Positions 1-38,731 of a stretch of 38,731 nucleotides of DNA are shown here, in pieces. Location of the stretch: assembly GCF_008802355.1 (NCBI RefSeq), contig NZ_VZRA01000011.1, positions 1 through 38,731 of the forward strand. The letters run 5' to 3'. The notes under the pieces are model-generated. The model was given only the letters and a program-made list of their open reading frames with translations. It was not told the origin of the DNA and ran no database searches. Both the position numbers and the translations under genes were made by a program. Position 1 is the stretch's first letter. Each line of letters begins with the position of its first letter. The DNA comes from Oryzomonas sagensis (GTDB lineage Bacteria > Desulfobacterota > Desulfuromonadia > Geobacterales > Pseudopelobacteraceae).

Positions 1-272
1 CGGCGACGGCCGCCTCGTTGACGGTAGCGATCTCCTCCTTTACGGCCAGCGACAACGTTGGCGTGACCGGCTATCTGGTAACGGAAGGCTCGACCGCGCC
101 ATCGGCCAGCGCCGGCGGGTGGAGCAGCACTGCTCCGACCTCGTTCACCTTCTCGGCCGCCGGCAGCAAGACCGCCTACGCCTGGGCCAAGGACGCGGCG
201 GGCAACGTCTCGGCCGCCAAGAGCGCCGGCGTGACCATCACCTTGCCGGATACGACCGCCCCGACCGTTTCA
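1..272 (+). repeat. Near-identical repeat copy A (pairs with 3245-3516)
   Basis: This segment aligns without gaps to 3245-3516 with about six mismatches by eye. Both lie in frame and encode the same Ig-like repeat in two different genes. The identity at silent sites is much higher than between the other copies of this domain, which suggests recent gene conversion or duplication. Confidence 0.8.
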
Positions 273-2000
273 ATAACAGCGCCTGCCGCAGGAAGTACCG
301 TTGGCGGTACGGTATCGGTCACCGCCAACGCCTCTGACAACGTAGGCGTAAGCAAGGTGGAGTTCTACGCCAACAATATACTGCAATCCAGCAGCAGTAC
401 GGCACCTTACGGTTTCAGTTGGAACACCGCCTCCGTCGCCAACGGCTCCTACACTCTCTCTGCCAAGGCCTACGACGCCGCCGGTAACGTCGGCCAGTCC
501 GCCAACATACTTGTTACGGTGAACAATACGGCAACGTCGTCTACCGGCACCCTTACCGCTGTTTTCGGTAATGCAAACGGTTCCAATTACCCCAATACGG
601 TCGAGGACACGTTTCTCAATATCAACACCGATGTCAACGCCTCGAACGTGGCGCTGAATACCTACACCTGGCCGGCAAATACCCCGGCCAATGCCATCCT
701 GATGAAGTGGGATGTCTCCGCCTTGCCGGCCAATGCCCAGATTCAGAGCGCCACACTCAATCTTAATTTGATTAGCAGCAGCGGAGATGCGTCGTACCAA
801 ATACCGGTATCAGAGATAATCAATAAACAACCGGTCATCGCCAAAAGCACCGGATACACCTATGACGGTACGAACCCCTGGACAGCCAGCAGTGTGCCGT
901 ACGGCGGTGTCCCCTTGGCGCAGTCCGATATCGCCCCTGCGGCTGATGCCCCTCTTATCGATCAAACGAATGGTTACAAGAGCTGGAATGTGACAAGCAT
1001 TGTCAAAGACTGGGTTGCCAATCCGGGCAACAATATGGGGCTGCTGCTGAATTCATCAAGCCTGGCCACCTCGGACAGTAGCCGGACATTTGCTTCCAGC
1101 GAAGCGGTTGACGCCACCCAAAGGCCACAGCTTGTCGTAACCTATACTCTGGCGTCCGATACCACGGCGCCGACGGTCGGCACCTTCACGATGCCGGCGA
1201 CGGCCACCTCCCAGACGGTAGCGATCTCCTCCTTCACGGCCAGCGACAACGTGGGCGTGACCGGATACCTGGTGACCGAAAGCGCCACCGCGCCTGCGGC
1301 CTCAGCCACCGGCTGGAGTGCCGGCGCCCCCACCTCGTTCACCTTCTCGGCCGCGGGCAGCAGGACCGCCTACGCTTGGGCCAAGGATGCCGCAGGCAAC
1401 GTCTCGGCCGCCAAGAGCAGCAGCGTCGTCATCACTCTACCCGATACCACGGCGCCGACGGTCGGCACCTTCACGATGCCGGCGACGGCCACCTCGTTGA
1501 CGGTAGCGATCTCCAGTTTCACGGCCAGCGACAACGTGGGCGTGACCGGGTACCTGGTGACCGAAAGCGCCACTGCACCTGCAGCCTCAGCCACCGGCTG
1601 GAGTGCCGGCGCACCCACTTCGTTCACCTTCTCGGCCGCGGGCAGCACGACCGCCTACGCTTGGGCCATGGATGCCGCGGGCAACGTCTCGGCCGCCAAG
1701 AGCAGCAGCGTCGCCATCACGCTGCCCGATACCACGCCGCCGACGGTAACCATCAGCTCACCCGCCAGCGGGGCAAAGGTAGGATCAAAGGTAACAATAA
1801 AGGCTTCCGCTTCAGATAACGTAGCGGTTACCAAGATGCAGCTTTACATAGACAGCGTGCTGAAAGCGACATCGAGCAGCAGCACCATAAGTTGGACCTG
1901 GAATAACTCCTCGTATTCCAGAGGATCCCATGTGATTCAGGTCAAGGCTTATGACGCAGCCAATAATTCTGGCTCACAGTCTATAACCGTGACGAAATAG
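3..2000 (+). CDS. Ig-like repeat / DNRLRE-domain surface protein, 5'-truncated by the window edge
   Basis: The frame is open at the window edge: the codons before the TTG at 18 already encode the repeat consensus (ATAAS), so the true start lies upstream. In order, numbering from the TTG at 18, the product has the end of an Ig-like repeat containing TVAISSFTASDNVGVTGYLV (residues 1-77), a bacterial Ig domain of the KVEFYANN...SYTLSAKAYDAAGNVGQS type (80-170), and a DNRLRE/disaggregatase-type module (about 178-382) with the typical DTFLNIN start, ALPANAQIQSATLNL centre and SWNVTSIVKDWV end. Two more copies of the first repeat (383-577) and a final Ig domain follow. There is no PEP-CTERM, dockerin or LPXTG tail; it ends in SQSITVTK. 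Inference: an extracellular or cell-surface structural or adhesive protein. The substrate is unknown. The repeats are nearly identical in DNA to those of the next gene. Confidence 0.75.
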   Translation, partial: ATAASLTVAISSFTASDNVGVTGYLVTEGSTAPSASAGGWSSTAPTSFTFSAAGSKTAYAWAKDAAGNVSAAKSAGVTITLPDTTAPTVSITAPAAGSTVGGTVSVTANASDNVGVSKVEFYANNILQSSSSTAPYGFSWNTASVANGSYTLSAKAYDAAGNVGQSANILVTVNNTATSSTGTLTAVFGNANGSNYPNTVEDTFLNINTDVNASNVALNTYTWPANTPANAILMKWDVSALPANAQIQSATLNLNLISSSGDASYQIPVSEIINKQPVIAKSTGYTYDGTNPWTASSVPYGGVPLAQSDIAPAADAPLIDQTNGYKSWNVTSIVKDWVANPGNNMGLLLNSSSLATSDSSRTFASSEAVDATQRPQLVVTYTLASDTTAPTVGTFTMPATATSQTVAISSFTASDNVGVTGYLVTESATAPAASATGWSAGAPTSFTFSAAGSRTAYAWAKDAAGNVSAAKSSSVVITLPDTTAPTVGTFTMPATATSLTVAISSFTASDNVGVTGYLVTESATAPAASATGWSAGAPTSFTFSAAGSTTAYAWAMDAAGNVSAAKSSSVAITLPDTTPPTVTISSPASGAKVGSKVTIKASASDNVAVTKMQLYIDSVLKATSSSSTISWTWNNSSYSRGSHVIQVKAYDAANNSGSQSITVTK

Positions 2001-2021
2001 AAATGGTTTAAAAGGGGATAG

Positions 2022-2049
2022 GTGGGCACGGGAAATGTTCTGTGCCCAC
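2022..2049 (+). terminator. Hairpin after the DNRLRE protein, possible terminator
   Basis: A perfect 8-bp stem (GTGGGCAC at 2022-2029 with GTGCCCAC at 2042-2049) lies 22 bases after the stop codon. The T-rich stretch (2065-2069) is not adjacent to the stem, so this is not a classical intrinsic terminator. It may protect the 3' end instead. Confidence 0.35.
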
Positions 2050-2068
2050 GGAGTAAACGCCTTGTTTT

Positions 2069-2084
2069 TGTGACCATAGTCACA
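2069..2084 (+). promoter_or_regulatory. Perfect CRP-type palindrome
   Basis: The site reads TGTGACCATAGTCACA, an exact TGTGA-N6-TCACA match to the classical CRP consensus. A weak -10-like GATAAA at 2106-2111 would put a start near 2118 and the site at about -41.5 (class II activation), but this promoter assignment is inference. A Crp/Fnr protein with a matching recognition helix is encoded at 4893-5606. Confidence 0.6.
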
Positions 2085-2130
2085 TATTTATTGGTGACGT
2101 TCTGCGATAAAGGAACTACATAAAGAAGGG

Positions 2131-2228
2131 TACACGATAATACTAAACCATCCGCGAGGATGGGACGGAAAGCCTACAGGGTCTCATTGAGACAGCCGGG
2201 TCGCCGAAATACCAGAAGGTATATCGGT
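2131..2228 (+). ncRNA. GEMM-I riboswitch aptamer, predicted cyclic AMP-GMP (GEMM-Ib) type
   Basis: The aptamer shows the GEMM-I core: the AAACCATCC arm, a GCGA tetraloop, GGATGGGACGGAAAGCC, a second hairpin (GGGTCTC with GAGAC) and AGCCGGGTCGCCGA. It sits 38 bases before the start codon of the dockerin-domain protein. The base just before CTAAACC is A (2142), where canonical cyclic di-GMP binders have G. From published work on Geobacter GEMM-Ib riboswitches (Gm0970, GSU1761), A here marks selectivity for 3',3'-cyclic AMP-GMP. I recall that alignment from memory. The family and position are seen in the sequence; the ligand is inferred. Confidence 0.88.
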
Positions 2229-2240
2229 CCCGGCTTTTTT
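2194..2240 (+). terminator. Intrinsic terminator of the riboswitch expression platform
   Basis: A long hairpin pairs AGCCGGG (2194-2200) with CCCGGCT (2229-2235), with inner CCGA/TCGG and ATACC/GGTAT segments, and runs into a six-T tract (2235-2240). The 5' arm is part of the aptamer, so ligand binding and termination should be mutually exclusive. That is the arrangement of a transcriptional ON switch, as in known Geobacter members. Confidence 0.85.
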
Positions 2241-2265
2241 ATTGGCAAAAACTGGAGAACGCAAA

Positions 2266-3978
2266 ATGAGAACTGCTACATGGAAGAACACAGGAAATAA
2301 CTGGATTGGTGAGTCCCGATTGTTTTTGGTCAATATGCTCACGATGGTTTTCCTTGTCGCGGCCCATGCTACCTGTTTTGCCTCCAGTATAGTTCTCCAG
2401 TGGGATGCCGATACGGATCCGAGCGTGACCGGCTACAAGGTCTATTACCAGGCGGATTCCGCCACCCAGCCCTTTCAGGGGACCGGTGCCACCCAGGGCG
2501 CGGCCCCTCTCGATGTCCAGAGCCTGACCACCGCCACCATCACAGGACTGGACCCGGCCCATGCCTACTACTTTGCCGTGGTCGCCTATAACGCCTCCGG
2601 TGTCGAAAGCTCCTACTCGAATATCGCCACGGTCCCGGAATTGACCCCCCCGACCGTGTCCATCAGCTCTCCGGCCGCAAGTACGACGGTAAGCGGCACG
2701 GTTTCGGTCAATGCCGGCGCCAGCGACAACGTGGGGGTAACGAAGGTGGAGTTCTACGTGAACGGTGTTCTTAAGGCCACGGACACCGCGACCCCCTACG
2801 TGTATTCTTGGAATACCGCGGGGCTCGCCTCCGGCAGCTACACGCTGCAGGCCAAGGCCTATGATGCCGCCGGCAACGTGGGGCAATCCGGCGTTGTCCC
2901 GGTAACGGTTGCGGGCAGCGACACGACGGCCCCGACGGTAGCGGTGACGTCACCGGCCGCTGGTTCCGTGGTGAGCGGGACAGTAACCATCGCTGCCACT
3001 GCCAGTGATAATGTGGGAGTGAGCAGGGTTGAATTTTATGAGAATGGCGCTCTGCTGTATGCCGCCAATACCGCCCCGTACAGCTACAGTTGGAATACCG
3101 CCTCCATTGCCAACGGCAGCTATACCCTTTCCGCCAAGGCTTATGATGCCAGCGGCAACGTCGGGCAATCAGCGAACGTTTCCGTAACGGTCAATAACGT
3201 GGTTGCCGATACGACCGCCCCGACGGTTTCATCCTTCAGTATCCCGGCGACGGCCGCCTCGTTGACGGTAGCGATCTCCTCCTTTACGGCCAGCGACAAC
3301 GTTGGCGTGACCGGCTATCTGGTAACGGAAGGCTCGACCGCGCCATCGGCCAGCGCCGGCGGGTGGAGCAGCACGGCTCCGACCTCGTTCACCTTCTCGG
3401 CCGCCGGCAGCAAGACCGCCTACGCCTGGGCCAAGGACGCGGCGGGCAACGTCTCGGCCGCCAAGAGCGCCGGTGTGACCATCACCCTAGCGGATACGAC
3501 CGCCCCGACGGTTTCATCCTTCAGTATCCCCACGACGGCCACCGCGTTGACGGTCGCCATCTCCTCCTTTACGGCCAGCGATAACGTGGCGGTGACCGGC
3601 TATCTGGTAACGGAAAGCTCGACCGCGCCGTCGGCCAGCGCAACCGGGTGGAGCAGTACGGTTCCGACCTCGTTTACCTTCTCGGCTACCGGCAGCAAGA
3701 CCGCCTACGCCTGGGCCAAGGACGCCGCGGGTAACGTCTCGGCCGCCAAGAACGCCGGCGTTACGATTACTCTGCCGACCACGACAAAAAACTTTACCGT
3801 CAGTGACGCTTTATTGGCACTTAAAATAGCCGTGGGAAATGTCACACCGACCTCTACCCAAATATCGAGCCTGGACGTTGCTCCCGTGATCAACGGCCAG
3901 TCAGTTCCTGATGGTAAGATTGACACCGGTGACGTCGTCGTCATCATGTCAAAGATAGTTGGGAAAACCGTCTTGTAA
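2266..3978 (+). CDS. Secreted FN3 / Ig-like / dockerin-like domain protein under riboswitch control
   Basis: The start is the ATG at 2266, with GGAG at 2254-2257; a TTG at 2242 lies against the terminator T tract and has no ribosome binding site. The 570-residue product begins with a signal peptide (hydrophobic LFLVNMLTMVFLVAA, likely cut after CFA near residue 39). Then come an FN3 domain (41-123, GYKVYYQ...YYFAVVAYNASGVESSYSN), two bacterial Ig domains (about 125-310), two copies of the TVAISSFTASDN repeat (about 315-500) and a dockerin-like tail. The tail has a DALLALKIAVG helix and a calcium-loop-like PDGKIDTGDVVVIMSKIVG segment. Inference: an extracellular protein whose dockerin-like tail may dock on a cohesin-like partner. 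The neighbouring lipoprotein is a candidate. Its enzymatic or adhesive role is unknown. Confidence 0.8.
   Translation: MRTATWKNTGNNWIGESRLFLVNMLTMVFLVAAHATCFASSIVLQWDADTDPSVTGYKVYYQADSATQPFQGTGATQGAAPLDVQSLTTATITGLDPAHAYYFAVVAYNASGVESSYSNIATVPELTPPTVSISSPAASTTVSGTVSVNAGASDNVGVTKVEFYVNGVLKATDTATPYVYSWNTAGLASGSYTLQAKAYDAAGNVGQSGVVPVTVAGSDTTAPTVAVTSPAAGSVVSGTVTIAATASDNVGVSRVEFYENGALLYAANTAPYSYSWNTASIANGSYTLSAKAYDASGNVGQSANVSVTVNNVVADTTAPTVSSFSIPATAASLTVAISSFTASDNVGVTGYLVTEGSTAPSASAGGWSSTAPTSFTFSAAGSKTAYAWAKDAAGNVSAAKSAGVTITLADTTAPTVSSFSIPTTATALTVAISSFTASDNVAVTGYLVTESSTAPSASATGWSSTVPTSFTFSATGSKTAYAWAKDAAGNVSAAKNAGVTITLPTTTKNFTVSDALLALKIAVGNVTPTSTQISSLDVAPVINGQSVPDGKIDTGDVVVIMSKIVGKTVL
3245..3516 (+). 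repeat. Near-identical repeat copy B (pairs with 1-272)
   Basis: This is the second copy of the segment at 1-272, with about six mismatches in 272 bases. It encodes the first TVAISSF-type repeat of the dockerin-domain protein. Recombination between the copies would delete about 3.2 kb, including the riboswitch, and fuse the two genes in frame. Confidence 0.8.
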
Positions 3979-4015
3979 AAACTGAAGTTTCTTGTAAAAA
4001 TTTATAACAGGTTTC

Positions 4016-4050
4016 TGAAGGTGACTTTGAATTGGGTCACCTTCAATTTT
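4016..4050 (+). terminator. Intrinsic terminator after the dockerin-domain gene
   Basis: A perfect 10-bp stem (TGAAGGTGAC at 4016-4025 with GTCACCTTCA at 4036-4045) is followed by ATTTT. It lies 37 bases after the stop and before the lipoprotein's ribosome binding site, so the lipoprotein probably has its own promoter or receives reduced readthrough. Confidence 0.75.
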
Positions 4051-4072
4051 GTGGGAATGAAGGAGATTCGTT

Positions 4073-4837
4073 ATGCGGGTATTTAAAATAATGTCTGTTT
4101 TGATGACAATTCCGATTATGGTTATTTCGGGGTGTGGCGGTGGGGGAAGCGGCGGGGGAAACGGCGGGACAAGCGATACGACAGCTCCTGCGGTCACCGC
4201 TTTTTCGATGCCTTCTTCAGCTGCCTCTCTGACCGTATCGGTCTTAAGTTTTACGGCAACCGATAATGTCGGAGTAGTCGGGTACATGATCACCGAGAGT
4301 GCAACTCCACCTGTTGCCAGCGCTTCCGGCTGGAGCAGCACCGCCCCGCCCTCGTTCACTTTCACTACCGCCGGCAGCAAGACCGCCTACGCCTGGGCAA
4401 AGGATGCGTCCGGTAATATATCAAACAGTCTGATTGCTTCAGTCACGATTACTCAACAGTCAACTTTAACAACAAGTATCAGCGGAATTCCAGCAAATGC
4501 CTATTCTATTAAAGTAGTGTTAGATTTTACTAAAGCATCAGGTTACGACTTTGCTGGCTATATTGATTCAAATGGTCCCGTAAAATCATCTTATATTACT
4601 GCGTTAACTTCTTCAGGTATCGCTGACGCACATTATGACAGCGCAAATAAAACATTGACATTAGGTGTTGTCAGTTCCAATGCTATAAATGATGGCAATA
4701 TTATGAGCGTTCAGTTCCAAGCTGTTCCGGGATTTGACGCTACCCAGATTACTTCAACTGTTACAGAGATAAAAAACGGATCGGGCGTCTCATTGCCCAT
4801 TACTGGGGCAACAACCGTTTCAGAAACGGTTCAGTAA
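4073..4837 (+). CDS. Lipoprotein with Ig-like repeat and cohesin-like domain
   Basis: The ATG at 4073 follows AGGAG at 4061-4065. The 254-residue product has a lipoprotein signal peptide: MRVFKIM, a hydrophobic stretch and the lipobox ISGC, then a glycine-rich linker. One copy of the repeat found in the two upstream genes follows (about 35-125, DTTAPAVTAFSMPSS... to AYAWAKDASGN). The last 125 residues resemble a cohesin-type beta domain: IKVVLDFTKASGYDFAGY early on and a late ANKTLTLGVVSSNAINDG segment leading to VQFQAVPG. The cohesin call is by pattern only and is uncertain. The DNA encoding this domain is visibly more AT-rich than the repeat-coding part. Inference: a membrane-anchored protein, probably outer-membrane, that could bind dockerin-tailed proteins. 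Other beta-sandwich families remain possible. Confidence 0.65.
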   Translation: MRVFKIMSVLMTIPIMVISGCGGGGSGGGNGGTSDTTAPAVTAFSMPSSAASLTVSVLSFTATDNVGVVGYMITESATPPVASASGWSSTAPPSFTFTTAGSKTAYAWAKDASGNISNSLIASVTITQQSTLTTSISGIPANAYSIKVVLDFTKASGYDFAGYIDSNGPVKSSYITALTSSGIADAHYDSANKTLTLGVVSSNAINDGNIMSVQFQAVPGFDATQITSTVTEIKNGSGVSLPITGATTVSETVQ

Positions 4838-4892
4838 TAGGATGTTTGATCGCGAAAAAAGCTAAATGTCTCAATATATAATAATTTGGATG

Positions 4893-5606
4893 CTAATTTG
4901 CTGTCATTGTCTTGATGCGGAAGGTTTTTGTCAATAATATTGATTTGTTCTCTAAAGTTTGAATGATCGAATCTTTTTCCAGCTTATTCAAAATCCTCGT
5001 TACCGTCTCCCGTGCAACTGACGCATAACTGGCAATCTGCTGGTGCGTCAGTTTTGCATTGATGATGGTCCCCCGGTCGTCCATAACCCCGTACAAATCC
5101 TGCAATCTTTCAAGCACGGCCAGCACCCGGTGTTCGGCATTGTCGAAACTCAATATCTTGATCATCGCCCAGGAATCGCGGAGCCGGTCGCACAGCAGAC
5201 CTATTATCCTGTGGCGGGTCGCGTCGTTATTGAGAACGAACCGCTCAAAGTCTGATTTGGAAAGAAGCCCGATCTCCGCATCTTCGTAGGCAATAACGGT
5301 GGCTGGAGATGTCTTGCCGTCAAGGAGGGCCATTTCGCCGAAAAAGTCATTCTTCTTGTGGATGCTGATGATCTGCTCTTTGCCCTCTTCATTGATCTTG
5401 ACGACCCGCACCTTGCCGGAATAAACAAAATACATATAGTTTGCTGTATCTTCTTCAAAAAGCACTATCTGGTTTTTCGCATAGTGTTTCTTGACAATGA
5501 GGCTTTCAATCAGGCTGATCTCTGCCGCGGAAAGCCCTGAGAAGAAAGGGATATTCTTGATTATGTTGTTGTCCGGTTTCAGTCGTTGATTTGCTTGCCA
5601 GATCAT
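4893..5606 (-). CDS. Crp/Fnr family transcriptional regulator
   Basis: The 237-residue protein starts at the ATG at 5606, preceded on the - strand by GAGGT (5613-5617). Residues 20-135 form a cyclic-nucleotide-binding-type beta barrel (FFSGLSAAEISLIE, then FFGEMALLDG at 88-97). Residues 185-225 form the winged helix-turn-helix LTHQQIASYASVARETVTRI. The recognition helix RETVTR (199-204) keeps the Arg-Glu-x-x-x-Arg pattern with which E. coli CRP reads TGTGA. In the effector pocket the usual PRSAT is TSPAT (99-103), so the phosphate-contacting arginine is missing and cAMP binding is doubtful. No FNR-type cysteine cluster is seen near the N-terminus. The gene converges on the lipoprotein gene. 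A perfect TGTGA-N6-TCACA site lies at 2069-2084. Its targets and ligand are unknown. Confidence 0.85.
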   Translation of the reverse strand: MIWQANQRLKPDNNIIKNIPFFSGLSAAEISLIESLIVKKHYAKNQIVLFEEDTANYMYFVYSGKVRVVKINEEGKEQIISIHKKNDFFGEMALLDGKTSPATVIAYEDAEIGLLSKSDFERFVLNNDATRHRIIGLLCDRLRDSWAMIKILSFDNAEHRVLAVLERLQDLYGVMDDRGTIINAKLTHQQIASYASVARETVTRILNKLEKDSIIQTLENKSILLTKTFRIKTMTAN

Positions 5607-6029
5607 TGGGGGACCTCGCTTATGGCCTCGGAGATCAGTCTGTAAATCACATGGGGGCTATCGGCTTTTGCCGTTCGTGTTGGGATATCCTCAGGTTTCC
5701 ATCCTCTCTGTCCTGACTTAAAAAGGAACGAGCTCATCAGATAAAGCGATTAATTAAGCGAATCTAAAAATAATGCATTTTAATAGTATCATTTTTCCAT
5801 CGTTTGGCAACTGTTCTGTTCATCCTATCTGTTGAAAAAAACGGGAAGTTCTGTATTATACCGGCAAAATTTCGATCCGGGGGGGATTTAAATTGATCTG
5901 CCGATTCGATCGCGTCAACTACTGTGATCCCTCGATTTCCATCGTGTCTTGAAAAATTGTGTCATTAGGCATGAATTGGCCCACTCATGGGCTCTCGCCT
6001 CGGTCAGGGGAAAGCCCACAAGCCAGTAG
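5607..6029. other. Gene-free region upstream of the exonuclease remnant
   Basis: About 420 bases contain no supported gene. The part from 5740 to 5880 is AT-rich and could carry promoters for the divergent Crp/Fnr gene and the dehydrogenase gene, but no convincing -35/-10 or -24/-12 pair was found. A 62-codon open frame on the - strand (5915-6103) has no recognisable family and no ribosome binding site. Confidence 0.5.
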
Positions 6030-6221
6030 AGTCGAGCATCCCGTGAGGTGCTGCGGGCTGTTGACATGATGTCTCGCCCTGTTATTATTTCAGATGATTT
6101 CAATATGCCGACCGGCAGCGCGCTCTTTCGTGACGTGTGGGGGACATATGCCGATGCCTTTTCGGTGGCGGGCTTCGGTTATGGTTTGCCCCCAAAGAGC
6201 CGTTCTACTTTTCATAAAAGG
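6030..6221 (+). pseudogene. Remnant of an endonuclease/exonuclease/phosphatase-family gene
   Basis: The frame starting after the TAG at 6027-6029 reads REVLRAVDMMSRPVIISD, then DFNMPTGSALFRDVWGTY, then ADAFSVAGFGYGLPPKSR. This matches the DFN-containing C-terminal half of endonuclease/exonuclease/phosphatase (EEP) proteins, in which (G)DFN carries catalytic Asp and Asn. The N-terminal half and the terminal HIL motif are absent. The fragment runs in frame into the nucleotide-sugar dehydrogenase gene without a stop, so automatic annotation could produce a false 490-residue fusion. It is probably the scar of a deletion that brought the dehydrogenase gene next to a former neighbour. Confidence 0.6.
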
Positions 6222-6233
6222 ATGTTGAAAAAA

Positions 6234-7520
6234 ATGACACGCGATCGCACCATTTCCGTTGTGGGCCTCGGTTACGTTGGACTGCCGGTGGCGGTGGCCT
6301 TCGGCAAGGTACGGAAGACCGTTGGTTTCGACATCAATCCGGCCCGCATTCAGGAACTCCGGGAGGGCCATGACCGGACCGGCGAAATTCCGCGCAACGA
6401 TCTGCAGACGGCAGATATTCTCTTTACCGATGCCATTGGGGATCTCGCCACGGCAGATTTTCATATTGTTGCCGTGCCGACGCCCGTGGATGACGCCAAC
6501 CAACCGGATATCACACTGCTTTACAAGGCTTCGGAAACGGTTGGAAAGGCGCTGAAGCGCGGCGACATCGTTGTTTATGAATCGACGGTGTATCCCGGCG
6601 TGACCGAGGACGAGTGCGTGCCGGTTCTGGAGCGGGCTTCCGGACTCCGCTGCGGGGTTGATTTCACTGTGGGCTACAGCCCCGAGCGCATCAATCCGGG
6701 AGACAAGGAACACACGTTCACGAAGATAAAGAAGATCGTCTCAGGGCAGGATGCCGCTACGCTTGAGACTGTCGCAAAGGTGTACGGGGCGGTTGTGACG
6801 GCGGGGGTGCACCGGGCCACCTCCATCAAGGTCGCGGAAGCGGCCAAGGTCATCGAAAACACCCAGCGCGATCTCAACATAGCTCTGATGAACGAACTGG
6901 CGCTCATCTTCGACCGCATGGGGATAGACACCAACGATGTCCTGGAGGCGGCGGGAACCAAGTGGAACTTTTTGAAGTTCAGGCCGGGACTGGTTGGCGG
7001 GCACTGTATCGGCGTCGATCCCTACTACCTGACCCACATGGCGGAAAAGATCGGTTATATTCCCCAGGTGATCCTGTCTGGACGCAGGATCAACGATGGC
7101 ATGGGAAAATTCATCGCCCAACGGGCGGTGAAAGAGATTATCCGCGCCGGTCACAGTGTTTTGGGGAGCGTGGTGACGGTTTTAGGGCTCACCTTCAAAG
7201 AGGATTGCCCGGACCTGCGCAACTCCAAGGTGATCGACATCATCAGAGAACTACAGGATTACGGGATCAGCATCCAGGTCTGCGATCCGCTTGCCGATGC
7301 CGGTGAAGCGGCCCATGAGTACGCCCTCCCGTTGACAGCCCCGGAAGATCTCAAACCGGCCGTCGCAGTTGTGGCGGCAGTGGCCCACACACAGTACCGG
7401 CAATGGTCGGCAGGGGACTTGTGCCGGCTCATGGGCGAGAACCCGGTGCTCATCGATGTAAAGGGAATGTATGATCACCGGACAATGGCCGCGGCAGGAA
7501 TTCGAGTCTGGAGACTGTAG
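6234..7520 (+). CDS. tviB: Nucleotide-sugar dehydrogenase, TviB/WecC type
   Basis: A 428-residue UDP-sugar 6-dehydrogenase that oxidises a UDP-N-acetylhexosamine (probably UDP-GlcNAc or its epimer) to the uronic acid with NAD+, in the cytoplasm, for polysaccharide synthesis. It shows the NAD-binding GLGYVGLPVAVAFGK near the N-terminus, then PTPVDDANQPDI, YESTVYPGVTEDEC, GYSPERINPGDK, the substrate-domain KVAEAAKVIENTQRDLN, and GGHCIGVDPYY with catalytic Cys258. It closes with LGLTFKEDCPDLRNSK. The ATG at 6234 is chosen because the protein then begins directly with the Rossmann fold and AAGGA lies 11 bases upstream. An ATG at 6222 and an in-frame GTG at 6048 are alternatives, but the latter would add the exonuclease remnant. 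The neighbouring prsK/prsR supports an exopolysaccharide role. The exact sugar is not determinable. Confidence 0.88.
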   Translation: MTRDRTISVVGLGYVGLPVAVAFGKVRKTVGFDINPARIQELREGHDRTGEIPRNDLQTADILFTDAIGDLATADFHIVAVPTPVDDANQPDITLLYKASETVGKALKRGDIVVYESTVYPGVTEDECVPVLERASGLRCGVDFTVGYSPERINPGDKEHTFTKIKKIVSGQDAATLETVAKVYGAVVTAGVHRATSIKVAEAAKVIENTQRDLNIALMNELALIFDRMGIDTNDVLEAAGTKWNFLKFRPGLVGGHCIGVDPYYLTHMAEKIGYIPQVILSGRRINDGMGKFIAQRAVKEIIRAGHSVLGSVVTVLGLTFKEDCPDLRNSKVIDIIRELQDYGISIQVCDPLADAGEAAHEYALPLTAPEDLKPAVAVVAAVAHTQYRQWSAGDLCRLMGENPVLIDVKGMYDHRTMAAAGIRVWRL

Positions 7521-7597
7521 CATGATTGTCGGGGGGAGGGCGGCACACGGTTGCTGCCCGCTCCCCGTGATTCCGGTGACCTGGATATGGGACAGAC

Positions 7598-9688
7598 ATG
7601 CTTCATATGAGTGATGCAATCATTTCCATAGCGGCAATCATTACATTGCTGGCCGGCGGAGGGTATGCTCTTTATAGTGACCGCTCCCGCGCCGGCCTGT
7701 TTATCTTTGCCGCCCTGACCGCCACCGCCCTGCTGGAACTGTTCGACATGCTGTCACTTGCCGTACCGGCAGATGCCTTTTTCTGGAAAAAGTGTGCGTT
7801 AATGGCTGAATCCCTCCTGCCCCTGTTCTGGATCCTCTGCAGTCTCACGTTTGCCCGTCAGCCCGGTCCCCGGAAGACCGATCCCATGGCCAAGGTGGCC
7901 ATCGTTGCGGTATTCCTGCTCTCAGCACTATTCCAAATGTACCCCCTGAATGCTTTTTTTTATGCCCCGGATTTCCCGGGCGAGCGACTTCTCTTTCTCG
8001 GTAATGCCGGTTTTTTCTTTTATATCGGGGTGATGACCTGCTTGGTGGTTGCGCTTGTCAATTTTGAAACAACGCTCACCAATGCCTCTCCCAATGCCCT
8101 CTGGAGGGTCAAGTTTGAACTCATTGGGCTTGGCACCATACTGGCTGTGCAGATATTCTATTTCAGTCAGGCTTTGCTCTACCGATCACTGAATATGAAT
8201 TACCTGCCGCTGCGCTCCTTCATGTATTTGGTCGCTGCGGCGCTGATGGCCTATTCGCTCGTGTGCCGTCGTGGCAATGTCCGCATCCAGGTTTCCCGGC
8301 AGGTCGCTTTCAAATCCGTTGTCCTGTGTGCCGTGGGGGGCTATCTGCTCGCGCTCGGCATTTTGGGTGAGGGGATGAAATATTGGGGGGGCGCCTTCCC
8401 GCGCACGATGTCCATCACCCTCGCATTTCTGGCCGGGATAGCCCTCCTGATCCTGCTGCTCTCCGAGAGGGTCAAGCGGGAGGTCAAAGTCGTACTGCAC
8501 AAAAATTTTTACCAGAACAAATATGACTACAGGACCCAGTGGCTCCGCTTTACCGAACAGCTTTCCACCTCCAGATCGGGCGAAGAGCTCCTTCAGCGGA
8601 TACTTGCAGCCTACTGCGACATCTTCGGGATCGGCGGGGGCGCCCTGTTTCTCTACGAAGAAGAACAGGCAGGATACTGCGCAACGGCATATTATGAAAT
8701 GGAGCCTATTCCCGGGATTATCAGCCCGGATAACTCACTTGTTGGGTTCATGAAAAAATCCGGCTGGGTCATCAATGTGAAGGATGGCAATCTGGACGGT
8801 GACGGTGGAACGCATTCTTTTTTAGAGAGGAATTGCATTTCCTTTATCATACCGCTCTTCGACGGTGAGCGGCTCATCGGGTTCATCACCTTGGGGCGGG
8901 TAATCAAAGAAAATGAAGAATATATTTACGAAGACTACGATTTGATGAAAACCATTGCCCGTCAGGCTTCCCAAGCCATACTGCATCAGCGGCTTTCTGA
9001 CGAGATCGCGCAGGCGCGCGAGATGGAGGCCATCGGCAATGTCGCCACATTCGTTGTGCATGATCTGAAAAACCTTGTGGCAACCCTTTCGCTTATCGTC
9101 GACAATGCGACCAAGTACATGCAAAACCCTGATTTTCAGAAGGATATGCTGACATCATTGAACAATACGGCAGAAAAAATGCGGATTTTGATCGGCAGGT
9201 TGAAAAACCTGGGAGACAAGAGCCTGTTGAACCTGCAGACTGTCGATCTTAGGGAGTTGGTAGACAGGACCGCCCGCATGGTGGCGGGCGAAAAAATCAC
9301 GGTGTCGGGAACCACCGAAATGGTTACTGCGGATGGCGAAGAGGTTCAGAAGGTCGTCATGAATCTGCTTATTAATGCTGTGGAAGCGTCGAATCCGGAA
9401 CAGCCGATACGTGCCGAGATCGGCAACAATGGGGGAGCGGCCTTTATTCGGATTGCCGATCAGGGGTGCGGGATGTCGGATCATTATATGCGCACAAAAT
9501 TGTTCAAACCTTTTACGACAACCAAGAAACAGGGGCTCGGCATTGGCCTGTATCAATGTCGCAAAATAGTTGAGAACCATGGTGGGAGGATCGAGGTCAG
9601 CAGCCTGGAAGGCAGCGGCTCGGTTTTTACGGTGTGGTTTCCTGCGGGTACAGAAATGAGGCCGGGGACTTGTGTTGATTCCGTGTAA
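7598..9688 (+). CDS. prsK: PEP-CTERM system sensor histidine kinase PrsK
   Basis: A 696-residue membrane histidine kinase. Residues 1-290 hold about eight hydrophobic membrane segments. A linker with KNFYQNKYDYRTQWLRF, characteristic of PrsK, leads into a GAF domain (about 325-455), then the kinase core. This has phosphoacceptor His488 in FVVHDLKNLVATLS, an N box MNLLINAVEAS, a G1 box ADQGCGMS and an F/G2 region PFTTTKKQGLGIGLYQ. It is expected to phosphorylate PrsR, whose gene starts 14 bases downstream. From family knowledge, PrsK/PrsR pairs occur with exosortase/PEP-CTERM exopolysaccharide loci. No exosortase gene or PEP-CTERM protein lies in this window. An ATG three codons in (7607) is an alternative start. 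The signal sensed is unknown. Confidence 0.9.
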   Translation: MLHMSDAIISIAAIITLLAGGGYALYSDRSRAGLFIFAALTATALLELFDMLSLAVPADAFFWKKCALMAESLLPLFWILCSLTFARQPGPRKTDPMAKVAIVAVFLLSALFQMYPLNAFFYAPDFPGERLLFLGNAGFFFYIGVMTCLVVALVNFETTLTNASPNALWRVKFELIGLGTILAVQIFYFSQALLYRSLNMNYLPLRSFMYLVAAALMAYSLVCRRGNVRIQVSRQVAFKSVVLCAVGGYLLALGILGEGMKYWGGAFPRTMSITLAFLAGIALLILLLSERVKREVKVVLHKNFYQNKYDYRTQWLRFTEQLSTSRSGEELLQRILAAYCDIFGIGGGALFLYEEEQAGYCATAYYEMEPIPGIISPDNSLVGFMKKSGWVINVKDGNLDGDGGTHSFLERNCISFIIPLFDGERLIGFITLGRVIKENEEYIYEDYDLMKTIARQASQAILHQRLSDEIAQAREMEAIGNVATFVVHDLKNLVATLSLIVDNATKYMQNPDFQKDMLTSLNNTAEKMRILIGRLKNLGDKSLLNLQTVDLRELVDRTARMVAGEKITVSGTTEMVTADGEEVQKVVMNLLINAVEASNPEQPIRAEIGNNGGAAFIRIADQGCGMSDHYMRTKLFKPFTTTKKQGLGIGLYQCRKIVENHGGRIEVSSLEGSGSVFTVWFPAGTEMRPGTCVDSV

Positions 9689-9702
9689 CGAGGAATAACT
9701 TA

Positions 9703-11112
9703 ATGGAAAACATCCTGATCGTCGATGATAATCCGGATATCCGCCAGCAGCTTAAGTGGGGATTAGGCGAGGAGTACGAAATACTGCTGGCCGGTGACGC
9801 TTCTCAAGGCCTTGCCGCCTTCAAAAAGCACCAGCCGAATGTCGTGATCCTCGACCTGGGACTTCCCCCGCACGAGGATTCCTCTGTCGAGGGGTTTCGC
9901 TGTCTGGCCGAGATGCTCGACCACAATCCGAACGCCAAAATAATCATGCTTACCGGCAATAGCGAACGGGAGAACGCTTTGCAAGCCATCCAGATGGGGG
10001 CCTATGATTTTTACCCCAAACCGCCGGTCCTCAGTGAACTCAAAGTAATTATCGGGCGCGCCTTTCACCTGGCCAACATCGAAGAACAGAACCGCGCCCT
10101 GCAGCGTTCTCTTGAGCAAAAAACAACGGTTGCCGGCGGAATAATCGGCCAATGCGCTGAGATGCAGATGGTGTACGCCACGATTAGAAAGGTCGCGTCG
10201 TCCGATGTGCCTGTCTTGATAACCGGGGGAAGCGGTACGGGAAAGGAGTTGGTTGCGCGCGCAATTCAGGAAGCGAGTCTCCGCAAGAATGGCCCGTTCA
10301 TCCCAATCAACTGCGGGGCGATTCCGGAAAACCTCCTGGAGTCAGAGCTCTTCGGGCATGAGAAGGGAGCGTTCACCGGTGCCCATGCCACGGTCCAGGG
10401 GAAGCTCCAATATGCCCATAAAGGAACGCTATTTCTGGATGAAATTGGCGAACTTCCGGTCAACCTCCAGGTCAAGCTGCTTCGCTTTCTTCAGGAAGGG
10501 ACCATTCAGCGGGTTGGCGGCAGGGAGGATATCCGGGTGGATGCTCGAACGATTTGCGCCACCAATGTGGATATCGCCAAAGCCATCAACGAAGGCAAGT
10601 TCAGGGAAGATCTGTACTACCGGATAGGCGTCATCACGATTGCCTTGCCGCCGCTTCGGGAACGGGGGGACGACATCCTCCTGCTTGCTCATTATTATCT
10701 GAGACTGTTCAATGACGAACACAAAAAGAGGGTACGCCGTTTTGGCGCGGCCGCCATAAACTTCCTCAAGAGCTATGAATGGCCCGGAAATGTGCGTGAA
10801 CTGAGAAACCGTATCCAGCGGGCCGTCATTATGAGCGATTTCACATCCATCGAGCCGGCTGATCTCGGTTGCGGCAGCAATCTGCCGGTCCAGCCCGACC
10901 AGCCCGAAGAGCCGCGGGATGTCATGTCTCTCAGGGATGCCCGGGACAAGGCCGAGCGGGAGGTCATCTCGGCGGCGATTGAGCGCCAACAGGGGAACAT
11001 CCTGAAAGCGGCCGAGGAATTGGAGATCAGCCGGCCGACGCTGTATGATTTGTTGAAGAAGCATAATTTTTTTGATGGGGGTCGAAAGGGTGACATGGGG
11101 GTAAGCGAATAG
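9703..11112 (+). CDS. prsR: PEP-CTERM system response regulator PrsR, sigma-54 activator
   Basis: A 469-residue NtrC-type activator. The receiver domain (1-125) has acidic Asp8/Asp9, phosphoacceptor Asp51 in VVILDLGLPP and Lys106 in YPKPP. The AAA+ domain has Walker A GGSGTGKE (175-182), the sigma-54 contact loop GAFTGA (222-227) and Walker B LFLDEIGE (243-250), with FREDLYYRI further on. A Fis-type helix-turn-helix lies near the C-terminus (QGNILKAAEELEISRPTLYD). The extra PPHEDSS insert after the phosphorylation site is typical of PrsR. The ATG at 9703 follows GAGGA. The gene is cotranscribed with prsK. It should activate sigma-54 promoters of exopolysaccharide or PEP-CTERM genes; no clear -24/-12 promoter was found in the window. 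Confidence 0.92.
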   Translation: MENILIVDDNPDIRQQLKWGLGEEYEILLAGDASQGLAAFKKHQPNVVILDLGLPPHEDSSVEGFRCLAEMLDHNPNAKIIMLTGNSERENALQAIQMGAYDFYPKPPVLSELKVIIGRAFHLANIEEQNRALQRSLEQKTTVAGGIIGQCAEMQMVYATIRKVASSDVPVLITGGSGTGKELVARAIQEASLRKNGPFIPINCGAIPENLLESELFGHEKGAFTGAHATVQGKLQYAHKGTLFLDEIGELPVNLQVKLLRFLQEGTIQRVGGREDIRVDARTICATNVDIAKAINEGKFREDLYYRIGVITIALPPLRERGDDILLLAHYYLRLFNDEHKKRVRRFGAAAINFLKSYEWPGNVRELRNRIQRAVIMSDFTSIEPADLGCGSNLPVQPDQPEEPRDVMSLRDARDKAEREVISAAIERQQGNILKAAEELEISRPTLYDLLKKHNFFDGGRKGDMGVSE

Positions 11113-11512
11113 TGACTGCTGCGCGCAATGCGGTAGGGGGAGGGCGCCGTTCCGGCCATTCGGATCACGGAGGAGCTTTTCTGGCGCCCATTTTTCAGCC
11201 GCCACATTATCGGCACGCATTCTTTAAATGTCCCCTCTTGCCATATCGGTCATATGCCGTTTCCCATTGCGTGAGTCGCGCCACGCTTTTGAAACCGTCC
11301 TCAACCACGACACCCTCTGTTTGCGCCCCAGACGCCCCGCATCGCGGAATCGACATTCACTGGTATCCTCAGGATTTGTTGGGGAAGCTCTCTTTCGGCC
11401 CCCAGGGAGATACGAACGCTACTGCCAGGGAAGATAACGGTTTTGCCTTGCCGTCTGCCGGGGTTAAATGCTAATTTAGGAACCATTTCGAGAGATTCAC
11501 GGGAGGCTTTTT
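11113..11512. other. Gene-free region between prsR and the aro operon
   Basis: About 400 bases contain no coding frame with a recognisable family or ribosome binding site, and no terminator with a T tract after prsR. The promoter of the long aro operon presumably lies here, but no convincing hexamer pair was found. GGAGG at 11502-11506 is the aroC ribosome binding site. Confidence 0.5.
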
Positions 11513-12703
11513 GTGAGTGTGTTCCGCTACCTGACTGCGGGGGAATCCCATGGGCCGCAATTGACGGCGATTATCGAAGGCCTTCCGGCCGGCACCCGGC
11601 TTGCCGCCGACGGCATCGACCGGGACTTGGCGCGGCGCCAGCAAGGCTACGGCCGCGGCGACCGGATGAAGATCGAGACGGATACGGTTGCTATTCTGTC
11701 GGGGGTGCGCTGGGGCGAAACCCTGGGCTCCCCGGTGACGCTGGTGGTACGCAACCGCGACTGGGAAAACTGGCAGGAGAAGATGTCGCCGCTGGCGGCG
11801 CATCATCGCCAGGAAGGTGGCGCGGTGACCCGCCCCCGGCCCGGACATGCCGACCTGACCGGGGCGCTGAAGTATGGGCACGATGATGTGCGCAACATCC
11901 TGGAACGCTCCAGCGCCCGTGAAACGGCCGTGCGCGTCGCCGTGGGCGCCGTGGCGAAGGCGCTGCTGCGCGAGTTCGGCGTTACGGTCGGCGGATTCGT
12001 GACCGAGGTCGGAGGGATCGCGGCACGCCAGCCCGAACGGCCGTTTGAGGAATTATGGAGCGTCGCCGCGCAGTCGGAGCTCTCCTGTTGCGACCCCGAG
12101 GCGGAATTGGAGATGAAGCGCCTGATCGATTTCAGCAAGGCCGACGGCGATACCCTGGGAGGGGTTGTGGAGGTGCAGGTCGTCGGCGTCCCCCCGGGAC
12201 TCGGCAGTCATGTCCAGTGGGACCGCAAGCTGGATGCCCGCCTGGCGATGGCTTTGATGAGTGTTCAGGCCATCAAGGGGGTGGAGGTGGGCATCGGCTT
12301 CGATGCCGCCCGCCGCCCGGGCTCCCGCGTGCATGACGAACTGTTCCGGGATGAGGGGCGTCTCGGGCAGGGGGCGGCAACCGCCTATTATCGCCAGACC
12401 AACCGTGCCGGCGGCATCGAGGGGGGGATGTCCAACGGCGAGGTCATCGTGCTCAGGGCGGCCATGAAGCCGATTCCCACCCTCTATAAACCGCTCCGCT
12501 CCGTCGACATGCAGACCCATGAACCGTATGAGGCGGCAGTGGAACGCTCCGACACCTGCGCCGTGCCGGCGGCCCTGGTGGTGGCCGAGGCGGTCGTGGC
12601 CATAGAAATCGCCAATGCCTTCCTGGAAAAATTCGGCGGCGATTCGGTCGCTGAGATTCGGCGCAACTATGAGGGGTACCGGACTCAGGTACGCAATGCT
12701 TGA
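11513..12703 (+). CDS. aroC: Chorismate synthase
   Basis: A 396-residue enzyme that converts 5-enolpyruvylshikimate 3-phosphate to chorismate, the last shikimate-pathway step, using reduced FMN. The N-terminus [20 protein letters not shown], the following [18 protein letters not shown](K)[18 protein letters not shown] and the late [11 protein letters not shown] segment are family signatures. The start is GTG at 11513, six bases after GGAGG. The length is in the range of the longer bacterial form. It is the first gene of a packed run, overlapping aroK by eight bases. Its product also feeds mqnA further downstream. Confidence 0.96.
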
Positions 12704-13214
12704 CCGGCCGCTGATCCTCACCGGCTTTATGGGGGCCGGCAAAAGCTGTGTCGGGCGCCTGCTGGCCGCCAAGCTGGCGTGCCCCTTCATTGATCTGGAT
12801 GCTGAGGTCGTCGCCATGGCGGGCCGCTCCATCAACGAAATCTTTGCCAAAGACGGGGAGGCTGCCTTCCGCGCCCTGGAGAGCACGTGCCTTGAGCATG
12901 CCCTGCGCCGGGGGGGGGCGGTGATCGCAACCGGCGGCGGCGCGGTTATCGCCGATGCGAACCGTGCCCTGATGCGGGCATCCGGGGTGGTGGTCAACCT
13001 GACCGCTCCGTTCGAGCTGATCATGGAGCGCCTTTCCGGCGCCCGGGACCGGCCTCTGTATGCCGGCGACGACCCCGCAAAGCGTGCAAAGCTGCTCATG
13101 GAGCAGCGGGAACAATTTTATGGCGACGCCGATATTAGAATTGACACGGATGGGAAATCCGTGGAAGATGTGGCGGCAGTGATTCTAGGGTATTTAAGGG
13201 GCTTGGCAGCGTGA
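12696..13214 (+). CDS. aroK: Shikimate kinase
   Basis: A 172-residue kinase that phosphorylates shikimate at the 3-hydroxyl with ATP. It begins [19 protein letters not shown] (Walker A), followed by FIDLDAEV with the shikimate-binding Asp, then EAAFRALE, the GGGAVI glycine loop and the lid segment RDRPLY. The ATG at 12696 lies inside the end of aroC (eight-base overlap, translational coupling). A longer open frame from 12615 would add 27 residues read through aroC and is not supported. It overlaps aroB by four bases. Confidence 0.95.
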
Positions 13215-14290
13215 GCGTAGTGACCGTCAACCTGGGAGAAAGCAGTTACGACATCCGGATCGGAAGCGGCTCATTGCCGGCGCTCGGCCGGAGTTGCGCC
13301 TCTCTGGGGCTGGCCGGCCGGGCGGCGGTCGTCACCAACCCGACGGTGAATGCCCTGTATGGCGATACGGTCCGCCGTTCATTGGCCGATGCCGGTTATC
13401 CGGTCACGCTGATTGAAATGCCCGATGGCGAGGAGTTCAAGAATGCGGCTACGCTGGGCAGTGTCTATGATGCCCTGATCGCGGCCGGAATGGACCGGAG
13501 GTCGTTCATCGTCGCCCTCGGCGGCGGCGTGGTGGGCGATCTGGCCGGTTTTGCCGCGGCGACGTTCATGCGCGGCATACCGTTCGTTCAGGTGCCGACA
13601 ACGCTCTTGGCCCAGGTGGACAGCAGTGTCGGCGGCAAAACGGCCATTGACCACCCCCAGGGAAAGAACCTGATCGGCGCCTTTTACCAGCCGCGGCTGG
13701 TGCTGATCGACGTGGACACCCTGGCAACGCTGCCGCAACGGGAATACCGCGCCGGCCTTGCCGAGGTTGTCAAGTATGGTGCCGCCATTGACGGGCCCTT
13801 TTTCGAGTATCTGGAGCAGAACGTGGATGCGCTGCAGGCAAGGGAGCGCGAGTGTCTGATGCGGATTATCCAGCGCTGCTGCGAACTGAAGGCCCGGGTG
13901 GTTGAGCTGGATGAAAAAGAGGCCGGCCCGCGCGAAGCGCTCAATTACGGTCATACGCTGGGGCACGCCCTGGAGACCCTGGCCGGCTACCGTAGCCTGG
14001 TGCATGGCGAGGCGGTGGCGATCGGCATGGTGCTGGCGGCGCGCATATGCGTCCGGCGGGGGGAATGCGGGGATGATGACGCGGCCAGGATAGCGGCGCT
14101 GCTCGGCAGCCTCGGGCTATCCGTTGCGCCGCCTGCGGTCGAGCGTACGCGGCTGCTGGATGCCCTGCTCAAGGATAAGAAAAGCCGGGCGGGGACCATC
14201 AATTTTATCTGCAATCAGGGGATCGGCAACTATACCGTTGCCCAACTTTCACCGGAAGAATTACTTGCGTTAAGCGGGCTGGGGGTGTGA
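13211..14290 (+). CDS. aroB: 3-dehydroquinate synthase
   Basis: A 359-residue NAD+- and metal-dependent enzyme that cyclises DAHP to 3-dehydroquinate. Signatures are the NAD site GGGVVGDLAGFAAATFMRG, PTTLLAQVDSSVGGKTAID, KNLIGAFYQP, and the metal-binding histidines in NYGHTLGHALE and LVHGEAVAIGM. The start is GTG at 13211 within a GTGA overlap with the aroK stop codon, a common coupled arrangement. The length is normal for the family. Confidence 0.96.
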   Translation: MSVVTVNLGESSYDIRIGSGSLPALGRSCASLGLAGRAAVVTNPTVNALYGDTVRRSLADAGYPVTLIEMPDGEEFKNAATLGSVYDALIAAGMDRRSFIVALGGGVVGDLAGFAAATFMRGIPFVQVPTTLLAQVDSSVGGKTAIDHPQGKNLIGAFYQPRLVLIDVDTLATLPQREYRAGLAEVVKYGAAIDGPFFEYLEQNVDALQARERECLMRIIQRCCELKARVVELDEKEAGPREALNYGHTLGHALETLAGYRSLVHGEAVAIGMVLAARICVRRGECGDDDAARIAALLGSLGLSVAPPAVERTRLLDALLKDKKSRAGTINFICNQGIGNYTVAQLSPEELLALSGLGV

Positions 14291-15270
14291 TCATGCAGCA
14301 GGGCGGCGGGTCATTCTGGACGGAGATCAAGGCATACGAGGAACGTCTTGCGGCAAACCCGGATTCTTTCTGCTTTGCCCGACTGGCGGAGATCTATCTC
14401 AAGGTCGGCTTGACGGACGATGCGCTCCATGTCGCCCGAAAAGGCGTGGCGCAACATCCGGGGCATATAGCCGGCCAGCGGGCTCTGGCCTTGGCCTGCC
14501 ATGCCAAAGGGTTGACGGACGAGTGCCGGTCGGCATTGGAACAGGTTGTTGCCGCGATGCCCGAAGACAGGGATTCCCTGAAACTGTTGGGACGGCTCTA
14601 CGCCGGATCGGGAAACGAACTCGCCGCCATCAGGGTGCTGAATACCGTGCTGGACCTGAATCCTGACGATGAGGAATGCCGTATCGAGTTGGAGGCCATC
14701 GGTCACGCTGCCCGCGGAGCTTCGCCTGCCGTTGTTGCGCCGGTTGCCCAACCGGAATATCAGGACAGTGAATTCACCTCATTTGACGATGAAGAGGAAA
14801 TCATCGAGGATCTGGAAGTCCTGGAGTTGGACGAGAGCGACCTGGTTGAAGAGATGCCCGCAGACGGCGAAGAGGAGTCGGAACAGGCCGCGGCCGCCCA
14901 CCACGATCCACTTTCCACGACGACCCTTGCCGAGCTTTACGTGCAGCAGGGGTTTATATCCAGGGCGCTCGCCATCTATCAGACTATCCTTGCCGACGAC
15001 CCTGCGAATCGTGTCGCACTGGCACGCGTTGCCGAACTTTCGGCCGCCGGGGCGAGTCAGGCCGAGCCATGGGACGATGCCGCCCCGGCAGTCCCTGACG
15101 ATGGCGAGCCGGCAGAATGCGTCGATTCCGGCGAGGTGCGCTTCGAACCGCCTCCCGCGGCGTCAGCGGTTGCCGATACGGGCCTTCAGCCACGGGGAGA
15201 GGCTGACAATGCCCTTGAGACTCTTGAGGGGTGGCTTGAAAATATCAGGAGGATCAAAGCATGTCGATAA
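14287..15270 (+). CDS. Tetratricopeptide-repeat protein
   Basis: A 327-residue protein. The N-terminal half (about 15-135) is helical TPR-like sequence (FARLAEIYLKVGLTDDALHVA, then LLGRLYAGSGNELAAIRVLN). A long acidic stretch (DDEEEIIEDLEVLELDESDL, about 160-195) follows. A further TPR (TLAELYVQQGFISRALAIYQ) lies near 215-235, and the C-terminal tail is proline/alanine-rich. No enzyme motif or signal peptide is seen, so it is probably a cytoplasmic scaffold. The GTG at 14287 forms a GTGA overlap with aroB; an ATG at 14293 is an alternative. It overlaps the roadblock/LC7 gene by ten bases, which suggests the two products act together. The function is unknown. Confidence 0.75.
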   Translation: MIMQQGGGSFWTEIKAYEERLAANPDSFCFARLAEIYLKVGLTDDALHVARKGVAQHPGHIAGQRALALACHAKGLTDECRSALEQVVAAMPEDRDSLKLLGRLYAGSGNELAAIRVLNTVLDLNPDDEECRIELEAIGHAARGASPAVVAPVAQPEYQDSEFTSFDDEEEIIEDLEVLELDESDLVEEMPADGEEESEQAAAAHHDPLSTTTLAELYVQQGFISRALAIYQTILADDPANRVALARVAELSAAGASQAEPWDDAAPAVPDDGEPAECVDSGEVRFEPPPAASAVADTGLQPRGEADNALETLEGWLENIRRIKACR

Positions 15271-15623
15271 GGGATACCCTGAAAGATATCGTTGACAATG
15301 TCGAAGGCGCTTTGGCTGCGATGATCATGGCCTATGACGGCATCGCCATTGACGAGATCGCGGTTCCCCTGTCCGGCTTCGATCTTCAATCCCTGTCGGT
15401 GGAGTATGCGACGGTTCTCAAGGAAATAAAACGTGCCGCCGAACTCGTCAAGGCCGGCGCCATGGAAGAGGTTTCCATAACCACCAACCAGACGCGGGTG
15501 GCGCTTCGTGTCCTGAACGAGGACCTGTTTACGGTCCTGATCATGACCAGGGACGGCAATTTCGGCAAGGGACGCTACCTGCTGCGTCTCAAAGGCTACG
15601 ACCTGGCACGGGAACTGGCTTAG
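15261..15623 (+). CDS. Roadblock/LC7-domain protein
   Basis: A 120-residue protein that is one roadblock/LC7 domain: [20 protein letters not shown], then [14 protein letters not shown], a central [17 protein letters not shown] helix, and the strands [15 protein letters not shown] and [19 protein letters not shown]. Members such as MglB act on small Ras-like GTPases in polarity and motility, and roadblock proteins often form dimers. No GTPase gene is visible in this window. It is embedded between the TPR gene and aroQ with a two-base gap to aroQ. Its partner and role are unknown. Confidence 0.8.
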
Positions 15624-15625
15624 TC

Positions 15626-16063
15626 ATGAAATTCCTTGTCCTGCATGGTCCCAACCTCAATCTGCTCGGCCGCCGGGAACCGGAAGTCTATGGTTCCGTG
15701 ACCCTGGACGAGATAAACACCTCCCTTGAACAACTGGCCGCCGAACTGGGGTGCTCCGTGGCCTTTCTGCAGTCAAACTCGGAGGGTGCCCTGATCGACG
15801 CCATTCAGGCTTGCGCGGGACGGTATGACGGTATTGTCATCAACCCGGCGGCCTATACCCACACCAGCGTCGCCATCCGGGATGCGCTGGCGGCGGTGGG
15901 GATTCCTTTTGTCGAAGTCCATCTTTCCAACATCCACCGCCGTGAAGAGTTCCGCCAGCGGAGTCTGACCGCCGCGCTGGCGGTGGGCCAGATTTGCGGT
16001 TTCGGCCGCGACAGTTATCTGCTTGGCTTGCGCGCTCTGTTTAGTTATGGTAAAAAATCCTAG
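15626..16063 (+). CDS. aroQ: 3-dehydroquinate dehydratase, type II
   Basis: A 145-residue enzyme that dehydrates 3-dehydroquinate to 3-dehydroshikimate, forming a dodecamer in characterised members. The N-terminal [18 protein letters not shown] carries the catalytic arginine and tyrosine region. [28 protein letters not shown] and [18 protein letters not shown] are the standard substrate-binding segments. The length is typical. The ATG follows the roadblock stop after two bases, so translation is probably coupled. Confidence 0.96.
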
Positions 16064-16146
16064 TCCGCTCGGCTCTTCGCATCGTTCCCCTGTCGACACA
16101 ACTGGTGCCGGATATTGAAAAACTGTTTGTGATGGTGGTTTCATTT

Positions 16147-17214
16147 ATGCTAAAAAACAGGCGCTCACATCTGGCCAGGTTCTTCGAAGATTATTCGCTG
16201 GACTGCATTCTGTTCACAAATCTGCACAACATCCGCTACCTGTGCGGTTTCACGGGGACGGAAGGCGCTTTGCTGCTGACACGGGATGCGGGCTGGTTTC
16301 TCTGCGATTCGCGGTACACCACCCAGGCATCCGGTGAGGTCGGGGATGCGGAAATCCTGGAGTTTGCCTCCAAGCTGGAAACTCTCGGCACCCTGGTGAA
16401 GGACCAGGGGTTTTCTCGAATAGGCTTCGAGGCGGCCTACACCAGCGTAGCGTTCTTCAAATCGCTTTCTGCCGCTCTGGACGGCCACGAACTGGTGGCT
16501 CTCGGCGTTGACCTTGATGATATTCGCTTCTGCAAGGATGCCGATGAACTGCAACGGCTTTCCGAGGTGGCAGCCCTCTCATCTGCCGCCCTTTTGGCGA
16601 TCAGGCCTCTCCTGAAGCCGGGTGTCAAAGAGGTGGAGATTGCCCTGGAATTGGAAATGGAGATGCGTCGGCGCGGAGCGGACGGCAGGGCGTTCGACTT
16701 CATCGTCGCCTCGGGCGTGCGCGGCTCCATGCCCCATGGTGTCGCCTCCGGAAAGGCGCTCCAGGACGGCGAACTGGTAACGATCGACTTCGGCGCCGTC
16801 AAGGGCGGCTACTACTCCGACGAGACGGTCACCGTGGCGATAGGCGACCCGGGCGAACGATGCCGGACTATCCACGAAACCGTCAGAACCGCCCACGACA
16901 TGGCCATCGCCGCGGTCAAACCCGGAATCTCCTGCAGGGAATTGGATGCCGTGGCCCGGGAGTACATACGGGAGTGCGGCTACGGCGACTACTTCGGGCA
17001 CGGGCTGGGGCATGGCGTCGGCCTGGAAATTCACGAAAAACCGGTGCTTTCCCCCCGCAGCGACGCAGTTGCAGCCGAGGGGATGGTCTTCACCATTGAA
17101 CCCGGCATCTATATCCCCGGTTTCGGCGGCGTCAGGATCGAGGACACGGTTGCGGTCACCGCCGATGGTTGCCGGGTGCTGACCGGGGTGCCCAAGGATC
17201 TGTTCATTTTGTAG
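16147..17214 (+). CDS. pepP: M24-family Xaa-Pro aminopeptidase
   Basis: A 355-residue cytoplasmic metallopeptidase expected to remove N-terminal residues before proline. The N-terminal creatinase-like domain (NIRYLCGFTGTEGALLLT) is followed by the pita-bread fold with metal ligands in TIDFGAVKGGYYSDETVTV (two Asp), GHGLGHGVGLEIHE (His), MVFTIEPGIYIPG (Glu) and GGVRIEDTV (Glu). The start is taken at the ATG at 16147, where GGTGG lies just upstream and MLKNRRSHLARFF begins the fold. ATG at 16132 and GTG at 16105 are in-frame alternatives. The pepP versus pepQ assignment is uncertain. Genes of this family often sit next to aroQ and accB, as here. Confidence 0.88.
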   Translation: MLKNRRSHLARFFEDYSLDCILFTNLHNIRYLCGFTGTEGALLLTRDAGWFLCDSRYTTQASGEVGDAEILEFASKLETLGTLVKDQGFSRIGFEAAYTSVAFFKSLSAALDGHELVALGVDLDDIRFCKDADELQRLSEVAALSSAALLAIRPLLKPGVKEVEIALELEMEMRRRGADGRAFDFIVASGVRGSMPHGVASGKALQDGELVTIDFGAVKGGYYSDETVTVAIGDPGERCRTIHETVRTAHDMAIAAVKPGISCRELDAVAREYIRECGYGDYFGHGLGHGVGLEIHEKPVLSPRSDAVAAEGMVFTIEPGIYIPGFGGVRIEDTVAVTADGCRVLTGVPKDLFIL

Positions 17215-17276
17215 TACCATTTACCGGGGACGTAGCGTTCCCGCCACCATGAAACTGTATTCAAAGGAGAAGCGTG

Positions 17277-17747
17277 ATGGACATTAAAGACCTGAAAGTA
17301 CTGATAAAGATGGTTACCGAGACGGATATTACCGAGTTTGAAATGGACAACTCCGATGAAAAGGTCGTCATCCGTCGTGGTCCCAAGACTGAATATGTCG
17401 CCGTCGCTGCTCCCGCTCCCCAGGCGTATGCAACCCCGCAGCAGGCTCCCGCTGCCGTTGCCGCTCCTGCTGCCCCTGTCTCTGCCGCCGAGACGCCCGC
17501 TGAAGCCGGAGAAACCGTCAATTCACCCATCGTGGGGACCTTCTACCGGGCGCCTGCACCGGATGCCGCTCCCTACGCAGAGGTCGGGCAGGTCGTTGAA
17601 AAGGGGCAGATCTTGTGCATCGTCGAAGCCATGAAGCTGATGAATGAGATCGAGGCCGAATATCGCTGCAAGATCGTCAAAATCTGTAAAGAAAACGCCC
17701 AGCCGGTAGAGTTCGGCGATGCGCTGTTCGTTGTTGAAAAGCTCTAA
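17277..17747 (+). CDS. accB: Acetyl-CoA carboxylase biotin carboxyl carrier protein
   Basis: A 156-residue carrier that holds the biotin moving CO2 from biotin carboxylase to the carboxyltransferase for malonyl-CoA synthesis. The N-terminal part (MDIKDLKVLIKMVTETDITE) is family-typical. A 45-residue Ala/Pro linker follows, then the biotinyl domain VNSPIVGTFYRAPAPDA with the EAMKLMNE motif (Lys120 biotinylated). ATG at 17277 is preferred over GTG at 17274 because AAGGAGA (17264-17270) is then six bases away. It is followed at 30 bases by accC. Confidence 0.96.
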   Translation: MDIKDLKVLIKMVTETDITEFEMDNSDEKVVIRRGPKTEYVAVAAPAPQAYATPQQAPAAVAAPAAPVSAAETPAEAGETVNSPIVGTFYRAPAPDAAPYAEVGQVVEKGQILCIVEAMKLMNEIEAEYRCKIVKICKENAQPVEFGDALFVVEKL

Positions 17748-17777
17748 ATCTTACTTCAGTCCAAGGGGTTAACCTCC

Positions 17778-19118
<1,341 letters not shown>

Positions 19119-19122
19119 CGCT

Positions 19123-19509
19123 ATGGACTGCCCTGAGGAACTGAAATATTCAAAGGAACATATCTGGGTCAGAGTCGAGGGCAATTCGGCCGTCATCGGC
19201 ATCACCGATTTCGCCCAGGAAGAGTTGGGCCCGATCTCGGGCGTCGAGCTGCCGGAAGAGGGCGATGAACTGGAACAGGACGATTCCGTCGGGTCCGTCG
19301 AGGCGCGCAAGACCGTTGCCGATATCTATGCCCCCTTCAGCGGAACGGTGCGCAACGTCAATCACGAGGTCATCGACAACCCGGCCCTGTTGAACGACGA
19401 CCCCTATGACGGCGGCTGGCTGTTGGAGGTCACGATCAACGACCACGACGAGCTGAAGGGGTTCATGTCAGCCGACGATTACGCCGATTACGCGGAAAAC
19501 AAGGATTAA
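19123..19509 (+). CDS. gcvH: Glycine cleavage system H-type lipoyl carrier protein
   Basis: A 128-residue single lipoyl domain. It starts MDCPEELKYSKEHIWVRVEG, has GITDFAQEELGPISGVELPE, and the lipoyl-lysine loop SVEARKTVADIYAPFSG with Lys63. The late segment YDGGWLLEVTI is typical. ATG at 19123 follows GGAG by seven bases and the accC stop by four. In the glycine cleavage system, H protein shuttles aminomethyl groups between the P, T and L proteins; in many bacteria it is also an octanoyl/lipoyl relay for 2-oxoacid dehydrogenases. No gcvP or gcvT is nearby. It is the last gene of the operon, followed by a strong terminator. Confidence 0.93.
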   Translation: MDCPEELKYSKEHIWVRVEGNSAVIGITDFAQEELGPISGVELPEEGDELEQDDSVGSVEARKTVADIYAPFSGTVRNVNHEVIDNPALLNDDPYDGGWLLEVTINDHDELKGFMSADDYADYAENKD

Positions 19510-19533
19510 TTTTCCGGCGAACATGTGCTACAA

Positions 19534-19571
19534 AGGGCGGGATAGATGGCTATCTCGCCCTCTTGTTTTTT
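19534..19571 (+). terminator. Intrinsic terminator of the aro-acc-gcvH operon
   Basis: A 12-bp stem (AGGGCG-G-GATAG at 19534-19545 with CTATC-T-CGCCCT at 19550-19561, one G-T pair) is followed by CTTGTTTTTT. It ends two bases before the ribosome binding site of the TolC-like gene, so that gene depends on readthrough or on a promoter inside this region. Confidence 0.85.
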
Positions 19572-19586
19572 GAAAGGAACCGGACT

Positions 19587-21074
19587 GTGCGTTTATCCTA
19601 TGTGCTGGCATGTGCGCTGATCTGTCTGCCGTCGCTTGCTGCGGCCGCCGACACCACGGTCTCGCTTACTCTCAGCGAGGCGATCCGTATGGCGGTGGAG
19701 AAAAACCTGGATGTGCGGGCCGAACTGTACACCCCCGCCCAGTATGAGGCGGATATCAACCGCAACCGGGCGATCTACGACCCGCTTTTGACCCTTCAGA
19801 CGAGCTACAGCGATTCGACCGTGCCCTCGACCACGGTTGACGGTTCCGGGTCCAGTTATGGCCGCACGTTTCAGGCCGACGCCTCCCTGAGCCAGCTCTT
19901 CTGGACCGGCGCGACCGCCACGGCCGGCTTCAATAACGCCTTCAACAGCACCAACGCCAGCCGTTCACTGAGCAACTATTGGGAATCGACCCTGGGGGTT
20001 ACCATCACCCAGCCGCTGTTGAAAAATTTCGGGCGGGAAACGACGGACGTGGCCATCAATGTCTCGCGGCTCTCCAAGTTCGCCTCTATCGAACACTTCA
20101 ACACCCGCCTGTTGGCCACCGTCACCCAGGTCAGGAACGAGTATTTCAAGCTCTACAGCCTGCGGGAGCAGTTGCAGGTGGCCAAAACCTCGCTCGAACT
20201 GGCACGCAAGATCCTGAGCGACACCACGGCCCAGGTCGCGGCCGGCGTCCTTCCCGCCATGGAGATCACCAACGCCGAATTCGGCGTCTACTCGCGGGAA
20301 AAGGATTTGATCGATGTTGAAAAATCGGTCAGCGATGAGGTAGACGTTCTGCGACTGCTGCTGCAGATAAAGGATGCCCGGGATATTCTCACGGTGGACC
20401 TCCCCCGGCACGACCTCTATGAGGTGAACGAAGATGCGGCGCTCAAACTGGCCCTGAGCCGTCCCGACATCAAGGAACAGCGCCGCAACCTGGAGATTGC
20501 CGAACTTCAGACCCGCGTCTACAACAACAAGGTTAAGCCCGATCTCTCCCTTTCCGCCTCCGGTTCCCTGGTCGGCCTCAACCACACCTATCCCCGCAAT
20601 CTGGAAACGCTCACCGCCGCCGACAACCCGGCCTGGAGCCTCGGCCTGGTCTTTACCTATCCCTTGGGCAACAACGCCGCCGAAAACGATTACCGCAAGA
20701 GCCGCCTCAAGACCGAACAGACCGCGGTGCAGATCCGCAGCCTTGAGGAAAACGCCGCCAACGATGTCAAGAGCGCCATCCGCGGCATCACCAGCAGCTA
20801 CAAGCAGATCGCCGTGGCCGAGCGGGGCAGGGCTTACGCCGAAGAGCGCCTGCGGGCCTACCTGCGCAAGAAAGAGGTCGGCCTGGCCACCAACAAGGAC
20901 GTGCTGGATGTGGAAAACGACCTCGTGGCGGCCAAGAACAACCAGATCACGGCGGTGGTGACCTACGACAACGCCATTACCCATCTGTGGCAGGTGACCG
21001 GGGAACTGCTTGAGCGGCAAGGCATCCGCGTTGTGGAGGACGACGCGGACAAACTCTACAGAGGTACTCGCTAA
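19587..21074 (+). CDS. TolC-family outer-membrane efflux protein
   Basis: A 495-residue protein with a signal peptide (MRLSYVLACALICLPSLAAA, cleavage near ADT). After that it shows the long-helix architecture of TolC channels: LSLTLSEAIRMAVEKN-like start (read as VSLTLSEAIRMAVEKNLDVR), RNEYFKLYSLREQLQVA, a repeated second half and the C-terminal KKEVGLATNKDVLDVENDL. Such proteins form trimeric outer-membrane export ducts with an inner-membrane pump. No pump or adaptor gene is next to it, so the substrate is unknown. GTG at 19587 is chosen because AAAGGA lies eight bases upstream; a TTG at 19563 inside the terminator tail is unlikely. The stop overlaps the ATG of mqnA by one base (TAATG). Confidence 0.88.
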   Translation: MRLSYVLACALICLPSLAAAADTTVSLTLSEAIRMAVEKNLDVRAELYTPAQYEADINRNRAIYDPLLTLQTSYSDSTVPSTTVDGSGSSYGRTFQADASLSQLFWTGATATAGFNNAFNSTNASRSLSNYWESTLGVTITQPLLKNFGRETTDVAINVSRLSKFASIEHFNTRLLATVTQVRNEYFKLYSLREQLQVAKTSLELARKILSDTTAQVAAGVLPAMEITNAEFGVYSREKDLIDVEKSVSDEVDVLRLLLQIKDARDILTVDLPRHDLYEVNEDAALKLALSRPDIKEQRRNLEIAELQTRVYNNKVKPDLSLSASGSLVGLNHTYPRNLETLTAADNPAWSLGLVFTYPLGNNAAENDYRKSRLKTEQTAVQIRSLEENAANDVKSAIRGITSSYKQIAVAERGRAYAEERLRAYLRKKEVGLATNKDVLDVENDLVAAKNNQITAVVTYDNAITHLWQVTGELLERQGIRVVEDDADKLYRGTR

Positions 21075-21895
21075 TGCTTACTATCGGCCGTATCGACTAC
21101 GCAAACGTCACCCCCCTGTTCCATTCCCTGCAAGAGCATTTTCCGAGCGCCGACTACCGGTTCGTCGGCGGCGTCCCGGCCAATCTGAACGCCCAGCTTG
21201 CCGCGGAAAAAATCGACGTCTGCCCGTCGTCCTCCATAGCGTACGCTGTTCATCCCGAGCGCTATCTCATCCTCCCCGAGCTGTCCATCAGCAGTGCCGG
21301 CCCGGTTGCCAGCGTACTGCTCTTCTCCCGCGTTCCCATCGAAGAGCTGGACGGGCAGGATATCCTGCTGAGCGCGGAGTCGGCCACATCGGTCAACCTG
21401 CTCAGAATCCTCATGGGCAAACGTTTTGGCCACTCCTGCCGGTACACCGTATCCTCCAGCCCGCTGGACGAAGCGCTCCGCACGGCGCCCGCCATGCTGC
21501 TGATCGGGGATGCCGCCTTGCGTTCGTCCATGGCCGGGACCGGCCTGCGCATCTATGACTTGGGGGCGCTCTGGTATGAATGGACCGGGCTGCCGTTCGT
21601 CTTTGCCCTGTGGTTCTGCACCCGCTCCGCGGCAAAGACGCACTATGACGAGGTGCGTCTGCTGGCTGAACGGCTCGTTCAGGCCAAGGCCTATGCCGGC
21701 CGGGAACGGGAGCATATTGCCGATGTATCGCCCGAAGCCGCCTGGATGGGGCGTGAAGGGCTCATAACCTACTGGCGGGAGAATATTTCCTATGAGATGG
21801 GGGAGGCCCAAAAGGAGGGGTTACGGCTGTTCTACCGGTATGCAGCGGAGTTGGGCTTGATCCCCGCGGCCCCCGAACTGCACTTTTTCCACTAA
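21074..21895 (+). CDS. mqnA: Chorismate dehydratase (menaquinone, futalosine pathway)
   Basis: A 273-residue enzyme that dehydrates chorismate to 3-[(1-carboxyvinyl)oxy]benzoate, the first step of the futalosine route to menaquinone. Signatures are IGRIDYANVTPLFHSL at the N-terminus, VCPSSSIAYAVHPERY, SISSAGPVASVLLFSR, LLIGDAALRS and the conserved LGALWYEWTGLPFVFALW. It has the periplasmic-binding-protein-like fold without a signal peptide. It starts in a TAATG overlap with the TolC-like gene. Menaquinone is the respiratory quinone of Geobacter-type bacteria. It consumes the chorismate made by the upstream aro genes. Confidence 0.93.
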   Translation: MLTIGRIDYANVTPLFHSLQEHFPSADYRFVGGVPANLNAQLAAEKIDVCPSSSIAYAVHPERYLILPELSISSAGPVASVLLFSRVPIEELDGQDILLSAESATSVNLLRILMGKRFGHSCRYTVSSSPLDEALRTAPAMLLIGDAALRSSMAGTGLRIYDLGALWYEWTGLPFVFALWFCTRSAAKTHYDEVRLLAERLVQAKAYAGREREHIADVSPEAAWMGREGLITYWRENISYEMGEAQKEGLRLFYRYAAELGLIPAAPELHFFH

Positions 21896-21941
21896 CAACC
21901 CCCCTCGTTGCGGCGGGTTGCGGAATGGGGCCGGTTGCCGC

Positions 21942-22391
21942 TCAACGCCCGGCGCGAACGGCGGCGGCATAGTCGGCCAGAATGTTGGCGTGATCGAAAC
22001 AGAGCCGGGCCGGCAACTCTTCAAGGGAAAACAGCGCCAGGTTGGCTGCATCGTCGGCAGCGCGGGGAATCCCGCTCCCCTGTGCCATGAAAACCGTTGA
22101 AATGGTGTGCATGCGGGTATCCCGCGCCGGGTCCGAATAGCATCCCAATAACCGCAGGTTTCCGATCTCCACAGTCGTTTCCTCCCGCGCCTCTCTTCGG
22201 GCCGCATCTTCGAGCGATTCCCCGTAATCCACGAACCCCCCCGGCAACGCCCAGCCATGGGGCGGATTTTTGCGTTCGATCAGTACGATGCGGTTATCGA
22301 TCTCAATGATGATGTCCACCGTGGGGAAGGGGTTGCGGTACTGCTTGACCGGGGAACCGCATGAGGGGCAGGTAAGGGTATCGAAGGGCAT
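21942..22391 (-). CDS. NUDIX hydrolase with N-terminal zinc ribbon
   Basis: A 149-residue protein. It begins [20 protein letters not shown], a small zinc-ribbon-like CPSCG knuckle, then the NUDIX fold with [20 protein letters not shown] and the adjacent REAREET, which together form the GX5EX7REUXEE box. It should hydrolyse a nucleoside diphosphate-linked substrate such as ADP-ribose or a damaged nucleotide. The substrate cannot be told from sequence. ATG at 22391 is supported by GGAGG (22398-22402 on the - strand); an upstream alternative start at 22430 lacks one. It converges with mqnA. Confidence 0.88.
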
Positions 22392-22430
22392 GGTAAACCT
22401 CCCAAGAGCCAGGAATGTACCTCGGCACAC

Positions 22431-22457
22431 AAAAAAAGGGGGAACATGGTTCCCCCC
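22431..22457 (-). terminator. Intrinsic terminator of the PxxKW gene
   Basis: On the - strand a perfect 8-bp stem (GGGGGAAC with GTTCCCCC, loop CAT) is followed by a run of seven T. It lies 31 bases after the PxxKW stop codon and upstream of the NUDIX start, so the two - strand genes are separate units. Confidence 0.85.
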
Positions 22458-22487
22458 TTGCCATACTGGTGCGAAAAGATCCGGCGC

Positions 22488-22778
22488 TTATTTTTTCTTG
22501 CCGCCGGCCGCCTTTTTGGAAGCCTTGAGCGGGTTGACCCTGGTCTCTTCAACCTTGATGTCCACCTTGACGTGGCTGGCAAAGTTGCAGAGCCCATTGG
22601 CCCATTTTTTGGCCGGGGCCGGATAGGCGCTGCAAACCTGGCCGATGGAGCCGGTCACGATGCGTTCGCATCCTTCGCAATTTTCAACGATAACCTGGCA
22701 GGAGCCATCCGGGAAAATGCAACCCTGTTTGCCCCAAAAGGTACACTCGGTACCGGGAAGTACAGTCTGACACTGCAT
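22488..22778 (-). CDS. PxxKW family cysteine-rich protein
   Basis: A 96-residue protein with eight cysteines (MQCQTVLPGTECTFWGKQGC, then CIFPDGSCQVIVENCEGC), the name-giving PAKKW motif, and a lysine-rich C-terminus ending GGKKK. The family is known mainly from anaerobic sulfate- and metal-reducing bacteria and has no established function. The cysteines suggest metal or Fe-S binding, but that is inference. ATG at 22778 follows a strong AGGAGGA. It is divergent from the phosphohexomutase gene, and promoters can be proposed on both strands. Confidence 0.85.
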   Translation of the reverse strand: MQCQTVLPGTECTFWGKQGCIFPDGSCQVIVENCEGCERIVTGSIGQVCSAYPAPAKKWANGLCNFASHVKVDIKVEETRVNPLKASKKAAGGKKK

Positions 22779-22813
22779 GCTTCTTCCTCCTAAATGTTCT
22801 AAATTGAAATACA

Positions 22814-22843
22814 ACTGTAGCAAGTATGGCTGAAAAAAGTCAA
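22814..22843 (-). promoter_or_regulatory. Predicted sigma-70-type promoter of the PxxKW gene
   Basis: On the - strand TTGACT (22843-22838) and TACAGT (22819-22814) are separated by 18 bases, 36 bases before the start codon. This is a match by eye to the -35/-10 consensus. Confidence 0.45.
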
Positions 22844-22872
22844 CAGGAAAAATCCTTGAAATTATGCCCTCT

Positions 22873-22901
22873 TTGACTTGACGGACGGGCTCCGGTGTAT
22901 T
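22873..22901 (+). promoter_or_regulatory. Predicted sigma-70-type promoter of the phosphohexomutase gene
   Basis: TTGACT (22873-22878) and TGTATT (22896-22901) are separated by 17 bases, about 50 bases before the start codon. This is a match by eye. Confidence 0.45.
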
Positions 22902-22948
22902 ACCTTTAAAACGACAAAAGATGTCTTGTTATTGGAGGGAATCACATC

Positions 22949-24364
22949 ATGGGAATCGTTTTCGGAACGTCCGGGTGGCGCGGCATCCTCTGTGAAGACT
23001 TCATTATGGACAATGTCAGGGTGGTTGTCCGGGCCATTGCCGACCACCTGATCGCTTCCGGGGAGCAGCACAAGGGCGTGATCGTCGGCTGCGATACCCG
23101 CTTCATGGGGCAGCGCTTCGCCTGTGAGGCCGCACGGGTTCTGGCGGGCGCGGGGATCAAAGTCTACCTGTGCGAAGGGGACACCCCCACGCCGGTCATA
23201 TCGTTCGAGATACTGCGCCGCCATGCCGCCGGCGCCGTCAACTTCACGGCCAGTCACAACCCCCCTGAATACAACGGCGTCAAGTTCTCGCCGTCATGGG
23301 GCGGGCCGGCCCTCCCCGAAACCACAAAGGATATCGAGCAGCGGGCAAACCGGATGCTGGGCGCGCCCAATTGCACGACGCTCTCCCTGGAGGAAGCCTC
23401 AAACCGCGGGCTCCTGGAGCGCATCGACCCGCGGCAGGCGTACCTGAAGGCCCTGGAAGAAAAGGTGGATTTCGACGCCATTGCCCACCTCGGGAAGGTG
23501 GCCCTCAATCCCCTGTACGGCACCGGCCGGGGGTATCTGGACGAACCGCTGAAACAGCGCGGCATTCCCTCTGTCATGATTAACGACCGTCTCGATCCCT
23601 ACTTCGGCGGTCAGCCGCCCGAACCGTCCGAAAGCCATATCCCCGATTTCATCGCCCTGGTCAAAAACGATCCGGCTATTCGCCTGGGGTTGGCGACCGA
23701 TGGCGACGCCGACCGTTTCGGTATTCTTGATGGCGATGGTTCTTTCATCGAGCCCAATTATATTATTGCCCTGCTCTTGAATTATCTGATCCGAGTGCGC
23801 AAAATGGAAGGAGGAGTGGCCCGCAGTGTCGCCACTTCCCATCTGGTCGATGCCGTTGCCCGGAAACACGGTATCCCGGTCTTTGAAACGCCGGTCGGCT
23901 TCAAGTATATCGGCGAACTGATCAGCCAGGACAAGATCATTATCGGCGGCGAAGAAAGCGCCGGGCTCACCATCAAGGGGCATGTGCCCGAAAAAGACGG
24001 GATTCTGGCGTGTTTCCTGGTGGCCGAGATGGTCGCCCGTGAGGGAAAGAGCATCCGGGAACTGTTGGAACGGCTCTATGCAGAGGTGGGACGTTTCATA
24101 ACCCGCCGTGACAACCTCAAGCTTTCGCCGCAACTTGAAACGGAGTATGCAGACAAGATAACGAATCTTCCCGCCGAAGTCGCCGGGGTTAAGGTCAAGG
24201 AGGTGATCAGGATCGACGGGACCAAGCTGCTGCTGGAGGATGGCAGCTGGGTGCTGTTCCGCAAGTCGGGCACCGAGCCGGTGGTGCGCCTCTATGGCGA
24301 GGCGGCTACCGAGGCAAGGTTGGCTGAGGTCATGGCCGCAGGACGGAAATTTATTATGGGCTAA
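22949..24364 (+). CDS. Phosphoglucomutase/phosphomannomutase family protein
   Basis: A 471-residue alpha-D-phosphohexomutase that interconverts 1- and 6-phosphates of glucose and/or mannose, supplying nucleotide-sugar precursors. It starts IVFGTSGWRGILCEDF. The phosphoserine loop FTASHNPPEYNGVKFS, the metal-binding loop LATDGDADRFGILDGDG, the sugar-binding GGEESAGLTIKGH and the phosphate-binding RKSGTEPVVRLYGEA are all intact. ATG at 22949 is ten bases after GGAGG. The preference for glucose or mannose cannot be decided by eye. It is monocistronic in appearance. Confidence 0.9.
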   Translation: MGIVFGTSGWRGILCEDFIMDNVRVVVRAIADHLIASGEQHKGVIVGCDTRFMGQRFACEAARVLAGAGIKVYLCEGDTPTPVISFEILRRHAAGAVNFTASHNPPEYNGVKFSPSWGGPALPETTKDIEQRANRMLGAPNCTTLSLEEASNRGLLERIDPRQAYLKALEEKVDFDAIAHLGKVALNPLYGTGRGYLDEPLKQRGIPSVMINDRLDPYFGGQPPEPSESHIPDFIALVKNDPAIRLGLATDGDADRFGILDGDGSFIEPNYIIALLLNYLIRVRKMEGGVARSVATSHLVDAVARKHGIPVFETPVGFKYIGELISQDKIIIGGEESAGLTIKGHVPEKDGILACFLVAEMVAREGKSIRELLERLYAEVGRFITRRDNLKLSPQLETEYADKITNLPAEVAGVKVKEVIRIDGTKLLLEDGSWVLFRKSGTEPVVRLYGEAATEARLAEVMAAGRKFIMG

Positions 24365-24456
24365 ACCGTCAGGACGACAATCGACAGGGGGTAACGGGAT
24401 CGGCCTTGATGAGCAGATGCCGTGTCATTCTGCCCACCCCTGTTTGTATGTTTTAA

Positions 24457-24480
24457 TAGGTTGTAAAGCAAATTTACCTA
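24457..24480 (+). promoter_or_regulatory. Imperfect inverted repeat upstream of nifU, candidate operator
   Basis: TAGGT (24457-24461) and TAAA (24464-24467) face TTTACCTA (24473-24480) around a short centre, 24 bases before the nifU start. Its position suits a regulator of the Fe-S operon, but it does not match the classical IscR type 1 motif. The regulator is unknown. Confidence 0.3.
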
Positions 24481-24503
24481 AAAAAGGCGAGGAGATCATC
24501 ACC

Positions 24504-25379
24504 ATGTGGGACTATACACCAACCGTGAAAGAACATTTTCTTAACCCCCGCAACGTAGGGGATATACCCGATGCGGACGCCGTCGGCGAAGTGGGCAGCC
24601 TGGCCTGCGGCGACGCCCTGAAGCTGTATCTCAAGCTGGACGACGACAAGGACAAGATCGTCGACGCCAAGTTCCAGACCTTTGGCTGCGCCAGCGCTAT
24701 CGCCTCCTCATCGGCCCTGACCGAGATGGTCAAGGGCAAGACCCTGGACGAGGCCCTGGCCATCAGCAACCAGGACATCGCCGAATTTCTGGGCGGACTG
24801 CCGGAGGAGAAGATGCACTGCTCGGTGATGGGACAGGAGGCGCTGGAGGTAGCCATTGCCAAATACCGCGGCCATGAGGTCAAACCCCATGACCATGATC
24901 ATGATCACGGCCCGGCCTACCCGGACCAGGAGGGGACCATTGTCTGCAAATGTTTCGGCATCACCGACGTGTTCCTGAAAAAGGTGATCGAGACCAACAA
25001 GCTCACCACGGCCGAACAGGTGACCCATTTTACCAAGGCCGGCGGCGGCTGCGGCGGCTGCATTCCCAGGATCAAGGAGCTGATCGCCGAGGTGATGGGC
25101 AAACAGGAGTCCGAAGAACCGCGCAAACGCCCGGAGAAACTCTCCAACATGAAAAAGATGCAGATGATTCAGGAAGTGTTGGAACGGGATATCCGGCCGC
25201 TGTTGTGGGCCGACGGCGGCGACCTGGAACTGATCGACATCGACGGCCCCAAAGTGCAGGTGGCTTTCCGTAAGGCGTGCGCAGGCTGCTCTTCTTCCGG
25301 TTTCACCTCCCGCGTGGTCGAGCAGAAGCTGCGCGACCTGGTGGCGGAGGATATCGTTGTCGAGGAGGTCGCGGCATGA
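24504..25379 (+). CDS. nifU: Fe-S cluster assembly scaffold NifU
   Basis: A 291-residue three-domain scaffold. The N-terminal IscU-like domain (YTPTVKEHFLNPRNVGDIPD, SLACGDALKLYLKLD, FQTFGCASAIASSSALTEM, EEKMHCSV) carries the three assembly cysteines. The central [2Fe-2S] BFD-like domain has CKCFGITD and GGGCGGCIPRI. The C-terminal Nfu domain has ADGGDLELIDIDG and ACAGCSSS. An HDHDHDHG histidine stretch links the first two domains. ATG at 24504 is nine bases after GGAG; the longer open frame from 24240 reads through the previous gene. It overlaps nifS by four bases. It receives sulfur from NifS and is likely a general Fe-S assembly system here, since no nif genes are nearby. Confidence 0.95.
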   Translation: MWDYTPTVKEHFLNPRNVGDIPDADAVGEVGSLACGDALKLYLKLDDDKDKIVDAKFQTFGCASAIASSSALTEMVKGKTLDEALAISNQDIAEFLGGLPEEKMHCSVMGQEALEVAIAKYRGHEVKPHDHDHDHGPAYPDQEGTIVCKCFGITDVFLKKVIETNKLTTAEQVTHFTKAGGGCGGCIPRIKELIAEVMGKQESEEPRKRPEKLSNMKKMQMIQEVLERDIRPLLWADGGDLELIDIDGPKVQVAFRKACAGCSSSGFTSRVVEQKLRDLVAEDIVVEEVAA

Positions 25380-26548
25380 AAGAGATCTACCTGGACAACA
25401 ACGCCACCACCAAGGTGGACGAAGCGGTCTTTGAGGAGATGCGCCCCTATTTTTGCGAACTGTACGGCAACCCCAGTTCCATGCATTTCTTCGGCGGCCA
25501 GGTGCAGCAGAAGGTGGACGAGGCCCGCAAGCGTGTGGCAGCCCTCCTGGGGGCCTCACCGGACGAGATCATCTTCACGGCCTGCGGTACCGAGAGCGAT
25601 AACGCCGCCATCCGTTCGGCCCTGGAGGTGTTCCCGGAAAAACGCCACGTCATCACCTCCCGTGTGGAGCATCCGGCCGTGCTGACCCAGTGCCGCAACC
25701 TGACCCAGAAGGGGTATCGGGTGACCGAGATCGGCGTGGACAGCGAGGGGCAGTTGGACATGGCGGAACTGAAGGCCGCAGTGGACGCCGATACCGCCAT
25801 CGTGTCGCTGATGTACGCCAACAACGAGACCGGCGTGATCTTCCCCATCGAGGAGGCTGCCGCCATCGCCAAGGCCAAGGGGGTATTGTTCCACACGGAC
25901 GCCGTCCAGGCCGTGGGCAAGGTCCCGATCAACCTGGCGGCCTCGAAGATCGACCTGCTGTCCCTCTCCGGCCACAAACTGCATGCGCCCAAGGGGATCG
26001 GCGTGCTCTACCTGCGCCGCGGCACCCCCTTCCGTCCCTTCATGGTGGGGGGGCACCAGGAAAAGAGCCGCCGCGCCGGCACGGAAAACGCCGCCGCCAT
26101 CATCGCCCTGGGCAAGGCCTGCGAGCTTGCCGGGCAGAACATGGCAATCGAGAACACCCAGGTCAAGGCCCTGCGTGACCGTCTGCAAACCGAGTTGATG
26201 GCCCGTATCCCCCATGCCCGCATCAACGGTGGGGCGGCCGAGCGCCTGCCCAATACCCTGAACATCGCGTTCGAGTTCGTGGAGGGCGAGGCGATCCTGC
26301 TCCTGCTCAACGAACTGGGCATCTGCGCCTCGTCCGGCAGCGCCTGCACCTCCGGCTCCCTGGAGCCGTCCCATGTGCTGCGGGCCATGGGCGTACCCTT
26401 CACCTGCGCCCACGGTTCGATCCGCTTCTCCCTCTCCCGCTACACCACTGCCGGAGAGATCGACACGGTCATCCGCGAACTGCCGCCCATCATCGCCCAC
26501 CTGCGCCAGATGTCGCCCTTTGGCAGGGAGTTCCTCAAGAAACAGTGA
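25376..26548 (+). CDS. nifS: Cysteine desulfurase NifS
   Basis: A 390-residue PLP enzyme that takes sulfur from cysteine as a persulfide for Fe-S cluster assembly. It begins EIYLDNNATTKVDEAVFEEM. The PLP lysine is Lys201 in LSLSGHKLHAPKG, and the persulfide cysteine is Cys324 in SSGSACTSGSLEPSHVL, with the NifS/IscS type of loop. ATG at 25376 lies in an ATGA overlap with nifU, with GGAGG upstream. The NIF-type name follows from the NifU partner. A strong terminator ends the pair. Confidence 0.95.
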   Translation: MKEIYLDNNATTKVDEAVFEEMRPYFCELYGNPSSMHFFGGQVQQKVDEARKRVAALLGASPDEIIFTACGTESDNAAIRSALEVFPEKRHVITSRVEHPAVLTQCRNLTQKGYRVTEIGVDSEGQLDMAELKAAVDADTAIVSLMYANNETGVIFPIEEAAAIAKAKGVLFHTDAVQAVGKVPINLAASKIDLLSLSGHKLHAPKGIGVLYLRRGTPFRPFMVGGHQEKSRRAGTENAAAIIALGKACELAGQNMAIENTQVKALRDRLQTELMARIPHARINGGAAERLPNTLNIAFEFVEGEAILLLLNELGICASSGSACTSGSLEPSHVLRAMGVPFTCAHGSIRFSLSRYTTAGEIDTVIRELPPIIAHLRQMSPFGREFLKKQ

Positions 26549-26585
26549 TAACCGGTATCGGTTTTCCCTGTGAAAGTCATGGTGA

Positions 26586-26625
26586 AAGTGCCGGTCATTC
26601 GCAACTGAATGCCCGGCACTTTTTT
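26586..26625 (+). terminator. Intrinsic terminator of nifU-nifS
   Basis: AAGTGCCGG-T-CATTC (26586-26600) pairs with GAATG-C-CCGGCACTT (26607-26621), and the stem runs into a T tract to 26625. It is a long, nearly perfect hairpin 37 bases after the stop. Confidence 0.88.
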
Positions 26626-26711
26626 GCCCCGAACCGTTTTGATTTTCTATCTCAAACATCCCGTTAGCAGCCCCCAGCCGGCTCCTCTTCTTTTCACGGT
26701 CAAGACTCTGC

Positions 26712-26740
26712 TTGACAAGTAAGTGAAAATAATTTCTATT
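26712..26740 (+). promoter_or_regulatory. Predicted promoter of the metal-binding lipoprotein gene
   Basis: TTGACA (26712-26717) is a perfect -35 hexamer; a weak -10 TCTATT (26735-26740) follows after 17 bases. The start codon is at 26804. Confidence 0.5.
26724..26738 (+). promoter_or_regulatory. Fur/Zur-like box
   Basis: TGAAAATAATTTCTA resembles the 7-1-7 Fur palindrome TGATAAT-A-ATTATCA, with mismatches mainly in the right half. It lies between the -35 and -10 of the gene for a metal-binding lipoprotein, where a metal-loaded repressor would block transcription. Which of Fur, Zur or another family member would bind is not determinable. Confidence 0.4.
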
Positions 26741-26803
26741 TATATCTCCCTGTTCGGCTTGCTGCACCGACGTACATACCTGATTTGTCCCGAGGAGATC
26801 GAC

Positions 26804-27763
26804 ATGAAACGCATACTCATCGCAGCTTCACTGCTGACGTGCCTGCTGTTTACCGGCGCCTGTCAGAAACAGACTACTCCGCCGCCCGCCGCCGGCCCCA
26901 AAAAACTGGTGGTCGTGACCACCCTGTTTCCGCTCTACGACTTTGTCCGGGCCATCGGTGGGGACAAGGTCGATGTCAGCCTGCTCCTGCCGCCCGGCGT
27001 GGAAGCCCACAGCTTCGAGCCGAAACCCGAGGATGCGCTGCGCACGGCAAAGGCGGGTCTGTTCATCTTCACCAACTCGTACATGGAACCGTGGGCGGTG
27101 AGCTTCGTCAAAGGGCTCAATACCGGCACCATCACCCTGCTGGATTCCAGTGCGGGGGTTACGTTCCAGAAGGCCGGCGTTGAAGAGGAGAAGGAGGAGC
27201 ACGGCCACGAAGGGGACCACCATCATGGCGGCGGCATGGACCCCCATATCTGGCTCGACTTCGGCAACGCCCAGATCATGGTGGCCAACATCGCAGCCGG
27301 CCTGGAGGCAAAAGATCCGGCCAACAGGGAGTATTACCGGGCCAATGCCGATGCCTACCGGGGGGAACTGAAAAAGCTCGATGCCGAATACAGGGTCGGG
27401 TTGTCCTCCTGTGGTAAGAAGTCCTTTCTCCATGGCGGCCACTATGCCTTTGGCTATCTCGCCAACCGTTACGGCCTTAAGTACGAATCCGCGTCCGCCG
27501 TCAACGCCGATGCCGAACCGACCCCGGCCAAGCTGATGGCGCTGGTCAAACAGGTCAGGGCCACGGGGCTTAGGTACGTTTTCAGCGAGGAATTGCTCTC
27601 GCCGCGCGTGTCCGAGATGATCGCCAAGGAAAGCGGCGCCTCGGTCCTATTGCTGCACGGCGCCCACAACATCAGTAAAAGCGATTTCGAACATGGCGTG
27701 ACCTTTCTCGCGCTGATGAGGAATAATCTGGCAAGCCTCAAGACCGGTCTGGAATGCAGATAG
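26804..27763 (+). CDS. ZnuA-like metal ABC transporter substrate-binding lipoprotein
   Basis: A 319-residue cluster A-I binding protein. MKRILIAASLLTCLLFTGAC carries a lipobox-like FTGAC, so it is anchored as a lipoprotein. The ligand regions are visible: PPGVEAHSFEPKPEDALRTA (His), a histidine-rich loop EEHGHEGDHHHGGGMDPHIW, and HGGHYAFGYLANRYGLKYES (His). The C-terminal FSEELLSPRVSEMIAKESGA is also family-typical. The His-rich loop favours zinc, but manganese or iron cannot be excluded. ATG at 26804 follows GGAG; an open frame from 26723 adds 27 residues before the signal peptide and is rejected. No permease or ATPase gene follows. Confidence 0.88.
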   Translation: MKRILIAASLLTCLLFTGACQKQTTPPPAAGPKKLVVVTTLFPLYDFVRAIGGDKVDVSLLLPPGVEAHSFEPKPEDALRTAKAGLFIFTNSYMEPWAVSFVKGLNTGTITLLDSSAGVTFQKAGVEEEKEEHGHEGDHHHGGGMDPHIWLDFGNAQIMVANIAAGLEAKDPANREYYRANADAYRGELKKLDAEYRVGLSSCGKKSFLHGGHYAFGYLANRYGLKYESASAVNADAEPTPAKLMALVKQVRATGLRYVFSEELLSPRVSEMIAKESGASVLLLHGAHNISKSDFEHGVTFLALMRNNLASLKTGLECR

Positions 27764-27969
27764 TCGTTAAGAACGACAACCATGAAAACGGTAGGTGGGC
27801 CGCAGAGCCCCGGAGCCAATGAGAACGTCACGGAGTCCTTTCACCTGGGACCTTCGCCGGGACGCAGAATCGTCACGTAGCTCCCTGATGATGCGCTGTC
27901 GGATTTTGTTGCCTCCGTGTCTATTGTGGCTCTGTGGTGAATGTTTTCTGGGGATAACTGATTTCAGAG
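27764..27969. other. Gene-free spacer with degenerate repeat-like sequence
   Basis: Including the terminator that follows, this gap between the lipoprotein gene and sucB is about 325 bases. The stretch around 27920-27950 (CTCCGTGTCTATTGTGGCT) looks like the short G/T-rich intergenic repeats seen in many proteobacterial genomes. No coding frame is supported. Confidence 0.35.
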
Positions 27970-28001
27970 GGGCGGCCGCAGCGGGGCCGCCCTTTGTTTT
28001 T
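27970..28001 (+). terminator. Intrinsic terminator upstream of sucB
   Basis: GGGCGGCC (27970-27977) pairs perfectly with GGCCGCCC (27985-27992), followed by TTTGTTTTT. It closes transcription from the metal-binding lipoprotein gene before sucB. Confidence 0.88.
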
Positions 28002-28088
28002 GCTGGCGTATCGGAAAAAATGCGCTAGAATAAAACACCGTCCGTTCTCATGAAACGGTGATGGAACCTTTTCTAAGGAGTTTTGCTT

Positions 28089-29384
28089 ATGGAAATACGG
28101 GTGCCCGAGGTGGGCGAATCGGTCCGGGAAGCGTTGCTGGCCACGTGGTTCAAGAAGAACGGCGAGAGCGTGAAGAAGGACGAAGCGCTGTGCGAGATCG
28201 AAACCGACAAGATCACGCTGGACATCAACGCCGACGCGGCCGGTGTGCTCTCCATCACCGTGGCCGAGGGTACGACCATACCGGTCGGCACGGTCATCGG
28301 CTCCATCGACGAGCAACAGGCTGCGGTCGCCGTTGCCGTTGAACCGTCTGCGCCAGTGGCGGCTGCACCGGCAGCCCCGGTGCAGCCGCCGGCGGCCGAC
28401 CCCGCCGCTGCGCCATCGTCGCCGGCCGCCCGTCGGGAAATGCGCGAACAGGGGATTGATCCCGCCTCGGTCGTGGGGACCGGCAAGGGGGGGCGTATCA
28501 CCCTGGACGACCTGTTCAGCGGCATCGCGGAAAAATCCCAGCAGGGGGCGGCCGCACCGATTCCCGCCCCGGATGTTCCCGCCGTTCCTGCCCCCCCCCA
28601 GGGCATGGCTGCCGCTTCTGCCCCGCCTGCACCGGCCGAGGCCGTTGGCACGGTTCACTCGGAGGAGGCCCCCCTTTACGCGGCCGAGAGGGAAGAACGC
28701 CGGGCCATGTCCCCCATCCGCAAGCGCATCGCCGAACGCCTCGTGGCGGTGCGGCGGGAAACCGCCATGCTTACCACCTTTAATGAGGCCGACCTGAGCC
28801 ACATCATGGCGCTGCGTGACAAATACCGGGACCACTTCCAAAAGCGCCACGGCGTCAAGCTCGGCTTCATGCCGTTCTTCGTCAAGGCGTGCGTCGAGGC
28901 GCTGCGGGAATTCCCGTCCGTGAATGCCAGCATCGACGGCGACGACATCGTGTACCACCATTACTACGACATCGGCATTGCCGTGGGCGGCGAGAAAGGG
29001 CTGGTGGTCCCGATCCTGCGCAACGCCGAGCGTCTCCATTTCCACGAGGTGGAGCAGGCCATAGGCGGTTTCAGCGAGAAGATCAAGACCAACCGCCTGA
29101 CCATCTCCGACCTGGAGGGGGGCACCTTTACCATCTCCAACGGCGGCGTGTACGGCTCCATGCTCTCCACCCCCATACTCAATCCGCCTCAGAGCGGCGT
29201 GCTCGGCATGCACGCCATTCAGGAACGCCCGGTGGTGCGGGACGGCCAGATCGTCATCCGCCCCATGATGTTTCTTGCGCTCTCCTACGATCATCGCATC
29301 ATCGACGGCCGCGAGGCGGTCGGGTTCCTGAAAAGCGTCAAGGAGTATATCGAGGACCCGGAGGAGTTGTTGCTGGAAGGGTAG
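28089..29384 (+). CDS. sucB: Dihydrolipoyllysine-residue succinyltransferase (2-oxoglutarate dehydrogenase E2)
   Basis: A 431-residue E2 enzyme that transfers succinyl from lipoyl to CoA. The lipoyl domain [19 protein letters not shown] has Lys41 in [11 protein letters not shown]. An Ala/Pro linker follows, then a peripheral-subunit-binding domain [20 protein letters not shown], then the catalytic domain with [12 protein letters not shown] and [13 protein letters not shown] (His402, Asp406). The single lipoyl domain and the HRIIDG region favour SucB over pyruvate dehydrogenase E2. ATG at 28089 is eight bases after AAGGAG. The E1 gene sucA is not next to it; lpdA (E3) follows after a 200-bp repeat. 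Confidence 0.92.
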
Positions 29385-29398
29385 GGGACGCCTTAGGA

Positions 29399-29598
29399 GG
29401 TTGTTGAAAAACAGCCATCAGGCCTTCGTCCTCGAAAGCCCTTTTGTGCGGCGTAGCGCCCCTCATCCTATCCTTCTCCCAAAGGGAGAAGGGATACCGT
29501 TACCCTCTCCCTCTGGGAGAGGGTGGCCAAAGGCCGGGTGAGGGCCTCCGCGGGGCTTGTCTAGCGGGTGCGACGATCTGACTATTTTTGAACAACCT
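29399..29598 (+). repeat. MITE-like repeat, copy 1
   Basis: This 200-bp element begins GGTTGTTGAAAAA and ends TTTTTGAACAACC-T, so its ends are inverted repeats of each other with one mismatch. Inside are two strong hairpins, CCTTCTCCCAAAGGGAGAAGG and CCCTCTCCCTCTGGGAGAGGG (each counted separately as stems of nine and eight bases). It differs from copy 2 (31106-31305) at about nine positions by eye. It contains no gene and separates sucB from lpdA. Confidence 0.85.
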
Positions 29599-29642
29599 GG
29601 GTCTTTCAACAGTCTGCTAAATTCCACACGGAGGATTCAGTC

Positions 29643-31103
29643 ATGTCCGATCACATATTCGATCTTATCGTCATCGGCGCCGGGCCGGGCGGCTATGTGG
29701 CCGCCATCCGCGCCACGCAACTGGGGATGAAGGTCGCCGTTGTCGAAAAACGCGATGCCTTGGGTGGCGTCTGTCTGAACGAGGGGTGCATCCCCAGCAA
29801 GGCTCTGCTGGACTCCAGCGAATTTTTTGCCGTGGCGCGGGATCGCTTTCCCGTGCACGGCATCGACATCGCTCCGCCCCAACTCAACCTGGAAGCCATG
29901 ATGCGCCGTAAGGACGACGTGGTCAAAAAGAACACCGACGGTATCGCCTACCTCTTCAAGAAGAACGAGATCGAGTGGGTTCGCGGCACAGGAAGGCTTG
30001 TGGGGCGCAACGCCCTTGGCCGCCACGAGGTCGAAGTGGCGCTCGCGGAGGCAACGGGGCCCGCCGGTCAGCAGAGCCTGCCGCCGGACGCCGCAACGAG
30101 CGTGAAGCTCCAGGCCCAGCGGGTACTGCTGGCGACCGGCAGCGAGGCTGCCACGCTCCCCGGCATCCCCTTTGACGGGCAGGTGGTGGTCAGCGCCCGC
30201 GAGGCGCTCTGCTTCGACGAACTTCCCCAACACCTGGTGGTTGCCGGGGGCAGCTTTATCGGCCTGGAGCTCGGGTCGGTCTGGCGCCGCCTGGGGGCCC
30301 AGGTAACAGTGATAGAGATGATGCCCCAGATCGTGCCGATCATGGACCGGCAGGCGGGAGACACCCTCTATCGATCCCTGCGCAAACAGGGCATCGAGTT
30401 CAAGTTGGGGACGCGCATCTCCGGGGTGCGCCGCATCGGCAGCAAGGCCATTGTCCAGTACAACGCCGGTACCGGCAGCGAGGAGATCGATTGCGACCGT
30501 CTGCTGGTGGCCGTTGGCCGCCGCCCTCTGACGGCCGGGCTCAATCTGGAAGAGGTCGGGGTACGGCTGGACGAGAAGGGGAGGGTGGCGGTGGACGGGG
30601 ATTACCAAACCTCCGTACCGGGTATCTACGCCATAGGGGACCTGGTCCCCGGCCCGATGCTGGCCCACAAAGCGTCGGAAGAGGGAGTGGCCTGCGTGGA
30701 ACGCATGGCGGGCAAGGTAGCGGCGGTGGAGTACGAATATATCCCCGGCGTGGTCTATACCTGGCCGGAAGGCGCCACGGTCGGCCAGACCGAGGAACAA
30801 CTCAAGGAGGCCGGTATCCCTTACCGGAGCGGCCGGTTCAACTTTGCCGCCCTTGGCCGGGCGCGCTGCATGGATGAAACGGAGGGGTTCGTCAAGATCC
30901 TGGCCCATCAGGATACGGACCGGGTTCTGGGGGTGCATATCGTCGGACCGCGGGCCTCGGACCTGATTGCCGAGGCGGTCGCCATCATGAGTTTCGGCGG
31001 CACGGCCCGTGATATCGCCCTGATCTGCCATGCCCACCCGACTCTGCCCGAGGCGGTGCGGGAGGCGGCGCTGGATGTGCACAAGGAGGCGATTCACGCC
31101 TGA
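29643..31103 (+). CDS. lpdA: Dihydrolipoyl dehydrogenase (E3)
   Basis: A 486-residue flavoprotein that reoxidises dihydrolipoamide with NAD+ for 2-oxoacid dehydrogenase complexes. The FAD site is VIGAGPGGYVAAIRATQLG and the redox-active disulfide is Cys44/Cys49 in GGVCLNEGCIPSKALLDSS. The catalytic His-Glu pair is in HAHPTLPEAVREAA near the C-terminus. The NAD motif reads AGGSFIGLELG instead of the common GGGYIGLE, a mild deviation. ATG at 29643 is eight bases after GGAGG. It is flanked on both sides by copies of the 200-bp repeat. Confidence 0.94.
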   Translation: MSDHIFDLIVIGAGPGGYVAAIRATQLGMKVAVVEKRDALGGVCLNEGCIPSKALLDSSEFFAVARDRFPVHGIDIAPPQLNLEAMMRRKDDVVKKNTDGIAYLFKKNEIEWVRGTGRLVGRNALGRHEVEVALAEATGPAGQQSLPPDAATSVKLQAQRVLLATGSEAATLPGIPFDGQVVVSAREALCFDELPQHLVVAGGSFIGLELGSVWRRLGAQVTVIEMMPQIVPIMDRQAGDTLYRSLRKQGIEFKLGTRISGVRRIGSKAIVQYNAGTGSEEIDCDRLLVAVGRRPLTAGLNLEEVGVRLDEKGRVAVDGDYQTSVPGIYAIGDLVPGPMLAHKASEEGVACVERMAGKVAAVEYEYIPGVVYTWPEGATVGQTEEQLKEAGIPYRSGRFNFAALGRARCMDETEGFVKILAHQDTDRVLGVHIVGPRASDLIAEAVAIMSFGGTARDIALICHAHPTLPEAVREAALDVHKEAIHA

Positions 31104-31105
31104 TG

Positions 31106-31305
31106 GGTTGTTGAAAAACAGCCATCAGGCCTTCGTCCTCGAACACCCCTTCGTGCGACGTAGCGCCCCTCATCCTATCCTTCTCCCAAAGGGAGAAGGG
31201 ATACCGTTACCCTCTCCCTCCGGGAGAGGGTGGCCAAAGGCCGGGTGAGGGCCTCCTCAGGGCTTGTCTAGCGGGTGCGACGATCTGACTATTTTTGAAC
31301 AACCT
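31106..31305 (+). repeat. MITE-like repeat, copy 2
   Basis: The second copy of the 200-bp element is in the same orientation as copy 1 and starts two bases after the lpdA stop codon. It carries the same terminal inverted repeats and internal hairpins. Similarity between the flanks continues weakly for about 20 bases beyond the right end (TTTCAAnAGnC-type sequence). Confidence 0.85.
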
Positions 31306-31346
31306 GATTTTTTCAATAGCCCGCTAAGAATATGGAGTTATTTGAT

Positions 31347-31362
31347 ATACTAATTACAGTAT
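31347..31362 (+). promoter_or_regulatory. Inverted repeat over a -10-like element before the aconitase gene
   Basis: ATACT (31347-31351) and AGTAT (31358-31362) form an inverted repeat with a six-base spacer, overlapping a TATACT hexamer (31346-31351). A repressor site is possible but no -35 was found. Confidence 0.3.
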
Positions 31363-31389
31363 GGATTACCAAGGAAGGGGATGATGACA

Positions 31390-33327
31390 ATGGCACAGAA
31401 CCTTGCGACCAAAATACTCGAACATCATCTGGTGGAGGGGGAACTGGTCCCCGGCCGGGAGATTGCCATCCGTATCGACCACACGCTGTTGCAGGATGCC
31501 ACCGGCACCATGGCCATGCTGGAGTTCATCGCCATGGGGCTGCCTCGGGTCAAGGTCGGGCTGGCGGCCCAGTATATCGATCACAACCTGCTGCAAACCG
31601 ACTATAAAAACGCCGACGACCACGCCTTTCTGACCAGCGCCGCCATGAAGTACGGCGTGCACCTGTCCAAGCCGGGCAACGGTGTTTCTCATCAGGTGCA
31701 TCTTGAACGCTTCGGCGTGCCGGGCATCACGCTCCTGGGGGCCGATTCCCACTCCCCCACGGCTGCCGGCATATCGGTGCTGGCCATCGGGGCCGGCGGT
31801 CTGGACGTAGCCCTGGCCATGGCCGGCCACCCCTTTTACCTCCCCTGTCCCAAAGTGATGGGGGTCAAGCTGGTGGGGCGCCTGCCCGACTGGGTTTCGG
31901 GCAAGGATGTCATCCTGGAGATGCTCCGCCGCCACACGGTCAAGGGCGGGGTGGGCAAGGTTATCGAATACTACGGCCCGGGCGTGGCCACGCTTTCGGC
32001 TACCGATCGCGCCACCATCGGCAACATGGGGGCGGAACTGGGCGCCACCTCCTCGATCTTTCCCTCGGACGAGCGGACACGGGAGTTTCTGGTCTCCCAG
32101 GGGAGGGGCGATTGCTGGCGACCCCTGGCCGCGGACGAGGGAGCGACCTACGACGAATACGACGAGATCGACCTGTCGGCGCTGGAACCGCTGATCGCCT
32201 GCCCGTCGTCGCCGGACAACGTCGTGACGGTACGGGAGGTTGAGGGAGTCAAGGTAGACCAAGTGCTGGTGGGGAGTTCGGTCAATTCCTCGTTCCGCGA
32301 CCTGATGACCGTCTGCCGCATCCTGGAAGGGCAGCGCATTGCGCCCCAGGTGTCGTTCCACATCAACCCGGGCAGCCGCCAGGTTTTGGAAAACGTGGCC
32401 GATCAGGGCGGTGTGGTGACGTTGCTGATGGCCGGGGCGAGCATTCACCAGTCCGGCTGTCTGGGCTGCATCGGCATGGGGCAGGCGCCGGGCACCGACC
32501 AGGTTTCGTTGCGCACCTTCCCGCGCAACTTCCCGGGCAGGAGCGGCACCAAGGGGGACAAGGTCTATCTCTGCTCCCCGGAGACCGCCGCTGCCGCCGG
32601 TATTTACGGCGTGATCACCGATCCGCGCAAGCTGTCGACCATCAAGGCCTATCCGGCGGTGCGGAACCCCTCCACATATCTGCTGGACGATTCCGGCATC
32701 ATCTTCCCCCTGGAGGATACCGCCTCCGTCGAGATCAAGACCGGCCCCAACATCGTGCCGTTCCCGGAATTCGAAGCGCTGCCGGATACGTTGCAGGCAG
32801 AGGTGGTCATTAAATTGGAGGATAATGTCAGCACCGACCACATCATGCCTGCCGGCAACAAGGTACTGCCGCTGCGCAGCAACATCCCGGCCATCGCCGA
32901 GCATGTCTTCGAACAGGTTGACCCGGAATTTCCGGCCCGGGCCAAGGCGGCCGGCAACGGGGTGGTCGTGGGGGGCGAGAACTACGGCCAAGGGTCGTCC
33001 CGGGAGCATGCCGCCCTTGCGCCGCGCTACCTGGGGATACGCGCCAAGCTGGCCAAGAGCTTCGCCCGCATCCACAAGGCCAACCTGGTCAACTTCGGCA
33101 TCCTGCCGCTGACCTTCAAGAACCCGGCCGATTACGATCTGTTCAACCAGGGGGACCGGGTCTCCTTCTCGGACCTGCGGCGTCTGGTGGGGAGCGGCGC
33201 CGAGGATGTGCCGATGCAGGTTGGGGACAAACAGGTCATGATGCAGTTGAATATCTCCGAGCGCCAGCGCCGGGAGTTGCTGGCCGGGGGGACATTGAAT
33301 TACGTGCGGCAGAGCAACCATAAGTAA
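31390..33327 (+). CDS. Aconitase-family hydratase, Aquifex type, with an unusual cluster motif
   Basis: A 645-residue aconitate-hydratase-family protein. The N-terminus MAQNLATKILEHHLVEGEL and DQDATGTMA-like region (LLQDATGTMAMLEF), LGADSHSPTAAG, CPSSPDN, NFPGRSGTKGD and the swivel-domain NYGQGSSREHAALAPRYLG identify it. Citrate/isocitrate interconversion is the expected reaction. However, where the family has GSCTN, with the first [4Fe-4S] cysteine, this protein reads GSSVN (Ser297). The other two ligands are present in SGCLGCIGMG (Cys357, Cys360). Activity as an aconitase is therefore uncertain. ATG at 31390 matches the family N-terminus, nine bases after AAGGAAGGGG; ATGs at 31381 and 31384 are alternatives. 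Confidence 0.8.
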   Translation: MAQNLATKILEHHLVEGELVPGREIAIRIDHTLLQDATGTMAMLEFIAMGLPRVKVGLAAQYIDHNLLQTDYKNADDHAFLTSAAMKYGVHLSKPGNGVSHQVHLERFGVPGITLLGADSHSPTAAGISVLAIGAGGLDVALAMAGHPFYLPCPKVMGVKLVGRLPDWVSGKDVILEMLRRHTVKGGVGKVIEYYGPGVATLSATDRATIGNMGAELGATSSIFPSDERTREFLVSQGRGDCWRPLAADEGATYDEYDEIDLSALEPLIACPSSPDNVVTVREVEGVKVDQVLVGSSVNSSFRDLMTVCRILEGQRIAPQVSFHINPGSRQVLENVADQGGVVTLLMAGASIHQSGCLGCIGMGQAPGTDQVSLRTFPRNFPGRSGTKGDKVYLCSPETAAAAGIYGVITDPRKLSTIKAYPAVRNPSTYLLDDSGIIFPLEDTASVEIKTGPNIVPFPEFEALPDTLQAEVVIKLEDNVSTDHIMPAGNKVLPLRSNIPAIAEHVFEQVDPEFPARAKAAGNGVVVGGENYGQGSSREHAALAPRYLGIRAKLAKSFARIHKANLVNFGILPLTFKNPADYDLFNQGDRVSFSDLRRLVGSGAEDVPMQVGDKQVMMQLNISERQRRELLAGGTLNYVRQSNHK

Positions 33328-33376
33328 CTGATATATCACAGCGCCCGGAACCGGGCGTTCCACAGAAGGAGCATGA

Positions 33377-34825
33377 ATGCCAAGAACCGCAGTCGCAGTA
33401 CACAAAACCAAGATCGTAGCCACCCTCGGCCCGGCCAGTTCGTCGCCCGACATGGTGGCCCGGCTCATATCGGCCGGAGTGGATATCTTTCGTCTCAATT
33501 TTTCCCACGGCGACAACGCCCAGAAACAGGAGCTGATCCATACCATCAGGCAGGCCTCCGAAAAGGCGGGGCGCCAGATCGGCATCCTGGCCGACCTGCA
33601 AGGGCCCAAGATCAGGACCGGCAAGATGGCGAACGATGCCATGACCCTGACCAAGGGACAGGAGGTGGTCATCACCACCGAGGACATCCTCGGCCGCGAC
33701 GGCCTTATTCCCACGATCTACCGTTCCCTCCCCACGGATGTGCATCCCGGATCGCGTATCCTTCTGGACGATGGCCTGATGGAGTTGAAGGTCGTGGCCA
33801 TCGATGGGGAGCGGGTCCGTTGCACGGTGGTGACCGGCGGCGTGCTGAAGAACAACAAGGGGATCAACCTGCCGGGCGTGAATGTCTCGGCCCCCTCCCT
33901 GACCGAGAAAGACCTGGCTGACCTGGACTTTGCCCTCGATGCCGAGGTGGATTTCGTGGCGCTCTCGTTCGTGCGGACCGCCGAGGATGTGGAGCAGATC
34001 AAGCGGATCATCTACCTGAAGGGGAAAAACACGCCGGTCGTGGCCAAGATCGAAAAGCCCGAGGCGCTGCAGAATTTCAAGAAGATCCTCCAGGCGACGG
34101 ATGCCGTCATGGTGGCCCGCGGCGACCTGGGGGTGGAGATCGAGGCCGAGAAGGTGCCGGTCTTCCAGAAAAAGATCATTCAGGCCTGCAATGAGGCCGG
34201 CAAGCCGGTCATCACCGCCACCCAGATGCTGGACTCCATGATCCGCAATCCGCGGCCGACGAGGGCCGAGACGTCCGATGTGGCCAACGCCATTGTGGAC
34301 GGCACCGATGCGATCATGCTTTCCGCCGAAACCGCCTCCGGCGATTACCCGATCGAGGCGGTGGAGACCATGGTCCGCATCGCTCAGGATGTGGAGAACG
34401 CCGATTTCTGGAGTACCGTGGATAAAAGCCTGTCAACGCCCAGCATTGCCCAGGCGGTCGCCGAATCGGCATGCCGGGCGGCCGCCAGCCTGGGGGCCAA
34501 GACCATCGCCGTCTTCACCCAATCGGGCAGCACGGCGGCGCTCATCTCCCATTTTCGCCCCCATATCCCGATCATCGCCTATACCGCATCGCCGGAGATT
34601 CAGCGGCGGCTCTCCATCTACTGGGGGGTAAGCGCCACCGGCATCGGCAGCATGGCGGACATGCACCAGCAGATCATGGCGGTTGAACGCAACATGCTGG
34701 CGGCCGGTTACCGCAAGGGGGACATTATCGTCATCATCATGGGGCTGCCGGTGGAGGCGCGCGGTTCCACCAATCTGATGAAGGTGCACAAGCTGGGAAC
34801 CGGTGAATTCTTCGAGATTTACTGA
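33377..34825 (+). CDS. pyk: Pyruvate kinase
   Basis: A 482-residue enzyme that makes pyruvate and ATP from phosphoenolpyruvate and ADP. Signatures are HKTKIVATLGPASSSPDMV, FRLNFSHGD, DLQGPKIRTGKM, VAKIEKPEAL, the active-site AVMVARGDLGVEIEAEKVP, and TATQMLDSMIRNPRPTRAE followed by DVANAIVDGTDAIMLSAET. The C-terminal allosteric domain is complete. ATG at 33377 is five bases after AAGGAG; an overlapping ATG at 33373 is out of frame. A hairpin without a T run (33341-33358) separates it from the aconitase gene, so cotranscription is possible. Confidence 0.96.
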   Translation: MPRTAVAVHKTKIVATLGPASSSPDMVARLISAGVDIFRLNFSHGDNAQKQELIHTIRQASEKAGRQIGILADLQGPKIRTGKMANDAMTLTKGQEVVITTEDILGRDGLIPTIYRSLPTDVHPGSRILLDDGLMELKVVAIDGERVRCTVVTGGVLKNNKGINLPGVNVSAPSLTEKDLADLDFALDAEVDFVALSFVRTAEDVEQIKRIIYLKGKNTPVVAKIEKPEALQNFKKILQATDAVMVARGDLGVEIEAEKVPVFQKKIIQACNEAGKPVITATQMLDSMIRNPRPTRAETSDVANAIVDGTDAIMLSAETASGDYPIEAVETMVRIAQDVENADFWSTVDKSLSTPSIAQAVAESACRAAASLGAKTIAVFTQSGSTAALISHFRPHIPIIAYTASPEIQRRLSIYWGVSATGIGSMADMHQQIMAVERNMLAAGYRKGDIIVIIMGLPVEARGSTNLMKVHKLGTGEFFEIY

Positions 34826-34861
34826 CATTACTGAGTACATGAGCATACAGAGTGTAGATCG

Positions 34862-34894
34862 AAACGGCGGCCCCAAAGGTCGCCGTTTGCTTTT
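34862..34894 (+). terminator. Intrinsic terminator of pyk
   Basis: AAACGGCG-G-CC (34862-34872) pairs with GG-T-CGCCGTTT (34878-34888) through an 11-bp stem with one G-T pair, followed by GCTTTTG. It lies 36 bases after the stop. Confidence 0.75.
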
Positions 34895-34912
34895 GCCCTC
34901 GCCGGTTTTGTA

Positions 34913-34941
34913 TTGACAAAGCCGTCTCACGTTACGAGAAT
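34913..34941 (+). promoter_or_regulatory. Predicted sigma-70-type promoter of iorA
   Basis: A perfect TTGACA (34913-34918) is followed after 17 bases by GAGAAT (34936-34941), 36 bases before the iorA start codon. Confidence 0.55.
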
Positions 34942-34977
34942 AAGCGCTTTGCACGTTATGGACAGAGGGAGAGGCAT

Positions 34978-36789
34978 GTGCCGGAACAACAACCGATATT
35001 GATGCAGGGAAACGAGGCCATGGCCCGCGGTCTGGTGGAGAACGGCTGCGTGGTGGCCGCTTCCTACCCGGGGACGCCCGCCTCCGAGATCCTTTCCGCC
35101 GTCGACACCTGGCGCAAGGCCGAGGGGGCGAACATGCACGTGGAGTGGGCGGTCAACGAAAAGGTGGCCTTCGAGATCGCCTATGCCGCCAGCCAGAGCG
35201 GGCTGCGCGCCGCCACCGCCATGAAGCAGGTGGGCCTGAACGTCGCCTCCGACCCGTTGATGAGCGCCGCCTATCTCGGTACGGTGGGCGGTTTCGTGGT
35301 GATCAGCGCCGACGATCCCGGCCCCCATTCGTCCCAGACCGAGCAGGACTCCCGCCTGGTGGCCATGCAGGCCAAGATCCCGGTTCTTGACCCCTCTTCC
35401 CCGGCCGAGGCGCGGGAGATGGCCGGCCTGGCCTTCCAACTGTCCGAGGAGTTCGGGGTGCCGGTGATGCTGCGCCCCACCACCCGGGTCTGTCACGCCA
35501 GCCAGGACATCCTTCTCCGTCCCGTCCAGGATCTGCAACGCGCAGCCGATTTCCGCAAAGACCCCAAACGCTGGGCCGCCACCCCAAAATTCCGATATGA
35601 ATTACACGTCAAACTCAACCAGACCTTGTCACGGATCGCCGCCTATGGGCCGACCGCGCCCCGCTGCCTGAACCGTGATCCCGGGACCCGCCGTGCCGTG
35701 GTTGCCTCCGGCGTATCGGCCGCCCATGCGCGGGAGGTGGCGAGCGCTTCCGGCCTTTGGGACTCCTTTGCCTTCTACCAGGTCCTCCAGCCCTATCCGC
35801 TGCACATCGCCTTTGTGGAGGAGCTCCGCTCCGCCTACGACGAGGTGCTGGTGCTGGAGGAAACCGTCGGGGTGATCGAGATGCAGCTTCGCGACTACCG
35901 GCGGGTGCAGGGCAAGCTTTCCGGTTTTGTTCCCGAGGCGGGAGAACTGCTGCCCGAGACGATCGAGCGGCTTCTGCCCCGGTTTGCCGGCAGGCCGCTG
36001 CCGGAACTGCCCGAAGCGGCTCCGGCGGCGGGCAAGCGCCCGACCCTCTGCCCCGGCTGTCCGCACCGGGCCAGCTTCTATGCCATCAAGAAGGCTGCGC
36101 CCACGGGAATCTACCCCAGCGACATCGGCTGTTATACCCTGGGGGTCAATCTGGGGGGCGTGGACACGGTCCTGTGCATGGGAGCCGCCATCGGCCAGGC
36201 TGCCGGATTCTACCAGGCCTACCGGGTGACCGGCCAACCACGCGACATTGTTGCCACCATCGGCGACTCCACCTTTTTTCACGCCGGCATCCCCCCCCTG
36301 ATCGACGCCGTGGTACAGGGGGCCCGCTTCGTCCTGGTGATCCTGGACAACAGCACCACCGCCATGACCGGCAACCAGCCGACCCCCTCCCTGGGTACCC
36401 CCGCAGGCCAAGCGGTGGATATCGCCTCGATTGTTGCGGGTTGCGGCGTGAAATTCTGCCGTAGCGCCGACCCACTGAATCTGCCGGCCTTCACCGCCCT
36501 GCTCAAGGAAGCGCAGGCCTTTTCCCGAGACCTGGGGGTGGCGGTCGTGATTGCCAAGAGCCCCTGCCTGGTGGACAAGAGCGTACGGCACGCCAAGCGT
36601 CCCCAGGCGGTTGTGGATGCCGCATGCACCGGATGCCGGTACTGCACCAGCCAGTTCGAGTGTCCGGCTTTGGTCTACGATGAGGTCAGCGGCAAGGTCC
36701 TGGTGGACGTCATGATCTGTAGCGGCTGCGGGGTATGTCTCGATGTCTGCCCGGTGAAGGCGATCCGTCAGGAAGGAGGGAAGCCATGA
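34978..36789 (+). CDS. iorA: Indolepyruvate:ferredoxin oxidoreductase, alpha subunit
   Basis: A 603-residue thiamine-pyrophosphate enzyme subunit that oxidatively decarboxylates aryl pyruvates (indolepyruvate, phenylpyruvate, hydroxyphenylpyruvate) to aryl-acetyl-CoA, reducing ferredoxin. The N-terminal part has ASYPGTPASEILSAVDTW. The central CPGCPHRASFYAIKKA, then GDIGCYTLG-like SDIGCYTLGVNLGG and the TPP motif GDSTFFHAGIPPLIDAV with DNSTTAMTGNQPTP, are intact. The C-terminus has a ferredoxin-like pair of [4Fe-4S] motifs, CTGCRYCTSQFEC and CSGCGVCLDVCP. The start is GTG at 34978 after a GAGGGAGAGG stretch. It overlaps iorB by four bases. Confidence 0.95.
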   Translation: MPEQQPILMQGNEAMARGLVENGCVVAASYPGTPASEILSAVDTWRKAEGANMHVEWAVNEKVAFEIAYAASQSGLRAATAMKQVGLNVASDPLMSAAYLGTVGGFVVISADDPGPHSSQTEQDSRLVAMQAKIPVLDPSSPAEAREMAGLAFQLSEEFGVPVMLRPTTRVCHASQDILLRPVQDLQRAADFRKDPKRWAATPKFRYELHVKLNQTLSRIAAYGPTAPRCLNRDPGTRRAVVASGVSAAHAREVASASGLWDSFAFYQVLQPYPLHIAFVEELRSAYDEVLVLEETVGVIEMQLRDYRRVQGKLSGFVPEAGELLPETIERLLPRFAGRPLPELPEAAPAAGKRPTLCPGCPHRASFYAIKKAAPTGIYPSDIGCYTLGVNLGGVDTVLCMGAAIGQAAGFYQAYRVTGQPRDIVATIGDSTFFHAGIPPLIDAVVQGARFVLVILDNSTTAMTGNQPTPSLGTPAGQAVDIASIVAGCGVKFCRSADPLNLPAFTALLKEAQAFSRDLGVAVVIAKSPCLVDKSVRHAKRPQAVVDAACTGCRYCTSQFECPALVYDEVSGKVLVDVMICSGCGVCLDVCPVKAIRQEGGKP

Positions 36790-37307
36790 CATCCCAACAG
36801 TTGATTATCTCCGGGGTAGGGGGGCAGGGAATCCTCTTCATCACCCGGCTCCTGGCGGAAACCGCCATTGCCAAGGAGTTGCCGGTGTTGACCTCCGAGA
36901 CCCACGGCATGGCCCAGCGGGGCGGCATCGTCATCTCCCACCTCAAGGTCGGGACATTCTCCAGTCCCCTGGTGCGTCCGGGCCAGGCCGACGGCTTGAT
37001 CGCCCTCAAGCCGGGGAATATGAAACTTCACCATCCCTTTCTGAAGCCGGACGGCTGGATAACGGCCAATGCCGTGGAGCCATCCCCCTTGGCCGGGGTT
37101 GTTACCATCGATGCCGACACGCTGGCCCTGCAACTGGGTAACCCCCAGGCGGTCAACCTGATCGTCCTCGGTCGCGCCCTGTCCATGGGCCGTTTTTTTT
37201 GTACGAAGGATGAAGTGGCCAAAGTGCTTCGGCGAAAATTAAACGGCAAACCCGCCGTGCTGGAAGGGGCCCTGGCAGCCCTTGCCGCCGGTACCGGCGC
37301 GGCCTGA
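36786..37307 (+). CDS. iorB: Indolepyruvate:ferredoxin oxidoreductase, beta subunit
   Basis: A 173-residue gamma-type subunit of the oxidoreductase. The typical N-terminus QLIISGVGGQGILFITRLL is followed by TSETHGMAQRGGIVISHLK, both conserved in 2-oxoacid:ferredoxin oxidoreductase gamma domains. It is shorter than most IorB proteins (about 190-200), by pattern only. ATG at 36786 lies in an ATGA overlap with iorA with GGAGG upstream, so the two are coupled. A longer open frame from 36735 is a read-through of iorA. Confidence 0.93.
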   Translation: MTSQQLIISGVGGQGILFITRLLAETAIAKELPVLTSETHGMAQRGGIVISHLKVGTFSSPLVRPGQADGLIALKPGNMKLHHPFLKPDGWITANAVEPSPLAGVVTIDADTLALQLGNPQAVNLIVLGRALSMGRFFCTKDEVAKVLRRKLNGKPAVLEGALAALAAGTGAA

Positions 37308-37349
37308 TACCATGTATGCCACAGATTATTCACGGAGTCGATACCTGCT

Positions 37350-38645
37350 ATGTTGAATCATTTCCCCCCGAAGATCACCGCCATCGAAGAACTCCCGGCC
37401 CACCAGCTACGCGGCCTGCAATGGACGGTGCGGCATGCCTTCGAACATTCCGCCTTCTACCGTGAACGCCTCTCGGCTACCGGCATCGGGCCGGACGACA
37501 TCACAAGCCTGGACGACCTGCGCCGCCTCCCCTTTACCACGGCTGACGACCTGGCTGCAGGCTATCCCTTTGCCCTGCGCGCGGCCGACTTCGCCGACCT
37601 GGTGCGCATCCACGCCTCGTCCGGCACCACCGGCAAGCGGAAGGTCCTCTGCTATACCCGCAAGGATGTGGAAGACTGGCAGACCATGTTCGCCCGCTGC
37701 TACGAACTGGCCGGCCTGACGCGCCAGGACCGGGTGCAGATCGCGGTGGGGTACGGACTCTGGACCGCCGGCATCGGCTTTCAGCAGGCCTGCGAACGTT
37801 TCGGCGCCCTGGCGGTGCCGGTGGGCCCCGGCAACCTTGAACTGCAAACCGCTTTTCTGATCGATCTGCAATCGACGGTATTTTGCTGCACGGCGTCCAT
37901 GGGGCTGCTGCTGGCGGAGGAGGTTCAGCGAAAAGGGTTGAAAGACAAGCTCAACCTTAAGAAGATCATCCTGGGCGCCGAGCGTTCCAGCAGCGCCATG
38001 CTCGACACCATGCGCGACTGTCTCGGCGTTGAAGATATCTACGACGTCACCGGGCTTACGGAGGTCTATGGCCCCGGCACCGGCCTGTCATGCCGGGAGA
38101 ACAGCGGCATCCATTACTGGGCCGACTACTATATCCTCGAAGTGCTCGACCCGCTGACCCTGGAACCTGCCGCCCCCGGCGCGATCGGAGAGATGGTCTT
38201 TACCACCCTGTGCAAAGAGGGAGCGCCGCTGATCCGTTACCGTTCCCGCGACCTGACCCGGCTTTTGCCGGGGGAATGCCCCTGCGGGTGCTTCATGCCG
38301 CGCCACGACCGGATTCTCGGCCGTTCCGACGACGTCACCATTTTCCGCGGGGTCAATATCTACCCCGGCCAGATCGATGAGGCGCTGAACCGTGTCCCGG
38401 GGATCGGCAGCGAATACCAGGTGCTGTTCGACCGCGGTCCCGACGGCCGGGACAGCATGCTGGTGCGGGTGGAACGGGCGCACAACGGCGCCGCGCTGCC
38501 CGATGAGCGGGTTTTGAAGGCAGTTGCGGCCGGTATCAAGCACACCATGCTGGTATCGTGCACTGTTGAGGTGTTGGCGGCGGGGACATTGCCGCGTTCG
38601 GAGCGCAAGACGCGTCGCATATTCGACAGTCGTTCATTCGAGTGA
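37350..38645 (+). CDS. paaK: Phenylacetate-CoA ligase family protein
   Basis: A 431-residue AMP-forming ligase that activates phenylacetate or a related aryl acetate with CoA. Family signatures are IHASSGTTGKRKVLCYTRKD (AMP-binding loop, with RK where PT is common), YDVTGLTEVYGPGTG, RYRSRDLTRLLPGEC and GRSDDVTIFRGVNIYP. It lies 42 bases after iorB, most likely in the same operon. Together they would interconvert aryl pyruvates, aryl-acetyl-CoA and aryl acetates, part of aromatic amino-acid metabolism. The ribosome binding site is weak (CGGAG, 12 bases upstream). Confidence 0.92.
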   Translation: MLNHFPPKITAIEELPAHQLRGLQWTVRHAFEHSAFYRERLSATGIGPDDITSLDDLRRLPFTTADDLAAGYPFALRAADFADLVRIHASSGTTGKRKVLCYTRKDVEDWQTMFARCYELAGLTRQDRVQIAVGYGLWTAGIGFQQACERFGALAVPVGPGNLELQTAFLIDLQSTVFCCTASMGLLLAEEVQRKGLKDKLNLKKIILGAERSSSAMLDTMRDCLGVEDIYDVTGLTEVYGPGTGLSCRENSGIHYWADYYILEVLDPLTLEPAAPGAIGEMVFTTLCKEGAPLIRYRSRDLTRLLPGECPCGCFMPRHDRILGRSDDVTIFRGVNIYPGQIDEALNRVPGIGSEYQVLFDRGPDGRDSMLVRVERAHNGAALPDERVLKAVAAGIKHTMLVSCTVEVLAAGTLPRSERKTRRIFDSRSFE

Positions 38646-38731
38646 TTTTCTTGTCGATTTAACTGTCGGATTAATAACGTATTTTTTTGGGTTATTGAAA
38701 AAAGCGGAGAAAAGAATAAAAAAAGGTATTG
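38646..38731. other. AT-rich 3' flank
   Basis: Eighty-six AT-rich bases follow paaK. An AATAAC/GTTATT inverted repeat around a T run is present, but it is not a clear terminator. No gene is seen before the window ends. Confidence 0.4.

Follow-up and report, generated by a model that had tools for sequence, protein, structure and literature searches.

What decides when Oryzomonas sagensis makes the secreted FN3/Ig protein encoded near the start of the contig analysed here (contig C11, taken whole at 38.7 kb and called the window below, from a genome of 3.61 Mb)? The gene is preceded by a leader with the appearance of a cyclic dinucleotide riboswitch, and the leader in turn by a perfect palindrome of the CRP type, so that the RNA could act alone or together with a regulator bound at the promoter. 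Our main reading, to which we assign a probability of roughly 0.7, is a two-input switch in which a CRP-type activator and a cyclic dinucleotide are both needed for expression of this protein with a dockerin-like tail. The features on which the argument turns are, in window coordinates:

3 to 2000, plus strand: 3' part of the preceding paralogue, which encodes an FN3/Ig/DNRLRE protein
2069 to 2084, palindromic: perfect CRP-type palindrome TGTGACCATAGTCACA, 47 bp before the aptamer start
2106 to 2111, plus strand: predicted -10 hexamer GATAAA, 21 bp after the box, with a predicted transcript start at about 2118
2129 to 2213, plus strand: GEMM-I aptamer of the GEMM-Ib type, including the closing helix 2129-2132/2210-2213 (Rfam match 2132-2208)
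2142, plus strand: A at position 20 in Vc2 numbering, the base of cGAMP-type aptamers, preceding CTAAACC
2194 to 2240, plus strand: intrinsic terminator sharing 3' strands of the aptamer helices and ending in six T
2266 to 3978, plus strand: target gene (570 aa), with a secretion signal by inspection, FN3 and Ig (Big_7) repeats
3766 to 3978, plus strand: dockerin-like domain at the C-terminus of the target; Pfam Dockerin_1 does not detect it
4017 to 4050, plus strand: hairpin with a weak T run, separating the target from the next gene
4073 to 4837, plus strand: lipoprotein-like gene (254 aa) with an Ig-type repeat, its C-terminal 128 aa possibly cohesin-like
4893 to 5606, minus strand: CRP/FNR-family regulator with recognition helix ARETVTR, the candidate activator
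7598 to 11112, plus strand: PrsK/PrsR two-component pair of XrtA/PEP-CTERM clusters (TIGR02916, TIGR02915)

The first-pass annotation had proposed a complete GEMM-I aptamer in this leader and had named a covariance-model search against Rfam as the way to check it. That search (cmscan, Rfam 15) bears the proposal out: RF01051 (c-di-GMP-I) matches 2132-2208 on the plus strand with 45.7 bits against a gathering score of 35 (E 5.9e-6), and it is the sole match at gathering score within the window. The start given in the annotation, 2131, has to be moved, as it lies inside the 5' strand (2129-2132) of the closing helix. None of 200 shuffled versions of the leader (2125-2245) folds as well as the leader itself (z -4.1). 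Covariation was examined in 49 GEMM-Ib-type aptamers that we chose from this genome and its relatives, which share a short P3 hairpin and of which 48 carry A20 and one (L003) G20. Standard pairs fill 97.1% of the 1,078 cells of the 22-pair structure, and pairing falls to 36-47% when the structure is slid by one to three columns. Both sides change in 7 of the 22 pairs, a number reached by 1 of 500 shuffles, and the covariation score was reached by none of the 500; further pair types, one of the five measures used on these aptamers, are not exceptional (99 of 500 shuffles equal the count). The closing helix shows the clearest covariation (pair 6-88: GC 21, AU 20, GU 7, other 1), and 87.2% of its cells are paired, the figure for the whole structure being higher.

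The A at 2142 before CTAAACC, also named in that annotation, occupies a column for which the Rfam consensus gives G. We take this column to be position 20 of Vc2, where A marks aptamers of the cGAMP type and G those of the c-di-GMP type. The assignment fits the equation of G11 of the Cd1 riboswitch with G20 of Vc2 (PMC9262584).

A terminator sharing a strand with the aptamer had been described as well, and the computed fold agrees. Its stem (2194-2235) has 17 pairs and an energy of -27.1 kcal/mol on its own, followed by the T run at 2235-2240; AGCCGGG (2194-2200) pairs with CCCGGCU (2229-2235), and eight bases that are paired in the aptamer (2196, 2197, 2199, 2200 and 2210-2213) are claimed by the terminator. 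As the terminator needs strands of the aptamer, the two folds are mutually exclusive, and the ligand should permit read-through. The riboswitch should hence be a transcriptional ON switch, with ligand predicted to turn the gene on. The same ON logic has been described for the pilM riboswitch (PMC9262584).

How closely is the palindrome tied to riboswitches of this kind? The genome holds 20 RF01051 elements, 15 with A20 and 5 with G20 (L001, L002, L004, L006 and, on a GEMM-Ib-like scaffold, L003). Our own GEMM-I model, R1, built from this genome, adds one more A20 element (C7:1356-1432, L021; 75.8 bits), which lies below the Rfam gathering score and stands in tandem with L011. TGTGA-N6-TCACA occurs six times in the genome and not at all in the reverse-read control. 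Five of the six copies lie 47-88 bp before A20 riboswitches (the window element, L005, L007, and two before L011), for which the chance is about 4e-14, a figure to be read with the window and L011 cassettes counted as duplicates and not as independent cases. When spacers from N0 to N12 were scanned, only N6 yielded boxes (4 of 21 elements). The remaining perfect box (G000:C1:1407761) has no GEMM-I nearby. A GGDEF gene beyond L005 (L244 2260-3954, Hpt/response-regulator/GGDEF) was considered as the target of that element and rejected: the two are about 0.6 kb apart, a GC-rich inverted repeat, judged by eye, lies between them, and the gene is apparently a separate unit.

The pairing recurs in relatives. 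In 39 genomes, this one included, we found 92 boxes and examined the neighbourhood of each (75 and a further 17). GEMM-I, called with R1 at E <= 0.1, lies 44-154 bp downstream of 39 of the 92 (one being a weak 22.6-bit match) and within 44-59 bp for 30 of them; by chance, about 0.16 boxes among the first 75 should precede GEMM-I. A recheck of eighteen loci with Rfam put the R1-only C7 element and its counterpart in G002 (a relative; G numbers denote genomes) below the gathering score. A second set was assembled blind to box and riboswitch, from 21 of 43 loci found by their CRP-family protein alone (L160-L180, at least 50% identity; 403,847 bases), the other 22, at no more than 38% identity, being left out. 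All eight perfect boxes in these loci lie 45-89 bp before GEMM-I, six of them being already among the 92. In the stretch covered, GEMM-I is present at 12 of the 21 loci and absent at 9.

The box is also held at a fixed distance from the promoter. We took 43 distinct promoters with a box of 9 or 10 matches out of 10 located 40-62 bp before GEMM-I; the hexamer played no part in their choice, and they are related by descent. The match to TATAAT peaks exactly 21 bp after the box, with a mean of 3.47 of 6 matches and four or more matches in 27 of the 43, compared with 2.65 at the next best distance and a maximum of 2.74 in 2,000 shuffles. The mean is 3.51 when boxes of 8 are added (47 promoters) and 3.29 with perfect boxes only (31). 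An earlier run on 34 promoters, which omitted some non-duplicate boxes of 8 or 9 out of 10, gave 3.59 at the same distance. The box thus occupies the -35 region, its centre 29.5 bp upstream of the -10 hexamer. Class II CRP activators sit with the centre of their box at about -41.5, and a 21-bp spacing places the present box there if the hexamer spans -12 to -7. The distance from box to hexamer thus fits a predicted class II CRP promoter, with the start position deduced from the hexamer.

These counts bear directly on the alternative that survives best, namely that the leader is a plain GEMM-Ib riboswitch and the palindrome belongs to a general CRP- or HcpR-like regulon, its nearness signifying no dedicated partnership. 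The box does have other uses too, as 53 of the 92 in the 39 genomes have no GEMM-I nearby, and 12 of the 16 A20 elements of this genome (15 by Rfam and the R1-only one) lack a box of 9 or 10 matches, several of these promoters having a TTGACA-like -35 by eye; against it stand the five of six boxes in this genome and all eight in the CRP-chosen loci that lie before GEMM-I, and the fixed spacing from box to -10. We consider this alternative unlikely, while granting it real weight.

The identity of the cyclic dinucleotide is the second point at issue. The combination of A20 with a short P3 hairpin (GTCTC-N3-GAGAC) seen in the window aptamer characterises 15 of the 20 GEMM-I elements that reach Rfam level in this genome. 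GEMM-Ib riboswitches, Hypr synthases and ON action are established in Geobacter (PMC6456294, PMC8835794, PMC9262584), and serine at the substrate position of GGDEF domains is the mark of Hypr enzymes (PMC6456294, PMC8835794). Among 24 GGDEF hits in this genome, the substrate position could be read by pattern in 19, and three of these (L032, L033 and L036, carrying GHLVGS) have serine. With its A20 riboswitches and Ser-type GGDEF proteins, the genome is equipped with this type of sensor and also with plausible synthases. The first-pass reading of the leader as a cyclic AMP-GMP riboswitch is accordingly upheld as a prediction, and for the window aptamer we infer 3',3'-cGAMP as the likeliest ligand, with a Hypr GGDEF protein as its source. 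It could be argued that the main ligand is cyclic di-GMP, or that both dinucleotides are recognised, in spite of the A20, since the base at position 20 is treated as a factor in selectivity and not as a hard filter (PMC9262584), and since in a D. acetoxidans aptamer the same change raised cGAMP affinity and perhaps slightly lowered that for c-di-GMP (PMC9481103). We regard this as improbable, as published values for two Geobacter GEMM-Ib aptamers are about 1,200- and 1,600-fold in favour of cGAMP and as Hypr-type proteins are encoded in the genome itself. One element of this genome, L003 1501-1576 (C2:254256), combines a GEMM-Ib scaffold with G20 and has a 9-of-10 box upstream, making it a candidate for a change of ligand choice.

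Which protein would bind the box? The recognition helix of E. coli CRP has the pattern RETVxR, which the ARETVTR of the 4893-5606 product resembles, as does the RETVSR in PDB entry 4ev0; helix and site, the latter (TGTGA-N6-TCACA) having its midpoint 29.5 bp upstream of the -10 hexamer, are both like those of class II CRP promoters. In contrast to classical CRP, the protein seems, by its motif, to lack the arginine of the cAMP pocket. It is 97% identical to its counterpart in Oryzomonas japonica. A box-GEMM pair at 44-59 bp is present in 16 of the 24 genomes with an orthologue (at least 45% identity) and in none of the 15 without (p 2.5e-5), although the range of distances was chosen with the data in view and the association is confounded by descent; if pairs up to 154 bp apart are admitted, 17 of 24 genomes have one versus 1 of 15 (G024). 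G024 and G001 have 9-of-10 boxes before riboswitches, yet only CRP-family proteins of 34-36% identity. As a paralogue in this genome, L241, has the same RETVTR helix, the 4893-5606 product is a candidate for the activator and not its fixed identity, although we infer that it is most likely the protein that binds 2069-2084. Autoregulation of the CRP gene was considered and rejected, the best box upstream of it having 6 of 10 matches. That the CRP-family protein is instead a repressor here, with the riboswitch relieving a second block, appears quite improbable: geometry alone is no proof of activation, but the box fills the -35 region with its centre at about -41.5, the class II activator position.

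A two-input switch would then work as follows. A CRP-family activator, most likely the 4893-5606 product, would bind the palindrome and recruit RNA polymerase in class II geometry (box centre at about -41.5), so that transcription would start near 2118. The nascent leader would fold either as the terminator or as the GEMM-Ib aptamer, the latter stabilised by the cyclic dinucleotide (probably 3',3'-cGAMP from a Hypr GGDEF protein); with ligand, transcription would enter the gene, and without it would stop at about 2240. In this rice-paddy type of iron reducer, production of certain surface proteins would then seem to need agreement between two signals. So far, the cGAMP riboswitches of metal reducers have been treated as what switches their genes. 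Should some of them also depend on a CRP-type activator, these surface proteins would require two independent signals, the ligand of the CRP-family protein would become a direct question, and a set of promoters would be ready for testing it.

The genomic setting was reconstructed across a contig break. On its minus strand, contig C7 ends in a 95% copy of window 2060-3157; this end corresponds to window position 3157, and the first bases of the window to about position 3240. The copy runs into what must be the 5' portion of the paralogue whose remaining 3' portion (3-2000) opens the window, and this 5' portion comes with riboswitch L011 and two boxes. In G002 an intact 1101-aa counterpart of the paralogue is followed by a riboswitch and the counterpart of the target. 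C7 (minus) very probably adjoins C11 (plus), the break falling in near-identical repeats of one gene, as the gene order in G002 also suggests. The order would be: riboswitch L007 and a 380-aa protein; the R1-only element with L011 and the long FN3/Ig/DNRLRE protein; the window riboswitch and the target; the lipoprotein-like gene; and the convergent CRP-family gene. Glycosyltransferases and an O-antigen ligase-like protein lie upstream on C7 and PrsK and PrsR downstream in the window, and the locus is a polysaccharide cluster of the XrtA/PEP-CTERM type.

Among relatives the riboswitch class varies. From 82 FN3-domain hits, 52 were kept after dropping overlapping loci (L091 1778 of G026 was dropped as well, though not a duplicate), and 2 of these have no upstream sequence; GEMM-I lies within 900 bp upstream in 40 of the remaining 50, a list that is biased because some loci were fetched for their box or riboswitch. 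A20 elements precede homologues in Oryzomonas, Geomonas and others, and G20 elements do so in G008, G012, G019 and G027. Rfam assigns three G20 elements, both of those in G027 and one of G004 (L206, L226), to c-di-GMP-I-UAU (RF03168). A20 followed by G20 in tandem precedes FN3 genes in G001, G008, G026, G029 and G036, and a tandem of the A20-G20 type with a perfect box is also found in G006. The tandems, most of them upstream of FN3 proteins, are, in coordinates of the respective loci:

L092 1243-1591, L094 1348-1586 and L091 1304-1590: A20-then-G20 tandems
L210 1171-1446, L213 1163-1446 and L248 1566-1840: A20-then-G20 tandems

It is possible that such tandems act as two-messenger gates. The logic-gate table of a review on tandem riboswitches has, in the part available, no entry for cGAMP with c-di-GMP, and the 347 c-di-GMP-I doublets given there may include tandems of this sort (PMC9481103). 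In G030 and G034, 9-of-10 boxes without GEMM-I precede homologues. In G004, of the same genus, the gene beside an 89%-identical CRP gene matches the last 353 residues of the target (79% identical) and has no FN3 by Pfam; at this locus a tandem of G20 elements follows a perfect box. The riboswitch class thus varies between relatives while the box recurs; exchange of one class for another is suggested by position, the FN3 tree (33 domains, 92 columns) being too poorly resolved to tell it from replacement of paralogues.

From this we put forward, tentatively and at somewhat below even odds, a two-tier adhesin module of the Geobacterales, comprising: a dedicated CRP-type activator; a class II promoter with fixed spacing between box and -10; and an exchangeable RNA sensor, which may be of the A20 cGAMP type, of the G20 c-di-GMP type, a tandem of both, or none. 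If this is true, relatives rewire the same adhesin genes between second messengers with the promoter untouched, and nature would here have run an experiment in moving a gene from one messenger to another, by swapping the class of riboswitch while the promoter stays constant.

Parts of the arrangement have precedents. In its A20, its fold, its aptamer-excluding terminator, its predicted ON action, its surface or electron-transfer type of target and its tandem copies, the system is like the Geobacter GEMM-Ib riboswitches, such as those of pilM and pgcA; it differs in having a CRP-type box at fixed spacing in the promoter, and in the available excerpts of PMC6456294, PMC8835794 and PMC9262584 no mention of such a box at GEMM-Ib promoters was seen. 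GSU1945, an FN3 domain protein, is listed as GEMM-I-controlled in G. sulfurreducens (PMC10599522, PMC8835794), so that the same kind of target is found under the same kind of riboswitch; in locus-tag order it adjoins GSU1943 and GSU1944, exosortase substrates with a PEP motif. Like the CRP-type box, the run of similar cassettes and the CRP-family gene nearby, this record was absent from the first-pass annotation. The closest parallel in having activation by CRP-cAMP, a GEMM-I leader (the putative Vc1) and a gene for a surface-binding protein is Vibrio cholerae gbpA. There c-di-GMP inhibits, independently of the Vc1 riboswitch (PMC4545359), whereas the window riboswitch is predicted to be a second ON input. 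The riboswitch class and the kind of target are hence already known, and its coupling to a CRP-type class II promoter appears to be the new part; among the open-licence papers retrieved, judged by titles and the beginnings of abstracts, none describes this arrangement.

As to the target itself, it had been called a secreted FN3/Ig/dockerin-like protein. Pfam finds fn3 and Big_7, as that description requires, while the dockerin part stands as a predicted fold and fails in Pfam, Dockerin_1 having no match within the window. The last 70 residues, aligned with 24 relatives, show a conserved DVAP-NG-PDGKID-GDVIVIL pattern; a first loop, GDINGDSTTN, is present in the relative L063 and absent from the window protein. 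The AlphaFold2 model of this domain has a pLDDT of 89.6, and its best four Foldseek matches are dockerin/scaffoldin complexes of C. thermocellum, but with E values of 0.41-1.9. The tail is thus predicted to fold like a dockerin, as in cellulosomal dockerin-cohesin pairs, and is unlike cellulosomal dockerins in its degenerate calcium loops, in the lack of a Pfam call, and in a cohesin partner that is putative. A profile of the dockerin-like domain run against solved structures gave one chance hit (E 0.86) and was set aside.

The suggested partner is the product of 4073-4837, whose Ig-type repeat is 53% identical to target residues 310-460. Pfam finds no cohesin in it, nor does the genome search at E 0.1; hhalign gives E 0.015 for cohesin but a probability of 2.9%. 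Its model is of moderate confidence (pLDDT 65.7) and retrieves mostly Ig-like folds with Foldseek, a cohesin standing at rank 25 with the highest probability (0.97) among the best 50 rows. A cohesin identity was therefore not adopted and is kept as a lead only. Elsewhere in the genome, cohesin domains do lie near dockerin-like domains, at L046/L051 (C1:544660-545336, where the dockerin match of L051 is below the Pfam cut-off) and at L048 (C1:1632798), and these are possible non-cellulosomal cohesin-dockerin pairs.
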